Shown here: in pieces, positions 1-64,000 of the stretch
How positions within the stretch are numbered: the first letter of the stretch is position 1
How the letters are laid out: each line of letters starts with the position of its first letter
Origin: Acidobacteriota bacterium
GTDB lineage: Bacteria; Acidobacteriota; Vicinamibacteria; Vicinamibacterales; CAVVIG01
Length of the DNA stretch: 64,000 bases
Assembly (NCBI GenBank): GCA_003222395.1
Contig: QHWB01000036.1
Span: 62,001 to 126,000, forward strand
Direction of reading: 5' to 3'
Translations under genes and position numbers: made by a program
The notes under the pieces: model-generated
The model's input: only the letters and a program-made list of their open reading frames with translations
The model's database searches: none
Told to the model about the DNA's origin: nothing

Positions 1-9
1 ACTGCAATA

Positions 10-2274
10 ATGGCGGAACCCAAGGCCCCGCACCCTTTGCGCCCCGCCACGACAGCCGATCACCCGGCTGCCGCTGCGCCGACGTCCACCTACACACCCG
101 ACACCGACGTCCACATCCTCGATCGTCTCGCGGTGCTGTACCGCTACCGGCGCGTCGCGATTGCCGTGTTCATCCTGACGACGGTCGCGATGATGATCCA
201 GGGGTACAGCAGCACTCAGATGTACCGCGCTCAGGCGCGGCTGCTCATCGAGGACGAGCGCGCGACGGCGGTGCCGGGCATCACGACAGCCGAAAACACG
301 TATTACGAAGATCCCGACCTTTATTACAAAACCCAGTACCGCATCCTGAAAGGACGCGATCTCGCGCGGCGCGTCGTCAAGCGCGTGAACCTGGGCGCGG
401 TCCCGGAGTTCAACGGCACCGCGGAGAAGCCGTCGACGCCCGCGACGCTGCTCCACGATCTCAAGCAGAAGATCGTCGGCCTCGTGCGGCCGGCGCCGGC
501 GCCGGAGAACACGGAGTCGCCCAAGGTCGACGAGACGGCCGACGAGTCGGCGCTCGTCAGCGCGTTTCTGAGCCGCGTCGACGTCGCGCCCGTCTCCGGC
601 AGCAAGCTCGTCGACGTCACGTTCGATTCGATGGACCGGCGCTTCGCCGCGACGGCGGCCAATACGCTCGTCGACGAGTTCGTCGATCAGAACCTGCAGG
701 TCAAGCTCCAGAGCACGGAGAACATGATCGACTGGCTCGACAAGGAGCTGGACAAGCAGCAGCAGAAGGTGCAGGACAGCGAGCGCGGGCTGGCCGAATA
801 CCGCGAGCGGCAGAACGCGCTGTCTCTCGACGACAAGCAGAACATCGTGCTCGCGCGGCTGAACAAGCTGAACGACGACGTGATGATGGCGCGCAGCCGC
901 CGCATCCAGAAGGAAACACTGTTCAACCAGATCAAGTCGGTGTCGACGCAGGCGCCCGACACGATTCCCGCGATCGCGCAGAACGCGTCGGTCGCGGCGG
1001 CCAAGTCGCGCGTCGTCGAGATGCAGCGGGCGCGCGCGCAGGTCGCCGACCGCTACGGCGAACGCCACCCGAACATGCAGAAGGCGAACGCCGATCTGTC
1101 CGAGGCGCAGCGCCAGTATGACTTCGAGGTCGCGCGGGCGCGCGCTTCGATCAAGAACGACTACGAGTCGGCGTTGATCGAGGAACAGACCATGGCGCGT
1201 GGTCTGGAGAACGCCAAGGCGGACATGCAGGATCTGAGCAAGAAGAGCGTCGACTACAACGTCATGCAGCGCGACTCGCAGACGAACCGGCAGATCTACG
1301 ACGCGCTGCTGACGCGCGAGCGCGAGCTGCGGGTCGCGAGCAACAGCCGCGCGAACAACGTGCGCGTCGTCGACCGCGCCGAGGTCCCGAAGGCGCCGCT
1401 CGCGCCGACCGGCCGGCGCACGTGGCTGCTCTCGCTCGCCGTCGGCCTCACGCTCGCCATTGCCGTGGCCTACGGTCTCGACTACATGAACGACACGATC
1501 AAGACGCCGGAGGAAGTGACGCGGCGCCTGCGCCTGCCCTTCCTCGGCCTGGTGCCGTCGGTGCGCGGCGACAAGCATCCGCTGCTCGCCTCGTCGCACG
1601 TGCCGCACGATTTCGGCGAATCGTTCCGCGCGCTGCGGACGGCGCTGGTCTCGAAGTACCCGTCCGCAGGCACCAAGATCGTCGTCGTGACCAGCGCGCA
1701 GCCGCTCGAGGGAAAGACGACGACGGCCGCGAACATCGCGATGGCGCTGGCGTACGGCGGCTCGCGCGTGCTGCTGGTGGACGCCGACATGCGGCGCCCC
1801 GGCCTGCATCGCCCGCTGCGGCTCACCAACGAGCGCGGTCTGTCGCAGGTCCTGATCGGTCAGGCGCGCGTGCGCGACGTCATCCAGCGCACCGTCGATC
1901 CGAATCTGCTCGCCATCACCGCCGGCCGCACGCCGCCGAACCCGTCGGAACTGCTGTCATCCGAGCGCATGAAGACGCTCCTCACCAACCTCGCGCACGG
2001 ACCGTTCGACTGGATCATCGTCGACACGCCGCCGGTGCTCGCGGTGACCGATGCGGTCATCCTCGCGCCGCTCGTCTCCGGCGTGACGTTCGTCGTCGGC
2101 GCCGAGATGACGCGGCGTCGCCTTGCCGAACGCGCGATCGAGACCGTGATGCAGACGCATCCGAAGTACGCCGCGGTCGTGCTCAACAAAGTCGATTTCG
2201 CCCGCAACAAGTACTACTATCACCGCTACTACGGACATCAGTACAAGAATTACTACGCCGAAGCCGCGATCTGA
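10..2274 (+). CDS. wzc: Polysaccharide co-polymerase / tyrosine autokinase (Wzc-type)
   Basis: Controls chain length and export of surface polysaccharide; in this family the cytoplasmic kinase autophosphorylates a C-terminal tyrosine cluster. A Wzz-like periplasmic part is flanked by two membrane segments (about residues 48-66 and 473-491), with a long coiled-coil and GNVR-type region between them (about 225-470). The C-terminal BY-kinase domain has a Walker A variant (PLEGKTTTAANIA, near 565), Walker A' (LLVDADMRRP) and Walker B (WIIVDTPPV). The last 22 residues hold eight tyrosines. The frame is open to the left window edge and no ribosome-binding site is visible before the ATG at 10, so a start outside the window is possible. 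It is followed by an O-antigen-ligase-like gene, which fits a polysaccharide locus. Confidence 0.92.
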   Translation: MAEPKAPHPLRPATTADHPAAAAPTSTYTPDTDVHILDRLAVLYRYRRVAIAVFILTTVAMMIQGYSSTQMYRAQARLLIEDERATAVPGITTAENTYYEDPDLYYKTQYRILKGRDLARRVVKRVNLGAVPEFNGTAEKPSTPATLLHDLKQKIVGLVRPAPAPENTESPKVDETADESALVSAFLSRVDVAPVSGSKLVDVTFDSMDRRFAATAANTLVDEFVDQNLQVKLQSTENMIDWLDKELDKQQQKVQDSERGLAEYRERQNALSLDDKQNIVLARLNKLNDDVMMARSRRIQKETLFNQIKSVSTQAPDTIPAIAQNASVAAAKSRVVEMQRARAQVADRYGERHPNMQKANADLSEAQRQYDFEVARARASIKNDYESALIEEQTMARGLENAKADMQDLSKKSVDYNVMQRDSQTNRQIYDALLTRERELRVASNSRANNVRVVDRAEVPKAPLAPTGRRTWLLSLAVGLTLAIAVAYGLDYMNDTIKTPEEVTRRLRLPFLGLVPSVRGDKHPLLASSHVPHDFGESFRALRTALVSKYPSAGTKIVVVTSAQPLEGKTTTAANIAMALAYGGSRVLLVDADMRRPGLHRPLRLTNERGLSQVLIGQARVRDVIQRTVDPNLLAITAGRTPPNPSELLSSERMKTLLTNLAHGPFDWIIVDTPPVLAVTDAVILAPLVSGVTFVVGAEMTRRRLAERAIETVMQTHPKYAAVVLNKVDFARNKYYYHRYYGHQYKNYYAEAAI

Positions 2275-2362
2275 CGGCAGCCCGTCGGCGCCTCGAGCGT
2301 CCCAGGGTCGCTCACGGCGCCAGGCGCCTGTCGCACCCCGACTCGCGGCGCGCGCGATCGCA

Positions 2363-3682
2363 TTGACGAGCGGCTGGACGCTGTTCGCCTTTGCCGGAAT
2401 CTATCGCTGGACGACGGTTCCGCTCGCCGCCGGCACGGTGCTCGTCGCCGCGCTGTCGCCGCCGCGTGTCGGACGCGGGGCGGCGCGGTGGCTCGATCTC
2501 GCGCTGCTCGTCTCGATCCTCATCATGGCGGCGCAGCTCGTGCCGCTTCCGCAATCGGTGCGGCTGCGGGTCGCCCCCTCGTCGGTCGCCTACGACCAGA
2601 CCGTTCACGTCGCGCCGCCGGATCGCGCACCGATTTCGGTCGATCCCGATGCAACCCGGTTCGCGCTCTTCCTCACCGCCACCATCGTCGTGCTCTTCTG
2701 GTCCGCGCGCCGCACCCTCGCGCGCGGTGGCGTCCGCACGGTCCTGCGCGGCGTCGCGTGGACAAGTCTCGTCGTCGCGCCGCTCGCCGTCGCGCAGCAC
2801 ATGTTCGCGCCGAAACTGTTCTACGGCGCGGTTCGTCCGATCGCCGGCAACGCGCTCCCGTTCACGCCGTTCGTGAACCGGAACGATTTCGCGGCGTGGC
2901 TGCTGATGGCGATCCCGCTGACGCTGGGCTACGTGATCGCGCGCCTCGAATCGCGGCGGCATCCTGGCGATCCGTTCGATCCGGAACTGGCGCTCGACAC
3001 GAAGAACGTGGCGCTCGGGTTCGCGCTGTTCGCGATGATGGCCGGGCTCCTCGCGTCGCTGTCGCGATCCGGCATCGGCGCCGCGCTGGCCTCGTTCGTG
3101 TTGTTTATCGCAGTGGCGCGAAGACGAATGTCGCGCCGCCGGCTGATGTGGATGATCGGCATCATCGCCGCGATGGTGACGCTCGCTCTCATGTACGCGA
3201 ACATGGGCGCGCTCGCCGCGCGCGCCAGCAGCGGTCTGACTGAAGGGATCTCCGGCCGCGCCATGGTCTGGCGCATGACGTGGCCTATGGTGCAGGACTT
3301 CTGGCCGATCGGCTCCGGCGTCGGCACCTATCAGCCGGTGATGGTTCTCTATCAGACCCCCGGCCTGAACCTGTACATCAGCCACGCCGACAACGAGTAC
3401 CTGCAGATCCTCGCCGAGGGCGGCGCGCTCCTGGCGATCCCGGCGGCGCTGGCGCTGGGCGCCGCGTACGTCGCCATCCGCCAGCGCCTGCGCAGCGATC
3501 ACACCCCGCTCTTCTGGATCCGATTGGGAGCCGCGTGCGGCATCTTCGGCCTCGCGGTGCAGAACGTCTGGGAGATGACGCTGCGCGTCCCCGCGAATGC
3601 CGTCCTGCTGGCGGTTCTGGCCGCGATTGCGCTGCATGACACACACGTGCACGCGACGACGCAGCCCGGCCGCACCGCGTGA
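2363..3682 (+). CDS. O-antigen ligase / polymerase-like membrane protein
   Basis: Multi-pass inner-membrane protein, about ten hydrophobic segments, of the O-antigen ligase (Wzy_C) family, which polymerises or transfers lipid-linked oligosaccharides in the periplasm. Seen directly: an NRNDFAAWLLM segment, a GSGVGTYQ segment and a SHADNEYLQILAEGG segment, matching the loop motifs of this family. The proposed start is a TTG. The frame is open upstream to the end of wzc, so an Arg-rich N-terminal extension of about 30 residues is possible. Polymerase and ligase cannot be told apart from sequence alone; a second, different member lies at 27117-28559. Confidence 0.82.
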   Translation: MTSGWTLFAFAGIYRWTTVPLAAGTVLVAALSPPRVGRGAARWLDLALLVSILIMAAQLVPLPQSVRLRVAPSSVAYDQTVHVAPPDRAPISVDPDATRFALFLTATIVVLFWSARRTLARGGVRTVLRGVAWTSLVVAPLAVAQHMFAPKLFYGAVRPIAGNALPFTPFVNRNDFAAWLLMAIPLTLGYVIARLESRRHPGDPFDPELALDTKNVALGFALFAMMAGLLASLSRSGIGAALASFVLFIAVARRRMSRRRLMWMIGIIAAMVTLALMYANMGALAARASSGLTEGISGRAMVWRMTWPMVQDFWPIGSGVGTYQPVMVLYQTPGLNLYISHADNEYLQILAEGGALLAIPAALALGAAYVAIRQRLRSDHTPLFWIRLGAACGIFGLAVQNVWEMTLRVPANAVLLAVLAAIALHDTHVHATTQPGRTA

Positions 3683-3698
3683 CTGCGATTCAGCGACT

Positions 3699-3729
3699 GC
3701 AGCGCGAGGCTTTCAGCCGAGCGTCCACA
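3699..3729. repeat. Half copy of the two-armed palindromic repeat
   Basis: The segment carries the right arm of a dispersed element found at least six times in this window, with core AGCGCGAGGCTTTCAGCC followed by GAGCGTCC. It fills most of the gap between the O-antigen-ligase-like gene and the B2 gene. Full copies are at 13322, 18053, 18823, 31526 and 56264. Confidence 0.7.
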
Positions 3730-3758
3730 AGGTGACGTGTAGAATTGCGATCAGCCTG

Positions 3759-4184
3759 ATGGTCCGCCTCATGCGCGAACCAGTCGACGCAGCCTGCTTC
3801 GCGATGGTCGCGATCGCGCAGGCGGCAGTTCGCGCGGCGCTCGTCGTGATGCCGATCGGCGCGGTCCGCCGGACGGGCGCGCGTCTGAGATTCTGCGGCT
3901 GGCTGATCGCGGCGCGGTGGAATGAGGATCGTCTGCTGACCGCAATCGAAGCGACGGGACGCCGGCTGGGCGCTTACAGCACGTGTCTGGTTCGCGCGCT
4001 CGTCGCCGAGATGCTCCTGACCGGCATCGATCGGCCGATGCGTCTGATGATCGGCGTCAGGCGCGCCGCCGACAGCCGGCTCGAATCGCACGCGTGGATC
4101 GAGCGCGACGGACGGGTGATCGTCGGCGGCGCCGGCGGCGATCGATATCAGCCAATCGTCGTGTGGGAGACCGTCGCACCATGA
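3759..4184 (+). CDS. Lasso peptide biosynthesis B2 protein (transglutaminase-like leader protease)
   Basis: A 141-aa member of the transglutaminase-like superfamily (Transglut_core3) that serves as the leader-cleaving Cys protease in lasso-peptide pathways. The triad is visible: Cys76 in STCLVRAL, His111 in SHAWIE and Asp117 in ERDG, and the length matches stand-alone B2 proteins. The N-terminal hydrophobic stretch (about residues 12-30) may contact the membrane. The chosen ATG gives the normal family N-terminus; earlier codons in this frame run into a dispersed repeat. It overlaps the next gene by ATGA, so translation is probably coupled. Together with the leader-bearing protein, cyclase and PqqD-like protein nearby it defines a lasso-like RiPP cassette. 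Confidence 0.85.
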   Translation: MVRLMREPVDAACFAMVAIAQAAVRAALVVMPIGAVRRTGARLRFCGWLIAARWNEDRLLTAIEATGRRLGAYSTCLVRALVAEMLLTGIDRPMRLMIGVRRAADSRLESHAWIERDGRVIVGGAGGDRYQPIVVWETVAP

Positions 4185-5158
4185 TGGCCGGCGACACCGT
4201 AAACCGGTACTCCGTGTACGGGGTGGACGTCAGCAGCCCGTGGCCGTTCGAATTCCCGCCGCTCACTGACGCGGCCAATCCGATCGCGCGCGTCGAATTC
4301 GTTCAGGGCGATGACGACGACTTTCAGGATCCGGCTGGTGGTGAGCTCGCATCCGCGAAGGACGAGTGGTTCGTGTGCCGGCTGCTGCCCGATCGCTCCG
4401 CGTATCTCCGCTGGTCGGGACTGTACGAGTTCCGCATCGGCCGCGGCGGTGCGCGCATAGCATCGCGGCCGCTCGAGGGAAGCGGCCTCCCGGTTCTGCA
4501 GAACTTTCTGTTCGCGCAGACGCTCTCCTTTGCGCTCGTTTACCAGGACGTCGAGCCGCTGCACGCGACGGTGGTCTGCGTCGACGACTGCGCGATCGGA
4601 TTCCTGGGCGACTGCGGCTTCGGCAAATCGACTCTGCTGGCCTCGTTCGTCGCCGACGGTTTTCAGGTGCTCACCGACGATCTGCTCGTGGTCGACCTGT
4701 CGGACGATCGCGCGATCGCGCGGTCCGGTTCGGGCCGCATCAAGCTGCTGCCCGACAGCGCGTCGGCGTTTCTCGGAGACGTGAGCCGCGGCGTGCCACT
4801 GCATCCAAGCACCACGAAGCGGTCGTTTCCGCTCGATGAGCGTCACCGGCACACGGGCGGGCTTCCACTAGACTGCCTGTTCGTCCTGCCGCAACCGGAG
4901 GACCGGACGTCGACCGTGTCCATCGAGCTGCTGCCGCTGTCGCGGTCGGCGCTGATGCAGGAACTGCTCAAGAACAGCTTCATCGTCGAGATGCTCGACC
5001 GCCGGCGGATCGCCGGCCAGTTCTCGTTCGCCGCACAGCTCGCGTCGCGAATCGACGGTGTCCGCCTGAGCTATCCGGCGGGGCTGCACCACCTGCCCTC
5101 ACTCCGCCAACGGATCGTTGAGCACGCGCGGCTGCTGCACGGGAGGAATATCCAGTGA
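4181..5158 (+). CDS. HPr-kinase-like protein of lasso-type cluster
   Basis: A 325-aa protein whose C-terminal half resembles HPr kinase/phosphorylase. A P-loop GDCGFGKS (about 143-150) is followed by VLTDDLLVVD with paired acidic residues. Homologues occur in lasso-peptide clusters; in the paeninodin system one phosphorylates a Ser of the precursor. The N-terminal 130 residues have no motif I recognise. The start ATG overlaps the B2 stop (ATGA), and the stop overlaps the GTG of the next gene (GTGA). No PTS genes are nearby, so a carbon-catabolite role is unlikely. The substrate here is unknown; modification of the neighbouring leader-bearing protein is an inference. Confidence 0.75.
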   Translation: MMAGDTVNRYSVYGVDVSSPWPFEFPPLTDAANPIARVEFVQGDDDDFQDPAGGELASAKDEWFVCRLLPDRSAYLRWSGLYEFRIGRGGARIASRPLEGSGLPVLQNFLFAQTLSFALVYQDVEPLHATVVCVDDCAIGFLGDCGFGKSTLLASFVADGFQVLTDDLLVVDLSDDRAIARSGSGRIKLLPDSASAFLGDVSRGVPLHPSTTKRSFPLDERHRHTGGLPLDCLFVLPQPEDRTSTVSIELLPLSRSALMQELLKNSFIVEMLDRRRIAGQFSFAAQLASRIDGVRLSYPAGLHHLPSLRQRIVEHARLLHGRNIQ

Positions 5159-5616
5159 ATCGAACCAATGACGACGCCGAAGCGGCCAAGCGGGTCGCGC
5201 GCAAACCGTACACTGCCCCGCGCCTGATCTCGTACGGTCACGTCAAGGACATCGTTCAGGGCGGCGGCAACAGGGCCAACGATCCCGGCACCGGACGCGC
5301 GACCAAGCCGGCGCCCTGCTGGATAGCCGAAGCGCTCTTCGGCGTGGACGACGCGCGAACGATGCTCCTGCGGTCCTGGCTGACAGGCATCTACGTCGAG
5401 AGGCGCCGCGGCTGGCATCTTGTTGCGGTGTACGCGACGTACGGATCGGCCGCCGGTTGGTTGCTGCAGCGGGGGTGGCTGCCGCGGCGGCCGTTCGTTC
5501 GCCTCTTCGACGCGCTGACGCGCTGCGCATTCGACGAATCGGCCGCAGCGGCGAAAGCTCGCCGCGCCCTGGCTCGCCAAAGCGCCGCAGGCGCGAAGGC
5601 GGCCGATGCTCCGTGA
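5155..5616 (+). CDS. Lasso-type leader peptide fused to a CWIAEALFG-box domain (candidate RiPP precursor)
   Basis: A 153-aa protein with two parts. Residues 17-38 look like a lasso-family leader recognised by PqqD-like B1 proteins: Tyr19-x2-Pro22-x-Leu24-x3-Gly28, then a GGG run at 36-38. If Gly36 were core residue 1, Asp43 would sit at ring position 8, a normal lasso spacing, but the usual Thr at -2 is Val34. From Cys55 a CWIAEALFG segment begins a domain resembling the CFIATAAYG-type box, which is much longer than any lasso core. The GTG start has a good GGAGG site 7-8 nt upstream and overlaps the kinase stop (GTGA). It may be the true precursor, a fusion protein, or a modified non-lasso substrate. 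Confidence 0.72.
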   Translation: MNRTNDDAEAAKRVARKPYTAPRLISYGHVKDIVQGGGNRANDPGTGRATKPAPCWIAEALFGVDDARTMLLRSWLTGIYVERRRGWHLVAVYATYGSAAGWLLQRGWLPRRPFVRLFDALTRCAFDESAAAAKARRALARQSAAGAKAADAP

Positions 5617-7526
5617 GCGGCATCGCCGGAATCTTTCACTACGACGGGCGTCCGGCCACCGCCTCCGAGCTTCGGGCGCTCACGAATGCGTCGAAACACC
5701 GCGCCATCGACGGCGAAGATTCGTGGGTCTGCGGATCGTTCGGCGTCGCGCACCAGCACGCCCGCAACACACCTGAGTCGCTGCACGAACGACAACCTCT
5801 CGTGTCTGCCGCCGAAACCGTCGTGTGCATCGATGGACGCCTCGACGACCGCGAAGAACTGCCGCGTCCGAGGTCGGGCGCATCCACCGGCGCCTCTGAT
5901 GCCGAGCTCGTCCTGAGCACCTACGAGCGCGACGGCGATCGGTTCGCGTCGCATCTGAACGGCGATTTCGCCGTCGCGGTCTTCGATGCCCGCCGCCACC
6001 AGCTGCTCCTCGCGCGCGACGTCATGGCGGCGCGGCCGCTGTATTACTGCCCGATCGCGGGAACGGTGCTGTTCGCTTCGGAAATCAAATCGCTTCTCGC
6101 TCACCCGCAGGTCGCCGCCCGGCCGGACGAAGACGCCATCGCGCAGCTGATGCTCGACGACTGGTCCGATGTCCACCGTACTTGCTTCCACGGCATCTTC
6201 AGCGTTCCGCCCGGCGCGATGGCGATCGTTACGCGCGACGGCGCTGTCCTCCGCGAGCACTGGACGTTCGACCCCGGCAGAAGCGTGCGATACCGATCGT
6301 TCGCCGAGTACGTCGAGGCATTCCGCGAGCTGTTCGAACGATCGGTGAAGCGCCGCCTTCGCAGCACCCACCCAATCGCCGTGTCGGTCAGCGGAGGCGT
6401 CGACTCGTCGGCGATCTTCTGTCAGGCTGCTGTTCTGGCGCGCCGCGGTGCGGTCTCGGCGCCACTTCAGGGCATCACGATGACGTTCCCGGAAGGCAGC
6501 AGCGCCGATGAACAGCAGTTCATCGACGACATCGAATCGTCGTGCGGCGTGACGGTCGCAAGAGTGGGCGCGTCGGAGGTCGCCGCCGAAATCGATTGCC
6601 ACGCCGTCGTCGATCGCTTCGAAATGCCGGGAATGCTCGGGCATTCACATCGCGCCGTTCTCGAGCGGGCGCGGGCCGCCGGATGCCGAACGATGCTCGA
6701 CGGCTTTTTCGGCGATCAGATGCTGTTCACACGCGCCGGCTACCTCGTGGACCTCGCCAGGAAGGGGCGGTGGCTGAAAGTTCGCGGGGATCTCCGCGAA
6801 TTCGCGAGGTGGATGACCGACGCCGATCCCGCGTACTTCCGCCGTGAGTTCAGGCGCGCGTTCGTCCGATCGCTGCCTCCCCGCTGGCTGTTCCGCGCGC
6901 TGAAACGACACGTCGGCGATTGGCGCGGCAGAACGTCGATGTATCCGTCATGGTTCACCGGGCGGCTTCGGCAGCGCGCGCTGGCGCGTCACACGCGTCC
7001 GATCGACTATCGCGCGTCGCCGGTCACGTATCATGCGCAGGAACTTCACGGGCACGTCACCGCGGGTCACTACCTGAGTCAGCTCCATCGCCAAATCAGC
7101 GCGGGCCAGATGTACGGAGTCGACGTGTGCTATCCGTTCAGAGACAGAGACCTCGTCGCCTTCCTGATGGCGATTCCCGGCGAGATCGTGAATTGGAGGG
7201 GCGTTCCGAAAGGGCTGATGCGGGAAGCGCTGAAAGGCGTCTTGGCCGAACGCATCCGCACGCGGCGGTGGAAGGCGGACCTAACGCGAGTCGGTAATCA
7301 GGCGGCGGCGCGCGGCCACGAAACGATCGCCCGCCTGCTGACGCGCGACTGTCTCAGCGCTCGCCTCGGCTTCGTGGATGGCGTCATCCTCGAGCAGTCG
7401 ATTGCGGCACTTGCGGTCAGCATTGCCGAAGACGAGACGGCAACCACGAGGTGGCAGCTCGAAGACGCCATCGGCCTCGAAGTCTGGCTGCAGCGGTTCT
7501 TTGGGGATCGGGCCGCGAACATCTGA
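5613..7526 (+). CDS. Asparagine-synthetase-like lasso cyclase (C protein), Cys2 absent
   Basis: A 637-aa homologue of AsnB. In lasso pathways such enzymes adenylate an Asp/Glu side chain so that the core N-terminus can close the macrolactam ring. The N-terminal glutaminase-like domain is present (residues 1-about 200), but the residue after the start is Ser, not the catalytic Cys (MSGIAG instead of MCGIAG), so glutamine hydrolysis should be lost. The synthetase PP-loop SGGVDSS is intact at about 260-266. The GTG start overlaps the previous stop (GTGA). The gene ends 2 bp before the convergent PqqD-like gene. The lost Cys and the neighbours favour a cyclase over asparagine synthesis. Confidence 0.85.
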   Translation: MSGIAGIFHYDGRPATASELRALTNASKHRAIDGEDSWVCGSFGVAHQHARNTPESLHERQPLVSAAETVVCIDGRLDDREELPRPRSGASTGASDAELVLSTYERDGDRFASHLNGDFAVAVFDARRHQLLLARDVMAARPLYYCPIAGTVLFASEIKSLLAHPQVAARPDEDAIAQLMLDDWSDVHRTCFHGIFSVPPGAMAIVTRDGAVLREHWTFDPGRSVRYRSFAEYVEAFRELFERSVKRRLRSTHPIAVSVSGGVDSSAIFCQAAVLARRGAVSAPLQGITMTFPEGSSADEQQFIDDIESSCGVTVARVGASEVAAEIDCHAVVDRFEMPGMLGHSHRAVLERARAAGCRTMLDGFFGDQMLFTRAGYLVDLARKGRWLKVRGDLREFARWMTDADPAYFRREFRRAFVRSLPPRWLFRALKRHVGDWRGRTSMYPSWFTGRLRQRALARHTRPIDYRASPVTYHAQELHGHVTAGHYLSQLHRQISAGQMYGVDVCYPFRDRDLVAFLMAIPGEIVNWRGVPKGLMREALKGVLAERIRTRRWKADLTRVGNQAAARGHETIARLLTRDCLSARLGFVDGVILEQSIAALAVSIAEDETATTRWQLEDAIGLEVWLQRFFGDRAANI

Positions 7527-7528
7527 CG

Positions 7529-7813
7529 CTAGCGGGCGACAACCACGAGTCCCTTTTCAACGAGCTGTGAGACCAGGCGAAGCACGTCCTGCTCGATGGT
7601 GGCGGCCGGCGCGTCGAACTCATCGCACATGGCGGCGACGACGGCGGACAGGCTGCGATGCCGCTCGATCAGCTGCCACATGCGCGTCCCGACCGAGTCG
7701 AGTCCGAAATACATGCCCGATGCGAGGTTGAGGAGCACCGCTTCGCCGTCGAGCTCGCGCACGACGACGTCGTCGCTGGCACGCACTGCCGTCTGCAGCG
7801 AAACCTCCGTCAT
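7529..7813 (-). CDS. PqqD-like leader-binding protein (lasso B1)
   Basis: A 94-aa PqqD-family protein, the small winged-helix RiPP recognition element that binds leader peptides and delivers them to the protease and cyclase. The family pattern is seen in DGEAVLLNLASGMYFGLDSVG followed by a WQLIE helix and a C-terminal LVEKGLVV strand. It is encoded on the strand opposite to B2 and the cyclase, and is the last gene of the long minus-strand polysaccharide operon. The 15-nt spacing to the oxygenase gene suggests co-transcription with it. Confidence 0.87.
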   Translation of the reverse strand: MTEVSLQTAVRASDDVVVRELDGEAVLLNLASGMYFGLDSVGTRMWQLIERHRSLSAVVAAMCDEFDAPAATIEQDVLRLVSQLVEKGLVVVAR

Positions 7814-7828
7814 AGCGTCTGCAACAGT

Positions 7829-8482
7829 CTAGTAGCCCGAATCGGCAAGACCCACCGATGGACGAACCGCTTGATCCCTGAACCAGCCGGCGCAGACGGT
7901 TCGCGCTACGCGTCCTTCGGGCGGCGTCACGCGATGCTGCAGCCCGTCTCCGAGCGCGAACAGCACGGCGTCGCCGGGCCGCGTGTTCGCAAACTCGTAC
8001 ACGATCCGGCCGGATGGCAGCTCGCGAATCTGCAGCACGCCTCCGTCGTACGGTTCGGAGCTCAGGTTGATCGAGAGAACCGCCAGCCGGCCGTCGACGA
8101 GATCGTTGTGCCACGCGTCGTCGTGACCGGCATTTGGAACTCTTCGGTGGACGACGCCGCGAAAGCTCCGGATGTCGCGCAGCCCAGTCACACATCGGAC
8201 GAATTCAAGAAATTGCTCGTCGTTCGTCAGGAGCATGAAAACCGCCGACGCCACACCGGGCTTCAGTCTGAGATCGACGGGCCGGCTGGACAACTGATCG
8301 TGCACGCGCTCCTCGAAGCCGTCGAGCTCGACCTGGCGCTGTGCGAACGCGAGCACATCCGGTTCGAGCAGGTCGGGCAGCACCACCGCATGGTCACGCT
8401 CGAAACGCGCGCGCGTCCGCTCGAGCTCCATCGCGGCGGCATCAATCCACGTCTGTCTGAATCCGAGCCGGACCATCGTCAT
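7829..8482 (-). CDS. 2OG-Fe(II) oxygenase (prolyl-hydroxylase-like)
   Basis: A 217-aa protein of the 2-oxoglutarate/Fe(II) dioxygenase superfamily. The metal-binding HxD is seen in WHNDLVDGR (about residue 125), with a distal His in LQHRVTPPEGR and the following Arg probably binding 2-oxoglutarate. The ATG at 8482 overlaps the stop of the upstream nucleotidyltransferase gene (ATGA); a start at 8500 would add six residues. Its position next to the PqqD-like gene makes it a candidate tailoring hydroxylase for the RiPP, but sugar or lipid substrates from the surrounding polysaccharide genes cannot be excluded. Confidence 0.8.
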   Translation of the reverse strand: MTMVRLGFRQTWIDAAAMELERTRARFERDHAVVLPDLLEPDVLAFAQRQVELDGFEERVHDQLSSRPVDLRLKPGVASAVFMLLTNDEQFLEFVRCVTGLRDIRSFRGVVHRRVPNAGHDDAWHNDLVDGRLAVLSINLSSEPYDGGVLQIRELPSGRIVYEFANTRPGDAVLFALGDGLQHRVTPPEGRVARTVCAGWFRDQAVRPSVGLADSGY

Positions 8483-9606
8483 CGGAGGGGCCGGAACCAT
8501 TTGCGGACGCCGCGGAAGACGCGGTGGATGTACAGCGCCGGCAAAAGGATCGCACTGGTCGCGCCGTACGATCGACGCATGAAGTCGGGAGCCGGGACCA
8601 GGTGCTCGCGCAGCAGTTTCACGCGAGCGCGCCAGCCGCGCAGCGCGTGCAGATCGGACCGGAGGATGTCGACTTTACGCAGTCGCGGATCGAGGTACGC
8701 GGCGGTGCTCTCCGAACCACCCGCGCTGTCGAGTGCCGTCTGGACGTCGTCAGGTATCGGCGCCCAGAGTAACCGGCGCGCGAGCGCCAGTCCGCGCGCT
8801 GTCACGGCCCGAATCTGCTTTTCACGCGCCAGCGCGACGACCCGATCCCACTCCGTCGATCCGAAACGGCGTGCGAGCACATCGATGTCACACAGGAAGA
8901 TCAGCGTGTCGTCATCATAATGGTGCGCGACGCGATGCGCGCACGCGATCAACAGCGCGTCGACGACTGAGGGACCGATCGCATGCGGGCCCAGGGCTGG
9001 AATCGGCACGGCACTACGACGAAGTTCGGCGTAGGGGAACAGATCCGCGAATGCCTGAGGATCCGCAATTTTCCAATGCACGTCGAAGGCACTCTCAACT
9101 CCACATGCCGCGCGCACGTACGTGAGCTGATGCGTCACGTGCTCGCCAATGGGTCGGGCGGTTCGTACGAACCGCATCGACTCCAACGCAGCCGACGCCG
9201 CCTCGACGTCTTCCGGCCCGATCAGCAGATCGGTATCGAGGCGCGGCCGCAGCAGCGGATCGGCATAACACGTGTAGGCCAGCGCCGTGCCCTTGAACAC
9301 AATCGGACGCACTCCTGCCTCGTCGAGCGCTTCGAGCACGCAGACAGTCTCTCTATGCCGAATTGATTCGATGACGGCCTCTTCACGGACCGCGCGCGCG
9401 AGCTCGGTCCGAATCTCGGTTGGAAGGCGATCGAAAAGACCGCGTTCACGAAGCGCGCGATGGAGAAGCGGGCCGACGCCGTGGTCGAGGGACGCCGCGA
9501 CGAGTGAGGCGTCCAGGGAACGCAGGACGACCTCGTCGCTGTCGCAGCGGCCGTCGTTTGCGTGCTGATTGTTTCGGAGAAGGGCTGCGAGGGCGGTCGC
9601 CGACAC
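8479..9606 (-). CDS. Nucleotidyltransferase family protein (NTP_transf_5-like)
   Basis: A 375-aa protein of the nucleotidyltransferase family often found beside lasso B1/B2 and HPr-kinase-like genes; its reaction is not established. The catalytic-type pattern VFKGTALAY, then PRLDTDLLIG (about residues 105-135) gives the KG and DxD signature. The GTG start at 9606 lies 2 nt after the stop of the upstream reductase gene; the frame stays open further upstream, but that stretch lies inside the reductase. It ends in an ATGA overlap with the oxygenase gene. Association with the RiPP cassette is by context. Confidence 0.75.
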   Translation of the reverse strand: MSATALAALLRNNQHANDGRCDSDEVVLRSLDASLVAASLDHGVGPLLHRALRERGLFDRLPTEIRTELARAVREEAVIESIRHRETVCVLEALDEAGVRPIVFKGTALAYTCYADPLLRPRLDTDLLIGPEDVEAASAALESMRFVRTARPIGEHVTHQLTYVRAACGVESAFDVHWKIADPQAFADLFPYAELRRSAVPIPALGPHAIGPSVVDALLIACAHRVAHHYDDDTLIFLCDIDVLARRFGSTEWDRVVALAREKQIRAVTARGLALARRLLWAPIPDDVQTALDSAGGSESTAAYLDPRLRKVDILRSDLHALRGWRARVKLLREHLVPAPDFMRRSYGATSAILLPALYIHRVFRGVRKWFRPLR

Positions 9607-9608
9607 GG

Positions 9609-10772
9609 TTACGCGAGCGCGGCGCGGAAGAGCACGCGGCGGGCGGGTGGATGCTTCAGGAGGGCGACGATGAACTCGCGGTGATGGTTGAAGGCGGCCG
9701 TGCGCCGGACGAGCGGCATCAGCCCGTCCGTCCGCGCGAGCGCGAACAGGCCGTCGATGTCGTCGTCGGTCAGCCGCTGCGCGATGCGGCGCAGCACGAG
9801 CTGCCAGCGGAGCTCCGGCCCCAGCTCGCGACGCCACAGCCGCTCGTACTCGTTCAGCGCGGCGGCCGAAAGATCGTCGCGCGACAGCGCGCCGGCGACG
9901 ATCTCCGATGCGAGGCTCGCCGTCATCAGGCTGTAGTAGATGCCGCCGCCGGTCGTCGGCTTCACCACGCCGGCCGCGTCGCCGACCACGACGACGCGAT
10001 CGCCGAACGTGCGATCGATCGGGCCGAGCGGAAGAATCTTCTGGCGAGGCTTGCATCCACCGGCTGCGTCGACGCCCCAGCGCGGCCCGATGTCGCGGAG
10101 CACGCGCTCGAAGTGGCGATGGGCGTGGCGTTCGCACATGACGCCGACGCGCACGTAGGGGCGCTCGCGCTGCACCGGCACCGCCCACGCGAACCCGCGC
10201 GGAGCGATCCGCTCGCCGAAATGGATTTCGACGTCGCCGAGCCGCGCCGCCGGCAGTTCCGCCTGCGCCGAGTGCAGCAGCAGGCGCGGAATGCCGAGGC
10301 GCAGCTTTCGCTGAACGCCGTAGCGCGCGCCGCAGGCGAGCACGCACACGCGCGCGCGCCGCATGGTCGAACCGGACGCGACGGTCACGCCGTCGGCATC
10401 GACGGCGACGCCCGTCACGCGCTCGCCGTACGACAGCTCTGCGCCCGCCAGAGCGGCGCGCTCCGAAAGGCGTCGATCGAACCGGGCCCGATCGATGACG
10501 ACCGCTTCGACCGTGATCGGCGAGTAATCGACGGCATCGCCCGACGGGGGATGAAAGCGGACCGTCCGCAGCTGATTGAGGACGCTGTCGTCGGAGAGAC
10601 CGAATCGCTCGAACGCCTCGGCGGCGAGCACGCCGGTGCAGTGCACCGGCATGCCGCTCGTCGGATGTTCCTCGCAGATCGCGACCGAGAAGCCGGCGCG
10701 GGCGAGCGTCCAGCCGGCGTACAGCCCAGCCGGGCCCCCGCCGACGATGACGACATCGTAAATGTGGCTCAC
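9609..10772 (-). CDS. Geranylgeranyl-reductase-family flavoprotein
   Basis: A 387-aa FAD-dependent oxidoreductase. Seen: a dinucleotide-binding VVIVGGGPAGLYAG at the N-terminus, a HCTGVL motif near residue 45, and GDAAGVVKPTTGGGI near residue 270, all typical of the geranylgeranyl reductase family. Members saturate prenyl chains of lipids or quinones. In a polysaccharide operon a plausible role is to saturate the polyprenyl phosphate carrier, but no substrate can be read from the sequence. It lies 15 nt downstream of a methyltransferase and 2 nt before the nucleotidyltransferase. Confidence 0.85.
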   Translation of the reverse strand: MSHIYDVVIVGGGPAGLYAGWTLARAGFSVAICEEHPTSGMPVHCTGVLAAEAFERFGLSDDSVLNQLRTVRFHPPSGDAVDYSPITVEAVVIDRARFDRRLSERAALAGAELSYGERVTGVAVDADGVTVASGSTMRRARVCVLACGARYGVQRKLRLGIPRLLLHSAQAELPAARLGDVEIHFGERIAPRGFAWAVPVQRERPYVRVGVMCERHAHRHFERVLRDIGPRWGVDAAGGCKPRQKILPLGPIDRTFGDRVVVVGDAAGVVKPTTGGGIYYSLMTASLASEIVAGALSRDDLSAAALNEYERLWRRELGPELRWQLVLRRIAQRLTDDDIDGLFALARTDGLMPLVRRTAAFNHHREFIVALLKHPPARRVLFRAALA

Positions 10773-10787
10773 GTCAGGCGCGGGTGA

Positions 10788-11573
10788 TTATACGGTCTTC
10801 TTGCGCGCGACGAACCACACCTGCGTCGCCAGATGCGGTCCGAGCCGCGGTACCGGCGATGCCACGACGTCGTCGATCGCAAAACGCCGCGCGAGACGAT
10901 CGCGCAGCGCGCGCCAGTTGAAGCCTTTGTGGTCGTGAAACGGTACGTCGCCGTCGAGGTTATGGATGGGACGCGCGATGTGCGGCGCGGCGCCGGCGAA
11001 CACGCTCGCCGCGTACTCGCGCAGGTTGTACCCGGCCGTCCCGCGGTAGTCGCCGATTCCCCGCCACGCGGCGACGCGACGCACCGCCTGTTTCAGCAGG
11101 AGCGGCACACCGGTTTCCACCGGCACGCTGACGATCAGCGTGCCGTCGTCGGCGAGCAGCCGCCACAATCGATCGACGACGGCGTCGACCGCGACGACGT
11201 GCTCGAGCACCTCCATGCAGACGACGCCGTCGTAGGCGCCGTGGTGCGACGGCTCGTCGAGGTGAGCGATCGGCTCGAATCGGAGATCAGGCAGATTGCC
11301 GAGCCGGGCGCGGCAATCCTCGACCTGAAAGGCGTCGAGCTCCGCGCCGACGGCCGATGCCGGTCGATCGTCGCGCTTCCACAAGAGCGCGAGGAACGTA
11401 CCGTCTCCGCATCCGTAGTCGAGGATTCGTTTGCCGCGAAAGCGGGTGGCCAGCGCCAGCCCGACCTCGAAGCGGCGGCGATGACTCCACGCGACGAGGC
11501 GATCTCTGCAGAAGATCTGCTTCGCCGCATAGTGGCCGCGTTCGATCAGAACTTCTTTTCCCGCGCTTCCCAT
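10788..11573 (-). CDS. Class I SAM-dependent methyltransferase
   Basis: A 261-aa methyltransferase. Motif I ILDYGCGDGTFL (about 50-61) binds S-adenosylmethionine, and VVCMEVLEHV matches motif II/III of the Methyltransf_11/UbiE-like group. The start lies 28 nt inside the 3' end of the upstream sugar-transferase gene. Its position suggests methylation of a sugar or terminal residue of the polysaccharide; the acceptor is unknown. It is one of four methyltransferases in the operon. Confidence 0.85.
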   Translation of the reverse strand: MGSAGKEVLIERGHYAAKQIFCRDRLVAWSHRRRFEVGLALATRFRGKRILDYGCGDGTFLALLWKRDDRPASAVGAELDAFQVEDCRARLGNLPDLRFEPIAHLDEPSHHGAYDGVVCMEVLEHVVAVDAVVDRLWRLLADDGTLIVSVPVETGVPLLLKQAVRRVAAWRGIGDYRGTAGYNLREYAASVFAGAAPHIARPIHNLDGDVPFHDHKGFNWRALRDRLARRFAIDDVVASPVPRLGPHLATQVWFVARKKTV

Positions 11574-12148
11574 GTGCCGCGCATCGTGATCCAGAACGAG
11601 AGAAGGATGAGGCGCACGTCGAGCAGAAAGGAGCGCCGCCGGATGTACAGGCGATCGAACCTGAATTTCTGCCGGCGCGAGACGTCGCGCGGCGCGTAAA
11701 TCTGCGCGATGCCGGTCAGGCCGGGCGGCACGGTCGAGCGCTCGTCGAATCCGGGAATCGCGTGCAGCGGCACCGGCGCGCCGGCGGCGTCACCGTCGAT
11801 CTCCTCGGGACGAAGCGCGCGCGGGCCGACGAAGCTCATGTCGCCGCGGAAGATGTTCCAGAGCTGCGGCAATTCGTCCATCGCCGTCGCCCGCAGCACG
11901 CGTCCGACGCGCGTGATTCGCGGATCGTCTGCGTCCGCCTGCTTCGGACCGACATGACGCTCGGCGTCGGCGATCATGGAGCGGAATTTCAGCACCATGA
12001 ACGTGCGTCCGCGTTCGCCGACGCGCGGCTGCGCATAGAACACGGGGCCGCGGGAGTCGATCCTGATTGCCGCGGCGATCAGCGGCCAGAGCGGCGCCGA
12101 GACAATCAATCCGATGCCGGCGAGCAGGATGTCGAACGTTCGCTTCAT
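11546..12148 (-). CDS. Initiating sugar transferase (undecaprenyl-phosphate glycosyl-1-phosphate transferase)
   Basis: A 200-aa bacterial sugar transferase (PF02397 type) that starts repeat-unit synthesis by moving a sugar-1-phosphate to the lipid carrier. It begins with one hydrophobic re-entrant helix (DILLAGIGLIVSAPLWPLI), then the conserved VLKFRSM, RVLRATAMDELPQLWNIF, GDMSFVGPR and PGLTGIAQI segments. The size is that of a minimal catalytic unit such as PglC/WcaJ-C, without the extra N-terminal membrane domain. It overlaps the upstream glycosyltransferase by 4 nt. Confidence 0.92.
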   Translation of the reverse strand: MKRTFDILLAGIGLIVSAPLWPLIAAAIRIDSRGPVFYAQPRVGERGRTFMVLKFRSMIADAERHVGPKQADADDPRITRVGRVLRATAMDELPQLWNIFRGDMSFVGPRALRPEEIDGDAAGAPVPLHAIPGFDERSTVPPGLTGIAQIYAPRDVSRRQKFRFDRLYIRRRSFLLDVRLILLSFWITMRGTWEAREKKF

Positions 12149-13317
12149 CTCGCGACATCCTTAGAAGGCCGCGCCACATCCGCGAGGTATTCATCGAGTC
12201 GTTCCGGCTCGCGCACGACGGTTTCGACGACATCCTTGAACGCGCGCACCATCCGCTCGCGCGAGAAGAGCGCTTCGGCGCGGCGGCGAGCGCCGTCGGC
12301 GAGGCGCGTTCGCAGGGCGGCATCGTGCGCCAGGCAACGGAGCGCCGCGCCCAGCGAGGCCGCATCGTAGGGCGGCACGACGATGCCGCTGACGCCGTCC
12401 TGGTTCACCCACGGCACGCCGGTCGGCAATCGCGTGCTCACGACCGGAAGGCCGGCCGCCATCGCTTCGATCTGGACGACGCCAAAGGCTTCGGTGCGCG
12501 CAATCGACGGGAGCACCAGCGCGTCGCACGCCTGGTAATGCGCCTGCACTTCGTCGTCGGCCAGCGAACCGGTGAACTGGATGCGGTCGGCGATGCCGAG
12601 TGCGGCGGCGCGCGACCGCATCTCGGCTTCGAGCGGTCCGTCGCCGACGATGATGAGCGTGCCGGGCCATTCGCGCGCAGCTTCCAGCAGCACGTGCACG
12701 CCCTTGTAGTAGACGAGACGTCCGACGAACAGGAGCCGCGGACCTCGCGTGCGCGCGCGAATCGCCTCGACGGCGGCGATCCGTGCAGCGTCGGTGCGGC
12801 GGTAGCTCTCGAGCGCGACGCCGAACGGAATCACGGCGACGCGACGCGCGCGCCGGACGAGCGCTGAATCGCGCGAGAGCGCGGGGCTCGACACGATGAC
12901 GCAGTCGGCTCGCTCGTACAACGATCTCTGCACGATTCGACCGTACGTCGGCGGCGCCCACCACGGACGGACGAGATCGCTGTGGTGCCAGATGATCAGG
13001 CGCGGCGCCGGCGTGTGAAGCCACAGAGCCGTCCCCGCAATTGGATTCGGCTCGTGCAGCACGACGCAGTCGGCCCGGTGCGTCCAGAGCTGCCACGGCA
13101 ATGTCGGGCACAACGGCACGGACACCGCCTGCCCGAACGTCGCCGCGCGCGCGACATCCACGCCGCCCCGCCGCTCGATTGTCGTGCGCGGCCTGTCGTT
13201 GGCGGCGACGACCTGCACCGCCCAGTCGTCCGCCGTGCCGTCGCAGAGATCGGCGAGGACGGTCTCCATGCCGCCGCGGACCGGCGCGTAGAACTTCGCG
13301 GCGTGCAGGATCTTCAT
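12145..13317 (-). CDS. Glycosyltransferase family 4
   Basis: A 390-aa GT-B retaining glycosyltransferase. The N-terminal acceptor domain starts MKILHAAKFYAPVRGGMET; the C-terminal donor domain has LLFVGRLVYYKGV and the EX7E motif in EAFGVVQIEAMAAG (about 280). It should add one nucleotide-sugar-derived residue to the lipid-linked oligosaccharide on the cytoplasmic face. It has 4-nt overlaps with both neighbouring genes. Donor and acceptor cannot be assigned. Confidence 0.88.
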   Translation of the reverse strand: MKILHAAKFYAPVRGGMETVLADLCDGTADDWAVQVVAANDRPRTTIERRGGVDVARAATFGQAVSVPLCPTLPWQLWTHRADCVVLHEPNPIAGTALWLHTPAPRLIIWHHSDLVRPWWAPPTYGRIVQRSLYERADCVIVSSPALSRDSALVRRARRVAVIPFGVALESYRRTDAARIAAVEAIRARTRGPRLLFVGRLVYYKGVHVLLEAAREWPGTLIIVGDGPLEAEMRSRAAALGIADRIQFTGSLADDEVQAHYQACDALVLPSIARTEAFGVVQIEAMAAGLPVVSTRLPTGVPWVNQDGVSGIVVPPYDAASLGAALRCLAHDAALRTRLADGARRRAEALFSRERMVRAFKDVVETVVREPERLDEYLADVARPSKDVAR

Positions 13318-14615
13318 CGGAGATCGCTCGCCTGAAAGGTTCGCGCTACCTTCGGCGACGAATCGCGCTGTAGCGCGAGGCTTTCAGCCGAGCGGCCGCT
13401 TTCAGCCGAGCGGCCGCTTTCAGCCGAGCGGCCACGCTCGCCTGAAGGGCTCGCGCCACTCATCAGGGACCAGTACACGTCCACCATCGACGCGGCAAAC
13501 TGTGTCCACGTGAAGCGACTCGCGCGAAGGCACCCGCTATCGCGTCGCTGCTGCCACCGCGCCGGGTTGTCGGAGCGTTCGCGCAGCAGCGCGGTCACAG
13601 TCGCCTGCCACGCGTCGACGTCGCCGGCCGCGCAGTACTCGGCGGCGGATCCACCGACCTCGCGCAGCACCGGGAGATCGCTCGCCACCACCAGTGTGCC
13701 TGACGCCATCGCCTCGACGAGCGGCAGCCCGAAGCCTTCGCGCTCCGATGGCAGCAGGACCAGCGCCGCGCGGCGATAGAGCGCCGCGAGGATCGGGTCG
13801 TGGACGCCGTTCACCGCGACGAGGCGGTCCGCCAGACCGGCGTCGCTCGCGATTCGCTGCTGCTGCGGGGTCAGCGAATCGCCGACGTGAACGAGGCGCA
13901 CATCGGGAAAGTCGTTCCGCACCGCTGCGCAGATGCGCAGCAACACATCAATGCGCTTGCGCGGTACGGTGCTGCCGACGTGAAGAATCTCAATCGCGCC
14001 GGGCGGCGATTGCGCGAGCGCCGCCGCCTCGCGATCGCATGCGGGATTGGGCGCGGGCGCGAAGATGCGGGTCACGCCGAGCGGCACGACGGTCACACGA
14101 TCGGCCGGCACGAGTCCGCGTCCGACGAGCTCGGTGCGGACCGCCGTCGAATCGCAGGTGACGCGCGCTGCGCGCTGCAGCCCGGCGAGGATCTTGCGCG
14201 TCATCGTTCGAAACACGGACGATCGCCGCTCGCGCTCCGGCTCCAGCACCGAGCGAAACGCGTCGAGGTCGTGACACGTGACGACCGTTCGGTCCCCCGG
14301 CAGCACGTGCGCCAGGTGCGCGTAGCTGTGGTCGACGATGTGGAACACGTCGAAGTCGTCCTTGAGGCGCTCGAGCGTCTGCGGATACCGCCAGAAGCGG
14401 TTCATGAAGCGATCGCCGCTGAACGCCGTGCGCGTGCGGCCGACCAACGGAACGCGCGTCAGCCGGCGCTCGAACGGCGGACGCACGAGCGACGCGATCA
14501 CACCGGCACGCGACCACGGCCGTAGCTCTTCGTACAGCAGCCAGGCGACGCGGTCCATGCTCGGCCACTGCTCCTGAAGAAAGTCGGCGCAGATCGCGAC
14601 GCGCAGCGGCCTCAT
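13314..14615 (-). CDS. Glycosyltransferase family 4 with repeat-derived C-terminal tail
   Basis: A 433-aa GT4 protein. EX7E lies in EGFGLPLVEAMASG, and HVGSTVPRKRIDVLL marks the donor domain. The start ATG (MRPLRVAICADF) overlaps the upstream stop by ATGA; an upstream extension of the frame lies inside the neighbouring gene. After the catalytic domain the last 45 or so residues are encoded by a dispersed palindromic repeat, including three tandem GRSAES hexapeptides from an 18-bp tandem repeat. The tail therefore looks acquired rather than functional. Confidence 0.85.
   Translation of the reverse strand: MRPLRVAICADFLQEQWPSMDRVAWLLYEELRPWSRAGVIASLVRPPFERRLTRVPLVGRTRTAFSGDRFMNRFWRYPQTLERLKDDFDVFHIVDHSYAHLAHVLPGDRTVVTCHDLDAFRSVLEPERERRSSVFRTMTRKILAGLQRAARVTCDSTAVRTELVGRGLVPADRVTVVPLGVTRIFAPAPNPACDREAAALAQSPPGAIEILHVGSTVPRKRIDVLLRICAAVRNDFPDVRLVHVGDSLTPQQQRIASDAGLADRLVAVNGVHDPILAALYRRAALVLLPSEREGFGLPLVEAMASGTLVVASDLPVLREVGGSAAEYCAAGDVDAWQATVTALLRERSDNPARWQQRRDSGCLRASRFTWTQFAASMVDVYWSLMSGASPSGERGRSAESGRSAESGRSAESLALQRDSSPKVARTFQASDLR
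13322..13457. repeat. Two-armed palindromic repeat with internal 18-bp tandem expansion
   Basis: The left arm CGCTCGCCTGAAAGG and a right-arm core TAGCGCGAGGCTTTCAGCC enclose a short spacer. The segment GCTTTCAGCCGAGCGGCC is then repeated three times in tandem (period 18). The whole element is read in frame as the C-terminus of the glycosyltransferase that ends at 13314. Confidence 0.8.
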
Positions 14616-15754
14616 CGGGTGAGCTCGTTGAAGAAATCCAGATGCTGCCGCGCGACGACGGGCCACGCGTACGTGGAGACGGCGCGATCGCGTCCGCGGC
14701 GCGAGAGGTCGGCGCGGCGCGCCGGATCGAGCAGCAGCTCTTCGAGCAGGCGCAGCCACCCGTCACGATCTTGCTCGCCGGCGAGGACCCCCGCGTCCCC
14801 GACGACGTGAGGAATCTCACCGCTGTCGGACGCGACGACCGGCACGCCGCAGGCAAACGCCTCGATGAGCATGCGGCCGAATTGCTCGCGCCACGCCCCG
14901 GTCGTCACGCTCGGCGCGCACAACACGTCGAGCGCGTTCAGGTACGCGGGCACGTCGTCGTGGCCGACGCCGGTCGCCACGCGCGCGCGATCGCCGTACG
15001 GACGGCTCCACGTGCGGATCGGCGATTCGAGCGGCCCCGACCCGACGAACAAGGCGCGCCACGGCGTCTTCACTCGATCGAGCGTCTGCAGCAGCATGCT
15101 GACGCCCTTTTCCGGCACGAACCGGCCGACGAAGCCGACGACCGGCGTGTCGTCGGTCCAGCCGAAGCGCGCGCGCGTCCGCGCGCGCTGCTCCGCATCG
15201 GGACGGAACTGCGCGACGTCGACGCCGGGCGGAATCGTCCGCGCCGGCTGCTGCCATCCACGCGCGCCGAGCACGTCGCGCGCGGTGTGGCCGAACGCGA
15301 TCAGACCGTCGGCGCGGCGCATGGCCGAACGCTCGATCCAGTTGAACGGCGGCGGGTATCGCTTCATGATGTTCTGAAACGTCGCGAAGACGAGCGGTAC
15401 CCGCAGCGCGGTCGCGTTGGCAATCTGTGCCGCCGACGCGACGTACGGTTCTTCCCAGCAGTGAACGACGTCCCACGGCTGCCGCAACAGCCGCGCGAGC
15501 GCGTGGCCGTAGAGCATCGTGTGCACGCGGCGTCCGAAATGGACGGGCACCGGCACCACGCGACACGCCTCGCCAGCGCGCATCTCGGTGACGTGCCAGC
15601 CGAAATCGCCGCGAAAGCGCGCGGGCGCGACCGCTGTGACGTCCCAGCCGTCCGAGCGCGCCATCTCCTGCGGCAGCCGCCGGTTCAGCTCGACGCAGTA
15701 CGAGTGTCCGATCGTCAGCAGTCGGCGGCGGGTACGGTGATGACGCGCCATCAT
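14612..15754 (-). CDS. Glycosyltransferase family 4
   Basis: A 380-aa GT-B enzyme. The donor domain has VVGFVGRFVPEKGVSMLL and EX7E in EQFGRMLIEAFACGVPVV. The start at 15754 gives an ATGATG pair whose first ATG overlaps the upstream stop (ATGA); the longer open frame lies inside the upstream gene. It overlaps the downstream glycosyltransferase by 4 nt. The sugar specificity is unknown. Confidence 0.87.
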   Translation of the reverse strand: MMARHHRTRRRLLTIGHSYCVELNRRLPQEMARSDGWDVTAVAPARFRGDFGWHVTEMRAGEACRVVPVPVHFGRRVHTMLYGHALARLLRQPWDVVHCWEEPYVASAAQIANATALRVPLVFATFQNIMKRYPPPFNWIERSAMRRADGLIAFGHTARDVLGARGWQQPARTIPPGVDVAQFRPDAEQRARTRARFGWTDDTPVVGFVGRFVPEKGVSMLLQTLDRVKTPWRALFVGSGPLESPIRTWSRPYGDRARVATGVGHDDVPAYLNALDVLCAPSVTTGAWREQFGRMLIEAFACGVPVVASDSGEIPHVVGDAGVLAGEQDRDGWLRLLEELLLDPARRADLSRRGRDRAVSTYAWPVVARQHLDFFNELTR

Positions 15755-17598
15755 GCCGCCGCCGGCCGATCGTACGCCGGCCACTCGCGGCGCAGCCGCC
15801 GCCATCTCCGCATCGTCGCCCACTGCACCGGACGCCGCTCGCGAACGACCGACGAGAAGTGCCGCGCCAGCTCGTGGACAATCCAGACGAACCCGCCTGG
15901 ATCGCTGACGCCGGCTTTGCGGCGCATCTTGAGGTATCTGAAAAGCCGGAACGGCAGCGTGAAGACGAGCATCGGCAACGGTTCGTTGTAAAGCGCGCCG
16001 AGGCAATCGTTGCGGATCACCGTGCGCAGATAGCGCTTGAGGTTCCGGCCGGTCGGATCGACGTGATGCACGATTGGCGGATCGGGCAAGAACACGATGT
16101 CGTAGCCGGCATCCATCAGCCGCAGGCAGCACTCCTTTTCTTCGCCGTGGCGCTGGAACAGCTCACGGTAGCCGCCGACCTGAAAGAACGGCGCGCGGCG
16201 AATCAGATGCGCGAACCCGATGTACGACGGCACGTAGCACACGTACCGCGCCGGCGACGGCTGCATCAGCGACGGAAGCGGCGCGCCGTCGGGCGACGCC
16301 ATCGCGAACCCGACGGCTGCAATCGCGCCGTCGCGATGCATCAGCTCGAGTCCGCGCCGGATCGTCTCGGAGCGGATGATCACGGTGTCGTCGTCGAGCA
16401 GCAGCACTTCGTCGGTCGTCGCATGGCGCATCGCCACGTTCCGGCACAGGATGTTGCCGCCCGGCTCCGGCTGCCGGATGATCGTCAGCTTGTCGGCAAT
16501 CGCGGCGGGCAGCGGACCGATTGCGTCGCGCGCCGGCACATCGCTCGCATCGTCGACGACGATGATGGCGCTGACGAGGTCGCCGAGCAGGGCGAGCGAT
16601 CGGAGGCAGTCGGTGAGCCGCTGCGGCCGGTTGCTCGTGGTGATGCCGACGCCGATCGTTCGGCTGGCAGATTCAGAGACCTGGACATCTCGACCGTCGC
16701 CGTGCGGGATCCACCGCGGCGAATCGCGCCGCACGCGACGCCATTTACGGATCGTCGACCACTGAACGGGCTGCCGGTCGCGCCAGACCAGCGGCACGCG
16801 CGAGAGGAGATCGCCGACGATCCAGCGCAGGCCGCCGGGATCGGCGACGCCACGGCGCATCGACAGATAGCGCGCGAGGCGAAGCGGGACCGATATCAAC
16901 GCGACCGGCAGCGGCTCGTCGTTCATCGCGCCGAGGCAATCGTTGCGGATCACGTAGCGCAGGTACTTCGAGGTACTGCGTCCCGTGGCGTGCGGCGCAT
17001 GGACGACGCGGGCACGCGGCAGATAGACGATGTCGAATCCGGCGTCGATCAGCCGCAGGCAGTAGCTTTTTTCCTCGCCGTAGAAATGGAAGGCTTCCGG
17101 ATAGCCGCCGAGCTCGAGAAACACGCGCCGGCGCAGCAGATGCGCGAACCCGATGAACGACGGGACCAGGCACGGGTAATCGACCGGCGCCGGCTGCATC
17201 CGGGCGTCCCACGGCCCGCCGTCGATCGTCGCCATCGCAAACGCGACCGCGCCGACGCGCGGGTGATCGTCGATGAGCGCAAGCGCTTCGAGGATGCACG
17301 CGCCTTCGAGGAGCCACGCATCGTCGTCCATCAGAAAGACGTACTCGGTGGTCGCCTCACGCACGATGCGGTTGCGCGCGACGATGTAGCCTTCGTGATT
17401 GGCCTGGCGGATCGTGCGCACCCGGCCCGACACCGCTGGCGGGATTTGGCGGATCGCGGCGTCGACTGGAATGTCGCTCGTGTCGTCGACCACGATCACC
17501 TCCGCGAGAAGGTCGGCGATCAGCGCCAGCGACGAGAGACAACGCCGCAGCGTGTCGGGACGGTTCTTCGTGACAACGCCGACGGTCAAGCGTGTCAT
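15751..17598 (-). CDS. Tandem double-domain glycosyltransferase family 2
   Basis: A 615-aa protein made of two homologous GT2 units (about 1-300 and 310-615). Each repeats the same order of motifs: VGVVTKNRP or VGITTSNRP, an IVVDD strand, a DDD metal site (LMDDDAW, then LLDDDTV), an SFIGFAHL or SYIGFAHL segment, GEEK, and a C-terminal RNDCLGA segment. Both catalytic DxD-type sites are intact, so the enzyme may add two residues in succession. No stop or frameshift separates the halves, which points to a gene duplication and fusion. It has 4-nt overlaps with both neighbours. Confidence 0.88.
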   Translation of the reverse strand: MTRLTVGVVTKNRPDTLRRCLSSLALIADLLAEVIVVDDTSDIPVDAAIRQIPPAVSGRVRTIRQANHEGYIVARNRIVREATTEYVFLMDDDAWLLEGACILEALALIDDHPRVGAVAFAMATIDGGPWDARMQPAPVDYPCLVPSFIGFAHLLRRRVFLELGGYPEAFHFYGEEKSYCLRLIDAGFDIVYLPRARVVHAPHATGRSTSKYLRYVIRNDCLGAMNDEPLPVALISVPLRLARYLSMRRGVADPGGLRWIVGDLLSRVPLVWRDRQPVQWSTIRKWRRVRRDSPRWIPHGDGRDVQVSESASRTIGVGITTSNRPQRLTDCLRSLALLGDLVSAIIVVDDASDVPARDAIGPLPAAIADKLTIIRQPEPGGNILCRNVAMRHATTDEVLLLDDDTVIIRSETIRRGLELMHRDGAIAAVGFAMASPDGAPLPSLMQPSPARYVCYVPSYIGFAHLIRRAPFFQVGGYRELFQRHGEEKECCLRLMDAGYDIVFLPDPPIVHHVDPTGRNLKRYLRTVIRNDCLGALYNEPLPMLVFTLPFRLFRYLKMRRKAGVSDPGGFVWIVHELARHFSSVVRERRPVQWATMRRWRRLRREWPAYDRPAAA

Positions 17599-18815
17599 CG
17601 AGCGAAACCGTTCAGCGCGCGGCCGTACACGTTCAACGTCTCGCGAGCGGTGCGGGTCCAGCTCATCTCGCGCACCCGCTGAAACGCGCGCTCGGCGACG
17701 CTGGCGCGCAGCGCCGGATCATCGAGCATACGGTTGAGAGCTGCGGCAAGCGCATCCGAGTTCCGCGGCGGCACGATCAAGCCGGTATCTCCATCGCGAA
17801 CGAGCATCGTCGCGCAGCCGACCGGCGTGGCGACGACCGGCAGACGCTGGCTCATCGCCTCGAGCAGCACCATGCCGAATCCTTCGTACGAGGACGGAAA
17901 CGCCATCACGTCGTGCGACCGGTACGCGGCGATGACTTCTTCCTCGGAGACGCGATCGACGACGGTCACGTGCGGGCGCGCGGTTTCGGAAAACGCGGAA
18001 AGGATCGCGGCGGCAGGTACGCCGCCGCCGAGGACGGTGAGGTTGAGAGGATCGCTCGGCTGAAAGCCTCGCGCTACATCGGGAGAGCGGTCGGTATCGT
18101 GCGAGCCATTGGCGCAGCGCGAGCCTTTCAGGCGAGCGTCCACCAGGCTCGAAAACGCCCGCGCGAGATACTGGACGCCTTTCATCGCGTCCCACGTGCC
18201 GCAGAAGAGGATGCCGCGTCCGCGCGGATGATCGGGCGCCGGCACGTCGGCCAGGAAGCGCGACGACACGCCGTGCGCCACGAGGTCGATCTGATCGTCG
18301 GGCTTCCACCGCTTCGACCGGACGAACGCGCGATCCGCATCGTTGAGAAGGATCAGGCGATCGGCCGCGCGCGCGGCGCCGGCCACCTGTGAAAGCCGGA
18401 CGGCAGGATAGAACCATCGCCGCGTCCACGGTTTTCGCGCGAGACCGTCGTCGTGATCGTCGAGCATCCGCTGGTAGTTGAGATGCTCGATGCCGTTGGA
18501 CCGTGAGATGACCGCCGCGCCATTGAGCAACCCGGCGCGCCGCAGCGCGCCAATCCACAATCCTTCGGCGCTGGCGACGTCGACGACGTCGTACACGCCT
18601 CGATCGCGAAACGCGCGCCGCACCGCAGCCAACGCCGCGACGGGCTCGACGGCCCAGCGCAGCAGGCGATGCTGCGGATAAGGACCGAGGTCGTCCGCAA
18701 GCAGCACGTCGCACTCGTGTCCGAGCGCGCGGAACTCTTCCTGCAGCTTGAGGAAAACCTTGGTCGATCCGAGCCGCGGATCGCGCGGATAGTCGCCGAC
18801 CAGGAGGATGCGCAA
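17595..18815 (-). CDS. Glycosyltransferase family 4 with in-frame repeat insertion
   Basis: A 406-aa GT4 protein with EX7E in EGFGMVLLEAMSQRLPVV and a start segment MRILLVGDYPRDPRLGSTKVF. Between the strand ending ARAFSSLV and the donor-domain strand LTVLGGG lie about 30 residues encoded by a complete copy of the dispersed palindromic element (18053-18141). The element keeps the frame open. It replaces what is normally a short linker, so the enzyme may tolerate it on the surface. It overlaps the GT2 gene by 4 nt. Confidence 0.85.
   Translation of the reverse strand: MRILLVGDYPRDPRLGSTKVFLKLQEEFRALGHECDVLLADDLGPYPQHRLLRWAVEPVAALAAVRRAFRDRGVYDVVDVASAEGLWIGALRRAGLLNGAAVISRSNGIEHLNYQRMLDDHDDGLARKPWTRRWFYPAVRLSQVAGAARAADRLILLNDADRAFVRSKRWKPDDQIDLVAHGVSSRFLADVPAPDHPRGRGILFCGTWDAMKGVQYLARAFSSLVDARLKGSRCANGSHDTDRSPDVARGFQPSDPLNLTVLGGGVPAAAILSAFSETARPHVTVVDRVSEEEVIAAYRSHDVMAFPSSYEGFGMVLLEAMSQRLPVVATPVGCATMLVRDGDTGLIVPPRNSDALAAALNRMLDDPALRASVAERAFQRVREMSWTRTARETLNVYGRALNGFAR
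18053..18141. repeat. Palindromic repeat inserted in frame inside a glycosyltransferase gene
   Basis: The left arm CGCTCGGCTGAAAGCC followed by TCGCGCTAC is matched in inverted form by the right arm GCGCGAGCCTTTCAGGC followed by GAGCGTCC, with about 40 bp between. The length is a multiple that keeps the host frame open. Confidence 0.8.
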
Positions 18816-18822
18816 TTTCAGG

Positions 18823-18881
18823 GAACGCTCGGCTAAGAGCCTCGCGCTACATGACGTAGCGCGAGCCTTTCAGGCGAGCGC
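18823..18881. repeat. Short palindromic repeat at the junction of two glycosyltransferase genes
   Basis: A compact copy of the same element with arms almost touching: GAACGCTCGGCTAAGAGCC, TCGCGCTAC, a 5-nt loop, then GTAGCGCGAGCCTTTCAGGC. It fills the short gap between the genes starting at 18815 and ending at 18833 and supplies the last residues of the upstream protein (ERLALRHVARGS). Confidence 0.8.
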
Positions 18882-20047
18882 GTGGCACCGAAAATTTCTT
18901 CGAGCCGATCGAGGTGGCGATCGAGCGACATCTCGCGCGCGACGGCGACGGCGCGGCTCCGCATCGCGGCGAGCTCGATCGGACGGCTGAGCGCTCCGGC
19001 CAGGACGCCGCCGAACGCCTCGGCCTCCGGCGGACGGGCCGGCACGAGGAATCCGTTCACGCCGGGACGGAGCCACTCGCGCACGCCGCCTACGTCGAAC
19101 GCGATTGCCGGCACGCCGAGAGCGGCGGCCTCGAGGCCGACGAGCCCGAACGGCTCCGGCCACGTGCTCGGCACCGCGGCGAGCGTCGCGGTCCTCACCC
19201 AGTCCCAACGGTCGTCGCCACGCAGCCATCCGGGGAACCGAGCGTCCACCTGCAGTTCGGACGCAAGCGCTTCCCAGCGCGCGCGCTGCGGTCCATCGCC
19301 GATCGCGATCAGCGAGATGGCTCGCCCGAGTCGCACCGACGCGTCCGCGACGGCGCGCACGAGCAAATCGCCGCCCTTCAGAACGGTCATCCGTCCGAGG
19401 AACACGACCGACGGACGTTCGAGCCGCGGCGCCACGGCCGGCGCAAGGTCGTGAGTCGGAAAGAGCGGGTTGACGTGGACGCGCGCGGCGTCGACGCCGT
19501 TCCGCACGAACTCGCGCCTCATGTGTTCGCTCGCGACGACGACGGCGCGGTAGCGCGCGAAGAGATCGCGCTGTGCGCGCGCCCACCGATAGTGCGCGAC
19601 GAACTTCGTGGCGTTCAGCTCGCCGCAGTGCCTCGGGCCGTACAGCGCGAGACATGCCGCACCGAACACGCGGTCGCACGGCTGGAACACGGGAAACCCG
19701 AACCGCTTCTGTCCGCCGATGCACGTCCCGAGGTAACCGTGCATGAACTTGACGACCGGCCACTCGTCGGCCAGGCGGTGCTCCACTTCGAGGCGGTCCA
19801 TGTTGTGCGAGAAGCAGACGTCGGGCGCCCACCGCCGAACCTGCTCGAGCGCCGCGTCGACGCCGCCGGCGACGCTGAACTGCTCGAACCCGTAGGTCTC
19901 GGCCGCGGCAAACTGTGCGGGCTTCGAGTCGCGATGCAGGATCACGACCGCGTGACCGCGTGCGGCCAGGCCGGCCACGATGCGATCGAGATAGCTCTGG
20001 ACGCCGCCCGCGTCGCCGAATCCGTCGTTGGCCAGCAGCACGCGCAT
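18833..20047 (-). CDS. Glycosyltransferase family 4
   Basis: A 404-aa GT-B enzyme. The N-terminus MRVLLANDGFGDAGGVQSY is typical; the donor domain has VVFLGRMTVLKGGDLLV and EX7E in EPFGLVGLEAAALG. The ATG shares one base with the upstream stop (TGATG); the upstream extension of the frame overlaps the neighbouring gene. The final dozen residues are encoded by a palindromic repeat. The sugar specificity is unknown. Confidence 0.87.
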   Translation of the reverse strand: MRVLLANDGFGDAGGVQSYLDRIVAGLAARGHAVVILHRDSKPAQFAAAETYGFEQFSVAGGVDAALEQVRRWAPDVCFSHNMDRLEVEHRLADEWPVVKFMHGYLGTCIGGQKRFGFPVFQPCDRVFGAACLALYGPRHCGELNATKFVAHYRWARAQRDLFARYRAVVVASEHMRREFVRNGVDAARVHVNPLFPTHDLAPAVAPRLERPSVVFLGRMTVLKGGDLLVRAVADASVRLGRAISLIAIGDGPQRARWEALASELQVDARFPGWLRGDDRWDWVRTATLAAVPSTWPEPFGLVGLEAAALGVPAIAFDVGGVREWLRPGVNGFLVPARPPEAEAFGGVLAGALSRPIELAAMRSRAVAVAREMSLDRHLDRLEEIFGATRSPERLALRHVARGS

Positions 20048-21192
20048 CAGACTGCGACTCCCTGAAGCGCAGCGAGCGAATGCCGCAGGTGAAACCGGCG
20101 GTCGTACAACGCCGCGCCATCTGCGGCCAGACGAGCGCGGCGGTCGGCGTCGCCGATCAGCGCGGCGGTCGCCGCCGCGAGGGCGACCGGATCGTCGTAC
20201 GGCGCCAGCACGACGGCGCCCGAGTCCTCCCACAGCGACTCGGTCAGCCAGCCGGTCGTCGTCACCAACGGCCGCGCGTGCGCGAGCGCGACCATCGCGC
20301 TCGTGCGTCGGGTGCTGATGCCGTCGGGGTACGGCTGCAGCATCACGTCACACGCACTGACATGGCGCGATACGTCATCGTCGGCGAGCGTGTCCGTGCC
20401 ATGCACGCGATCGCGCAGCGACCGCCGCTGCTCGACGAGCTCCCGCGCGACGCGATGGCTCCCGCGCCCGACGAGCAGCACGCGGCAGTCGCTCGCATCG
20501 AGGAGCGCAGCTGCCGCCGGTTCGAGGATTCCGCGAATCGAGTCGCCGTACGTGCCGAAATGACCGACGAGCGGCGCGCCGCCGCCGTACTGCGCACGCA
20601 GCCGCATCGACTCCACCGGATCGTCCACGACTTGAATGCCGCTCGGGACAGGCAGCCATTCAACGGGCGCGCGCGGCGCGACGAGCTCCTGAATGTGCGT
20701 CCGCCATTCCGGGATCGACACGAACAGCCGCTCGGCCGAAGCCGCGATCGTCGTCGCCATCACACGATTGAGCACGGCGAGCGCGTTACGCGACAGCGTT
20801 TCGTCGCGATCGAAGGGGTACGCGACCTCGTGGAACATCACCCAGATCGATTCGTGCCGCCGCGATCGGATCCAGAAGCAGAACGGCAGGTTCGCCGCCT
20901 TCCAGCCGAACGCATGCGGCACGTACTGAACCAGGAGCCGCTTCGGACCAGGAAGACGATCGATTTCGCGGGTGAGATAGCGCAGTCCGTTGAACCCGAA
21001 GCGATTCGGCAGCCGGTGAACCGTGACGCCGCGGTCGCTCGCCGCCGAGCCGTTGCCGCCGCTCTCGACCGGCGGCGCCCAGACGTGGACGGCGTCGCCG
21101 AAGTCGGCGAGGCCGCGCGCAATCTGGCGCGTGTAGTCGCTCACGCCGCCGTGCTGCGGCGGATACTCGCCGGTGATGACGTGCCAGTTCAC
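20047..21192 (-). CDS. GT4-like glycosyltransferase
   Basis: A 381-aa GT-B-fold protein. An early GGVSDYTRQIARGLADFGD resembles the GT4 acceptor domain, and VGHFGTYGDSI plus CRVLLVGRGS mark the donor domain. The usual EX7E is not evident; the equivalent region reads DGISTRRTSAMVALAHARPL. The GTG start at 21192 overlaps the upstream stop (GTGA); a longer in-frame extension lies inside the upstream GT2 gene. It is probably an active but diverged enzyme of the same assembly line. Confidence 0.8.
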   Translation of the reverse strand: MNWHVITGEYPPQHGGVSDYTRQIARGLADFGDAVHVWAPPVESGGNGSAASDRGVTVHRLPNRFGFNGLRYLTREIDRLPGPKRLLVQYVPHAFGWKAANLPFCFWIRSRRHESIWVMFHEVAYPFDRDETLSRNALAVLNRVMATTIAASAERLFVSIPEWRTHIQELVAPRAPVEWLPVPSGIQVVDDPVESMRLRAQYGGGAPLVGHFGTYGDSIRGILEPAAAALLDASDCRVLLVGRGSHRVARELVEQRRSLRDRVHGTDTLADDDVSRHVSACDVMLQPYPDGISTRRTSAMVALAHARPLVTTTGWLTESLWEDSGAVVLAPYDDPVALAAATAALIGDADRRARLAADGAALYDRRFHLRHSLAALQGVAV

Positions 21193-22097
21193 GATTCGGA
21201 GACGGCGACGTGGAACAGCCGCCCGCGCCACACGCTGCGCAGCGGCACGCGCAGATCGCCGTGCCGCAGCGTCCGCCACGCCGCTTCGAGCAGGATCGCG
21301 ACGCAGATGCGCAGGCGGCTCGCGCCGCTGAAATGTTTGCGCGCGAAACGCATCGCGCTGCCCGCCAGCTCGGCGCGCAGCAGAGGGATGTGTTCGGACG
21401 TGTGGCTCTGATCGTGGACCACGCGCCAGTCAGGCAGGTAGTGCCATGTCAGCCCGTGCTCGCGCCAGCGCCAGCAGTAGTCGACGTCGTTGAAGAAGAT
21501 CGGAAACTGCTCGTCGAGCGTGCCGACGCGCCGCATCGCCTCGGCGCGCATCAGCACGCACGAGAAGGCCGGCTGCTCGAGCGTCATCGGGACGCTCCAG
21601 TCGCGATCGACGAGGTAGTACTCGCGCGAGCGGCCGTGGAACAGCAGCCACGTGAGATGACGGCCGATGCCCCACGTCACCACCATGTCGAACTCGGACG
21701 GCAGCTGTGCGTAGAACAGCTGGAACGAGCCGTCCGGGAACTCGTAGCGGCCGCAGACGCCGTTGATGTCGGGATGCGCCGCCATGTACGCGGCCGCTCG
21801 CCCGAGCGATGCCCGATCGGGCAGCACGACGTCGTTGTTCGCGAGCAGCACGTAGCGCGCGCCGGCCGCCGCCGCAAGCCCCTGATTGACGGCAGCCGCG
21901 TAGCCGAGGTTCCGGCCGTTGCGAATCACCTTCACCGACGGGCACGCCGACTCGATGGCAGCCAGCGACCCGTCGGTCGATCCGTTGTCGACGAGCCACA
22001 CGTCGGGCCGAGCATCCTGCGCCGCGATCGACGCGACGCTTTCGACGGCGACGCCGCCGCCGTTCCAGTTGACGACCACGACGGCGATCTCAGACAT
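21189..22097 (-). CDS. Glycosyltransferase family 2 (rhamnosyltransferase-like)
   Basis: A 302-aa GT-A inverting enzyme. It starts AVVVVNWNGGGVAVESVASI, then has a VDNGSTDGS nucleotide-binding loop, the metal-binding LLANNDVVL in place of DxD, and FNDVDYCWRWREHG, which carries the ED-like catalytic region. This pattern is common in WbbL-type rhamnosyltransferases. It overlaps the methyltransferase upstream by 8 nt and the glycosyltransferase downstream by GTGA. Confidence 0.88.
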   Translation of the reverse strand: MSEIAVVVVNWNGGGVAVESVASIAAQDARPDVWLVDNGSTDGSLAAIESACPSVKVIRNGRNLGYAAAVNQGLAAAAGARYVLLANNDVVLPDRASLGRAAAYMAAHPDINGVCGRYEFPDGSFQLFYAQLPSEFDMVVTWGIGRHLTWLLFHGRSREYYLVDRDWSVPMTLEQPAFSCVLMRAEAMRRVGTLDEQFPIFFNDVDYCWRWREHGLTWHYLPDWRVVHDQSHTSEHIPLLRAELAGSAMRFARKHFSGASRLRICVAILLEAAWRTLRHGDLRVPLRSVWRGRLFHVAVSES

Positions 22098-22758
22098 CGA
22101 CGCGGGCTTCGGCGAAGAGCCGCGAGTAGAGCGACGGCCGCAGGACGCCGAGTCGGTACAACGCCGAGAGCGGCCTGCGCACGATCTGGGGCAGCAGCAG
22201 ATGCGGCAGAATCGGATCGCCGCGCGCGATCTCGACGGCCGGAAAGAACCGTTCGAGCAATGCCTGCAGCCTGCGTTTCGTGAAGAACTGGACGTGATCC
22301 GCGGCGAGGAAATGCTCGTGCGTCATGCCCGCGCTTTGGAGGTACATCACGTCCTCGCAGTCGGGGACGGTGATCAGCACGTTCCGGCGAACCACGCGGC
22401 GGATTTCAGCGAGCACCCCCTCGAGGTCGTCGTCCGGCACGTGCTCGAGCACTTCAATCATCAACAGCGTGTCGAACGCGCCGTCGGGAAACGGCAGCGC
22501 GCCGTTGACGCGCTGCGCGGGAACGCCGAGGCTCGCCGCCGCGGCCACGTACGCCGGGTTCCGATCGACCGCCGTGACGTCGAAGCCGCTTCGTCTCAGG
22601 AGCGCGGCGTACCCGCCCGTACCGCATCCGAAATCGATGATCCGGCGTCCGGCGCGCTCGCGCACGAACGCGAGAATCGACGAGGAGACGCGCGATTCGG
22701 GATGCTGGTCGACATACAGCGCTTCCGCGCTGCGGCGTGGATCGTCAGTGAATCGCAT
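22090..22758 (-). CDS. Class I SAM-dependent methyltransferase
   Basis: A 222-aa methyltransferase. Motif I is IIDFGCGTGGYAALL (about 37-51), and LLMIEVLEHVPDDD is the later conserved segment. The family fits small-molecule or sugar methylation. It lies upstream of a GT2 gene that it overlaps, and downstream of a 144-bp gap with a strong inverted repeat separating it from the Wzt gene. Confidence 0.85.
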   Translation of the reverse strand: MRFTDDPRRSAEALYVDQHPESRVSSSILAFVRERAGRRIIDFGCGTGGYAALLRRSGFDVTAVDRNPAYVAAAASLGVPAQRVNGALPFPDGAFDTLLMIEVLEHVPDDDLEGVLAEIRRVVRRNVLITVPDCEDVMYLQSAGMTHEHFLAADHVQFFTKRRLQALLERFFPAVEIARGDPILPHLLLPQIVRRPLSALYRLGVLRPSLYSRLFAEARVDV

Positions 22759-22802
22759 TTTCTTCTCGCGTGGAGCCGACCGTCAGTACCGCCGGGGAAC
22801 GG

Positions 22803-22865
22803 CCACGAAACACACGAAACCCTTGGAATAGTTTCGTGCGTTTCGTGCTTTCGTGATTTTCGTGG
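22803..22865. repeat. Inverted TTTCGTG/CACGAAA repeat array
   Basis: The gap between the wzt-like gene and the methyltransferase holds CCACGAAACACACGAAAC facing GTTTCGTGCGTTTCGTG and a final TTTTCGTGG, which can fold into a long hairpin. It could attenuate transcription inside the operon. No gene is seen in this 144-bp gap. Confidence 0.65.
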
Positions 22866-22902
22866 TGCCTGCAATCGGTCCCGATTTGGCAACGACGTAC
22901 GA

Positions 22903-24210
22903 CTAGGACAGAACGTCATCACTTGTCGTGAAAACCGCAACGGCCGTGGGGATCGGTTCGACATGCCATTCGAGCATCGGCCGAACGACGCCAGGCCAGT
23001 TGCCGGCATATTCGCCCCGGACGCCGTCGCCTTCGCTGCGATCGACGATCTGGAACGACACGACGTCGTATTCGAGCGCGTGGACCAGATCGGGGTTGTA
23101 GCTGCAGACGGCGGCAGCGATGAACAGCTGTCCCTCGGCGAGGAAGTTGCCGGGCAGGCGGCACGTGCAGCGGACGAGGCCCGGCCCGCGCGGCGTGCGC
23201 CACCACACACGGTTGTTGAAGTCGTTGCTGACGAGCAGCGTGATCCCTTCTTCGTTGACGAAGTGAATCGACACGGTCGGACGCGTGCCCGTCTGCAGCG
23301 CCCAGTACTCGACTTCGACGTCGAACGATTTTCGGATGTCGATCGTCGGAGCGATGCGGCCGCGCTCGTCGCGGATGCGGACGGCATGTAACCGCGCGAT
23401 GCCGTCGCCCGGCGCGCCGGCGACGTCGGGCCAGACGCGTTCGGCCGGGCTGCCGGTCCCCGACTGCAGATAACGCCGCGTCACCTGATCGGCCGGTCCA
23501 TCGGCGACGACCGCGCCGTCCTGCATCAGAATGACGCGCTGGCACAGGCGGACGACGCTCGCCATGTTGTGCGAGACGAACAGGACCGTGCGGCCGATGG
23601 AGCGGAACTCCTCCATCTTGCCGAGGCAACGCTTCTGGAAATTCGAGTCGCCGACGGCAAGCACCTCGTCGATCAGCAGGATCTCCGGCTGGAGGTGGGC
23701 CGCGACCGCGAACGCCAGCCGCATGTACATGCCGCTCGAATAGAACTTCACCGGCGTGTCGATGAAGCGCTCGACCTCGGCGAACGCGACGATGGCATCG
23801 AACTGCCGGAGGATCTCGGCACGCCGCATCCCGAGAATCGCACCGCTCAGGACCACGTTCTCGCGCCCGCTCAACTCAGGGTGAAACCCCGTGCCCACTT
23901 CGAGCAGACTGCCGACGCGGCCGTACAAATCGATCGCGCCGCGCGTCGGCTGCGTGATGCGACCGAGCACCTTCAGCAGCGTCGATTTGCCGGCGCCGTT
24001 GCGTCCGATGATGCCGACGGCTTCGCCCGCCCTGACGCGGAAGCTGACATCGTTGAGCGCGTTGATCACCGTGCGGCGCGACGCAGCGCCCGCCCGGAAG
24101 CGGCGCGTCATCGCGCGCATCACGTTCGGCACCGCGTCGCGCAGCGTTCCGTAACGCGCCTGCACGGTGCCGATCGTGTACTGCTTGGTGACGTGGTCGA
24201 CGGTAATCAT
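22903..24210 (-). CDS. wzt: Polysaccharide ABC transporter ATP-binding protein (Wzt-type, with C-terminal glycan domain)
   Basis: A 435-aa ATPase that with the adjacent permease exports lipid-linked polysaccharide. The nucleotide-binding domain has Walker A GRNGAGKST, the signature-type YSSGMYMRLAFAVA, Walker B ILLIDEVLAVGD and H-loop VSHNM. Residues from about 265 to 435 form an extra beta-rich domain of the Wzt_C type, which in O9a-like systems recognises the modified glycan terminus. The ATG at 24210 gives the family-typical N-terminus; the longer frame upstream overlaps the permease gene. A 11-nt gap separates it from the permease. Confidence 0.92.
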   Translation of the reverse strand: MITVDHVTKQYTIGTVQARYGTLRDAVPNVMRAMTRRFRAGAASRRTVINALNDVSFRVRAGEAVGIIGRNGAGKSTLLKVLGRITQPTRGAIDLYGRVGSLLEVGTGFHPELSGRENVVLSGAILGMRRAEILRQFDAIVAFAEVERFIDTPVKFYSSGMYMRLAFAVAAHLQPEILLIDEVLAVGDSNFQKRCLGKMEEFRSIGRTVLFVSHNMASVVRLCQRVILMQDGAVVADGPADQVTRRYLQSGTGSPAERVWPDVAGAPGDGIARLHAVRIRDERGRIAPTIDIRKSFDVEVEYWALQTGTRPTVSIHFVNEEGITLLVSNDFNNRVWWRTPRGPGLVRCTCRLPGNFLAEGQLFIAAAVCSYNPDLVHALEYDVVSFQIVDRSEGDGVRGEYAGNWPGVVRPMLEWHVEPIPTAVAVFTTSDDVLS

Positions 24211-24221
24211 CGGGCGCACGG

Positions 24222-25079
24222 TCAGATGTAATCCGCGAACGTCTGCTCGACGGTGCGAAATGCGCGGACCGCCACCGCCACCATGGCGAACGTCACGAGC
24301 GTCGACAGACCGAGGCCGGCCCAGTCGAGCGGCCTGCCGAAGCACACGGCGCGGAACGCCTCGATGTAGCTCGCCATCGGATTGAGCGCGAGGAACACGC
24401 GCCATCTCGCCGGCACGAGGCTCGCCGAGTAGATCACCGGTGTCGCGAACATCCACAGCTGCATGAAGAACGGCACGATGTAGCGGACGTCGCGGTATTT
24501 CACGTTGACGGCCGCGAGAAATCCGCCGACGCCGGCGGCGAGCAGCAGGATGAGGCCGACGACCGGCACGAGCCCGACGAGCGTCCACGACACGTGTCCA
24601 CCGTAGCGCGCCATCAGCAGCGCGAGGCCGACGGCCGCGATCAGAAAATCGACCAGACCCGAGAGCACGGCAGCGCCGGGAATGATCATCCGCGGGAAGT
24701 ACACCTTCGTGATCAGGTTGGGGCTGCCGACGACGCTGCCGGAGCTCGCGCCGACGCCGGCCGCCATCAGCGTCCAGGGCAGAATCCCGGCGTACGCAAA
24801 CAGCGGATACGCGACGCCGTCCGACGGCACGCGCGCCAGCTTTCCGAAGAACAACGTGAACACGATCATCGTCATCGCCGGCTGGAGCACCGCCCACGCG
24901 ATGCCGAGCACGGTCTGCTTGTAGCGAACCTTGATGTCGCGCCACGCGAGAAAATAGAACAGCTCGCGGTGCTCCCAGAGCTCGCGCAGCTCGGCGCTCA
25001 GCTGCGGTCGCGTCGATCTGATCGCAATGTGAATCTCGCTGGTTGCCGGTTGCTGGGGGCTGGTTGCTGGGAGATTCAT
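24222..25079 (-). CDS. wzm: Polysaccharide ABC transporter permease (Wzm-type)
   Basis: A 285-aa ABC-2 type membrane protein with six hydrophobic segments. The cytoplasmic FYFLAWRDIKVRYKQTVLG element and NLITKVYFPRMIIP loop are characteristic of O-antigen/teichoic acid exporters. The first 14 residues (MNLPATSPQQPATS) are encoded by a heptamer repeat array, so a native start may have been further downstream. It pairs with the Wzt-type ATPase. Confidence 0.9.
   Translation of the reverse strand: MNLPATSPQQPATSEIHIAIRSTRPQLSAELRELWEHRELFYFLAWRDIKVRYKQTVLGIAWAVLQPAMTMIVFTLFFGKLARVPSDGVAYPLFAYAGILPWTLMAAGVGASSGSVVGSPNLITKVYFPRMIIPGAAVLSGLVDFLIAAVGLALLMARYGGHVSWTLVGLVPVVGLILLLAAGVGGFLAAVNVKYRDVRYIVPFFMQLWMFATPVIYSASLVPARWRVFLALNPMASYIEAFRAVCFGRPLDWAGLGLSTLVTFAMVAVAVRAFRTVEQTFADYI
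25039..25079. repeat. Heptamer repeat array (GGTTGCT family) at the wzm start
   Basis: Imperfect 7-bp units of the type GGTTGCT/GGTTGCC/GGGGGCT run through the start of the permease gene. The same family occurs upstream of the anti-sigma gene at 36231-36290. Confidence 0.6.
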
Positions 25080-25084
25080 GTTCT

Positions 25085-25112
25085 GGTAGCGGTAACCGTT
25101 CAGGCGAGCGTC
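25085..25112. repeat. Degenerate half copy of the palindromic element
   Basis: GTAGCGGTAACCGTTCAGGC followed by GAGCGTC resembles the right arm of the dispersed element. It covers the gap between the permease start and the upstream methyltransferase and overlaps the methyltransferase 3' end. Confidence 0.5.
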
Positions 25113-25996
25113 GCATACGCCTGCAGGTTGAGCGCGAGCGGCGTATGCACCGCGCCGGGCAACGATGCGGCGCCAAAGGTGGCGAGCCGCGCGGCCCGAG
25201 ACAGCCCTCGCTGCGGCAGTTCCGGCGGCGCGGTCCTGACGGTCACGCCGGAGAAGCCGGCGTGCTCGAGCGCGAGCGCCAGCGAGCGCGGCGAAAAATG
25301 ATTCACGTGCACGAGGTTGTCGGCGAGCGACACGCGGTGCGCGCTGACCGCCGCCAGCGCGCGCTCCTTGATCCATTGCGCGCGGCCGTTCGGCACTTTC
25401 ACGGCAATCGATCCGCCCGGCTCGACGAGCGCCGCAATCGATTCAAGGAGGCGCATCGGCTCCGGAATGTGCTCGAGCACGTCGGTCAGGACGACGGCGC
25501 CGAAGCGGCGGCCGTCGGACGCCAGCGCGTGCGCGTTGACCTGATGCACCAACGCGCCGGTCCGCTTCGCGGCGAACGCGGCGGTGCGCGGATTGAGCTC
25601 GATGCCCTCCACGGTCCAGCCGTCGGCCTGCGCGAGATGGAGAAAGCGGCCGGCGTGTGCGCCGATGTCGAGCAGCGTCCGCGGCGCTGGCGGCACCCGG
25701 CGCTTCAGCGTGCGCAGAATCGCCGCGAAGATGAAGTCCTTGTAGTCGGCGTCGAACTCGCTGGCGATCCACTCGTCGGACCACCGCTGCGCGTACATGC
25801 GATCGAAAAATCGTTCCAGCGCCGGCAGCTCCTCGGGCTGGCCGAATCCGCACGTCGCGCACCGGACGAGCCAGACGCGCCGGCCGGTGTAGGCGTACAG
25901 GTCGCGATCTTCGTCGGCGAACTGGTGAAAATCGAACGGCGCCTCGTGGAACCGGGCGAGATCGGCGCCGCCGCAGATCCAGCACCGATCGATCAT
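25100..25996 (-). CDS. Zinc-ribbon SAM methyltransferase
   Basis: A 298-aa protein. The N-terminus has two CxxC pairs (CWICGG and CATCGFG), as in methyltransferases with an N-terminal zinc-binding domain. SAM motif I is LLDIGAHAGRFLHLA and VLTDVLEHIPEP is the following conserved segment. Such proteins methylate sugars or glycan ends. The start ATG overlaps the upstream stop (ATGA). It lies just upstream of Wzm/Wzt; as the Wzt has a glycan-recognition domain, capping of chain ends before export is a reasonable inference. Confidence 0.83.
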   Translation of the reverse strand: MIDRCWICGGADLARFHEAPFDFHQFADEDRDLYAYTGRRVWLVRCATCGFGQPEELPALERFFDRMYAQRWSDEWIASEFDADYKDFIFAAILRTLKRRVPPAPRTLLDIGAHAGRFLHLAQADGWTVEGIELNPRTAAFAAKRTGALVHQVNAHALASDGRRFGAVVLTDVLEHIPEPMRLLESIAALVEPGGSIAVKVPNGRAQWIKERALAAVSAHRVSLADNLVHVNHFSPRSLALALEHAGFSGVTVRTAPPELPQRGLSRAARLATFGAASLPGAVHTPLALNLQAYATLA

Positions 25997-27120
25997 GCCG
26001 GAAGCGCCGCGATGTCGCGCGCCATGTCGTTCCAGCTGCGGGTCCGCAGCGCGTCGGCAAACGGCGCAACGCGCGCACGGACGCGATCGAGGTGGCTTCG
26101 CCACAGCGACAGACGTTCGGCGAGCTCGCCGGCATCGTTCGGATTGTCGAGGAGCAAATCGGAGAGCCCGGCGGGATACCGCTCCGCGACGCCGGCAGAC
26201 CTCGTCACGATCGCGGGCACGCCTCGACATACCGCTTCGTGAACCGAGAGGCCGTAGGCCTCGTAGCGCGCCGGGTGAACGAAGCCGTCGAGCGCCGCGA
26301 GAATCGCCGGCACATCGTCGCGAAAGCCCATGAACCGGACTCTGTCCGCCAGTCCGGCCTCAGCTGCGCGGCGCTGCCACGCGGCGAGCTCGGCGCCGGC
26401 GCCGACGACAATCAGGTCCGCGTCCCATGCCGCGCGGCCGCACAGGCGCGTCCACGCGTCGAACAGCGTATCGAATCCCTTGCGGCGATCGCCGAGCGCA
26501 CCGACGAAGCCGGCGATCGGTCGATCGCCGGCGGCGCCGATTGCCGTGCGCGCTCGGCGGCGCTCCCCATCGGTGACGCGCGCGAATCGCGCTGAGTCGA
26601 TGCCGTAGTACACGACGTGCGCGCGCGAGGCGTCGACGCCGGCCCGCTCGACGACGTCGGTGCGCGTGCGCTCGCTGTTGCAGACGACGACGCGCGCCGC
26701 CTTCAGCGCCGCCCGTTCGGCCGCCACGTCGCGGCGATGCACGAGCGCCGTCTTCGAGCGGCGCGCCATCGATCCGTCGACCGCGGGCGTGTACGCGGCG
26801 TGCACGTAATGCACCCAGTTGGTCGCCGCGAGGCGGCAGTTGCCGCCGTTGACGACCGCGCGCGCGCCGAGCGGCTCGAGCCGCCGCCACAGTCGCCGGC
26901 CGGCGCCCGAGAGCAGCGCGCTGCCGAGCGCGTGCCGGTTCAGCGGGCGCGGCACGCGGTGGACGGCAATCGAATCGAGCGCCTCGAGATCCGCCCACAC
27001 GCGATGCGTCACCAGGTGCACGTCGCCGTCGGACGCGAGACAGCGCGCGAGCGCGTGGTTGGCGGCGTCCATGCCGCCGAGCGGCGTGAAATCGCCGGCG
27101 ACGAGCATCCAGCGATTCAT
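25993..27120 (-). CDS. Glycosyltransferase family 4
   Basis: A 375-aa GT-B enzyme. It has an N-terminal FTPLGGMDAANHALARCL, a donor domain with IAGFVGALGDRRKGFDTLF and EX7E in EAYGLSVHEAVCRGVPAIV. The ATG overlaps the stop of the upstream O-antigen-ligase gene (ATGA). The upstream extension of the frame lies inside that gene. The specificity is unknown. Confidence 0.87.
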   Translation of the reverse strand: MNRWMLVAGDFTPLGGMDAANHALARCLASDGDVHLVTHRVWADLEALDSIAVHRVPRPLNRHALGSALLSGAGRRLWRRLEPLGARAVVNGGNCRLAATNWVHYVHAAYTPAVDGSMARRSKTALVHRRDVAAERAALKAARVVVCNSERTRTDVVERAGVDASRAHVVYYGIDSARFARVTDGERRRARTAIGAAGDRPIAGFVGALGDRRKGFDTLFDAWTRLCGRAAWDADLIVVGAGAELAAWQRRAAEAGLADRVRFMGFRDDVPAILAALDGFVHPARYEAYGLSVHEAVCRGVPAIVTRSAGVAERYPAGLSDLLLDNPNDAGELAERLSLWRSHLDRVRARVAPFADALRTRSWNDMARDIAALPA

Positions 27121-28559
27121 GCGCGCAACCGCGGACGCCTGGCCATCGCGCCGTGCAGCGCGCCTTCCAGGAACCAGAACTGCATGCCGCCGACGGTGCC
27201 GAACGGCACGAAGGTGAACACCAGCACGAGCGTTCCGAAGTTCGCCGCGACGATCGCCGCGGTCCAGAGGCGATCCTCGGGGTCGGCGAGGTTGCGCACG
27301 AACACGGCGTCGTACACCACGGTCGCGATCAGCGCAAGGAAGTAGAACGCCAGGAGGAAGACGCCGCCGTCGAGAATCCACGCGCTCGGCTGCACCTCGG
27401 CGAACACCTCCGCCACGTCCATCCGCGACGGCGCGCCGAAGTAGTAATGCATCATGCCCCAGCGCGCGAGGCCGGCGCCCATGGGGTATTCGGACAACAG
27501 CGTGGTGAATCCCTGCTGAAACGCGACGCCGCGATTGTTGTAATACAGCGTCGCCGGATCTTCGGCGAGGAGCGTCGAAAAGCGATCGAGCGTGCTCTGG
27601 CCGCCGAGCGCGACGGCAAGCACCAGCGCGCCGGCGAGGATGCCGACGGCGAGCGTGCCGAACTGCGTGAAGCGCTTGTGCTCGCGCAGAAACGCGAGCA
27701 GCGCGAGGTAGAACAGCATCATCGCGACGGTGACGACCAGCGCCACGCGCACGTGGCTCAGATAGATTGCGGCGATGCCGGCCCCGGCCATCGCGAACGC
27801 GATGAGCCGCTTCCACCACCGAATCGGTTCGAGCGCGAAGATGAGCCCGAACATCGCGGCGATCGTGCCGGCGCCGCACACCGCGCCCGGCGTGTCGAAC
27901 AGGCCGGGTGGACGCATGATCAGACGGCCGCCCGGCCCGACGTACGTGACGGCGGCCGACATCTGACTGCCCGCGGCGTAGAACATCGACAATTCGCGCG
28001 GCATCCAGCGAGCCGGGTCGTATACCTGCAGCACGCCGACGATCGAATTGATGCCGTTGCAGACGATCAGGATGGCGAGCACGCGGACGAGCTGACGCCG
28101 GTCCGTCACGTACGCGCGCGCCCAGAACAGCGGGCACAGAATCGTGAAGTACATGAGCACCGACGCGATGCCCGGGACCATACCGACCGTGTCGGGGTGC
28201 GCGATCGACGCCGTCAGCACGACCATGACCAACAGGAGAAAACGCTCGGCCGGATGCTTGCCCTCTTTGCGCGCGGCGCGATCCAGCCACCACAACGCGA
28301 ACGCGTAAAGGCTGATCGCGTACGCACCGATGCGCAGCGGTAACCGGTACATCTGGCTGCCGGGGAGCAGCAACAGCGCCGGCAGCAGCGTCTGGCTGAC
28401 GGCGAACCACTCCGCGAACCCGCTCAGACGAACACTTTCCTGATCGAACGGCGTCGCGGCGGTCTGGGTCGCGGCGACCGCGGACGGCGAGCGCGCGGCG
28501 TAGTACGCCGACATCTCTTCCTGCTGCCGCTGCTCGACGAGGCTACGAGGCATGGACAT
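27117..28559 (-). CDS. O-antigen ligase/polymerase-like membrane protein
   Basis: A 480-aa polytopic protein with ten or more hydrophobic segments. It has a cytoplasmic N-terminal region of about 45 residues and a large periplasmic loop after about residue 320, the general plan of Wzy/WaaL proteins. Motif matches are weaker than in the gene at 2363-3682. Its start lies 17 nt inside the 3' end of the upstream glycosyltransferase; a second Met at codon 3 is an alternative. It may be the repeat-unit polymerase, with the other protein the ligase, or the reverse. Confidence 0.75.
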   Translation of the reverse strand: MSMPRSLVEQRQQEEMSAYYAARSPSAVAATQTAATPFDQESVRLSGFAEWFAVSQTLLPALLLLPGSQMYRLPLRIGAYAISLYAFALWWLDRAARKEGKHPAERFLLLVMVVLTASIAHPDTVGMVPGIASVLMYFTILCPLFWARAYVTDRRQLVRVLAILIVCNGINSIVGVLQVYDPARWMPRELSMFYAAGSQMSAAVTYVGPGGRLIMRPPGLFDTPGAVCGAGTIAAMFGLIFALEPIRWWKRLIAFAMAGAGIAAIYLSHVRVALVVTVAMMLFYLALLAFLREHKRFTQFGTLAVGILAGALVLAVALGGQSTLDRFSTLLAEDPATLYYNNRGVAFQQGFTTLLSEYPMGAGLARWGMMHYYFGAPSRMDVAEVFAEVQPSAWILDGGVFLLAFYFLALIATVVYDAVFVRNLADPEDRLWTAAIVAANFGTLVLVFTFVPFGTVGGMQFWFLEGALHGAMARRPRLRA

Positions 28560-29718
28560 CGGCTCCCATCACGCTGTGGATGAGCGGTGCAAGCTTCGAG
28601 GCGTAGCGGTCGGGAAACGCGCGCTGCCGGACACGCGCGCGCGCCGCGGTTCCGAGACGCCGCCGCAGATCCGCCGAGTCGATCAAGGTGCGAAGCGCCC
28701 GCACGAGCGCAGCGACGTCTCCCGGCGGAACGAGAAGACCGGTCGCGTCGTCCTCGATGATCTCGGGCACCGCGTTGATCGCGGTGCCAATCGCCGGCAG
28801 ACCGGCGGCGGCCGCTTCCTCGTAGACGATGCCGAACGCCTCGTGCCGCGTCGGCATCACGAAAACGTCGGCGCGCCGCCACAGCTCGAACCAGCCCGCG
28901 CTGTACGGCACCGTGCCGCGCACGATCCGGACGCCGGGCGGCGCCGCGTGGGCCGCAATCGGCCAGTCGGTCACGATGTCTAGCGACGCCCGCTCGCCGA
29001 ACGATCCGTCGCGCCACGCGTCGAGCAGATCCGCGCCGCCTTTGCGCGGGAAGTCGCCGCCGACGAACAGCGCGCGTACTCTCGTCGATGCCTCGCGCCC
29101 GCCGCGCGCGTACCGCTCGGCGATCCATTCGGGGTCGAATGCGTCGCGTACCGGATACGGAATGACGTGCACTTTCGCCGAGCAGTCGGGATAGAGATCG
29201 ACGAGGTCGCGCTTCGCCCACTCGGACGTCGAGACGATCGCGCGCGCCGCACGAAACACGATCCCGTCGTGCACGACGTTCGGCTTGTAGCTCCAGCGCC
29301 CGGCGGCAGACGAGGCCTCGAGGCTCGCGAGCCGCGACGTGCTGTCGATCGACACGATGGCCGGCGTTCGCGCCATCCGCGCCACGTTCGTGTACGCGGC
29401 GCTTTGCGTGTGAAGGTGCAGCACGTCGAACCCGCCGTGACGCTCGGCCGCCCGAAGGCGCCGCCGCGCCAGCCAGCCGAGATTCAGTTCCTGACGCCAT
29501 CGCCGCAAATCGAGATTGGCGAAGGCCCCATCTGTCGGTACCGCGCGGCAGCTGAGCAGCCGCCGTATCACGCGATCGCCGATCGTGAGGTCGTTCGAAA
29601 GGTCGATGTGCGTCGCTTCGACGCCCATCAGCACGCCGAGATCGACCATCACGTCGGCCATTGCCTTGTGGCCGAGGATGCCGCAGTTGACGAACGCCAC
29701 GCGCGGAGCGGAGGTCAT
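28543..29718 (-). CDS. Glycosyltransferase family 4
   Basis: A 391-aa GT-B enzyme. The donor domain has ALFVGGDFPRKGGADLL and EX7E in EAFGIVYEEAAAAGLPAIG. The start (MTSAPRVAFVNCGILGHK) overlaps the upstream methyltransferase stop by ATGA; the longer frame lies inside that gene. Its N-terminal domain is diverged from the other GT4 proteins of the operon. Confidence 0.86.
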   Translation of the reverse strand: MTSAPRVAFVNCGILGHKAMADVMVDLGVLMGVEATHIDLSNDLTIGDRVIRRLLSCRAVPTDGAFANLDLRRWRQELNLGWLARRRLRAAERHGGFDVLHLHTQSAAYTNVARMARTPAIVSIDSTSRLASLEASSAAGRWSYKPNVVHDGIVFRAARAIVSTSEWAKRDLVDLYPDCSAKVHVIPYPVRDAFDPEWIAERYARGGREASTRVRALFVGGDFPRKGGADLLDAWRDGSFGERASLDIVTDWPIAAHAAPPGVRIVRGTVPYSAGWFELWRRADVFVMPTRHEAFGIVYEEAAAAGLPAIGTAINAVPEIIEDDATGLLVPPGDVAALVRALRTLIDSADLRRRLGTAARARVRQRAFPDRYASKLAPLIHSVMGADVHAS

Positions 29719-30389
29719 CGCGGTTTGCGACCGATCACGAGCAGGTTGTCCGACAACGCGCGCGGCCACAGGCGCGCGATCGCTTCGGGATAGTGCGCGG
29801 CCGCGAGCGGCAGCCGGCCGTAGTGGCTGTACGCCACGGCAAGCGCCTCGAGGCCGGCGGCGCGCGCCACACGCAGCAGATCCGATTCGAGCAGCGCCGT
29901 CCTGTGCGCCGGGTACTGCGAATCCTGGAACTCCGAGAAGCGCTGTTTGACGATGAGCGTCAGCACGCTGAGCGCGCTCAGCTGATTCGGCGTCGTGATG
30001 ACGACCCAGCCTCCGGGTCTGGCGATGCGCACGAGCGCCCGCACGAAATTCCATGGGTTCTCGAGATGCTCGATGGTCTCGATCGCCGTCACGACGTCGG
30101 CTTCGCCCGCGGCAATCGGCCAGTCGGCGGCGTCGAGATCGACGGCCCTGAACTCGCCGCAGAGCGGAAACGTGTCGTAGCGGACTGCGTCGAGACCGCA
30201 GTAGCGGTCGAAGAGCGGCGACACGACGCTCCACAGCGCGCCGCGGCCGCATCCGACGTCGACGAGCCGGCCGCCCTCGACGCCGCGAGCGATCAGCGCG
30301 GCATTCACCATGCGATAGATGGCGTCGTGGCTCGAACCGAGCGTGCTCCGCGCCCGCGCGTCGAGCGTCTCACACACCTTCACTTCCAC
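29715..30389 (-). CDS. Class I SAM-dependent methyltransferase
   Basis: A 224-aa methyltransferase. Motif I is LVDVGCGRGALWSVV (about 39-53), with a VVTAIETIEHLENP segment. It starts with GTG one base after the stop of the upstream glycosyltransferase and overlaps the next gene by 4 nt. The likely substrate is a glycan residue; no more can be said. Confidence 0.84.
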   Translation of the reverse strand: MEVKVCETLDARARSTLGSSHDAIYRMVNAALIARGVEGGRLVDVGCGRGALWSVVSPLFDRYCGLDAVRYDTFPLCGEFRAVDLDAADWPIAAGEADVVTAIETIEHLENPWNFVRALVRIARPGGWVVITTPNQLSALSVLTLIVKQRFSEFQDSQYPAHRTALLESDLLRVARAAGLEALAVAYSHYGRLPLAAAHYPEAIARLWPRALSDNLLVIGRKPR

Positions 30390-30390
30390 G

Positions 30391-31521
30391 TCATGCGGAG
30401 ACGACCGATCGCATCGGCGACGCGAGCGCCTCGTACAAACGGCGAATCTGCGTCGGCGGATCGCAGAGCTGCTGCGCGCGCCGGGGCGCGGCGCGTCCGA
30501 GCAGCCTGCGCAGGCTGCCGTCGTCGACGAGCGTTCGGAGCGTCGCGCTCAGAGCTGTCGCGTCGCCTGGCGGCACGAGTCGGCCGCACGCATCGGTGAT
30601 GATGTCGGTCGGTCCACCGATCGCGCTGGCCACCACGGGAAGACCGGCCGCGAGCGCCTCGATGAACACCACGCCGAACGGCTCCGCGCCGATATTCGCC
30701 TGGCAGTAGATGTCGGCGGCGGCAAGCAGGCGCGGCACATCGGTGCTGGCGCCGACCAGTCGCACGCGGTCGGCAATCCCCAGTCGGCGTGCCAGCTCGC
30801 GCAGGGAATCGGCGTACGTCGATTCGGCCGCGCGCTGCGGGCCCCCGACGATCCAGCACACCCACTGGCGTCGATCGGCGAGCTGCGCCAGCGCCTCGAG
30901 CAGCACGGCGTGTCCCTTCCACGCTTCCATGCGGCTGGCCTGCACGATGACGACGTGATCGTCCTTCGTGTGAAGCGAACCGCGAATGTCCATCACCTCG
31001 CCCGGCGTCAGCGCGGGTGTCTGCAGGTCGACGGCGTACGCGAGCACGGTGGAGGGCACGTCGGGATAGATCGAGGTCAGGGCGTCTGCGGTAAACCGGC
31101 TGTTGCAGATCGCGAAGTCCGGCGGCACGCGGCGCGCAAGCCGTTCCGTCCAGTGACGACCGGTCACGGCGTCGTGCGCCCAGAACACCAGCGGAATCCG
31201 CGCGCGCCGGACGATCCCGCCGAAAAAGGCCTGCGACCACGCCGCGTGGCAGACCACGCGATCGAACGATTCGTTCGCGAGCAGCGCGGCGAGCGCCCGA
31301 CGCGCGCGCGCCACCGTGTGCGGGACGCTCGCGCGCGGCGCCGGGAGACCATGAACTCGAATACCCGTGGCGTCGAGCTCCCTGCGCAGGCGGCCGTCGA
31401 AGCAGAGGGCCACCTCCTGCGTGAGCTCGGGACACAGGTCGCGATGCCGCGCCAGCGCGACGAGCGCAGTCTCGATGCCGCCGTACAGGTTTCCGCTATA
31501 GACGTGAAGGAGCCGGATCAT
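30391..31521 (-). CDS. Glycosyltransferase family 4
   Basis: A 376-aa GT-B enzyme. The N-terminus MIRLLHVYSGNLYGGIETAL is typical of GT4, and the donor domain has EX7E in EPFGVVFIEALAAGLPVV. A 126-bp block of palindromic repeats precedes the gene, so an independent promoter or a processing site could lie there. It ends one base before the methyltransferase start. Confidence 0.88.
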   Translation of the reverse strand: MIRLLHVYSGNLYGGIETALVALARHRDLCPELTQEVALCFDGRLRRELDATGIRVHGLPAPRASVPHTVARARRALAALLANESFDRVVCHAAWSQAFFGGIVRRARIPLVFWAHDAVTGRHWTERLARRVPPDFAICNSRFTADALTSIYPDVPSTVLAYAVDLQTPALTPGEVMDIRGSLHTKDDHVVIVQASRMEAWKGHAVLLEALAQLADRRQWVCWIVGGPQRAAESTYADSLRELARRLGIADRVRLVGASTDVPRLLAAADIYCQANIGAEPFGVVFIEALAAGLPVVASAIGGPTDIITDACGRLVPPGDATALSATLRTLVDDGSLRRLLGRAAPRRAQQLCDPPTQIRRLYEALASPMRSVVSA

Positions 31522-31525
31522 ATGC

Positions 31526-31684
31526 GGACGCTCGGCTGAAAGCCTCGCGCTACATGCAGATTTGCGATAGCGCGCCTCAAATTCGCGGTAGCGCGAGCCT
31601 CACCTTTCGCGGTAGCGCGAGCCTCACCTTTCGCGGTAGCGCGAGCCTCACCTTCGCGGTAGCGCGAGCCTTTCAGGCGAGCGT
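31526..31684. repeat. Palindromic element with four-copy 24-bp internal tandem repeat
   Basis: The left arm GGACGCTCGGCTGAAAGCC, then TCGCGCTAC, is followed by a 24-bp unit beginning TTCGCGGTAGCGCGAGCC and ending TCACCT, repeated about four times, and the right arm GAGCCTTTCAGGCGAGCG. It lies between two glycosyltransferase genes and encodes the C-terminus of the upstream one. No CRISPR-like unique spacers are present. Confidence 0.8.
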
Positions 31685-32886
31685 TTGACGGCTGTCTCGT
31701 ACACGGGAATCAAATCGTCCGCGAGCCGCGCGCGATCGAACATCCGTTCGGCCGTGGCGCGCGCCGCGGCGCCTAGCCGCGCGCGCAGCGCCGCGTCGCG
31801 AGCCAGCCTCTCGATCGCCGCCGCCAGTTCGTTCACATCGCCGGGCGTGTGCGGCAGCGCATTGACGTTCGGCGTGACGAGCTCGGCGGCGCCGCCGGCG
31901 TGGCTCACGACGACGGCGCGGCCGCACGCCATCGCCTCGGCGATCGCCAGCCCGAACGGTTCCGGCGCGGTGCTGGCGTGAACGACGACGTCGAGGGCGC
32001 GAAGCGCGGCCTCCGGCTGCACGACGAATCCGGTGATGCCGACGCGATCGGCGACGCCGGACGCCTTCGCCAGATCTTCCAGCTCGCCAGCCGAGTACTG
32101 GCTGCCGTCGGTCTGATAGACGGCGCCGCCGACGATGTACGCGCGCACGGCGAGGTCAGGCGGCAACTTCGCGATCGCCTCGATGAACGCAGCGTGTCCC
32201 TTCCAGCGGGCGTACGTCGCGACGAGACCGACGCGAACCGTGCCGGCCGCGGCCGGCGGCAGGCCGGCGAGTCGATCGAGATCCGCGACCGGGCCGTGCG
32301 GCGAGAAGCGCTGCAGGTCGACCGCGTTGTGAATCGGCACGATGTAAACATCGTTCCCGAGTACTGCGCGCACATCGTCGGCGACGCTGCGCGAGTTCGC
32401 GACAACCGCCGCGCAGCGGGACACATTCCACCGAAGCAGGCGCGCGGAAAGCGGCCGCGGCCCGATGTAATCGTGCACGTGCCACACGATCGGCGTCGCG
32501 TCGGCCGCGCGGGCGGCGAGCACGTGCATCTTCAAACCGTTCGTGTGGACGACATCGGGACGAAACGCGGCGAGCGCGCGGCGCAGTTGTGCGGTGTAGG
32601 AAACGATTGGTCCGGCGGCAAGGCCGAGCTGCGCGGCGAAGCGTGCATAACCACCGCTCGACGACGCCGCCGAGCGCTCGCCGAGCCGGGCGACCGATGG
32701 CGGAAACGGCGCGCTGACTGTCGTCACGCCCAGCGCCTCGGCGCGCGCCGCCAACGGTCCGTTCGATGCGATCACGAGCTGCAGCCGCCACGCCGGCCGC
32801 GCGGCGCGCAGGCTCGCGAGCGCGTCGAGCAGGCTCGTCTCGGCGCCGCCGAGCTGCCCGCTCGCGCTGAGAAAACTGATTCGCAT
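31648..32886 (-). CDS. Glycosyltransferase family 4
   Basis: A 412-aa GT-B enzyme with MRISFLSASGQLGGAETSLL at the N-terminus, VGLVATYARWKGHAAFI in the donor domain, and EX7E in EPFGLAIAEAMACG. The ATG at 32886 is preferred; a TTG one codon upstream is the only alternative. The last residues (KRSPERLALPRR) are encoded by a palindromic repeat, as in two other glycosyltransferases of the operon. It lies 24 nt downstream of the export protein gene. Confidence 0.87.
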   Translation of the reverse strand: MRISFLSASGQLGGAETSLLDALASLRAARPAWRLQLVIASNGPLAARAEALGVTTVSAPFPPSVARLGERSAASSSGGYARFAAQLGLAAGPIVSYTAQLRRALAAFRPDVVHTNGLKMHVLAARAADATPIVWHVHDYIGPRPLSARLLRWNVSRCAAVVANSRSVADDVRAVLGNDVYIVPIHNAVDLQRFSPHGPVADLDRLAGLPPAAAGTVRVGLVATYARWKGHAAFIEAIAKLPPDLAVRAYIVGGAVYQTDGSQYSAGELEDLAKASGVADRVGITGFVVQPEAALRALDVVVHASTAPEPFGLAIAEAMACGRAVVVSHAGGAAELVTPNVNALPHTPGDVNELAAAIERLARDAALRARLGAAARATAERMFDRARLADDLIPVYETAVKRSPERLALPRR

Positions 32887-32910
32887 CAAGCCGCGGACGC
32901 CTGAACTGCG

Positions 32911-33825
32911 TTAGAAGAGACGCGATCCGACGACGATCTCGTCGTTCGGCTGGACCTTGTCTTCGAGCCTCGCCGAGACCTCGGCGATCTTGCCCTTGAT
33001 CTCGCGCTTGATCGTGACGCGCCGATCGGATCCGCGCTCGCTGAGCCCGCCCGCGAGAATGAGCGCCTGCGCGACGGTCATCCCGCTGTCGTACACATAT
33101 GCGCCCTGATTCTTGACGTACCCGCTCACCCAGAATTTCTTGGCGACCGGCACGTTGATGATGTCGCCGTCCTGCAGGACGACGTCCATGCCCGCTTTGC
33201 CGAGCTCGAGATCCTTGCGGTTCACGGTAATCGCCTGCGGCTCTTTCTCGTACGGCTTCGCCGGATGGACGACGATCACTTCGTTCGCCGCCTCGGACGT
33301 CGGCGACCCCGCCAGCGCCAGCGCCTCGAGCAGAGTCATCGTCAGCCCGGTCAACGTGACTTTCTGCGGCGCGCGCACGGCGCCGGTCACGACAACGCTG
33401 CGCGCCTTGTACTGCTCGATGCCGACGAGCACCTGCGGATTCCTGATCCAACCGTTCTGCAGGCCGGTCGTGATCCGTTTGCGCAGCTCTTCGACCGAGA
33501 GTCCCGCGGCCGGCATTCGTCCGAGATACGGCAGCGTGATCGATCCGTCGGTGTCGACGCGGTACTTCGCGGTCAGATCGCTCTCGTCGATCACCGTGAT
33601 CATGAGCGTGTCCTGCGGACCGATCACGTACTGGTCGCCAACGGCGATGGGCGCGGCCTGCTGGCCGGGCGCGGCTGGCTTCGGCAACGCGACGTCCGGC
33701 GTGGGCCCCGGTTGCTGCTGCCGTTGGGACGGTTGCTGCGCCCACGCGGCAGGCGCGGCCGCCGGCGCGAGAAGCATCCACAGCGTGGGGATGGCAACGA
33801 ACCGCATACCTCGTTCTCTCTTCAT
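32911..33825 (-). CDS. wza: Polysaccharide export protein (Wza/SLBB family)
   Basis: A 304-aa periplasmic/outer-membrane polysaccharide export protein. It has a Sec signal peptide (about 1-30, ending near PAAWAQQ) and no lipobox Cys, unlike E. coli Wza. The Poly_export domain follows (YVIGPQDTLMITV, SLPYLGR-like region), then two SLBB-type domains (VVTGAVRAPQKV and FWVSGYVKNQGAYVY). The ATG shares a base with the upstream stop (TGATG); Met7 is an alternative start. It works with the Wzc-type kinase at 10-2274. Confidence 0.92.
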   Translation of the reverse strand: MKRERGMRFVAIPTLWMLLAPAAAPAAWAQQPSQRQQQPGPTPDVALPKPAAPGQQAAPIAVGDQYVIGPQDTLMITVIDESDLTAKYRVDTDGSITLPYLGRMPAAGLSVEELRKRITTGLQNGWIRNPQVLVGIEQYKARSVVVTGAVRAPQKVTLTGLTMTLLEALALAGSPTSEAANEVIVVHPAKPYEKEPQAITVNRKDLELGKAGMDVVLQDGDIINVPVAKKFWVSGYVKNQGAYVYDSGMTVAQALILAGGLSERGSDRRVTIKREIKGKIAEVSARLEDKVQPNDEIVVGSRLF

Positions 33826-34841
33826 CAATCCGCGACCCGCGTCAACGGGATGCCGAGCTGCCGTGCTTTTCGATATAGATTCGGCCGCTGAATGCCGAGC
33901 GCCTGGGCGGCATCCATCATCCGCCAGCCGTGATGTTGCAGCACGGCGGCGATATACTCACGCTCGAAACGCAGACGCGCCTCGCGCAGGTTGCCGGCGG
34001 GAGTGAACACCGCCGGGACGCGCCGGAGCTGCAGCGCAGGAAGCAGATGCTCGATCTGGACGATGTCTTCGCGCGCGTCCGTCACGACGCGTTCGAGCGC
34101 AGTGCGCAGCTCGCCGACGTTGCCGGGCCAGGTGAGCGCGCCCACCAGGGCGAGCGCCGCCTGCGTGAAGCTGCGCCGCGCCACGCCGTGCGCGTCGCAG
34201 ATGTCGTCGAGCAGCCGCGTCGCCAGCGCCGGCACGTCTTCCGCGCGGTCGCGCAGCGGCGGCAGATCGATTCGCGTCGACGACAACCGGCGGTAGAGAT
34301 CCATCCGGAAGCGATGCGCGTTCACGTCGGCGTCGATCGCGGGCGACGCACTCGCGACGAAGCGGAGGGCCGCCGCGGCCTGGACGCCGTCGACGCGCAT
34401 CTCGCCGTCGCGCGCGATGCGCGCCAGACGCGCCTGCGCCGCGGCCGGCAGTTCCGCCGCATCCTGCAGGAACAGCGTGCCGCCGCGCGCCGCCGCTACG
34501 CGGCCATCGCCCGAGATCGATTCGAGATCGGTCGGCGCATCCTGCGCCGGCGAACCGAAAAGCAAGCGATCGGCGCGCGCGGCGTCGACCGCTGCGCACT
34601 CGACGATCACATAGGGACCCGACGCCCGCCGGCTGCGCGCGTGGAGCTCGCGCGCAACCGATTCGACGGCGGCGCCTGGTTCGGCCGTCAGCAGAACAGC
34701 GCCGTCCATGGCGGCGGCACGGCGCACGAGCTCCTGCGCGCGGGTGATGGCCGGCGAGTGGCCGACCAGCTCCAGCGGCGAAGCGGTTGGGGCACGAGAG
34801 AGCCGAGTACCCGCGTCCGCCCGGATTAGGGGATCCGGCAT
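33825..34841 (-). CDS. Sigma-54-activator-like regulator with degenerate AAA+ motifs
   Basis: A 338-aa protein with the layout of a sigma-54 interaction domain plus a C-terminal Fis-type helix-turn-helix (AAQALGIQRPNLYRKARQLG). Key residues are missing: Walker A GESGTGKE reads AEPGAAVE, GAFTGA is absent (LFGSPAQDAPTD), Walker B FLDE reads FLQD, and WPGNVREL reads WPGNVGEL. It should therefore not hydrolyse ATP or remodel sigma-54 holoenzyme, but may bind DNA. The ATG at 34841 follows an AAAGGAG sequence at a short 3-nt spacing; longer starts (GTG 34913) lack such a site. It heads the polysaccharide operon and may control it. Confidence 0.82.
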   Translation of the reverse strand: MPDPLIRADAGTRLSRAPTASPLELVGHSPAITRAQELVRRAAAMDGAVLLTAEPGAAVESVARELHARSRRASGPYVIVECAAVDAARADRLLFGSPAQDAPTDLESISGDGRVAAARGGTLFLQDAAELPAAAQARLARIARDGEMRVDGVQAAAALRFVASASPAIDADVNAHRFRMDLYRRLSSTRIDLPPLRDRAEDVPALATRLLDDICDAHGVARRSFTQAALALVGALTWPGNVGELRTALERVVTDAREDIVQIEHLLPALQLRRVPAVFTPAGNLREARLRFEREYIAAVLQHHGWRMMDAAQALGIQRPNLYRKARQLGIPLTRVAD

Positions 34842-34963
34842 AGGCTCCTTTGGGTCAAATCCGACCTTGTTGAGAGAAGTGAGACTCGAAACGGGAGAGC
34901 TTCGCCCCGTCACTTACAGCGAGAAATGACAAGGATCGACTTATTGGCGCTTTAGAGACGAGT

Positions 34964-35067
34964 TGTATCAGCTGCGATACAGAAGCTGATCGCCGTCGAT
35001 ACGGCGCACGGCCATCATCATTTATCGGTCTCCGCGACTGTATCAGTATGGATTCGGCGCGTGTATC
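34964..35067. promoter_or_regulatory. Repeated TGTATC motifs upstream of the polysaccharide operon
   Basis: The 241-bp gap between the regulator gene and the membrane-protein gene contains TGTATC at 34964, 35039 and 35062, the first paired with GATACA (34976-34981) as an inverted repeat with a 6-nt centre. These could be operator half-sites for the adjacent Fis-type regulator or another protein. No gene is visible in the gap. Confidence 0.35.
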
Positions 35068-35082
35068 TGAGCGGAAACGCGG

Positions 35083-35586
35083 TCAGTCCTGTCGGGGTGG
35101 CTGAGGAGGCGGTGCGGGAGCGGCAGGAGGGGCCGGCGACATGGCGCCGGTCGAATGAACCACTTCGGTGCTGCGCTCAATGAATCCGTTGATCAGGAAC
35201 GCCAAACCCATCACCACGAGGAATCCGCCGACGCCGATTGCCGTCTGGGGGTTTTCGTCCGCGAACGCGATCAGCACCATCAGCCCGAATCCGACGCCCA
35301 TCAGCGTGACGCCGGCGCGGCGATGGCGGCCGCCATTGCCCGAGCGGTGGTCGTGAAATTCACGGCGATGCGTTTCCATGCGCTCGAAGCGCCGCATCGC
35401 GCGATCGAATCCGGGCGGATCGGTTTCGGGGGCGGGCACGAGGCCGCGCTCGATCATCGCGATGCGTTCCTTGATCTCGAGCTCGCGCACGCGCGCGCGC
35501 GCGAGCGTTTTGATGATGCCGTATGTGAATGCGCCGACGATGGCGACGATCGGGATCGCGAAGGGTCCGTAGGTCCAGCTGTCCAT
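35083..35586 (-). CDS. DUF6249-like two-segment membrane protein
   Basis: A 167-aa protein with one N-terminal membrane helix (PIVAIVGAFTYGIIKTLA), a charged region with IAMIERGLVP, two further hydrophobic segments (about 95-135) and a Pro/Ala-rich tail. It resembles DUF6249-type proteins of Acidobacteriota, of unknown function. It is divergently transcribed from an ECF sigma factor gene with a matching promoter element, so it is probably a member of that regulon. Only 6 nt separate the -10-like TCTAA from the ATG, so its mRNA may be leaderless. Confidence 0.75.
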   Translation of the reverse strand: MDSWTYGPFAIPIVAIVGAFTYGIIKTLARARVRELEIKERIAMIERGLVPAPETDPPGFDRAMRRFERMETHRREFHDHRSGNGGRHRRAGVTLMGVGFGLMVLIAFADENPQTAIGVGGFLVVMGLAFLINGFIERSTEVVHSTGAMSPAPPAAPAPPPQPPRQD

Positions 35587-35592
35587 GACCCA

Positions 35593-35662
35593 TTAGACTG
35601 AGCGCGATCCTGAATTGTTTCACGACGCGCGTCGAAACAATTTGCGCACCCGCGTGTTCTAA
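35593..35662. promoter_or_regulatory. Symmetric divergent ECF-type promoter pair
   Basis: On each strand the sequence reads GAAACAATT, then TCTAAT; the gap between GAAAC and TCTAA is 19 nt in both directions (plus: 35634-35638 and 35658-35662; minus: 35621-35617 and 35597-35593). GAAAC-type -35 elements are typical of ECF sigma factors. The two promoters face the sigma gene itself and the divergent membrane-protein gene, which fits autoregulation. The -10-like element ends 5-6 nt before each start codon. Confidence 0.6.
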
Positions 35663-35667
35663 TACGA

Positions 35668-36228
35668 ATGTCGCCGATGGATCGGGTGAACGAGCGCGAG
35701 CTCGTCGAGCGCTGCCGTTCGGGCGACGAGCGCGCTTTTCAGGATCTGATCGATCGGTACAAGGATCTGGTGTTCGCCTTGATCGCACGAACGGTCCAGG
35801 ATCGCGGTCGCGCCGAAGACCTCGCGCAGGAGGTGTTCCTGCGGGTTCATCGAGGGCTGCCGTACTTTCGCGGCGAGGCGCGCCTCTCCACGTGGATCTA
35901 CCGCATCGTCGCGAACGTCTGCCTGCAGGAGCACGGGCGCGGCGCGGCGCCGGTGTCGATCGACGACTCGCGCGTGAGCGGCCGCGTGACGAGCGCGACG
36001 TCGAGCGCGGATCGGCGCTTCGGCGATCTCGAGCTGCGCGATCGCCTCGAGAAAGCGATCGCGCGGCTGCCGGCGAACTATCGGCTGCTGATCGCCGCGC
36101 ATTATCTCGAAGGCGTGCAGTACGAAGATCTCGCGAGCGCGCTGGATCTGCCGCTCGGCACCGTGAAGACGCAGCTGCACCGCGCAAAGCAGCAGCTGCG
36201 CAGGCTGTTGGAGACCGAACTGAAATGA
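35668..36228 (+). CDS. ECF-family RNA polymerase sigma factor
   Basis: A 186-aa sigma factor with region 2 (DLVFALIARTVQDRGRAEDLAQEVFLR begins about residue 35; key segment DLAQEVFLRVHRGL) and region 4 (AIARLPANYRLLIAAHYLEG, then LPLGTVKTQLHRAKQQL). Regions 1.1 and 3 are absent, as expected for ECF members. It has its own ECF-like promoter directly upstream and is followed by a zinc-finger anti-sigma-like gene after 302 bp of repeats. No ribosome-binding site precedes the ATG, consistent with a leaderless transcript. Confidence 0.93.
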   Translation: MSPMDRVNERELVERCRSGDERAFQDLIDRYKDLVFALIARTVQDRGRAEDLAQEVFLRVHRGLPYFRGEARLSTWIYRIVANVCLQEHGRGAAPVSIDDSRVSGRVTSATSSADRRFGDLELRDRLEKAIARLPANYRLLIAAHYLEGVQYEDLASALDLPLGTVKTQLHRAKQQLRRLLETELK

Positions 36229-36230
36229 CG

Positions 36231-36290
36231 ATTGGGTTCTTGGTTCAGGGTTCGGTTGCTGGTTGTTGGAGGCTGGTTGCTGGGACTGAA
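36231..36290. repeat. Heptamer repeat array (GGTTGCT family)
   Basis: Imperfect 7-bp units GGTTGCT, GGTTGTT, GGAGGCT, GGTTGCT follow the sigma factor gene. The same heptamer family appears at 25039-25079. Confidence 0.6.
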
Positions 36291-36296
36291 GTCGCA

Positions 36297-36502
36297 AGCG
36301 TAAGCGAGCCGCGACAGGTGCGCGGACGTGGGGCCTTAAGCCATAAACCTGATTCGGAGGACGACGCCGCGAATTACCGCGGCGAGCGTAAGCGAGCCGC
36401 GACAGGTGCGCGGATGTGGGGCCTTAAGCCATAAACCTGATTTGGAGGACGACGCCGCGAATTACCGCGGCGAGCGTAAGCGAGCCGCGACAGGTGCGCG
36501 GG
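36297..36502. repeat. 88-bp tandem repeat, about 2.3 copies
   Basis: Copies start at 36297, 36385 and 36473 (exact 88-bp period). Copies 1 and 2 differ at only two visible positions (GGACGTGG/GGATGTGG and GATTCGG/GATTTGG). Each unit contains a CGCGGC...GCCGCG inverted repeat spanning the unit boundary. With the heptamers it fills the sigma/anti-sigma gap; no gene is seen here. Confidence 0.9.
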
Positions 36503-36518
36503 GGTGGGGCCCCGCGCA
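36495..36518. other. Strong GC hairpin before the anti-sigma-like gene
   Basis: A 9-bp stem TGCGCGGGG/CCCCGCGCA with a 6-nt loop lies 12 nt before the ATG at 36531 and overlaps the last partial copy of the 88-bp repeat. It could act as a terminator-like or translation-attenuating structure between sigma and anti-sigma genes. Confidence 0.5.
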
Positions 36519-36530
36519 CAAAATAAGAAA

Positions 36531-37010
36531 ATGTTCTGCGACGAAGCCCTCGATTCGTTGGAAGCGATCGCCGGCGGCGAGCTGACGGCCGACGGACGGA
36601 TTGCCGCGCACCTCGCGTCGTGCGCGAACTGCGCGGCGGCGCTCGAAAGCGCGCGGGCGCTCGAAACGATGCTGCGCGGCCGTCCCGTCCCCGCGGCGCC
36701 GGCGCAGTTCACGATACGCACGCTCGGCCGCGTGCGCCGCGCGCGCTGGCGCTCCGAGCAGTTTCTCGACGCCGGCTTCAACGTCGCGATTGGCGTCGTC
36801 GTGCTGGCGGTGATCGGCGGCATCTGGATGCTGTTGAACCGCAGCGGCCTCGCCGCGGTCAGCAACGACGCGGTCGATCTGTTCGGGAACGGCCTCGTCA
36901 CGTTCGCGCGCCGCATCGCGCCATCGCTGCCCCTCTACGCCGGCGCTGCGGGTCTGCTCGCGACCGCGCTCGGCATCTGGTGGTGGGCGGAACGAGATGT
37001 AACCTTGTGA
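36531..37010 (+). CDS. Membrane-anchored zinc-finger anti-sigma-like protein
   Basis: A 159-aa protein. The N-terminal zinc-finger region (MFCDEALDSLEAIAGGEL, then HLASCANC) has the HxxxCxxC anti-sigma pattern. Two hydrophobic segments follow (about 80-98, VAIGVVVLAVIGGIWMLL, and about 133-152). The ATG at 36531 gives the family N-terminus; an earlier GTG at 36504 lies in the hairpin. It should hold the upstream ECF sigma factor at the membrane. No ribosome-binding site is evident. Confidence 0.78.
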   Translation: MFCDEALDSLEAIAGGELTADGRIAAHLASCANCAAALESARALETMLRGRPVPAAPAQFTIRTLGRVRRARWRSEQFLDAGFNVAIGVVVLAVIGGIWMLLNRSGLAAVSNDAVDLFGNGLVTFARRIAPSLPLYAGAAGLLATALGIWWWAERDVTL

Positions 37011-37077
37011 TTGCGGATTGGGATCGCGGATTGTCGTGCCGCAATCGCCAAATCCGCCATCCCATCCGCAATCGGCG
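37011..37077. repeat. Heptamer inverted repeat (GCGGATTGGGAT type)
   Basis: ATTGCGGATTGGGATCGCGG and the facing CCATCCCATCCGCAATC can fold into a long hairpin immediately upstream of the adenine methylase start. It takes up the whole gap between the two genes. Confidence 0.6.
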
Positions 37078-38013
37078 ATGACTCAACCTCTGTTGAAATG
37101 GCCCGGCGGCAAACGTCAACTGCTGCCGCATCTTCGCCGGTTCTATCCAAGTTCGTTCAATCGATACATCGAACCATTCGTCGGGAGCGGCGCCGTATTC
37201 TTCGATCTGCACGCATCGGGGCGGCTGCGCGACCACGATGTGGTGCTCATCGACTCGAACGCCGATCTGATCGGCTGCTACGAGACGGTTCGCGACGCGC
37301 CGCACGCGATCGCCGACGCGCTCGAACGGCTCGCGGCGGCGCACGCGATCGACGGGGACTCGCACTACCTCGCTGTTCGGAACGAACGTTTCAATCCGAT
37401 GCGCGATCGACTGCGTAGGGCCGACGGCGGTATCACGTACACGCCCGAGCTCGCAGCGATGTTCATCTATCTGAATCGCACCGGCTTCAACGGACTCTTC
37501 AGGTTGAATCGGCGCGGTGAATTCAACGTGCCGCCGGGCCGGTACCTTCGGCCGCGGATCGCCGACCGCGAGAGGCTCGCCCGCGTCGCCGAGGCGCTCG
37601 CGTCGACAGGCGTCCGGCTGATCTGGGGAGGATTCGAGCGTGCATGCGAAATCGCCGAGCACGACGATTTCGTCTATTTCGATCCGCCGTACGCGCCGCT
37701 GACGCCGACCGCGAGCTTCACCTCGTACACGGCGGCGTGTTTCGATCGCGACGATCAGGCGCGGCTACAGAAGACCGTCGTGGGGCTCGCGAGGCGCGGA
37801 TGCTACGTCCTCGTCAGCAACTCAACCGCGGATGAGATCGCCGAGTTGTACGAGGGGTGCGATGTCGTGCGTGCGGCAGGACTGCGCACACTGCGCGTCG
37901 CGGCCCGGCGCGCAATCAACAGCAATGCCTCGCGGCGCGGACCGGTTGAGGAATATCTGATTACCAACGTGACGGCCGACTCGACCTACGCTCAGGCCAG
38001 CCAGACGAGCTGA
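37078..38013 (+). CDS. D12-class DNA adenine N6-methyltransferase
   Basis: A 311-aa enzyme of the Dam/D12 class, which transfers a methyl group from SAM to adenine in DNA. Seen: LLKWPGGKRQLLP at the N-terminus, EPFVGSGAVFFD (SAM-binding motif I), and the catalytic DPPY in VYFDPPYAPLT (about residue 200). The start ATG is the first Met after a heptamer hairpin. No restriction endonuclease gene is adjacent, so it looks like an orphan methylase involved in regulation or repair; the target site is unknown. Confidence 0.9.
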   Translation: MTQPLLKWPGGKRQLLPHLRRFYPSSFNRYIEPFVGSGAVFFDLHASGRLRDHDVVLIDSNADLIGCYETVRDAPHAIADALERLAAAHAIDGDSHYLAVRNERFNPMRDRLRRADGGITYTPELAAMFIYLNRTGFNGLFRLNRRGEFNVPPGRYLRPRIADRERLARVAEALASTGVRLIWGGFERACEIAEHDDFVYFDPPYAPLTPTASFTSYTAACFDRDDQARLQKTVVGLARRGCYVLVSNSTADEIAELYEGCDVVRAAGLRTLRVAARRAINSNASRRGPVEEYLITNVTADSTYAQASQTS

Positions 38014-38276
38014 CGGCACTGCGGACAGGCGCACGCCATTCGCAGATCGCCTTCGAACGACACGAAGCCGCCGCGACCGGCGCTCCCGCAGCACGGACAA
38101 ATAGCTTCAGTGCCAGCATCCAGTGTCGCGACACGGAACGCACGTCCGCTCGTCGGGGCAGGGGAGGACGTCGGCGCTCGAAGGATGGCGCAATACCCAG
38201 TGATAAAGGGCGGGCATTTGGCGGCGGATGGTACCCGTACATGCTCAGCTGTAACGCGAAAATGTGCAGCAGGCAC
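37992..38276 (-). CDS. Small zinc-ribbon protein (hypothetical)
   Basis: A 94-aa ORF convergent with the adenine methylase and overlapping its last codons. The C-terminal 40 residues contain CPCCGSAGRGG and, after 12 more residues, CACPQCRQLVW, a pattern fit to bind one zinc. The first 50 residues are low in recognisable features, so the true start may be internal. No family is recognised. Confidence 0.4.
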   Translation of the reverse strand: MPAAHFRVTAEHVRVPSAAKCPPFITGYCAILRAPTSSPAPTSGRAFRVATLDAGTEAICPCCGSAGRGGFVSFEGDLRMACACPQCRQLVWLA

Positions 38277-38301
38277 GTGCTACCCTGTGATGTTCGAGAA
38301 C

Positions 38302-38385
38302 GCGAAAGTGGCGGAATTGGCAGACGCGCCGGACTTAGGATCCGGTAGCCGAAAGGCTATGGGGGTTCGAGTCCCCCCTTTCGCA
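38302..38385 (+). tRNA. tRNA-Leu (anticodon UAG)
   Basis: An 84-nt cloverleaf with acceptor stem GCGAAAG/CTTTCGC, D-arm, anticodon stem CCGGA/TCCGG around loop CTTAGGA (anticodon TAG), a long class II variable arm (AGCCGAAAGGCT) and T-arm GGGGGTTCGAGTCCCCC. The long variable arm and anticodon fit tRNA-Leu reading CUN codons. CCA is not encoded. About 90 bp without a gene separate it from trigger factor. Confidence 0.95.
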
Positions 38386-38476
38386 ACCTCCGTGCGGCGT
38401 GAATGGCACATTGCGATCACGCATGAGGACCTCCACACTGCGGCCTGTGTCGCGGGGTCAATTACCAGATAGATAA

Positions 38477-39751
38477 ATGAAAACGGAATTCGTCGACGTC
38501 AACGAGACGCGCAAGAACGTGCGCGTGGAGATCCCTCAGGACGTGGTCGCGGCCGAAATCGATCGCGTGGCGCGCGACTACTCGCGGCGCGCGAAGATTC
38601 CGGGTTTCCGGCCAGGCAAAGCGCCGGCGCGCGTCATCAAGCAGCGGTTCAAGGATCAGATTCTTCACGACGTCGCGCACGACCTTATTCCGCGCGCCGT
38701 CGACGACGCGCTGCGCGAGCGCGGCGTCGAGGCGGTCGACACGCCCGATGTCCGCGACGTCACGCTCGAAGAAGGTCAGCCGTTGACGTTCACGGCGTCG
38801 TTCGACACGGTACCGTCGTTCGACCCGGGCGAGTTCTCCACGATCGCCCTGAATCGTCCGCGCGTCGACATCGCCGAAGAAGCCGTCGACGGCGCGCTGC
38901 AACGGCTGCGCGAGCGATCCGCGCGATTCGAGCCGATCGAAGGGCGCGGCCTCGATCACGGCGATACAGCTGTGGTCGACCTCGAACGGCGCGACGCGAG
39001 CGGCAAACCTGACTCGCACCACGATGTTCCGATCGAGCTCGGGGCCAAAGCAAATCCTCCCGGGTTCGACGAGCAGTTGCTCGGCCTCACCGCAGGCGCG
39101 ACGAAGTCCTTCACGGTGCATTTCCCCGAGGACTACCCGATCGGGGAGCTTGCGAACAGCGATATGTCGTATACAGTGGCGGTGAAAGGACTGAAACGTC
39201 GTGTCCTGCCCGAGCTCGATGACGAATTCGCGAAGGATCTCGGCGTCGAATCGCTCGATGCGCTCCGCGCGCGCGTCCGCGAGGACCTCGAGCACGAGGC
39301 GCGACATGCAGCGGAGCGCGACGTCCGCGGCGAGCTCATGAAGCAGCTGGCCACGCGGCTGCCGTTCGACGCGCCCGACTCGCTCGTCGAACGCGAAGTC
39401 GATCGCCGCGTCGAGGAGTTCGCGCATCGCCTCATGGATCAGCAGATCGATCCGCGTCAGGCGGGCATCGACTGGAACGCCTTCCGCGAAAGCCAGCGCG
39501 AGGTCGCCCGTGAATCGGTCGCCGCGGCGCTCGTGCTGCAGGAAGTGACGCGACGCGAGCGGATCGACGTCACGGGAGACGAGGTCGATCGCGAGGTGGA
39601 GCGTTACGCGGAACGCACCGGCCGCACGACTGCGGCCGTGCGCGCGGCGCTCGAGAAAGAAGGAGGCTTGTCGCGCGTCGCCGCAGGTTTGCGGCGGGAG
39701 AAGTCAATTGACTTCGTGATGTCGCGTGCTACAATCGCGGGGAATTCGTAA
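38477..39751 (+). CDS. tig: Trigger factor
   Basis: A 424-aa ribosome-associated chaperone and peptidyl-prolyl isomerase. The N-terminal ribosome-binding domain carries the signature-like GFRPGKAP (residues about 47-54), a central FKBP-like domain follows (about 150-235), and the C-terminal helical chaperone domain is rich in charged residues. It is the first gene of a tig-clpP-clpX-lon block, a widely conserved order linking folding and proteolysis. The ATG is the only sensible start. Confidence 0.95.
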
Positions 39752-39809
39752 CACAACCCTTCGCGACGCACGAACTTCCCCGACAAGCCAGCAGCAAACC
39801 CGACACTTT

Positions 39810-40415
39810 ATGCGACCTGATCCGCGCCAGCAGCTCGTCCCCATGGTCGTCGAACAGACCAATCGCGGCGAACGCGCCTACGACATCTTCTCGCGGCTGC
39901 TCAAGGACAGCATCATCTTCATCGGCACGCCGATCGACGACGGGATCGCCAATCTCGTGATCGCGCAGATGCTGTTCCTCGAAGCCGAAGATCCCGACAA
40001 AGACATTCAGTTGTACTTGAATAGTCCCGGCGGCTCGATCACGGCTGGGCTCGCCATCTACGACACGATGCAGTTCATCAAGCCGGACGTCCAGACCATC
40101 TGCATCGGCCAGGCCGCGTCGATGGCCGCGGTGCTCCTGGCCGCGGGGGCGAAAGGAAAGCGCTTCTCGCTTCCAAATTCACGGATCGTCATTCACCAGC
40201 CGCTGATGTCTGGATTGGCGGGCCAAGCGACCGATATTGATATTGCAGCCCGTGAGATTCTGCGCATGCGGGAGCGCATCAATGCCATTCTGGTCAATCA
40301 CACGGGTCAAGTCGAAAAACGTATTCAGGAAGATACCGAGCGCGACTACATCATGACGGCCGATCAGGGCAAGGAATACGGTATTATTGATGATGTCATC
40401 CGCAAAAGGGCGTAA
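39810..40415 (+). CDS. clpP: ATP-dependent Clp protease proteolytic subunit
   Basis: A 201-aa ClpP. The catalytic Ser is in GQAASMAA, the His in VIHQPL and the Asp in the segment [23 protein letters not shown] matches the substrate-binding/oligomer region. Length is normal. The ATG at 39810 yields [16 protein letters not shown]; the Met at position 12 is an alternative. The stop is directly followed by the clpX ATG. Confidence 0.96.
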
Positions 40416-41663
40416 ATGGTGAAAAAGGCCGGCGAAACCGAGGTCCTCCGCTGCTCCTTCTGCAACAAGGACCAGAACGACGTCCGCAAGCTCATCGCGG
40501 GACCGACCGTCTTCATCTGCGATGAATGCGTCGAGGTCTGCAACGACATCATCGCGGACGACAATCGGTTCGAGAACCGCGGCACGCGGTCCTCGCTGCC
40601 CACCCCGCAGGAGATCAAGAAGTTCCTCGACGAGTACGTCATCGGCCAGGAGCGGACGAAGAAGAAGCTGGCCGTCGCCGTCTACAACCATTACAAGCGG
40701 ATTGAAATCCAGAAGCAGCCGCGCAGCCGCAACGACATCGAGCTGACCAAGAGCAACATCCTGCTGATCGGCCCCACCGGCACCGGCAAGACGCTGCTCG
40801 CGCAGACGCTCGCCAAGCTGCTCTCGGTTCCCTTCACGATCGTCGACGCCACGACGCTCACCGAAGCCGGCTATGTCGGCGAGGACGTCGAGAACATCAT
40901 CCTCAAGCTGCTGCAGGCCGCGGGCGGGGACATCGAGAAATGCCAGCAGGGGATCATCTATATCGACGAAGTCGACAAGATCTGCCGCAAGGACGAGAAC
41001 CCCTCGATCACGCGCGACGTGTCGGGTGAAGGCGTCCAGCAGGCGCTGTTGAAGATCCTGGAGGGCACGGTCGCCAACGTCCCGCCGCAGGGCGGACGCA
41101 AGCATCCGCATCAGGAATTCTTCCAGGTCGACACGACGAACATCCTCTTCATCTGCGGCGGCGCCTTCGTCGGGCTCGACAAGCAGATCGAGCGCCGCGT
41201 CGGCAAGAAGACGCTCGGCTTCAAGGCCGACGTCAAGTCGATCCGGTCGCGCGACATCGGCGCGACGCTCGAGCAGCTCGAGCCGCAGGATCTCATCAAG
41301 TACGGTCTCATCCCCGAGTTCGTCGGCCGCCTGCCGGTCATCGGCACGCTGCACGAGCTCGACAAGGCGGCCCTCATCCAGATCCTCACGCAGCCGCGCA
41401 ACGCCATCACGCGGCAGTACATGAAGCTGTTCGAGTACGAGAACGTGAAGCTCCGGTTCACCGACGATGCGCTCGAGGCGATCGCGGAATCGGCGCTCGA
41501 ACGGAAGATCGGCGCGCGCGGCCTCCGGATGATCATCGAAGACCTGATGCTCGACCTGATGTATCAGGTGCCGAATCAGAAGAAGGTGCGCGAGGTCACG
41601 ATTACGCGTGAGGTGGTCCTCGCCAAGGACAAGCCCATCACGTTGATCGAGAAAGCGGGATAG
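40416..41663 (+). CDS. clpX: ATP-dependent Clp protease ATP-binding subunit ClpX
   Basis: A 415-aa AAA+ unfoldase that feeds substrates to ClpP. An N-terminal C4 zinc finger ([14 protein letters not shown]), Walker A GPTGTGKT, Walker [11 protein letters not shown] and the ClpP-docking-type loop ([16 protein letters not shown] region) are present, and the length is normal. It follows clpP with no gap. Confidence 0.97.
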
Positions 41664-41670
41664 GCTCACA

Positions 41671-44070
41671 TTGGAAACACCCTTGGAAGTTTACGAAACT
41701 CTCCCGATAGTTCCGCTGCGAGACGTCGTCGTTTTTCCTCACATGATGATGCCGTTCGTCATCGGACGGCCCTCGTCCACCCGGGCGCTGGAGCACGCGC
41801 TCCTGAAGGACAAGCGCATTTTCCTCGCGGCGCAGCACGATGCGTCGGTCGACGATCCGCGGCCCGAAGACATCTACACGATGGGCTGCGTCGCCAACGT
41901 CGTTCAGAGCCTGAAGCTGCCTGACGGCAACATCAAGGTCCTGGTCGAAGGGGTCGATCGCGCCCGCGCCGTCGAGTGGAAGGAAGACAAAGGCTTCTAC
42001 CGCGTCGTCGTCAAGGTGCTGCCCAAGCAGCGCGAGACGAGCGCCGACGCCGAGCAGACGATGAGCCGCGTCGTCGCGCTGTTCGAGCAGTACGTGAAGC
42101 TGTCGAACAACCTGCACTACGACGCAATGATCGCCGCCGTCCGCGTCGACGATCCCGGCAAGCTCGCCGACACGATTGCCGCGCACCTGCTCGTCGGCGT
42201 CGACGAGAAGCAGAACCTGCTCGAAATCATCTCGCCGATCGAACGTCTGAACCGCATCGCTGGCATCCTCGAGATCGAGGTGGACAAGCTCCAGGTGGAT
42301 CGCCGCATTCAGTCTCGCGTGAAGAAGCAGATGGAGAAGGCACAGAAGGAGTACTACCTCAACGAGAAGATGAAAGCGATCCAGAAAGAACTGGGCCGCA
42401 AGGACGAGAAGGGCAACGAGGTCGACGAGCTGAAGAAGAAGATCGAAACGGCGAAGATGCCGAAGGACGTCGAGGAGAAAGCCATCCAGGAGCTGAAGCG
42501 CCTGGAGGCGATGCCGCCGATGTCGGCCGAGGCCACCGTTTCGCGCAACTACCTCGATTGGCTGATTGCGGTGCCGTGGCACAAGAAGAGCCGCGAGAGC
42601 CGCGATCTGAAGCGCGCCGAAGAGATCCTCAACGAAGATCATTACGGGCTGGAGAAGATCAAGGAACGCATCCTCGAGTTCCTCGCGGTCCGCGCGCTGG
42701 TCAAGAAGCCGAAGGCGACGATCCTCACCTTCTCCGGACCGCCCGGAGTCGGCAAGACGTCGCTCGCCAAGTCGATTGCGCGCGCGATGAACCGTCAGTT
42801 CGTGCGCCTGTCGCTCGGCGGCGTCCGAGACGAGGCCGAGATCCGCGGTCATCGCCGCACCTACATCGGCGCGTTCCCCGGCCAGATCATCCAGATGATG
42901 AAGAAGGCCGGCACGATGAACCCGGTCTTCCTGCTCGACGAAGTCGACAAGATGTCGATGGACTTCCGCGGTGACCCGTCGGCGGCGCTCCTCGAGGTCC
43001 TCGATCCCGAGCAGAACCACACGTTCCTCGATCACTACCTCGACGTCGAGTACGACCTCTCGCACGTGATGTTCATCTGCACGGCGAACGTGCTCCACAC
43101 GATCCCGCAGGCGCTGCGCGACCGCATGGAAGTGCTGCAGCTCGCCGGCTACACGGAACTCGAGAAGGTCGAGATTGCCAAGAAGTTCCTCTCGCCGAAG
43201 GCGGTCGAAGGCGTCGGCCTGACGAAGGAGAACATCTCGTTCACCGACGAAGCGATTCAGACGGTGATCAACCGCTACACCCGCGAAGCCGGCGTCAGAA
43301 ACCTGGAACGGGAGATCTCATCGATCTGCCGCAAGGTGGCGCGCAAGGTCGTCGTCGAGGGCAAGAGCTTCGGCGAGGAGATCACGTCCGAGAAGGTCAC
43401 CCAATACCTCGGCGTGCCGCGCTTCCGCAACACGATGGCGGAAGAGACGAACGAGATCGGGATTGCGACCGGTCTCGCCTGGACCGAGGTCGGCGGCGAG
43501 ATTCTCGTGACGGAAGCGACGCTGATGTCGGGCAAAGGACATCTGACGCTCACCGGAAAGCTCGGCGACGTGATGCAGGAGTCGGCGCAGGCGGCAATGA
43601 GCTACGTGCGCGCGAATTCCGAGGAGTTCGGCATCGAGAAGGATTTCAACAAGCGCACCGACGTCCACGTCCACGTGCCGGAAGGCGCGATTCCGAAGGA
43701 TGGACCGTCGGCCGGCATCACGCTCGCGACGGCGCTCGTCTCGGCGCTGACGCGCGTGGCGGTGCGGAAAGACGTTGCGATGACGGGTGAGATCACGCTG
43801 CGCGGCAAGGTGCTGCCGATCGGCGGCGTGAAAGAGAAAGTGCTCGCCGCGCACCGCGCGGGCGTGAAGAACATCGTCCTGCCAAAAGACAACGAAAAGG
43901 ATCTGGCGGACATACCGAAAAACGTGCTGGACACGTTGAACGTCTACATGGTCCAGACGATGGACGAGGTCCTCAAGATCGCGCTGGCCGAGCCGCTCGC
44001 GGGCCGTCTGCCCGCGCCGGCGCAGCCGGAGCCGGTCGACGCGATCGTGGACGACACGATTACCCACTGA
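41671..44070 (+). CDS. lon: ATP-dependent protease La (Lon)
   Basis: A 799-aa Lon. It has an N-terminal substrate-binding domain (about 10-205), coiled coil, AAA+ domain with Walker [10 protein letters not shown] (about 357) and Walker [12 protein letters not shown], and a C-terminal protease domain with catalytic Ser in [11 protein letters not shown] and Lys in [17 protein letters not shown]. The chosen start is a TTG 7 nt after clpX; the downstream sequence is family-like from the fifth residue on, and no better start is visible. Confidence 0.96.
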
Positions 44071-44079
44071 TGCGGTCGT

Positions 44080-44132
44080 GATTCGGGATTGGGGATTGGG
44101 ATTCGAATCCCGAATCCCGAATCCCAAATCCC
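44080..44132. repeat. Heptamer inverted repeat (GGGATTC family) upstream of engB
   Basis: Units GGGATTG/GGGATTC face CGAATCC units around a GGGATTCGAATCCC palindrome, spanning the whole gap between lon and engB. The GTG of engB starts directly after it, so initiation may be affected by the hairpin. Confidence 0.7.
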
Positions 44133-44762
44133 GTGAAAATCGAGGCCAGCTTCGTTCGAAGCGCTGCGAGCGCAAGCGATCTGCCGCGCGACGGCCTCGC
44201 TGAAATCGCGCTCGTCGGCCGTTCGAATGTCGGCAAGTCGAGCCTGATCAACGCGCTGGTTCGTCAGCGTCTCGCGCGCACGAGCGCCGCGCCGGGCAAG
44301 ACACGGCTGGCCAACATCTATCGAGTCGCACGCGGCGGCCGCGAGTCGCTGTATCTGGTCGATCTGCCCGGATACGGGTACGCGCGGGGCGATACGAGCG
44401 CGTTTGCTTCGCTGACGCGCGCGTACTTTGGGCAGGACACGCGGGATAGGCGGGAAGGGAAAGCCCCTCCCGCCCGACGATCCGCGTTGCTCGTCGTCGA
44501 CGCGCGGCATCCGGGACTCGAGAACGACCTGGCGGCCTGGAGCTGGTTGACCGACAACGTTGCGACGCGAGCGATCGTCGCGACCAAGATTGACAAACTG
44601 TCGCGCGAGGAACGGCTGCGCGCGATGCGCACGATCGAAGCCGTGTTTGAACATCCCGCGACCGCCGTGTCGGCGGAAACGGGCGAAGGACTGGACGAAC
44701 TGTGGAAACTGATCGACCGACTCACCAACAAGACATCCGGGGGAACGAAGACGTCCGGCTGA
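44133..44762 (+). CDS. engB: Ribosome biogenesis GTP-binding protein EngB (YsxC/YihA)
   Basis: A 209-aa GTPase needed for 50S subunit assembly. G1 is GRSNVGKSS (about 30), G3 LVDLPGYG, and the G4/G5 positions read ATKIDKL and SAETGEG. The GTG start has no ribosome-binding site and abuts a heptamer hairpin. Its last 61 bases overlap the proposed start of rho. Confidence 0.94.
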
Positions 44763-46198
44763 AGCCGCCCCTCGACAACGCTCGCGGCGGTCCTGACCCT
44801 TCGACGAGCTCAGGGTCACCCCGAGCGGAGTCGAGGGGTGAGCGTGCCGAAGGGCCGGACGCCACCGATAGCGCCGGAGCCGCCAAGCCGAACGGCAGCG
44901 GCGGAAACGGCGCCGGGCAAGCGACGCCACCTCCCGAAAAACTGGAGCTCTCGACGCTGAAGGACATGAGCGTCGGTGCGCTGACCGGGGTCGCCAAGGG
45001 GCTCGACGTCCCCGGCGCGACCGGCATGCGCAAACAGGAGCTGATCTTCGAAATCCTGAAGGCGCGCGCACAGAAGAGCGGCCTCATCTTCTCCGAGGGC
45101 GTGCTCGAGGTGCTGCCCGACGGGTTCGGATTTCTCAGAGCGCCCGACTACAACTACCTGCCGGGCCCCGACGACATCTACGTGTCGCCGTCGCAGATTC
45201 GCAAGTTCGATCTGCACTCGGGCGACACGGTATCGGGCCAGATCCGGTCGCCGAAGGACGGCGAGCGCTACTTCGCGCTGATCAAAGTCGAGGCGGTGAA
45301 CTTCGAGCCGCCGGAGCGCGCGCGCGAGAAAGTGTTCTTCGAGAACCTGACGCCGCTCTACCCGCAGAACCGCATCGGGCTCGAAACCGAGGGCGACAAT
45401 CTCTCGGCCCGCGTCCTCGATCTGATGACGCCGATCGGCAAGGGACAGCGCGGCCTCATCGTGGCGCCGCCGCGCACCGGCAAGACGATGCTGCTGCAGA
45501 ACATCGCGAACAGCATCACAAACAATCACCCCGAGGTGTACCTCATCGTGCTGCTCATCGACGAGCGGCCCGAAGAAGTCACCGACATGCAGCGTTCGGT
45601 CCGCGGTGAAGTGATCTCGTCGACGTTCGACGAGCCGGCGCAGCGGCACGTGCAGGTTGCCGAGATGGTCATCGAGAAAGCCAAGCGCCTCGTCGAGCAC
45701 AGGAAGGACGTCGTCATCCTGCTCGATTCGATCACGCGTCTGGCGCGCGCCTACAACACCATCGTCCCGCCGTCGGGCAAGGTGCTCTCCGGCGGCGTCG
45801 ACAGCAACGCGCTGCAGCGGCCGAAGCGGTTCTTCGGCGCGGCGCGAAACATCGAGGAAGGCGGGTCGCTGACGATCATCGCGACCGCGCTCGTCGACAC
45901 CGGCTCGCGCATGGACGAGGTCATCTTCGAGGAGTTCAAGGGCACCGGCAACCTCGAGATCCATCTCGATCGCAAGCTGACCGATCGGCGCGTCTTCCCG
46001 TCGATCGACATCACCAAGAGCGGCACGCGGAAGGAGGAGCTCCTCATCGCGAGAGAGGATCTCAGTCGCGTCTGGGTGCTGCGGAAGGTGCTGACGCCGC
46101 TCTCGGCGGTCGAGGCGATGGAGCTGCTGCTGTCGCGGATGGCGAAGACCAAGACCAACCAGGAATTCCTCGCTTCGATGTCCAACGGCAAATCGTGA
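44702..46198 (+). CDS. rho: Transcription termination factor Rho with repeat-derived N-terminal insert
   Basis: A 498-aa hexameric RNA helicase. The Rho_N domain begins at [16 protein letters not shown] (about 85), followed by the cold-shock-like RNA-binding domain, and the ATPase domain with APPRTGKT (about 260), LIDERPEEV and the Q/R-loops ([12 protein letters not shown]). Only a GTG at 44702 and an ATG at 44966 can start this frame; the second would cut into Rho_N, so the first is chosen although it overlaps engB by 61 nt. The N-terminal 80 residues are low-complexity and include [16 protein letters not shown], encoded by a palindromic repeat. Confidence 0.93.
44797..44838. repeat. TTCGACGAGCTCAGGGT-type palindrome inside rho
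   Basis: CCCTTCGACGAGCTCAGGGT begins the element and CGGAGTCGAGGGG ends it, with CCCTTCGAC and GTCGAGGGG as inverted ends. It is read in frame in the variable N-terminal part of Rho. Sequences of this type are dispersed in many bacterial genomes. Confidence 0.7.
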
Positions 46199-47784
46199 GC
46201 TCCAGTCCGGTGCCGCGCGCGATCGCGCGCGCGGCATGGATTGCGAGCGGCGCGGCCATCGTGCTGTCGGTCGTCACCCTGGCGCGGGTGCCGATTCCGT
46301 GGCTCGATGAGAATTACATCGCGTCGGCCGCGTACGCCATCGCGCTCGGCCGGCCCGGCATTCCGTCCATCCTTCCGCCCGGGCCGTCCTACACACCCCT
46401 TTCCGACGCCTATGGACCCGTGTTCTTCCGGGTCACCGCGCTCTCGATCCATCTTCTGGGACTCTCGGCGTTCGCGGTCCGGCTGATCTGCGCCGCAGGC
46501 GCGGTGGCGGCGGCGGCCGCCGCCGCGTGGCTGATGCGGCGCGCGGGCGCCGCGCGCGGCTGGCCCGCGCTCGCCTTCGCGCTCGTCACGCTGTCGCCGG
46601 AAATCGGCACGACGTCGGCGAACGGCCGCATGGACACGTTCGCGATCGCGCTCGAAGTCACGGCCTTCGTCGCAATCATCGTCGCGCTCGAACGCCCGGA
46701 ACGATCGTGTGCGGTCTTCGCATCGCTCGCCGCCGGCGTCTGTCTTCTGCTTGCCGCGCTGACGACGCCGCGAACGTTTCCACTGGTGGCGGCGACGTTC
46801 GCCGTGCTGGTCGCGCTCCCGCTGCGGCGCCGCTTTCGAGCCGCGTCAGCGACGGCGCTTCTCTGCTCGGGCGCCGTCGTCATGGCGGGCTGCCTGTTGT
46901 GGGTCCACCACCTCGGCTTGACGCCGATCGGCTGGGTGCTGTGGCACCTGCGAAGCACGCAGGTCGATCCGCAGACGAGGCTGCTCGCCGGCGTCAGACG
47001 TGACTGGAACCTCGACGTGCGCAACAGCATCACGCCCGCAGTCACCGTCGCCGCGCTGCTGGTCATCGCCGGTCTTCATATCTGGAATCGGCGGCGGACG
47101 AACCGCTGGCGCCTTCTCGTTCCGATTCCGCTGCTCGCGCTCTGGGCCGCGTGTTTCCTCAACACGGCGTTTCACTTCGAGTTCACGAACCACGTGTTCC
47201 TTTCGAGCTCGTACTTCGTGGTGCCGCTGTTCGTCACCACGATCGCCGCCTCCGTCGTCGCGGGCGAGCGCGCCGTCGCCTCCAGGACGGTGCTGGCGTT
47301 GTGGTTGGCGGTCGCGGTTCTGTTCGCGGCGGGCCGTGCGGCCAAGTACGTCGCGGTATGGCAGACGTGGGACTATCGTGATCCGGCGCTGCTTACGCGG
47401 TTCATCGAACGATGGGTGCCGCGCGGTTCACTGGTCTTCGGATACGACCAGTACTACTTCTACGCCGTCGAGAACGCGGGGTCGACGTTCCGTGCCTGGA
47501 CGCCGAAGCCGGCCACGCTGGCGCCGCTGATGTTTCCCGACGCGTTCGACGCCTCACACCGTCCGACCGCCGCGGCGACGCGCCGGTTCCTGCTCTGGCC
47601 GACGCGCGGTCCGCTCGGCGCCGTTCCGAAATCGTTTGCGTGCGCGCTGCCGCACGTCGTCGCCACGTTTTCAATCAGCACGGTCAACCGCGTCGGCGTC
47701 GAGCGGATCGGCGGCTTCGACGCGGGACTTCATGGCTACCCTGATACGGTGTTGTACGAAGTCCCTGACGACTGTCGCCCGTGA
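46195..47784 (+). CDS. GT-C membrane glycosyltransferase (PMT/ArnT-like)
   Basis: A 529-aa polytopic protein with about ten hydrophobic segments. An acidic pair in the first periplasmic loop ([10 protein letters not shown], about residue 38) matches the catalytic-type Asp/Glu of dolichyl-phosphate-mannose-dependent or ArnT-like enzymes, and the C-terminus is a soluble domain. These enzymes use polyprenyl-phosphate sugars on the outer face. The GTG start overlaps the rho stop (GTGA). No pathway partner is adjacent. Confidence 0.7.
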
Positions 47785-47951
47785 TATATAACCCGTTCAT
47801 CGAAAACCTGCCGTTCGGCAAAGACGTTCTTCGTCTGTGTCCGTTCATCACCGCGGCGTCGGTCGCATCGGCCCTCCTGTATGCCGCGGAGCTCCCGACG
47901 ATTGCCGCCGCGCGGCTGAATACGGGGACGGCGCTGCCTCTCGCAGGCTAG
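47781..47951 (+). CDS. Possible 56-aa hydrophobic small protein
   Basis: A GTG that overlaps the stop of the membrane glycosyltransferase (GTGA) opens 56 codons ending in [18 protein letters not shown], then a hydrophobic stretch ITAASVASALLYAAELP. The GTGA overlap matches the coupling style of this genome. There is no known family and no independent support, so it may be chance. Confidence 0.3.
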   Translation: MIYNPFIENLPFGKDVLRLCPFITAASVASALLYAAELPTIAAARLNTGTALPLAG

Positions 47952-47954
47952 CGG

Positions 47955-47974
47955 GGCCGGTCTGTAGACCGGCC
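47955..47974. terminator. Perfect palindrome between convergent genes
   Basis: GGCCGGTC-TGTA-GACCGGCC forms an 8-bp perfect stem with a 4-nt loop between the plus-strand glycosyltransferase and the minus-strand AIM24-family gene. The location suits a bidirectional terminator, although a U-tract is lacking. Confidence 0.5.
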
Positions 47975-47981
47975 GATCACG

Positions 47982-48731
47982 CTACGAATCTCCGCCAATC
48001 AGATCGCCGATAGCGCCGAAAGTACCGCCGAAGTCGCGCTTCACTTCTTCCCGATCCCCGCGGTTCGCCCGGATGATGCGGTCGGCGAGACGGGAGAACG
48101 GCAGCGTCTGCACCCAGACGCGGCCGGGTCCGGTCATCGACGCGAAGAACAGCCCTTCTCCCCCGAACAGCGCCGTCTTGATGCCGCCGACGAACTCGAT
48201 GTCGTAGCCGACGGTCGGATCGAATGCGACCAGGCATCCGGTGTCGACGCGCAGCTTTTCGCCCGTCTTCAGCTCCATCTGGATGATGGTGCCGCCACTG
48301 TGTATGAAGACCTCGCCGGATCCTTCGAGTCGCTGCAGGATGAACCCTTCGCCGCCGAAAAAGCCGGCGCCGAGCCGCTTGGTGAACTCGATGTTGATGT
48401 CGATTTGTCCGGCGGCGCACAGAAACGCGTCGCGCTGGCACAGGACTGCGCTGTTCTGCAACGCCATCCGGATGATCTTGCCGGGATAGGGGCCGCTGAA
48501 GGCCACCTTTGCCGACGGCGTCGCGCAGCGGAAGAACGTGAGGAACAGGCTTTCGCCGGCAAGGAACTTGCGCTTCAGGCCGCCGAGCAGGCCGCCCTGC
48601 ATCCGCGCATCCATCTCGATGCCGTCGGTCATGTAGGTCATCGCGCCGGCCTCGGCTCGCACCTCGTCGCCGGCGCTCATCGAAATGACCACCGCCTGCA
48701 TGTCGTCGCCGATGATTTCGTGGCTGATCAT
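47982..48731 (-). CDS. AIM24 / TIGR00266-family protein
   Basis: A 249-aa beta-rich protein of the AIM24 family. It starts MISHEIIGDDMQAVVISM; AEAGAMTYM and GLGGLKR-like and FFGGEGFILQRLEGSGEVF segments match the family pattern. Function is not established in bacteria; members are often membrane-associated. The ATG at 48731 gives the usual N-terminus; an upstream GTG (48752) would add seven residues. It is divergent from the Tricorn-like protease with a 42-bp gap. Confidence 0.82.
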   Translation of the reverse strand: MISHEIIGDDMQAVVISMSAGDEVRAEAGAMTYMTDGIEMDARMQGGLLGGLKRKFLAGESLFLTFFRCATPSAKVAFSGPYPGKIIRMALQNSAVLCQRDAFLCAAGQIDINIEFTKRLGAGFFGGEGFILQRLEGSGEVFIHSGGTIIQMELKTGEKLRVDTGCLVAFDPTVGYDIEFVGGIKTALFGGEGLFFASMTGPGRVWVQTLPFSRLADRIIRANRGDREEVKRDFGGTFGAIGDLIGGDS

Positions 48732-48773
48732 GGTCGCGGATTGTACACTCACGGTTCACCTGATGAGGACCGC

Positions 48774-51700
48774 ATGAAGCGAACGTTTCTGCTGCTGGTT
48801 GTCTCGTTCATCGCACTTGTCCTGTCCCCGGCCGCTCGTACCGCCGGCGGACCGGATGTCGCCGATACCAAGCTGCTCACGCAGCCGGCCGTGAGCGCAC
48901 GTCACATTGCCTTCATCTACGCCGCCGATTTGTGGGTGTGCGATCTCGACGGAGGGAACGTCCGGCGGCTGACGGGAGATCTCGGCCGGGAATCGAATCC
49001 GGCATTCTCCCCCGACGGCGCGTCGATCGCGTTCAGCGCGCAGTACGAGGGGAACACCGACGTCTACATCGTTCCAGTCGCCGGCGGCGTGCCGCGGCGG
49101 CTCACGTGGCATCCGGGCGCCGATCTCGTGCAGGGGTTCACGCCCGACGGAAAGTCGGTCGTGTTCAGGTCGGGACGCGCCTCGTACACGAATCGCTACA
49201 CCCAGCTGTTCACCGTGCCGGTCGACGGAGGCATCGAGCAGCCGCTGCCGATTCCGCACGCTTCGCGCGCGAGTTACACCGCCGCCGCCGACCGAATCGC
49301 CTACAACCCGCTGCCGCCCGCTTTTCTGCAATGGAAGCACTACCGCGGCGGCGAGACGTCGGAAGTGTTCATCTACCACGTCGGCGATCATCGCGTGGAC
49401 AGGATTCCCCAGCCGTCGGGACGCGCCAACGATGCCGATCCGGCGTGGATCGGCGACACGGTCTATTTCCGATCGGACCGCAACGGCGAGTTCAACCTGT
49501 TCTCGTTCGAGCCGCGGACCAAAGCCGTCACGCAGCTGACGCGTCACGACGACTTCCCCGTGCTCTCGCTCGCCGCCGGCGGCGGCCACGTGGTGTACGA
49601 ACAGGCCGGTTATCTCCACTTGTTGGATCCCGCGGCGAAGACCAGTCAGAAGCTGACCATCGGCGTCGCCGCCGATCTCGAGGAGACCCGGCCGCGCTTC
49701 GTCAGCGGCGCGAAGTACGTGCGGAACGCGGCGCTGTCGCCGTCTGGCGCACGCGCGGTGTTCGACTTCCGCGGCGAGATCGTCACCGTGCCTGCGGAAA
49801 AAGGAGACGCGCGCAACCTGACCGGCACGGTGGGCATTCACGAGCGCAGCCCGGTGTGGTCGCCGGATGGGAAGCAGATCGCGTACTTCTCCGACGAATC
49901 GGGCGAATACGAGCTCGTCGTCGCGCCGCAGGACGGCAAGGGCGAGCGCAGGCATTACAAGCCGGGCGGCGCCGGCTACTACGAACGTCCGGTCTGGGCG
50001 CCCGACAGCCGGAAGCTCTCGTTCGTCGACAATTCGTTCAGCGTGTACTTCGTCGATCTCGCGTCCGGCGTGACCAGGAAAATCGCGAGCGAATACATGT
50101 ACTCGCCGATCAAGACGTTGACAACGGCGTGGTCGCCCGATTCGCGGTGGCTCGCGTACACGCTGAACAGCCCCTCCTACGTTCAGACGGTGCACGTCTA
50201 TTCGCTCGATCAGGGAGAGTCGTACCCGATCACCGACGGGCTCAGCGAAGTGAGCGAGCCGGTCTTCGACAAGAACGGCAAGTACATGTACTTCTTCGCG
50301 TCGACCGACGCCGGTCCGGTGAAGAACTGGTTCTCGCTGGCCAACGAAGACTCGCGCGTCACCAACTCGATTTACGTCGCGGTGCTCCGCAAGGACGATC
50401 CGTCGCCGCTGCTGAAGGAAAGCGACGAGGAGAAGGGAGCGCCGGCAAAGGACGAGAAAAAGGAAGACAAGAAGGACGAGCTCGCGCCGACGGCTATCGA
50501 TTTCGACGGCCTCTCGTATCGGATCGTGGATCTTCCGATTCCCGCCGGCGATTACCAGGCGCTCGCTCCGGGCGCGGAAGGACAGATCTACTTCCTGAAA
50601 ACCGCCGACGGCAAGACCTCGCTGCAGCGGTTCGATCTGAAATCGCGGAAGACGGAGCCGGTGGTCGACGCCGACGAGTACCACGTGTCGTTCGACGGCA
50701 GGAAGATTCTCGTTCGCGCGAAGTCGGAGTGGACGATCGTGGCGGCGAAGAAAGGCGAATCGCCCGACGCGAAGTTGAATCTCGACGCGGTCGAGGTGCG
50801 CATCGATCCGCGCGCCGAGTGGGCGCAGATGTTCGAGGAGAGCTGGCGCATCAACCGCGATTACTTCTACGACCCCGGGATGCACGGTAACGACTGGAAG
50901 GCTGTCCGCGCGAAGTACGAGCCGTTCGTCGCGCATCTCGCGGTCCGCGAGGATCTCACGCGCCTGATGCAGTGGATGCTCAGCGAGCTCTCGGTCGGCC
51001 ACAGCCGCGAGACGGGCGGCGAGACGCTCGCCGATCCGAAGACGGTGCCGGGCGGCCTGCTCGGCGCCGATTACACGATCGAGAACGGACGTTATCGCTT
51101 CAAGAAGGTGTACGACGGGCTGAACTGGAATCCGCAGCTGCGCGCGCCGCTCACCGAACCTGGCGTCAACGTCAAAGCCGACGAGTACCTGTTCGCCGTC
51201 AACGGCCGCGAGCTCCGCTCGCCGACCAACTTGTACAGTCTCTTCGAGAACACCTCGGGAAAGATCGTGGAGATCACCGTCGGCCCGAATGCAGACGGCA
51301 CCGGATCACGCACCGTGGCGGTCGTTCCAATCGCGAACGAGGCGGCGCTGCGGAATCGCGACTGGGTGGAATCGAACATCAGGAAAGTCGATGCCGCGAC
51401 CGGCGGCAAGGTCGCGTACGTCTACGTTCCCGATACCGCCGGTCAGGGGTTCACCTACTTCAAGCGGTACTTCTACCCGCAGACGCACAAAGAGGCGGTG
51501 ATCGTCGACGAGCGCCACAACGGCGGCGGCAGCCTCGCCGATTACTACATCGACAACCTCCAGAAGCCGATGATCGCCTACTGGGCGATGCGCTACGGCG
51601 CCGACATGAAGACGCCGAGCGCATCCATTCAGGGGCCGAAGGTGATGATCATCGACGAGACCGCCGGCTCTGGCGGCGATCTCCTGCCGTGGATGTTCCG

Positions 51701-52025
51701 CAAGTTCAAGGTCGGCACGATCGTCGGCCGCCGCACGTGGGGCGGCCTCGTCGGCATTCTCGGATTTCCGGTGCTGATGGACGGCGGCACGGTGACGGCG
51801 CCGAACCTCGCGATCTGGGCGCCCGACAAGGGATGGGTCGTCGAGAACGAAGGCGTGCCGCCCGACATCGACGTCGAACAGACGCCGGCCGACGTGATCG
51901 CCGGACGCGATCCGCAGCTGGAACGCGCGATTCAGGTCGCGCTCGACGAGCTGAAGAAGAACCCGCAGGTGAAACCGGCGCGGCCTGCTTATCCAGTCAA
52001 GACCGCCCGGCGGACGTCGTCGTAA
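48774..52025 (+). CDS. Tricorn-like protease (S41 family), secreted
   Basis: A 1083-aa protein. A Sec signal peptide (about 1-24, MKRTFLLLVVSFIALVLSP) precedes WD40/TolB-like beta-propeller repeats (RRLTGD, NPAFSPDG, SPVWSPDGKQIAYFSDESG) over roughly 40-680, then a PDZ-like region and an S41 peptidase domain with DERHNGGG and the nucleophile Ser in ETAGSGGDLLPW (about 965). Members degrade peptides. The start has GAGG 5-7 nt upstream; longer in-frame sequence overlaps the divergent gene. The stop overlaps the next ATG (TAATG). Confidence 0.92.
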   Translation: MKRTFLLLVVSFIALVLSPAARTAGGPDVADTKLLTQPAVSARHIAFIYAADLWVCDLDGGNVRRLTGDLGRESNPAFSPDGASIAFSAQYEGNTDVYIVPVAGGVPRRLTWHPGADLVQGFTPDGKSVVFRSGRASYTNRYTQLFTVPVDGGIEQPLPIPHASRASYTAAADRIAYNPLPPAFLQWKHYRGGETSEVFIYHVGDHRVDRIPQPSGRANDADPAWIGDTVYFRSDRNGEFNLFSFEPRTKAVTQLTRHDDFPVLSLAAGGGHVVYEQAGYLHLLDPAAKTSQKLTIGVAADLEETRPRFVSGAKYVRNAALSPSGARAVFDFRGEIVTVPAEKGDARNLTGTVGIHERSPVWSPDGKQIAYFSDESGEYELVVAPQDGKGERRHYKPGGAGYYERPVWAPDSRKLSFVDNSFSVYFVDLASGVTRKIASEYMYSPIKTLTTAWSPDSRWLAYTLNSPSYVQTVHVYSLDQGESYPITDGLSEVSEPVFDKNGKYMYFFASTDAGPVKNWFSLANEDSRVTNSIYVAVLRKDDPSPLLKESDEEKGAPAKDEKKEDKKDELAPTAIDFDGLSYRIVDLPIPAGDYQALAPGAEGQIYFLKTADGKTSLQRFDLKSRKTEPVVDADEYHVSFDGRKILVRAKSEWTIVAAKKGESPDAKLNLDAVEVRIDPRAEWAQMFEESWRINRDYFYDPGMHGNDWKAVRAKYEPFVAHLAVREDLTRLMQWMLSELSVGHSRETGGETLADPKTVPGGLLGADYTIENGRYRFKKVYDGLNWNPQLRAPLTEPGVNVKADEYLFAVNGRELRSPTNLYSLFENTSGKIVEITVGPNADGTGSRTVAVVPIANEAALRNRDWVESNIRKVDAATGGKVAYVYVPDTAGQGFTYFKRYFYPQTHKEAVIVDERHNGGGSLADYYIDNLQKPMIAYWAMRYGADMKTPSASIQGPKVMIIDETAGSGGDLLPWMFRKFKVGTIVGRRTWGGLVGILGFPVLMDGGTVTAPNLAIWAPDKGWVVENEGVPPDIDVEQTPADVIAGRDPQLERAIQVALDELKKNPQVKPARPAYPVKTARRTSS

Positions 52026-52367
52026 TGCGCCACCGACGGTTCGGCCGGACCGGCTGGAATGTCTCCGAGATCGGGTACGGCATGTGGGGCATGGGCGGCT
52101 GGACCGGATCGGACGACGAGGAGTCGGCGCGAGCGCTCGATCGGGCGATCGCGCTCGGCTGCAGTTTCTGCGTCACCGCGTGGGTGTACGGCGACGGCCG
52201 CAGCGAGCGGCTGCTCGGCGACGCGCTGCGGCGGACGCGCCGAGGGGCCGGCGCGGCGTCTGCACAGCCGCTCATCGTCGCGACGAAGATTCCGCCGAAG
52301 AATTGGAAGTGGCCGGCGAAAGATGAGTATCCCGTCACCGAGACGTATCCGCCGGATCACATCCGCG
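52025..52367 (+). pseudogene. Truncated aldo/keto reductase remnant
   Basis: The first 114 codons match the N-terminus of an aldo/keto reductase (RRFGRTGWNVSEIGYGMWG, AWVYGDGRSERLLGDAL, VATKIPPKNW, YPPDHIR). Homology stops after YPPDHIR at about 52367, where the sequence passes into the next gene. The rest of the barrel is missing. The catalytic Asp of the usual FDTAWVYG motif is Val here (CVTAWVYG). The frame stays open to 54130 only as a shadow of the next gene. A remnant left by deletion is the best explanation. Confidence 0.75.
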
Positions 52368-52382
52368 ATCGACGGTCATGCC

Positions 52383-54020
52383 GTGACGAATCTCGCCATT
52401 ACGGCGCTGTTCCTGATCTGGCTCGCCGCCATCCTCATCGTCAATCCATCGGGAGACTTTCCGATCCTCGACGACTGGGCGTACGGACATGCCGTGCGTA
52501 CGCTCGTCGCGGAACATCGTTTCCAGCTCACCGACTGGACGTCCGTACCGCTCGCCGCACAGCTGCTGTGGGGCGCGCTCTTCTGTCTGCCTGCGGGATT
52601 CTCGTTTACGGCTCTGCGCGTGTCGACGCTGGTCCTCGCGTGGCTGGCGGGCGTCGGCGTCTACGCGCTGATGCGGACGCTTGGCGCCGATCGTCTGGTC
52701 GCCGTGGCCGCAGCCGCGGCCCTGCTGTTCTGTCCCGTATTCTTCGGCCTCGCGTTCACGTTCATGACCGACGTGCCGTTCGTCGCGTGCGCGGTCTGGG
52801 GATGCGTGTTCGCGGCGCGATACATCGTTGGCGGCGGCCGCGCCGATTGGCCGGCCGCTGCGGCGGCGTTCACCGCCGCAACGCTGATCCGACACATCGG
52901 CGTCGCCGTCGCCGCCGGCGCGACCGTCGCAGTGATCGTCCGGATCGGGGAGGCCTGGGACGGGTCGCACACGGGTCCAAGACCGGTCCGACACATGTCG
53001 AACCGCCGCTATTGGAGCGCCGCGGCGATCACACTGATTCCGCTGGTCGCGCTGCTCGCGTACAACGCAATCCTGGCGCGCATCGGGACGCCGGCGCTGT
53101 ACCACTTCCGCGACGCGGAGCTTGCGGCAACGCTCGCGCATCCGCTTCACGCCGCGCGGCTGCTCCAAATCAGATCGCTGCAAAGCTACGTCTACCTCGG
53201 ACTGTTTCTCTGGCCGGTGCTCTGCTTTGTTTCGGTGCGCCTCCCGCGCGTGCCCCTGATCGCGCTGACCGTGCTGCCGGCCGCGGTATTCCTCATCGGA
53301 CGTCATCGCCTGCCGCTCGTCGGCACGACATGGCACGACCTCGGACTGAATCCGATCAACCTGCCGCGACGCGATTTGTGGCCGACGATGCCGCTGGCGG
53401 CCTGGTACGTGTTGACGCTCGTCGGCGTCGCCGGCGGCGCCGTCGCTCTGTCGGCGATTCTGGGTCGGTTGCGAACCGTCGGCGACGCTTCGCCTCGACG
53501 CTATCGCGCGACGGCGCTGGTTTGCGCGGCGCCGCTCCTGTGCTACTTCGTCCCGTCGGCGCTTCTGTCGGATTTCATGGATCGGTACCTGCTGACGCCG
53601 CTCGGGCTCGCGCTCGCACTGCTCGCCGCGTTCGGCGTGCTGAACGCGCGCTCCCGCGGCCGCGCGATTGCAGCAACCGTGATTCTCGGCATGGCCGCGG
53701 TCTTCGACGTCTCCGCGATGCACGACTTCCTGTCGTACAACCGCGCGCGCTGGACGGCGATTCACGATCTGGTGGCGAACGGCATGCCCGCGGCGTCAAT
53801 CGACGGGGGCACGTACGAAGTGAACGGCTGGATCAATTACCGGCCCGGATCCGTTTTCGCGCGCGGACGCGACCGCTGGTACGACGGGTCGGTCGATTCG
53901 CCGGCGGCTGTTCTGTCGCTCGGTCCGCTGGACGGTTACCGCGTGACGGCGACGTATCCGTTTTCGCGGTGGATTGGGACGGGGCCGGGCACCGTGGCGG
54001 TGCTCCAGCCGCTCCGCTAA
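52383..54020 (+). CDS. GT-C-like polytopic membrane protein
   Basis: A 545-aa protein with about ten hydrophobic segments. A periplasmic loop after the first helix has DFPILDDWAYGHAV, resembling the acidic pair of GT-C glycosyltransferases, and the C-terminus is soluble. It begins just after the breakpoint of the aldo/keto reductase remnant, so its native start may be lost. The GTG at 52383 (VTNLAITALFLIW) is the first family-like start; the ATG at 52323 would lie inside the remnant. Function is unknown. Confidence 0.65.
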   Translation: MTNLAITALFLIWLAAILIVNPSGDFPILDDWAYGHAVRTLVAEHRFQLTDWTSVPLAAQLLWGALFCLPAGFSFTALRVSTLVLAWLAGVGVYALMRTLGADRLVAVAAAAALLFCPVFFGLAFTFMTDVPFVACAVWGCVFAARYIVGGGRADWPAAAAAFTAATLIRHIGVAVAAGATVAVIVRIGEAWDGSHTGPRPVRHMSNRRYWSAAAITLIPLVALLAYNAILARIGTPALYHFRDAELAATLAHPLHAARLLQIRSLQSYVYLGLFLWPVLCFVSVRLPRVPLIALTVLPAAVFLIGRHRLPLVGTTWHDLGLNPINLPRRDLWPTMPLAAWYVLTLVGVAGGAVALSAILGRLRTVGDASPRRYRATALVCAAPLLCYFVPSALLSDFMDRYLLTPLGLALALLAAFGVLNARSRGRAIAATVILGMAAVFDVSAMHDFLSYNRARWTAIHDLVANGMPAASIDGGTYEVNGWINYRPGSVFARGRDRWYDGSVDSPAAVLSLGPLDGYRVTATYPFSRWIGTGPGTVAVLQPLR

Positions 54021-54041
54021 CCCATGTTATACTCAGGGTTT

Positions 54042-54311
54042 ATGAAACCAGCGATCCATCCGAAGTACTACGATGTCGAGGCGAGGTGCGCCTGCGGCGC
54101 CACCTGGAAGACGCGTTCGACGAAGCCTGAGCTGCACCTCGAAATCTGCTCGAATTGCCACCCGTTTTTCACCGGACGGCAGAAGCTGATCGATACCGAG
54201 GGGCGCGTCGAGCGGTTCACGAAGAAGTTCGGGGCGCAAACAGCTGAAGGCCGGAAGACCGCCGCAGCAGCGAAGAAAGCGACTGCCAAGAAGACGGCTG
54301 CCGCACGATAA
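54042..54311 (+). CDS. rpmE: 50S ribosomal protein L31
   Basis: An 89-aa L31 of the zinc-binding type: Cys residues in CACGATW and [10 protein letters not shown] are the metal ligands. The conserved core (about 1-66) is followed by a Lys/Ala-rich tail ([16 protein letters not shown]), an extension common in GC-rich phyla. A TATACT sequence at 54028-54033 could be a -10 element that would give an almost leaderless mRNA. The ATG at 54042 fits better than 54024. Confidence 0.95.
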
Positions 54312-54408
54312 AAGTCGGAAGTACGAAGTCTGAAGTAAGAAGCACTTCCAATCTCGTACTTCGACGTCGAGCGCTTCGTACTTCAAACTTCGAACTTCAA
54401 ACTTTCAA
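54312..54408. repeat. Heptamer inverted repeat (ACTTCGA family) between convergent genes
   Basis: Units like GAAGTAC, GAAGTCT, GAAGTAA face CTTCGTA, CTTCAAA, CTTCGAA units in the opposite direction, forming a long potential hairpin between L31 and the MrfB-like gene. It also encodes the last few residues of the latter. A role as a bidirectional terminator is possible. Confidence 0.7.
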
Positions 54409-55684
54409 TCCTCACCAGCTTTCGGTCCAGCCGCGCGAGACGGTGATGCACCGCCCGCGTCCACGTCGTGGGCGCGGGGTACGCCGCCGCTTCCAGCCCT
54501 CGCAACGCAAATGTCTTCGCCGCCGCGAGGTCGCGCACGCGGTGCTCATGATGAATCGCGAGCGCCTCGTTCGCTTCGCGGGCGACAATCTCCGGGCAGC
54601 CGCGGATGTGGAGGAGCTCGCGCCAGCAGCGCGCCGCTTCGTCGAATCGACGAACGCGGCGCCAGGCGATGGCCAGCGCCCGAAGGGCGCCGATTTTCGT
54701 CGCATCGAAGGCGCCAGCCGGTGCCGCCGACAAGGCTATCGCGCGCTCGAACGCTTCGCGCGCCTGACCATCCATTCCGGCGCGTGCGAATACCTGTCCC
54801 AGCGCGAGCGCTTCCCGCGCGGTGCGCGCTTCGGCCGAACCGGTGCGCGCGAGATGAAACAGGCGCGATGTGAGCGCCGCGAGCGTGAGCAAATCGAGCC
54901 GATTGTGCTCGAGGACGGCAACGAGCGGCTCGACGTTCCCGGTGCGCACGAACTGGAAGTAGCGCGCCGGGACCTCGAATCCGTCGACGTCCGCCACTCG
55001 TCGCGCGCCGACGACGTGCTTCTCGAGCGACGACAGCGAACAATCGCCCAGATTCCAAAACCGCCGTGCCGCGTGCAGCACGTCGACGTGCGGAACGTGG
55101 CCGCCCGTCCACTCCAGCCGGTGAAACAGGTAGCGCGTCTCGAGCAGAGGCGCGTCGAACGACTTGCCGTTGAAGGTGACCAGCGCGCCTGCGCCGTTCA
55201 GGATTTCGGCGACCGTCTCGAGCAGCGGGCGCTCTTCGCGGCTCGCCGTGACCAGGAACTGCCGGACCATGAACGATCCATCGTCCGCAAACGATCCGCA
55301 TCCGACGAGAAACGCGTGCGTGCCGGCGCCGCCGTTCAGGCCGGTCGTCTCGAGATCGAAGAAGACGAACGGCGGGCGCGCGAGCGCGTTTGCAGTGAAC
55401 AGCGGCGCGTACGGCGCCGCGTGAGCGAGGCACTCTGCCATCGCGCCGATCGTCTCGCGCCCGTGCCGTACGCCCCGCTCCCAGCGGCGTTCGACGACGA
55501 AGCAGTCGCCGGATCGCGTGCCGCCCAGCGCGGACAAGTCACGGGATTCGGGATTCGGGATTCGGGATTCGCCGCGATTTGTGATTCGGGATCCGTTCTC
55601 ATGAGGGATTCGCGAAATTGCGGCGTCGGCGACGGACTTTTGCGTCGTCACGATGCCGCGGATGCGATCGGCCAGGGAGCTCAA
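54383..55684 (-). CDS. mrfB: MrfB-like RNase H-fold 3'-5' exonuclease with TPR region
   Basis: A 433-aa protein. The nuclease core has FFDLETTGL (DxE, near residue 100), LVTFNGKSFDAPLL and HNRLDLLTLAALTSRL with further acidic residues. TPR-like helices fill the C-terminus. This matches YprB/MrfB of Bacillus, the exonuclease partner of the helicase MrfA in repair of mitomycin-type damage. The TTG start at 55684 overlaps the helicase stop (TTGA). Residues near 20-45 (SRIPNPESR) are encoded by a heptamer array, and the last residues by another. Confidence 0.8.
   Translation of the reverse strand: MSSLADRIRGIVTTQKSVADAAISRIPHENGSRITNRGESRIPNPESRDLSALGGTRSGDCFVVERRWERGVRHGRETIGAMAECLAHAAPYAPLFTANALARPPFVFFDLETTGLNGGAGTHAFLVGCGSFADDGSFMVRQFLVTASREERPLLETVAEILNGAGALVTFNGKSFDAPLLETRYLFHRLEWTGGHVPHVDVLHAARRFWNLGDCSLSSLEKHVVGARRVADVDGFEVPARYFQFVRTGNVEPLVAVLEHNRLDLLTLAALTSRLFHLARTGSAEARTAREALALGQVFARAGMDGQAREAFERAIALSAAPAGAFDATKIGALRALAIAWRRVRRFDEAARCWRELLHIRGCPEIVAREANEALAIHHEHRVRDLAAAKTFALRGLEAAAYPAPTTWTRAVHHRLARLDRKLVRIESLKFEV
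55543..55611. repeat. Heptamer array (GGGATTC family) inside the MrfB-like gene
   Basis: GGGATTCGGGATTCGGGATT and degenerate following units lie in frame near the 5' end of the exonuclease gene. The same family is present upstream of engB. Confidence 0.75.
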
Positions 55685-58323
55685 AACGGTTGAATCTCCG
55701 CGTCCTGCCCGCGCGAGATCTCGTTCGCGGCGATGGGCGGGATGAGCAAGTCGAGGATTCCGAGCGCGGCCGCCTTCGCGAGCGGTCCGGTGTTCCCGAC
55801 GGGCCCGACGCACCCCGGGCATCCGTTCTCGCAATCGCACTCGGCAATCAGGCGTCGCGTGCGGGCGAGCAAGTCGTCGTGCATGTCGAACAGCGCCGCG
55901 CTGAATCCGATGCCGCCGGGGTAGTTGTCGTAGATGAAAATGCGAGGAGATCGTTCTCGATCGGCTGAAGCGTCGCGCTCCATCGAGTCGATCGAGATGC
56001 CGACGTCGTGCCGATCGCACATCAGCAGCAGCTGTGCGACCTGACGCATCGCGAAGGAGAGCGCGACGACGCCGTCGCGGCGGTCGTCCGACGCATACGG
56101 CAGCAGGCCCATCACCGTCGATGGAATCGTCAACCAGTACGACGTCGTATGCATCTGCTGTTCGGGCAGATCGAGATCGCCCGAGCCGACGTTCTCGTTC
56201 GTGTAGAACTTGATCTTCTTGAAACCGACGACGCGAGAGACGACGTGGACTTCTCCATGTGCGCGGACGCTCGCCTGAAAGGCCCGCGCTACAACCGCAT
56301 CTGCTGCCGCGACGCGCGCTAGACCCGCATCCCGTGGCGCGGCCCTTTCAGGGCGGCGATCCTCCGCGAACACATCGATCGGCGTCACTTTCGTATACGT
56401 GATCGCGTCCGTGTAGTAGTCGCAATCGATCTCGCGCACGAATGCCTTACGTCCGTCGAAGTCGAGGCGCTCCACCTGATACAGCTTCGCCTCGACGATG
56501 TAGATCGCCTTGGGGTGCAGCGTCGCGGGACCGCTGGTGAAGTCGGTCTCGCCGATGACGCGCGCCTCGTCGGTCGTGTCGACGACGACGAAGTTGTCCG
56601 ACGAAACGGATCGCAGGCTTACGGCATCAGCTGGATACGACTCATTGGTCCAGGCCCATTTTTCTATTTCGCCCCCGCTCGGGCACACCGCCGCCGCGCT
56701 CGCCGGTTCGCGGTCGCTCGAGCCGCTGGCGCTGTCCCCGCGCATATCTAGAACAGAACGTCGCAGTTCGGGATGGACAAGGCCCTGCTCTGCGAGAACC
56801 GCGAGGATCTCCTGCACATCATGACCTTCGACGTTGCTCATGGCACCCCGAGGACCAGTCGAGGAGTCTCGGCCGAATTGTTCGCTTCCCGTGAACGGCA
56901 GCTCGAACGCCGCGCACTTGACGTGGTCGACGAGGATGTGAAGGTTGTCCGGATCGATCAGTGCCCGCTCCGGCGAGGCATCGAAGAAGTACGACGGATT
57001 TCTGACGACGAACTGATCGAGCGGCGCGCTGCTGGCGACCATCACCGCAGCGGATCGCCCGCTCCTTCGCCCGGCGCGCCCGGCGCGCTGCCACGTTGCG
57101 GCGATCGTGCCTGGATAGCCGGCCATTACCGACACGTCCAGCGCGCCGATGTCGATGCCGAGCTCGAGCGCGTTGGTCGAGACGACGGCGCGAACGGTCC
57201 CTTCGCGCAGCCCTCGTTCAATTTCTCGGCGTCGGTTCGGCAGGTATCCGCCTCGATAGCCACGAATGCGCGCATCGCCCGATCCCGCCGCCCCTGGCTC
57301 CCGGCCCGTGCCGGGCACGCCTTCGAAATCGTCCTTCAAGTACGTCGTCAGGATCTCCGTCGACAGCCGGCTTTGCGCGAACACGATCAGCTGCAGATCG
57401 CGCTTCAGGAATTCAGACGCGATTCGCCGCGTCTCGCTCAGGTACGAGCGCCGGATTCCCAGCTGGTGGTTGACGACCGGCGGATTGACGAACAGAAAGA
57501 ACTTCTCGCCGCGCGGCGCACCGCTTCGGTCCACCAGCTCGAACGGCTGCTCCGTCAGGCGTTCCGCCAGCTCGCGCGGGTTGGCAATCGTCGCAGATGA
57601 ACAAAGGAATACCGGATTCGATCCGTAGTGTCTGCAGATGCGGCGCAGCCGTCGCAGGACATTGCACAGATGGCTGCCGAAGACGCCGCGGTAGGCGTGC
57701 AGCTCGTCGATGACGACGTAGCGCAGGTTTTCGAAGAGCTTCGCCCATCGCGGATGGTGCGGCAGGATGCCCGAATGCACCATGTCCGGATTGCTCAGCA
57801 CGATATGAGCGCGCGCCCGGATCGTCCGCCGGGCGTCCTGCGGTGTATCGCCGTCGTACGTGAAGACGCCGATCTGATCGCCAGAGGCGATGGCGATCGT
57901 TTCGCACATCGTCTGCAGCTCGGCGAGCTGGTCCTGCGCAAGCGCTTTCGTCGGAAACAAGTACAGCGCGCGACTCGACGGGTCCTGCAGGACGGCGTTC
58001 AGGACAGGCGCGTTGTAGCAGAGCGTTTTTCCCGATGCGGTCGGCGTGATGACGACGACGTTCCGGCCGTTGATCGCGTGTTCGATCGCATCGGCCTGAT
58101 GCGTGTAGAGCTGCTTGATGCCGCGGGCCTCCAGCGCGTTCGTCAGCCGGCGGTCGAGCGGCTTCGGAAAGGGGACATACTGCGCTGCCAGCGCGGGAAG
58201 ACGCCGAAGCGCCGTGACGTGGAGGTCGGGAGTATCCGGCCGTTCGCCGACACGGCCGGACGCCAGTCGCTCCAGCGCTGCATCGAGCGCGTTCTCGGGG
58301 TGAGACCGTCGAGCCGGGAGCAT
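55681..58323 (-). CDS. mrfA: MrfA-like DEAD/DEAH helicase with C-terminal DUF1998
   Basis: An 880-aa superfamily 2 helicase. Seen: motif I TPTASGKT (about 90), motif II VIDELHAY, motif III SSATIANP, motif VI QRAGRAGR, and a C-terminal DUF1998 region with the zinc-binding-type CDCENGCPGC. This domain order is that of YprA/MrfA, and the coupled gene encodes the MrfB-like partner. Two segments (about 485-525 and 660-700) are repeat-derived in-frame insertions. The ATG at 58323 is preferred over a TTG at 58353. Confidence 0.88.
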   Translation of the reverse strand: MLPARRSHPENALDAALERLASGRVGERPDTPDLHVTALRRLPALAAQYVPFPKPLDRRLTNALEARGIKQLYTHQADAIEHAINGRNVVVITPTASGKTLCYNAPVLNAVLQDPSSRALYLFPTKALAQDQLAELQTMCETIAIASGDQIGVFTYDGDTPQDARRTIRARAHIVLSNPDMVHSGILPHHPRWAKLFENLRYVVIDELHAYRGVFGSHLCNVLRRLRRICRHYGSNPVFLCSSATIANPRELAERLTEQPFELVDRSGAPRGEKFFLFVNPPVVNHQLGIRRSYLSETRRIASEFLKRDLQLIVFAQSRLSTEILTTYLKDDFEGVPGTGREPGAAGSGDARIRGYRGGYLPNRRREIERGLREGTVRAVVSTNALELGIDIGALDVSVMAGYPGTIAATWQRAGRAGRRSGRSAAVMVASSAPLDQFVVRNPSYFFDASPERALIDPDNLHILVDHVKCAAFELPFTGSEQFGRDSSTGPRGAMSNVEGHDVQEILAVLAEQGLVHPELRRSVLDMRGDSASGSSDREPASAAAVCPSGGEIEKWAWTNESYPADAVSLRSVSSDNFVVVDTTDEARVIGETDFTSGPATLHPKAIYIVEAKLYQVERLDFDGRKAFVREIDCDYYTDAITYTKVTPIDVFAEDRRPERAAPRDAGLARVAAADAVVARAFQASVRAHGEVHVVSRVVGFKKIKFYTNENVGSGDLDLPEQQMHTTSYWLTIPSTVMGLLPYASDDRRDGVVALSFAMRQVAQLLLMCDRHDVGISIDSMERDASADRERSPRIFIYDNYPGGIGFSAALFDMHDDLLARTRRLIAECDCENGCPGCVGPVGNTGPLAKAAALGILDLLIPPIAANEISRGQDAEIQPF
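56264..56361. repeat. Palindromic element inserted in frame inside the helicase gene
   Basis: The left arm GGACGCTCGCCTGAAAGG, then CCCGCGCTAC, and a right arm GCGCGGCCCTTTCAGGGC enclose about 45 bp. It encodes about 30 residues (RPERAAPRDAGLARVAAAD, then ARAFQASVRA) between conserved parts of the C-terminal region. The frame is kept. Confidence 0.75.
56717..56770. repeat. About 55-bp dispersed sequence, copy in the helicase gene
   Basis: CTCGAGCCGCTGGCGCTG, then CGCGCATATCTAGAACAGAA and CGTCGCAGTTCG, closely resembles the segment at 61645-61699 by eye (roughly four of five bases identical). It encodes part of a low-complexity insertion in the helicase (RRSVLDMRGDSASGSSD). Confidence 0.5.
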
Positions 58324-58427
58324 GGCGCAGCATGATAACGGTGGGGCGAACAAATGGCAAATGCCCGAGGCCTAAATGCTGATCGCAAATGGCTTGTGAG
58401 GTACGCGCCTTGCTCGGTGTCCCGCCT

Positions 58428-59465
58428 ATGAAGATCAACAAGGCACAGCAGACGGCGCTTGCGGCGGGCGCGCTGACAGTGGGCGCCGCGCTGATCAGCC
58501 GAGGTCTTCGCGCGATACGCCGGATCAGTTTCCGCGACCGATCCGTGCTCATCACCGGTGGATCGCGCGGCCTCGGGCTTCAGATGGCGCGGCAGTTCGG
58601 CGTCGAAGGCGCGCGCGTGCTCCTGGCGGCGCGCGATCAGGCCGAGCTCGATCGCGCGCGCGACGATCTCCGCGACCGGGGCGTCGACGCGTCGACGTTC
58701 GCGTGCGACATCACCGACCGCGCCCAGGCAGAACGCCTCGTCGAGCACATCGTCGCGCGCTACGGCGCGATCGACGTGCTGATCAACAACGCCGGCATCA
58801 TCCAGGTGGGCCCGCTCGATCACATGCAGCCGCGCGACTTCGAGGAGGCGATGGCCGTCCACTTCTGGGCGCCGCTTCACACGATGCTCGCGGCGATCCC
58901 GCACATGCGGCGCCAGGGCGGCGGGCGCATCGTCAACATCTCGTCGATCGGCGGGAAGATCGGCGTCCCGCATCTCGCGCCGTACTGCGCGAGCAAGTTC
59001 GCGCTCACCGGATTGTCGGACTCGCTGCGAGGCGAGCTCGCGAAAGACCTGATCTACGTCACGACAGTGTGTCCCGGCATGATGCGGACCGGATCGCCGT
59101 TCAACGCCTGGTTCAAGGGGCGCCATCGCGACGAGTTCACATGGTTCGCCGTGTCCGATTCGATTCCGCTGATGTCGATCGATTCCGGACGTGCCGCAGC
59201 CCAGGTCATCGACGCCTGCCGTCACGGCGACGCCGAGCTGATCATCACATGGCCGGCCAAGCTGGCTGTGATCGCGAACGCCGTCATGCCCGATGCGGTC
59301 GCGCTTGGAATGAACCTGGCCAACCGCGTGCTGCCGGGTCCAATCGACCATCGATCGGGCGACGAACGGCACAGCGGCTGGCAGAGCCTGTCGAACTGGG
59401 CGCCGTCGAAGCTGACGACGCTGACGGAACGAGCGGCGGCCGAGAACAACGAACTGCCGCATTGA
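58428..59465 (+). CDS. Short-chain dehydrogenase/reductase with N-terminal membrane segment
   Basis: A 345-aa SDR oxidoreductase. A short N-terminal hydrophobic stretch (TALAAGALTVGAALI) precedes the Rossmann TGGSRGLG motif (about 43), NNAG and the catalytic Ser (ISSIGG) with YCASK (Tyr and Lys). The C-terminal 100 residues form an extension beyond the usual 250-aa core. The substrate is unknown. The ATG at 58428 is preferred; a start at 58389 would add 13 residues. Confidence 0.85.
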   Translation: MKINKAQQTALAAGALTVGAALISRGLRAIRRISFRDRSVLITGGSRGLGLQMARQFGVEGARVLLAARDQAELDRARDDLRDRGVDASTFACDITDRAQAERLVEHIVARYGAIDVLINNAGIIQVGPLDHMQPRDFEEAMAVHFWAPLHTMLAAIPHMRRQGGGRIVNISSIGGKIGVPHLAPYCASKFALTGLSDSLRGELAKDLIYVTTVCPGMMRTGSPFNAWFKGRHRDEFTWFAVSDSIPLMSIDSGRAAAQVIDACRHGDAELIITWPAKLAVIANAVMPDAVALGMNLANRVLPGPIDHRSGDERHSGWQSLSNWAPSKLTTLTERAAAENNELPH

Positions 59466-59467
59466 CA

Positions 59468-59600
59468 AGGAAATTGCTGATTGCAGATTTCAGATTGCTG
59501 ATTGATTGGTCGGATTGAATTCAATCATTCAGCAATCTGTAATCAATCTGCGATCAGCAATCAATCAGCAATCAGCAGTCAAAAATCAGCAATTTCAGCG
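59468..59600. repeat. Heptamer inverted repeat (ATCAGCA family) between convergent genes
   Basis: AAATTGCTGATTGCAGATTT on the left and CAGCAATCAATCAGCAATC plus AATCAGCAATTTCAG on the right face each other over 130 bp. It is AT-richer than the coding DNA around it and can form a long hairpin. It occupies the whole convergent gap. Confidence 0.75.
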
Positions 59601-59601
59601 T

Positions 59602-60789
59602 TCAGTGCACCGTCTCTCCGTGCGGCTTCAGAATCACCTTGATGCATTCGTTCTTCTTGTCGCGGAACGTCTTGTATGCCTCCGGCGCCTGATCGATCGG
59701 CAGGCGATGCGTGATGACGAACGACGGATCGACGGCGCCTTCCTGCACGAGATCGAGCAACGGCTGCATGTACTTCATGACGTGCGTCTGCCCCATCTTG
59801 AACGTGAGCCCTTTGGCGAACGCCGCGCCGAACGGCATCTTGTCGAGGAACCCGCCGTACACGCCAGGAATCGACACGACGCCGCCCTTCCGGCACGCAT
59901 GGATCGCCTGACGCAGCGCGTTGGGACGGTCGGTCGCCATCATCGTCGCCGTCTTCACCTTGTCGTAGTACGAATCGAGTGTGTGACCGTGCGCCTCGAG
60001 CCCGACGGCGTCGATGCACGCATCGGGACCCATGCCTCCGGTCAGATCCTTCAATCGATCGAACACCTGCTCGTCGTCGAAGTTGACGGTCTCGGCGCCG
60101 CTCTGCTCCTGCGCCATCTTCAGACGCTCTGGAACGTCGTCGATCGCGATGACCCGCTCGGCGCCGAGCAGGAACGCGCTCTTGATCGCCATCTGTCCGA
60201 CAGGCCCGCATCCCCAGACGGCGATGGTGTCGCCCGGATTGATGTTGCAGTTCTCCGCCGCCATATAGCCGGTCGGGAAGATGTCGGACAGGAACAGCAC
60301 CTGCTCGTCGGTGAGGCCGTCGGAAATTTTGATCGGTCCGACGTCAGCGAACGGCACGCGCACGAACTGCGCCTGGCCGCCGGCATAGCCGCCCATCATG
60401 TGCGAGTACCCGAACAATCCGGATCCCGAAAAGCCGTACAGCTTCTCCGCCATCCAGGCGTTCGGGTTCGAGTTGTCGCATAGGGACCAGAGCTGCCGCT
60501 CGCAGAAGAAACAGCGGCCGCAGGCAATCGTGAACGGCACGACGACGCGATCGCCGACCTTCAACCTCGTGTTCTCCGTGCCGACGTCGACGACCTCCCC
60601 CATGAACTCGTGGCCGAGGATGTCGCCCGCCTTCATCGTCGGGATGAAGCCGTCGAGCAGGTGCAGATCCGAGCCGCAGATCGCGGTCGTCGTGACGCGG
60701 ATGATGGCGTCGCGCGGGTTGAGGATCGTCGGATCCGGAACGCGCTCGACGCGAACGTCGTTCGTGCCATGCCAGACAACGGCTTTCAT
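59602..60789 (-). CDS. Zinc-dependent alcohol dehydrogenase
   Basis: A 395-aa medium-chain dehydrogenase. The catalytic zinc site is seen in [10 protein letters not shown] and GHEFMGEVV, the structural zinc in [15 protein letters not shown], and the cofactor-binding [11 protein letters not shown] (about 190). The long form resembles glutathione-independent formaldehyde dehydrogenase-like enzymes. The ATG shares a base with the stop of the upstream SRPBCC gene (TGATG). The substrate is not evident. Confidence 0.9.
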
Positions 60790-61505
60790 CAGCGGTTCCC
60801 TCTCGGCTGTCCGTCGGTTGTTGGAATCTCACCGGTCTCCATCAGCCGCTTGAAGCGCCGCAGATCTTCGCGAATCGTCTGCGACGGCTCTTCGCCGAAC
60901 ATCCACGCGATCGTCGATCCGAGCTTGCCGCCGGGCGGGTCGTACTGCAGCCGGACGCGGACCTCGGTTCCGCGTCCGCCCGGGGCGGGTTTGAAGCGGA
61001 CCGAGCCGGCGCTGACTACCTCGGAGCCGTCGAGCGTGCGCCAGCCAATGAGCTCGCCCGGGATTTCATTGATGATTTCAGCGTTCCACTCGATCGTGCG
61101 GCCGGCGGGCGCCTTCGCCACCCAATGCGAACGACACTGGTCGAGCTGCTCCACCGATACGAGGTGGTGCATGAACGACGGCAGCAGCTCGAACGATCGC
61201 CAGAACCGGTACAGCTCGTCGGCTGGCCGGCTGATTGTGACCGTCTCCTGGACGTTCACGCCGCGCGCGCCCGACAACGCCGTTCGCGTATCGTCCCTGC
61301 TATCAGCTGTATTGATCCCAGCCGCCGAGTACATCGGGCAGTGCCCGGTGGCGCCGCGGTAGATGAGTGCTGTGCCGGCCGCCGTCAGCGCCGCGCCGGA
61401 TGGGGATCGATCCTTCAGCTGCCGGATTCCGTAGGCGGCGAGCGCCGCGCCGCCGAGCGCTGAAGCCCAGCGTTCGACACCGGCCACATTGATATCTGAA
61501 GTCAT
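60789..61505 (-). CDS. SRPBCC-domain protein with N-terminal DUF2892-like region
   Basis: A 238-aa protein. The first 70 residues resemble DUF2892 (a hydrophobic hairpin, ending [15 protein letters not shown]). The C-terminal 150 residues form an SRPBCC (polyketide-cyclase-like) domain with [20 protein letters not shown]. Function is unknown; such proteins are often membrane-linked lipid or small-molecule binders. A strong GGAGGG lies 5 nt before the ATG at 61505, which decides the start against the longer frame. It is coupled to the dehydrogenase gene. Confidence 0.85.
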
Positions 61506-61644
61506 TTCTTCCCTCCTCGCGGGGCCCACCCCGCTCAGACACTCCAGCGCGCTCAAACCGCGCGCTGGGAACCCGCTCGCCTCGCTCGCGCACGCGTTCG
61601 GCCTTCGAAAGGCTAGACCAACCCTCAGCAGCGTCGAAGAGTCA

Positions 61645-61699
61645 CTCGAGCCGCAGGCGCTGCCCTCGCGCGTATACCTGGAACGAACGTCACAGTTCA
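61645..61699. repeat. About 55-bp dispersed sequence, intergenic copy
   Basis: CTCGAGCCGCAGGCGCTG, then CGCGCGTATACCTGGAACG and AACGTCACAGTTC, resembles 56717-56770. The 322-bp gap 61506-61827 holds this, two hairpins and no gene that I can support. Confidence 0.5.
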
Positions 61700-61716
61700 C
61701 TCTGTGTGCTTCGTTC
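61681..61716. other. Hairpin in the SRPBCC/permease divergent gap
   Basis: GAACGAA-CGT-CACAG faces CTGTG-TGC-TTCGTTC around a 6-nt loop (TTCACT). It could be an operator or a terminator. It lies about 110 bp upstream of the permease start. Confidence 0.4.
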
Positions 61717-61786
61717 GCATTTCATTAACCGTGCCGTGTGCTAGGCTTCGCTGCGCCTCCGCGCTGACGCGCTAGAGCGGACAAGT

Positions 61787-61817
61787 TGCGCCTCCCGCGC
61801 TTCGCGCGATAGGCGCA
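61787..61817. other. Hairpin directly upstream of the permease ribosome-binding site
   Basis: TGCGCCT and AGGCGCA enclose an inner GCGC/GCGC pair with a TTC loop, ending 3 nt before the AAAGGA that precedes the ATG at 61828. It may influence permease translation. Confidence 0.4.
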
Positions 61818-61827
61818 CAAAGGACCG

Positions 61828-63174
61828 ATGCAGACGACCGAATCGCCGTCTGAACGGCTACCGCGCACGCTCGGGCTCTGGAGCAGCGTCGCGCTGGTCG
61901 TCGGCATCACAATCGGGTCGGGAATCTTCCGATCGCCGGCCGGCATCGCGCAGAAGGTCCCGAGTCCGCTGCTGATGCTCGGCCTCTGGCTGCTCGGGGG
62001 CGGAATTACCTTGTGCGGCGCGTTGTCGGTGGCGGAGCTGGCGGCCGCGCTGCCCGAGACCGGCGGCTTTTACGCCTACCTGCGCGAAGGCTGGGGACGG
62101 CTGGCCGCGTTTCTCTTCGGATGGTCGGAGCTCGTCCTGATCCGCGCTTCCGCCCTCGGCGGCATCGCCGCGGTCTTCGGCGAATACCTCCTTCGAAGCT
62201 TCGGCATCGACCCGATCGAGCACTCGATTGCGTCACGCGCGCTGTCGGCGGGCGCCATCGCCTTTGCCGCCGCCGTCAACATTCGCGGCGCGACTGTGGG
62301 CGCTCTCATCGTCGGGATCGCGACCTGGATGAAGTTCAGCGCTCTCGCGCTCCTCGTCCTCGCGGCGATGCTGCTGGGGTCGGGCCACGGCGCGAGCGCC
62401 GCCCATCTGACGGCGTCGACCGGGGCGCCGGTCGCGCTGAGCGCGATGGGGCTCGCGCTCGTGAGCATCCTCTGGGCGTACGACGGCTGGGGCGATCTGT
62501 CGTTCGCGGCCGGCGAGGTGAAGGATCCGCAGCGCAATCTGCCGCGGGCAATTATCGTCGGCACGCTCGCCATCATCGTCATTTACCTGTTGACCAACGT
62601 CGCCTACTTGTATGTCAGCCCGATCGACGCCGTCGCTCGCTCGCCGCTCGTCGCCGCCGACACGATGATGACGCTCTTCGGCCGCGCCGGCGTGGCGCTG
62701 GTCTCGATTTTCGTGATGATCTCGTCGTTCAGCTCACTCAATGGGAGCATGCTGGCCTCGCCGCGCGTCTTCTTCGCGATGGCCGACGATGGGCTGTTGT
62801 TCCCGGTCATCGCGAAGGTGCATCCGAGGTATCGGACTCCATACGTAGCCATCCTGCTCGCCGCGCTCCTCGGCATGGCGCTCGTGATGAGCCGCAGCTT
62901 CGAGCGGCTCACCGACACGTTCGTCCTCGCGATCTGGCCCTTCTACGCGCTCGGCGTCGCGGCGATCTACCGGCTGCGGCGGCAGCAGCCGGCCCTGCCG
63001 CGTCCGTATCGCGTCATCGGTTATCCGGTCGTGCCGGCGCTGTTCATCGTTGCGGTCGCCGCGTTCGTCGTGAACTCGCTCGTCAACGACACGACGAACA
63101 GCGTGATTACGTTTGTCGTCATCCTCGCCGGCATTCCGGTATACGCCGTTGCCTTCGCGCGCAACCGCGCGTAA
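61828..63174 (+). CDS. APC-family amino acid permease
   Basis: A 448-aa transporter with twelve predicted membrane segments. The first helix holds GITIGSGIFRSPAGI, the substrate/ion-binding GSGIF motif of APC transporters. SPRVFFAMADDGLLFP near residue 310 matches the conserved re-entrant segment of the LAT/APA-type branch. The ATG has AAAGGA 5 nt upstream. The substrate is probably an amino acid; which one is unclear. Confidence 0.92.
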   Translation: MQTTESPSERLPRTLGLWSSVALVVGITIGSGIFRSPAGIAQKVPSPLLMLGLWLLGGGITLCGALSVAELAAALPETGGFYAYLREGWGRLAAFLFGWSELVLIRASALGGIAAVFGEYLLRSFGIDPIEHSIASRALSAGAIAFAAAVNIRGATVGALIVGIATWMKFSALALLVLAAMLLGSGHGASAAHLTASTGAPVALSAMGLALVSILWAYDGWGDLSFAAGEVKDPQRNLPRAIIVGTLAIIVIYLLTNVAYLYVSPIDAVARSPLVAADTMMTLFGRAGVALVSIFVMISSFSSLNGSMLASPRVFFAMADDGLLFPVIAKVHPRYRTPYVAILLAALLGMALVMSRSFERLTDTFVLAIWPFYALGVAAIYRLRRQQPALPRPYRVIGYPVVPALFIVAVAAFVVNSLVNDTTNSVITFVVILAGIPVYAVAFARNRA

Positions 63175-63192
63175 CTTTTCGCGTTTTTTTTC

Positions 63193-63220
63193 TTGACCGA
63201 CCGCGAAGTACTGCTACTCT
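63193..63220 (+). promoter_or_regulatory. Candidate sigma-70-type promoter
   Basis: TTGACC (63193-63198) and TACTCT (63215-63220) are separated by 16 nt in a T-rich stretch that is unlike the GC-rich surroundings. It points at the possible small ORF at 63261, which also has a purine-rich AAAGGGGG upstream. Confidence 0.4.
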
Positions 63221-63260
63221 TTTTTTGTGAGTGATTCTTTTTCAAAGGGGGTCGGTGAAG

Positions 63261-63515
63261 ATGGATGTAGGTGAGCCGCGCGTGCGGCGCAGAGGTTTCT
63301 TCCTTCACTCAGTCGATACGGGCGACTCGGACACCGGCGAGCATGAGAATCCCGAGGGATTTGGCGGTCGCGTCCGGGTTTCCAGGCCCTCCGTTCCCCG
63401 TCAGATGGCCGGCGGCGGCCGATCCCACAGCCAGGCGCGCCACGAAGAGTCGCAACCCGAGATCAGATCAGGGAGCGTGACTGGCAGCCGTCAACGGTCA
63501 CACTTGCCCCGCTGA
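63261..63515 (+). other. Doubtful 84-aa ORF, possibly a gene fragment
   Basis: An ATG after AAAGGGGGTCGGTGAAG opens 84 codons (MDVGEPRVRRRGFFLHSVD at the N-terminus), but the protein has no recognisable motif, is rich in Arg/Gly/Ser and runs 50 bp into the convergent SDR gene. The promoter and ribosome-binding site look real; the reading frame does not. It may be the 5' end of a decayed gene. Nothing else is seen in 63175-63462. Confidence 0.25.
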
Positions 63516-64000
63516 TCCAGCTCGCGCGCGGCGATACGAGGAACGCGACGACCGCCCCGACCTCCTCGGGGCGGCCGAAGCGCCCGAAGGGAATCTCCCG
63601 GCGGACGAACTCCTCCATTGCGGCCGGGTCTTCCTGGACGCGCCGATCCCACGACCCACCCGGAAAACGAATCGATCCCGGCGCCACGCTGTTCACGCGG
63701 ATGTTGTCTTTGGCGAGCTGCTGGGCCATCGACTTCGCGAGGCTGATTTCGGCCGCTTTGACGGCGTTGTAGGTCATGCGTCCCCCCGACTCGCGTCCCC
63801 AGATCGACGCGATCATCACGATGGCGCCGCCGCCGCGCCGGCGCAGGTGCGGCACCGCCATCCGTGACGCGCGGACGGCCGGAAACAGCGTCTGATCGAA
63901 CGCCTCGAACCACTCTTCGTCGGTGGTGGCGACGATATCGCCGCCGCGGCCGAGCCCCACGTTGTTCACGAGGATGTCGAGGCCACCGAACGTGTCAACG
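63463..64000 (-). CDS. Short-chain dehydrogenase/reductase, 5' end outside the window
   Basis: The C-terminal 179 residues of an SDR, with the frame running off the right edge. Seen: LDILVNNVGLG (NNxG), IVMIASIWG with catalytic Ser, and YNAVKAAE (YxxxK). RVNSVAPGSI and the C-terminal SGASVTVDG are typical of classical SDRs. The Rossmann TGxxxGxG motif must lie beyond 64000. It is convergent with the doubtful ORF. Confidence 0.88.
   Translation of the reverse strand, partial: VDTFGGLDILVNNVGLGRGGDIVATTDEEWFEAFDQTLFPAVRASRMAVPHLRRRGGGAIVMIASIWGRESGGRMTYNAVKAAEISLAKSMAQQLAKDNIRVNSVAPGSIRFPGGSWDRRVQEDPAAMEEFVRREIPFGRFGRPEEVGAVVAFLVSPRASWISGASVTVDGCQSRSLI

Follow-up and report, generated by a model that had tools for sequence, protein, structure and literature searches.

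The Locus

The window (the whole stretch of DNA analysed, 64,000 nucleotides from an Acidobacteriota bacterium) carries a compact block of seven genes at 3759–9606, set between genes for a Wzc-type kinase and a Wzy/O-antigen-ligase-type protein on one side and a long run of minus-strand polysaccharide genes on the other (Table 1). A preliminary description had read this block as a RiPP cassette of lasso-like type embedded in a polysaccharide export locus. All seven genes lie where it placed them, and the overlaps that it listed between the plus-strand genes are there as well: ATGA at 4181–4184 and GTGA at 5155–5158 and 5613–5616.

Table 1. Features of the lasso-type gene block and its surroundings (positions in the window)
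Feature	Position	Strand	Remarks
Wzc-type kinase	10–2274	+	
Wzy/O-antigen-ligase-type protein	2363–3682	+	
B2 leader peptidase	3759–4184	+	NF033537 61.8 bits (cut-off 33), Transglut_core3 match; alternative in-frame start upstream at 3732 possible
HPr-kinase-related kinase, candidate core kinase	4181–5158	+	P-loop, His128, Asp167 invariant
Precursor ("leader-bearing protein")	5155–5616	+	153 residues
Leader	5155–5259	+	Precursor residues 1–35; YxxPxL...YG, ends Val(-2) Gln(-1)
Predicted core	5260–5316	+	Precursor residues 36–54; GGGNRAND-PGTGRATKPAP
Predicted ring Gly1–Asp8		+	Asp codon 5281–5283; tail Thr15-Lys16
CFI-box-type domain	5317–5616	+	Precursor residues 55–153 and stop; CWIAEALFG...
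Lasso-type macrolactam cyclase	5613–7526	+	Asparagine-synthase fold; Ser2, not Cys2
B1, PqqD-like leader-binding protein	7529–7813	-	PF05402 70.3 bits; NF033536 63 of 80
2OG-Fe(II) oxygenase, candidate tailoring enzyme	7829–8482	-	PF13640 31.4 bits over 27
NTP_transf_5 nucleotidyltransferase	8479–9606	-	PF14907 141 bits
Geranylgeranyl-reductase-family flavoprotein of the polysaccharide locus	9609–10772	-	TIGR02032 183.8 bits over 158.8
Polysaccharide operon	10788–33807	-	Methyltransferases, WcaJ-type sugar transferase, glycosyltransferases, Wzt, Wzm, Wza
WcaJ-type sugar transferase	11546–12148	-	
Wzt	22903–24210	-	
Wzm	24222–25079	-	
Wza	32911–33807	-	

The model search that had been proposed as a check came out well for two of the enzymes and short for two others. 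B2 exceeds the curated lasso cut-off and B1 that of the Pfam PqqD model (23.4 bits), with B1 staying under the cut-off of the lasso-specific models (lasso_PqqD_Bac, 63 of 80). The cyclase finds its top model in the lasso cyclase NF033535, at 341 bits under a curated cut-off of 525 (asparagine synthase, 200 bits), and the kinase matches its models weakly (Hpr_kinase_C, 15.2 of 33.3 bits; HprK_rel_A, 35.6 of 200). Catalytic positions are well kept: all 11 aligned B2 proteins have the same Cys and His (C85 and H120 in the alignment, which are C76 and H111 in the earlier numbering), and among 24 homologues of the kinase the P-loop Gly/Lys/Ser, His128 and Asp167 are invariant, as are the HxD and distal His in 7 homologues of the oxygenase. 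Cys2 is missing from the cyclase and from 38 of 38 homologues, some of whose start codons are uncertain; serine in place of cysteine at residue 2 is expected of a cyclase that lacks glutaminase activity.

B1, the oxygenase and the nucleotidyltransferase form a tight, co-oriented run that closes the minus-strand series of polysaccharide genes at its distal end, as had been proposed. Among the neighbours, models for Wzc, Wzy_C, Bac_transf, Wzt, ABC2_membrane and Poly_export are matched, and the glycosyltransferases were assigned by reading their sequences, with a model scan for some of them. The geranylgeranyl-reductase-family gene adjoins WcaJ repeatedly in related loci. Family models, the acid at core position 8 and the recurrence of the linkage in related genomes, both described below, bear out the original reading, and sequence comparison thus supports a lasso-peptide gene set within a polysaccharide locus.

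The Precursor

The precursor gene starts at GTG, with GGAGG upstream, and encodes the leader KPYTAPRLISYGHVKDIVQ, then GGGNRANDPGTGRATKPAP, then CWIAEALFG and the rest of a further domain. The earlier label of a leader-bearing protein holds as far as the leader goes; the fusion to a CFI-box-type domain had been overlooked. Leader models recognise the leader below their cut-offs (lasso_cyano, 19.1 bits against 33; lasso_leader_L3, 14.7 against 19). Genome-wide there is a single B2 and a single precursor, and neither the genome nor the window yielded a second, hidden precursor.

We fixed the core register by the leader tyrosine (core = Tyr+17) and applied it to such precursors near lasso loci in the same class. 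In this register 28 of the 36 lasso-like precursors have Asp or Glu at core position 8, as against 0–6 at any other position, and the window precursor has the YxxPxL leader, residue 1 after it and an acid within core positions 7–9. Within the window's cyclase clade all 7 precursors carry a [ST][KR] tail motif at 14/15, a count equalled in 0 of 20,000 tail shuffles for a motif picked after inspection. Core lengths of 16–19 residues are ordinary for lasso peptides of this class.

Other precursor families came to light along the way. One, separate from the rest and lying by cyclases and NtrC-type genes (L076 5003+/5228+, L086 7484-/7686-, L088 11201+/11387+, L090 11261+, L095 7838-), has the leader Y[SAE][TA]PEL[VI]xLGxAxxLVLG, in most members an acid at core position 8, and at the C-terminus a strongly conserved G[ILVM][AT]LG[LV]D[DE]. 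In another (L064 8985+, L066 5626-, L067 9811-, L073 1701+, L074 9832-) the predicted cores start DC[FIL]G[LF]C[LT]D, which puts Asp in place of Gly at position 1 and two Cys within the ring.

A Domain Behind the Core

About where an ordinary core ends, the precursor continues into an appended domain of about 99 residues. Instead of a short precursor with its core at the C-terminus, we find 99 residues behind the core in the window and also in two relatives, Acidobacteria bacterium RIFCSPLOWO2_12_FULL_65_11 (G045) and Chersky.31_34 (G052). Their fused precursors are 52% and 40% identical, respectively, to that of the window, and leader, core and CWIAEA domain are common to all three. Gly1 and Asp8 are present in the window precursor, in that of G052 and in both precursors of G045, which also encodes, between its kinase and cyclase, an unfused version of 51 amino acids; the 16-residue core of this version stops where the box starts in the fused copy. 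The cyclase adjoins the precursor in all three genomes. The fusion is thus kept in three genera, all three examples being metagenome-assembled genomes of one family. A pattern-based scan covering 84,980 species genomes, which distant relatives could escape, yielded no fused relatives beyond these two; 396 genomes sampled from the phylum contained no further fused precursor, and a search for plasmid relatives found none.

Profile comparison (hhalign) relates the window domain to CFI-box proteins with 97.2% probability. Scores against NF041770 (CFI_box_CTERM) fall below its curated cut-off of 40 bits, at 14.2 bits for the window and 27.4 for G052, whose copy aligns to positions 1–67 of 69 with an E of 2.2e-6. 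These comparisons support homology of the CWIAEA domain to CFI-box domains, with which it shares the C[FW]IA[TE]A start, the helices that follow and the C-terminal position; unlike the window copy, the other CFI proteins seen have different N-terminal regions that lack a lasso leader. In the window's class CFI boxes are rare, occurring in 3 of 193 genomes. A candidate for a CFI box beside lasso genes elsewhere, in Planctomycetota, was rejected: in this protein (L122 9836-10234+) a Gly/Ala-rich stretch leads into a terminal CWIAEAIFG domain, and its neighbourhood shows no recognised lasso genes.

A structure model built from four sequences (mean pLDDT 58, which is modest) has residues 1–51 disordered and 56–150 helical, compatible with a free core preceding a small domain. 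The modelled helical domain found no match in the PDB (best E, 4.2). Modelling was set aside as a route to CFI-box function, the single-sequence model being poor (pLDDT 46) and the four-sequence model giving just a helical domain.

What the Block May Make

Small, free peptides are the form in which lasso peptides are known. The paeninodin group resembles the window block in its set of B1, B2, cyclase and HPr-kinase-like kinase. Kinase-bearing split-B clusters of this kind, among them Bradymonas bsf (PMC10368454), share these four genes with the window, which differs from them in the domain fused to its precursor, in the 2OG oxygenase and in its polysaccharide-locus setting. The HPr-rel-A system likewise pairs an HPr-kinase-related enzyme (TIGR04352) with a PqqD-like chaperone (TIGR04353); the window proteins score far below both cut-offs (35.6 of 200 and 22.3 of 35 bits), and the window has in addition B2 and a lasso-type cyclase. 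We speak of lasso machinery that probably makes a lasso-like ring, and not of an ordinary lasso peptide, because the short precursor ending in its core, a common feature of strict lasso clusters, is missing. The machinery is otherwise known; the fusion of precursor and protein is the new element.

We infer the following course of events. B1 would bind the YxxPxL leader and deliver it, B2 would cut after Gln35 and before Gly1, and the cyclase would link the newly exposed amine of Gly1 with the side chain of Asp8, while the kinase, the oxygenase and possibly the nucleotidyltransferase may modify core or tail. Val at leader position -2 is rare; in kinase-bearing lasso clusters, those of Acidobacteriaceae included, Ile or Val has been reported there (PMC10368454). 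The CFI-box-type domain would stay behind as the C-terminal protein body. Because this domain lies directly behind the core tail, the predicted product is a small helical protein whose N-terminus bears a macrolactam ring of 8 residues, and should the tail be threaded, the domain could act as the stopper. We give this ring-capped protein, made by B1, B2 and the cyclase, a probability of about 0.5: fused examples number three, the leader and CFI models fall below cut-off in the window, and pieces of the tail could be trimmed. Lasso enzymes tolerate engineered protein fusions at the C-terminus (PMC13352647). In such fusions (Zong et al. 2016, as cited in PMC13352647) the protein likewise sits at the C-terminus of the lasso core, and they are made in the laboratory, whereas the window's fusion is natural.

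Two other outcomes have to be weighed. The product might be an ordinary free lasso peptide of 16–19 residues, the CFI-box part being a C-terminal follower or carrier and removed at a later step. The unfused version in G045 carries the same kind of core, and the core therefore works, or is at any rate retained, when the domain is absent; the core lengths, too, match ordinary lasso peptides of the class. Such a release would call for a second peptidase, however, for which the block has no evident gene, and a mere spacer would not need a sequence conserved across three genera, so that we consider a free peptide unlikely. Less likely still is a leader that does no more than bring B1 and the kinase to a CFI-box protein, the leader being cut or the protein phosphorylated with no ring formed. 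The adjacent, translationally coupled kinase gene would suit this arrangement, as would the aid that B1 gives the kinase in the bsf cluster (PMC10368454), but the invariance of Gly1 and Asp8 and the retention of the cyclase beside the precursor in all three genomes argue for ring closure.

If the ring-capped protein is real, then in nature ring-closing enzymes work on protein ends as well, native enzymes become available for making ring-capped proteins, and the unexplained CFI-box domain gains a testable setting. We found no natural lasso–protein fusion in the open-access literature searched.

Recurrent Linkage to Polysaccharide Genes

B2 is matched in 68 of 193 genomes of the window's class. 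By hand count, over loci that are not independent and several of which lie on short contigs, 18 of the 66 B2 loci whose neighbourhoods were read (the window's included) are within about 10 kb of a gene for Wzc, Wzy, WcaJ or a geranylgeranyl reductase. The window's genome has four Wzc-type places, and with an assumed span of some 50 kb each the expected linkage is 2–3%; if the loci are treated as independent, the binomial tail for 18/66 is 6e-14 at 2.6% and 6e-5 even at 10%. Mapped onto a 39-cyclase tree, the linked label requires 4–5 changes, against about 13 in shuffles, and falls into two clades, the window's and another of nine, plus isolated cases. Because of this pattern and the binomial excess, we take the linkage to be real and recurrent. 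Whether the block always travels with polysaccharide genes had also been asked; recurrence stands and universality does not, since most B2 loci of the class lie elsewhere. The linkage is an association and does not imply that peptide and glycan are joined, and for a peptide displayed with or attached to the capsule, as had been suggested, we have no direct support. A search within the open-access literature found no lasso clusters in polysaccharide loci.

The polysaccharide locus could be a variable hot spot for insertions, in which two pathways sit side by side and do not interact. Linked loci occur in two distinct cyclase clades and as isolated cases, their gene orders vary, most B2 loci of the class are unlinked, and the G052 fused-precursor cluster has no polysaccharide genes on its 11-kb contig, all of which fit such a hot spot. 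Set against these points, 5 of 5 loci with enough flank in the window's own cyclase clade are linked, and the window's B1 and tailoring genes continue the minus-strand polysaccharide operon. We rate the hot spot at a little under even odds; it is compatible with the other readings. As for the ring-capped protein itself, it may act in or near the cell envelope or the polysaccharide machinery. A more specific form of this idea, a threaded Gly1–Asp8 ring at the N-terminus of the CFI-box-type domain, with that domain as stopper and anchor and the product at work within the machinery for polysaccharide assembly or the surface, seems to us doubtful. In the larger context of the class, the recurrent placement suggests that some lasso systems have a cell-surface and not an antibiotic role.

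Lack of an ABC exporter was tried as a mark of the polysaccharide link and dropped because, in a crude motif search, exporter-like genes proved rare around lasso loci of the class generally, whether linked (0 of 21) or unlinked (3 of 50). Three polysaccharide-linked lasso blocks (L016 1135-2328-, L018 11009-12181-, L021 9590-10735+) include a gene for a PrmA/PRMT-like methyltransferase, which is absent from the window's block. Polysaccharide-linked precursors of the sister clade (L019 11128+, L021 9476+, L025 9285+, L026 9190+/9429+/9664+, L100 9301+, L114 7671-), of which L100 has Ala at core position 8 in place of the acid, end in Cys-Leu at core 16–20, about where the fused precursors have the Cys of the CFI box.

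Follow-up and report, generated by a model that had tools for sequence, protein, structure and literature searches.

A 62-nt gap between a lon protease gene and the gene that follows it is filled by seven-base units arranged as facing halves, and it raises two questions: (i) are the heptamer arrays found in gaps between genes, whose sequences differ from place to place, instances of one phenomenon and (ii) by what process could they have come to lie there. The window considered here (the whole stretch of DNA that was analyzed, 64,000 nt, 66.6% G+C) belongs to a genome of 7.74 Mb in 118 contigs, designated G000. Among the named loci, several of its best protein matches lie in MAGs labelled Acidobacteria (seven adjacent genes in L104 at 57–77%, others in L058 and L068), so the genome is probably of Acidobacteriota. 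An initial annotation had listed eight places in it with heptameric units, most of them as facing halves. Short tandem units are present at all eight, but 22803 holds no clean heptamer: its TTTCGTG words lie 8–9 nt apart and TRF reports periods of 9 and 17. The share of facing halves was overstated, since halves of the same unit are found at five of the eight (22803, 37011, 44080, 54312 and 59468) and 25039, 36231 and 55543 are essentially one-armed. A strict ungapped scan of the window (score ≥12) returns five period-7 runs, at 44076, 44104, 54380, 55542 and 59473, and the four other listed places are weaker or degenerate by this measure. The arrays and some of their neighboring genes are as follows.

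22803–22866, no strand: facing array CACGAAA/TTTCGTG, spacing 8–9 nt (RNA fold z −2.54)
25039–25075, forward strand: single arm of GGTTGCT units, close to the start of a reverse-strand ABC2-type transporter gene whose start call may be too long
36231–36284, forward strand: degenerate single arm GGGTTCT/GGTTGCT behind an ECF sigma factor gene
37009–37057, no strand: facing array of GGATTGC units upstream of a D12 adenine methyltransferase gene (z −1.77)
41743–44070, forward strand: Lon protease gene upstream of the 44080 array (own gene call; Pfam Lon_C, LON_substr_bdg, AAA)
44080–44132, no strand: facing heptamer array (GGGATTC/GGGATTG)n-(GAATCCC)m filling the 62-nt lon–engB gap and directly adjoining the GTG start of the next gene (z −3.7)
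44133–44762, forward strand: EngB-type GTPase gene downstream of the 44080 array (Pfam MMR_HSR1)
54042–54311, forward strand: ribosomal protein L31 gene, one flank of the 54312 array (Pfam)
54312–54404, no strand: facing array of GAAGTNN units (z −6.15)
54383–55537, reverse strand: RNase_H_2 gene, other flank of the 54312 array (Pfam)
55542–55571, forward strand: single arm of four perfect GGGATTC units (sequence scan)
59470–59596, no strand: long facing array of GATTGCT/GATTTCA units, flanked by convergent SDR and zinc ADH genes (Pfam; z −6.39)

The genes flanking these arrays are a mixture of housekeeping and metabolic genes by Pfam; judging by its position, we take the one at 44133–44762 to be engB. 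The arm at 55542–55571 has the RNase_H_2 gene on one side and a DEAD/MZB helicase gene on the other (Pfam). This exonuclease gene and the helicase gene adjoin one another at 54383–58323, with the GGGATTC array between them, a pair that resembles the mitomycin repair genes MrfB/MrfA. Longer tandem repeats also occur in the window: an 88-nt repeat at 36297–36511 (2.4 copies at 96%), directly behind the degenerate heptamer arm, in the gap that follows the ECF sigma factor gene; a 24-nt repeat (TTCGCGGTAGCGCGAGCCTCACCT) at 31582–31671, mostly intergenic (3.8 copies at 98%); and a perfect threefold 18-nt repeat within a called gene at 13380–13433.

A period of seven common to differing sequences had been proposed from the window, and it holds genome-wide. 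In 864 kb of the genome's own sequence (41 pieces) there are 55 period-7 runs, a further listed run being a run of N (56 in all), versus 2 in a Markov-3 control, and periods 4, 5, 8, 10, 11 and 13 give 1–8 runs versus 1–5 in the control. In 127 kb of intergenic sequence, drawn from 1.264 Mb by a simple gene finder of our own whose crude calls may include some wrong genes, period 7 accounts for 57 runs, period 8 for 20 and each remaining period from 4 to 13 for 0–5, with 0–1 in the control. Two tandem copies of GGGATTC occur 100 times in the 7.74-Mb genome and their reversed control not at all. That control, the telomere-like heptamer CTTAGGGCTTAGGG, occurs 3 times in G010 and 24 times in G022, and doubled GGGATTC is absent from both. 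The excess is neither confined to the window nor an artefact; arrays are also present in two single-contig relatives (G027 and G039) and in named isolates. Seven is the dominant peak in G000 but is not exclusive, as periods 8 and 9 also occur.

The arrays lie mainly between genes. The midpoint falls outside called genes for 49 of 69 period-7 runs, in sequence of which about 90% of bases are called coding, and inside them for 20 of 69, versus 17 of 20 period-9 runs. Among 608 gaps of at least 30 nt, arrays occupy 38 of 420 tandem, 7 of 118 divergent and 6 of 70 convergent gaps; the deficit in divergent gaps (7/118 versus 44/490 in the others) is not significant (p 0.36). In tandem gaps the array begins a median of 8.5 nt past the upstream stop and ends 11 nt ahead of the next start. 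The sequence left over beyond the outermost arrays has a median of 17 nt, near the ordinary gap median of 25 nt, as though the array had come into a gap that was short to begin with. Over seven classes, the 5′ side of the unit is nearer the gene edge in 64 of 77 arrays and the 3′ side in 13, a count that is not independent of the pair polarity described below.

Unit sequences are diverse. The 69 period-7 arrays of G000 fall into at least 26 classes, many without G tracts; among the 26 are GGGATTC and its variants, GATAGCT/GACAGCT, GATTGCT, GAAGTNN, GGTTGCT and GGGCAAA. G027 has 33 classes in 50 arrays and G039 has 20 in 40, and 12 of 83 classes are found in more than one genome. Period-8 units include GGGTAATC, ACAGAGAC and ACGAAGAC. 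Variation within a class is concentrated at few positions; the last two of GAAGTNN hold 28 of 32 changes. Self-complementarity of the units was rejected as a cause of the hairpins, as the units do not exceed random intergenic heptamers in palindromic character.

The order of the facing arms is fixed. If a unit is written U and its reverse complement U′, then GGGATTC followed by GAATCCC is U..U′, and the direction is set by class. All 10 GGGATTC-class pairs in G000 agree (some have an arm in common), and the GATTGCT and GGGTAATC pairs also follow a fixed direction. By pattern, with overlaps counted, U..U′ of GGGATTC has 23 matches in G000 and 9 in G014; the reverse order U′..U is found in none of 297 genomes, and U..U′ itself in two of them. 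GATTGCT, which has no G tract, shows U..U′ in 8 of 40 genomes and U′..U in none of the 40. At 80 named loci with three tandem copies of GGGATTC, many from Xanthomonadaceae and their relatives, U is followed by U′ within 90 nt in six and the reverse is seen in none. One pair of opposite sign (ATCAGCT grouped with ATTGCTG) was set aside as an error of grouping, the pair being taken to represent a different class. With this polarity, the strand that runs 5′ to 3′ into the gap has an identical unit whichever side it comes from. Many pairs enclose a non-repeat spacer of up to ~120 nt. Such polarity is already known for the GGGAATC unit of Xanthomonas, for which the excerpted text of Rehm et al. (PMC4692102) gives 70 and 75 convergent pairs; in the literature searched, we found no statement of polarity for units without G tracts.

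We tentatively propose, with rather less than even confidence, that the arrays are near-neutral, fast-renewing minisatellite hairpins formed by unit addition inward from both gap edges. Each arm would lengthen inward from its side of the gap as a short unit was added again and again to the 3′ end, in slippage-type synthesis during the filling of a break or gap between two genes, and both strands would come to read the same unit toward the center. The arms would afterwards be renewed as units are gained and lost, and natural selection would mainly remove arrays from genes, the individual sequence having no specific function. It is from the polarity that we infer the step to 3′-end addition. Inward growth of this kind would produce a single order and arms independent of each other, and would leave little of the gap outside the arrays. 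The long spacers count against simple end-to-end joining, which would leave none, and units common to many sites in one genome are not explained by purely local growth.

The lon–engB gap can be followed across relatives. A Lon C-terminal query matches all 40 genomes searched, G000 among them, and an EngB-type gene lies next to lon in 26 of 28 close orthologues; the two genes overlap in G002 and G016, which looks like an empty site. Period 7 is best, with p ≤0.025, in 10 of 24 testable gaps (own included), as listed here with the other gaps.

Period 7: GGGATTC in G000; GGAGGCT type in G012 and G011; GATTTCA/GATTGCA type in G010 and G020; GGGCTTT in G030 and G025; GGGCTCA in G034; GGGTCCT in G038; GGAGGCC type in G026
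Best at period 9: G019 and G007; G015 was called 4 and looks 9 by eye
Weak at period 7: G003 and G022
Other, weaker periods: G004, G029 and G036
No period signal: G008, G027, G028, G031, G037 and G039

Related genera carry hairpins of different units at this orthologous gap. Within one genus, G003 is weak at 7 and G019 is best at 9. A 9-nt unit of the GGGCNGGNN type is seen in the hairpins of G007, G015 (by eye) and G019. A Stenotrophomonas locus with clpP, clpX and lon (L063) was rejected as a shared site because the array there follows a different gene. When G000 is excluded, period 7 is significant in 9 of 23 lon–engB gaps versus 17 of 197 tandem gaps of eight relatives (similar test, 100 shuffles; p 0.0003); the relatives do not count as independent samples in this comparison, and the choice of site was prompted by the array it holds in G000. 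Folded as RNA, lon gaps give z of −2.9 to −5.8 in seven of eight cases and −0.2 in G019, the strong folds arising because the gaps contain inverted repeats.

These observations bear on an alternative in which selection retains the hairpins for their structure in intercistronic RNA (as message stabilizers, transcript-end or coupling elements) and any pairing unit suffices. The enrichment at lon–engB in many genera despite differing units and the strong folds from different units are both expected if so, and the excerpts of PMC4692102 report that G4-forming Xanthomonas repeats mark transcript starts and stops more than control repeats do. However, pairing leaves the polarity unexplained, as both orders would be allowed; the arms do not covary; 8 of the 24 testable lon gaps have no significant period; and divergent gaps do not differ significantly from the others. 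The terminator role raised by the initial annotation finds no support in a T tract, five or more T in 9 nt being present at 1 of 38 outer ends. In the same excerpts, Rehm et al. describe the Xanthomonas repeats as mostly transcribed, with a regulatory role not found. We consider selection for RNA structure unlikely.

The relationship between the two arms weighs on a second alternative, in which single arrays arise by polymerase slippage, the inverted partner of an arm is copied from it by snap-back template switching, and seven is favored because it equals a polymerase contact length. This account was proposed by Mrazek and colleagues, as cited in the excerpted texts of PMC4692102 and PMC4679880. 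Blocks of identical variant units within arrays (L056 and L059) do look like slippage, and the peak at period 7 is sharp. Both polarities would be expected, however, and the reverse order is absent from the 297 and the 40 genomes searched; periods of 8 and 9 in relatives also fit poorly. In the 17 of 32 pairs that were usable, the arm match is 0.908 versus 0.904 for shuffled unit order, with 28% of permutations as high, and no mirror symmetry or base-by-base covariation is seen. The arms are thus no more mirror-like than shuffled ones, which speaks against copying of one from the other, but later turnover could have erased an original symmetry and hidden such an origin. Snap-back copying is, on this evidence, a doubtful account.

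Congeneric genomes offer a closer comparison. G027 and G039 are syntenic across the compared segments, and their 21 orthologous gap pairs hold arrays in both genomes in 3 cases, in G027 alone in 3, in G039 alone in 1 and in neither in 14. The units differ in all three shared gaps (for example, GGTACCC versus GCGTTCG). Conserved occupancy by this strict count has p 0.053; a value of 0.0017, reached only by adding two weak by-eye hairpins (5, 1, 1 and 14), was set aside. That the word changes between related species at one spot while its direction stays constant hints at one shared way of making. The pair also bears on whether these are mobile hairpins of the MITE or REP type that a transposase inserts as complete elements. 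G027 and G039 have units in common (GGGAGTC and GGCAGTC, for example) yet differ at orthologous gaps, and identical units recur at many sites within one genome, the GGGATTC class forming 15 arrays; both facts would suit mobility. But loops and arm lengths vary among hairpins of one class (by eye), unit number varies, no conserved ends were seen and unit variants differ between arms, all of which makes insertion of whole hairpins quite improbable.

A more specific variant of end addition is that the arrays are scars of a bacterial activity that heals breaks between genes: repeats of 7 nt, or at times of 8 or 9 nt, would have been added to exposed 3′ ends before joining, the units being drawn from a lineage-specific vocabulary and no RVT_1-type reverse transcriptase taking part. 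The polarity is that of a head-to-head fusion of two telomere-like ends, the unit being identical on the two 3′ strands that run into the gap; we nonetheless hold this version to be very doubtful. Among 11 genomes searched, RVT_1 is absent from the array-rich G027 and G039 (one contig each) and Ku is absent from G014 and G025, both of which have arrays. The arrays therefore require neither reverse transcription of the RVT_1 type nor end-joining by Ku, and both telomerase-like reverse transcription and Ku-dependent joining were rejected on these grounds. A literature search for a link to telomerase-like bacterial defence found no paper. The common replication or repair process first suggested for the arrays is made likelier by the uniform polarity of unrelated units and by the differing orthologous units, although the evidence points to no particular replication or repair enzyme.

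G-quadruplex formation, as proposed for GGGNATC repeats, is scarcely probable: four copies of GGGATTC do contain the four G tracts of the sequence rule, as do the units at 44080 and 55543, but the other six places and many classes do not, so the arrays are not filed as a G4 family, and GATTGCT, GCTATCA and GAAGTAC share period, location and polarity without any G tract. The polarity rule and the differing orthologous units likewise speak against it. As a general cause it is unlikely; for GGG units alone it could still apply.

Units of the STRR repeats of heterocystous cyanobacteria (CCCCART, TTGGTCA and CAACAGT) are intergenic tandem heptamers. Set beside them, the present arrays are of the same form, in another phylum and with more unit classes; a literature search on STRR heptamers in intergenic sequence found no paper. 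Heptameric intergenic repeats are, then, a known kind (Xanthomonas, Nostoc, Beggiatoaceae and cyanobacterial STRRs). As given in the excerpts of PMC4692102, the heptamers reported for Nostoc (GGGGA(C/T)T) and for Xanthomonas (GGGAATC) are very close to GGGATTC/GGGATTG of G000, and the likeness to cyanobacterial heptamers noted at the outset was apt. According to the same excerpts, the repeats of both share with ours the heptameric unit, intergenic location, convergent pairs, a 5′ side by the ORF edge, variants concentrated at some positions and variable unit number. Unlike theirs, so far as those excerpts go, the 69 arrays of G000 represent at least 26 classes of unit, many lacking G tracts, and 8- and 9-nt relatives occur. 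For 83% of Xcc repeats a G-rich repeat is kept at the same place in Xac (PMC4692102, excerpted), whereas units here differ at orthologous gaps between related genera.

Two further systems are known to us from excerpted texts. The TAACTGA repeats of Beggiatoaceae (PMC4679880) are likewise intergenic heptamers of patchy phylogenetic spread but have one unit and are nearly all direct (169 direct sets and one indirect repeat). The tandem repeats of Borg elements (PMC9879509) likewise evolve rapidly and arise independently but are archaeal and extrachromosomal. What G000 adds is the large number of unit classes within a single genome, the same architecture built from non-G4 units, and a difference of units at conserved sites. 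Beyond what we found in print are the fixed polarity, including that of a unit without G tracts, the differing units at the orthologous lon–engB gap and the non-mirroring arms. A polarity rule for unrelated units, together with differing orthologous units, leads to testable predictions on repeat birth. A bacterial excess of seven-base repeats was reported in 2007, as cited in the excerpts of PMC4692102 and PMC4679880, and the reason for it has been a standing question since (as cited in PMC4692102).

GGGATTC arrays also occur in other settings. Three tandem copies are contained in 14 IMG/VR contig stretches (L297–L310). In Rhodanobacter (L061, L092 and L115), GGGATTC arrays lie in the loop of a larger GAGCGGGC-type hairpin (by eye) and look as if inserted into another repeat element.
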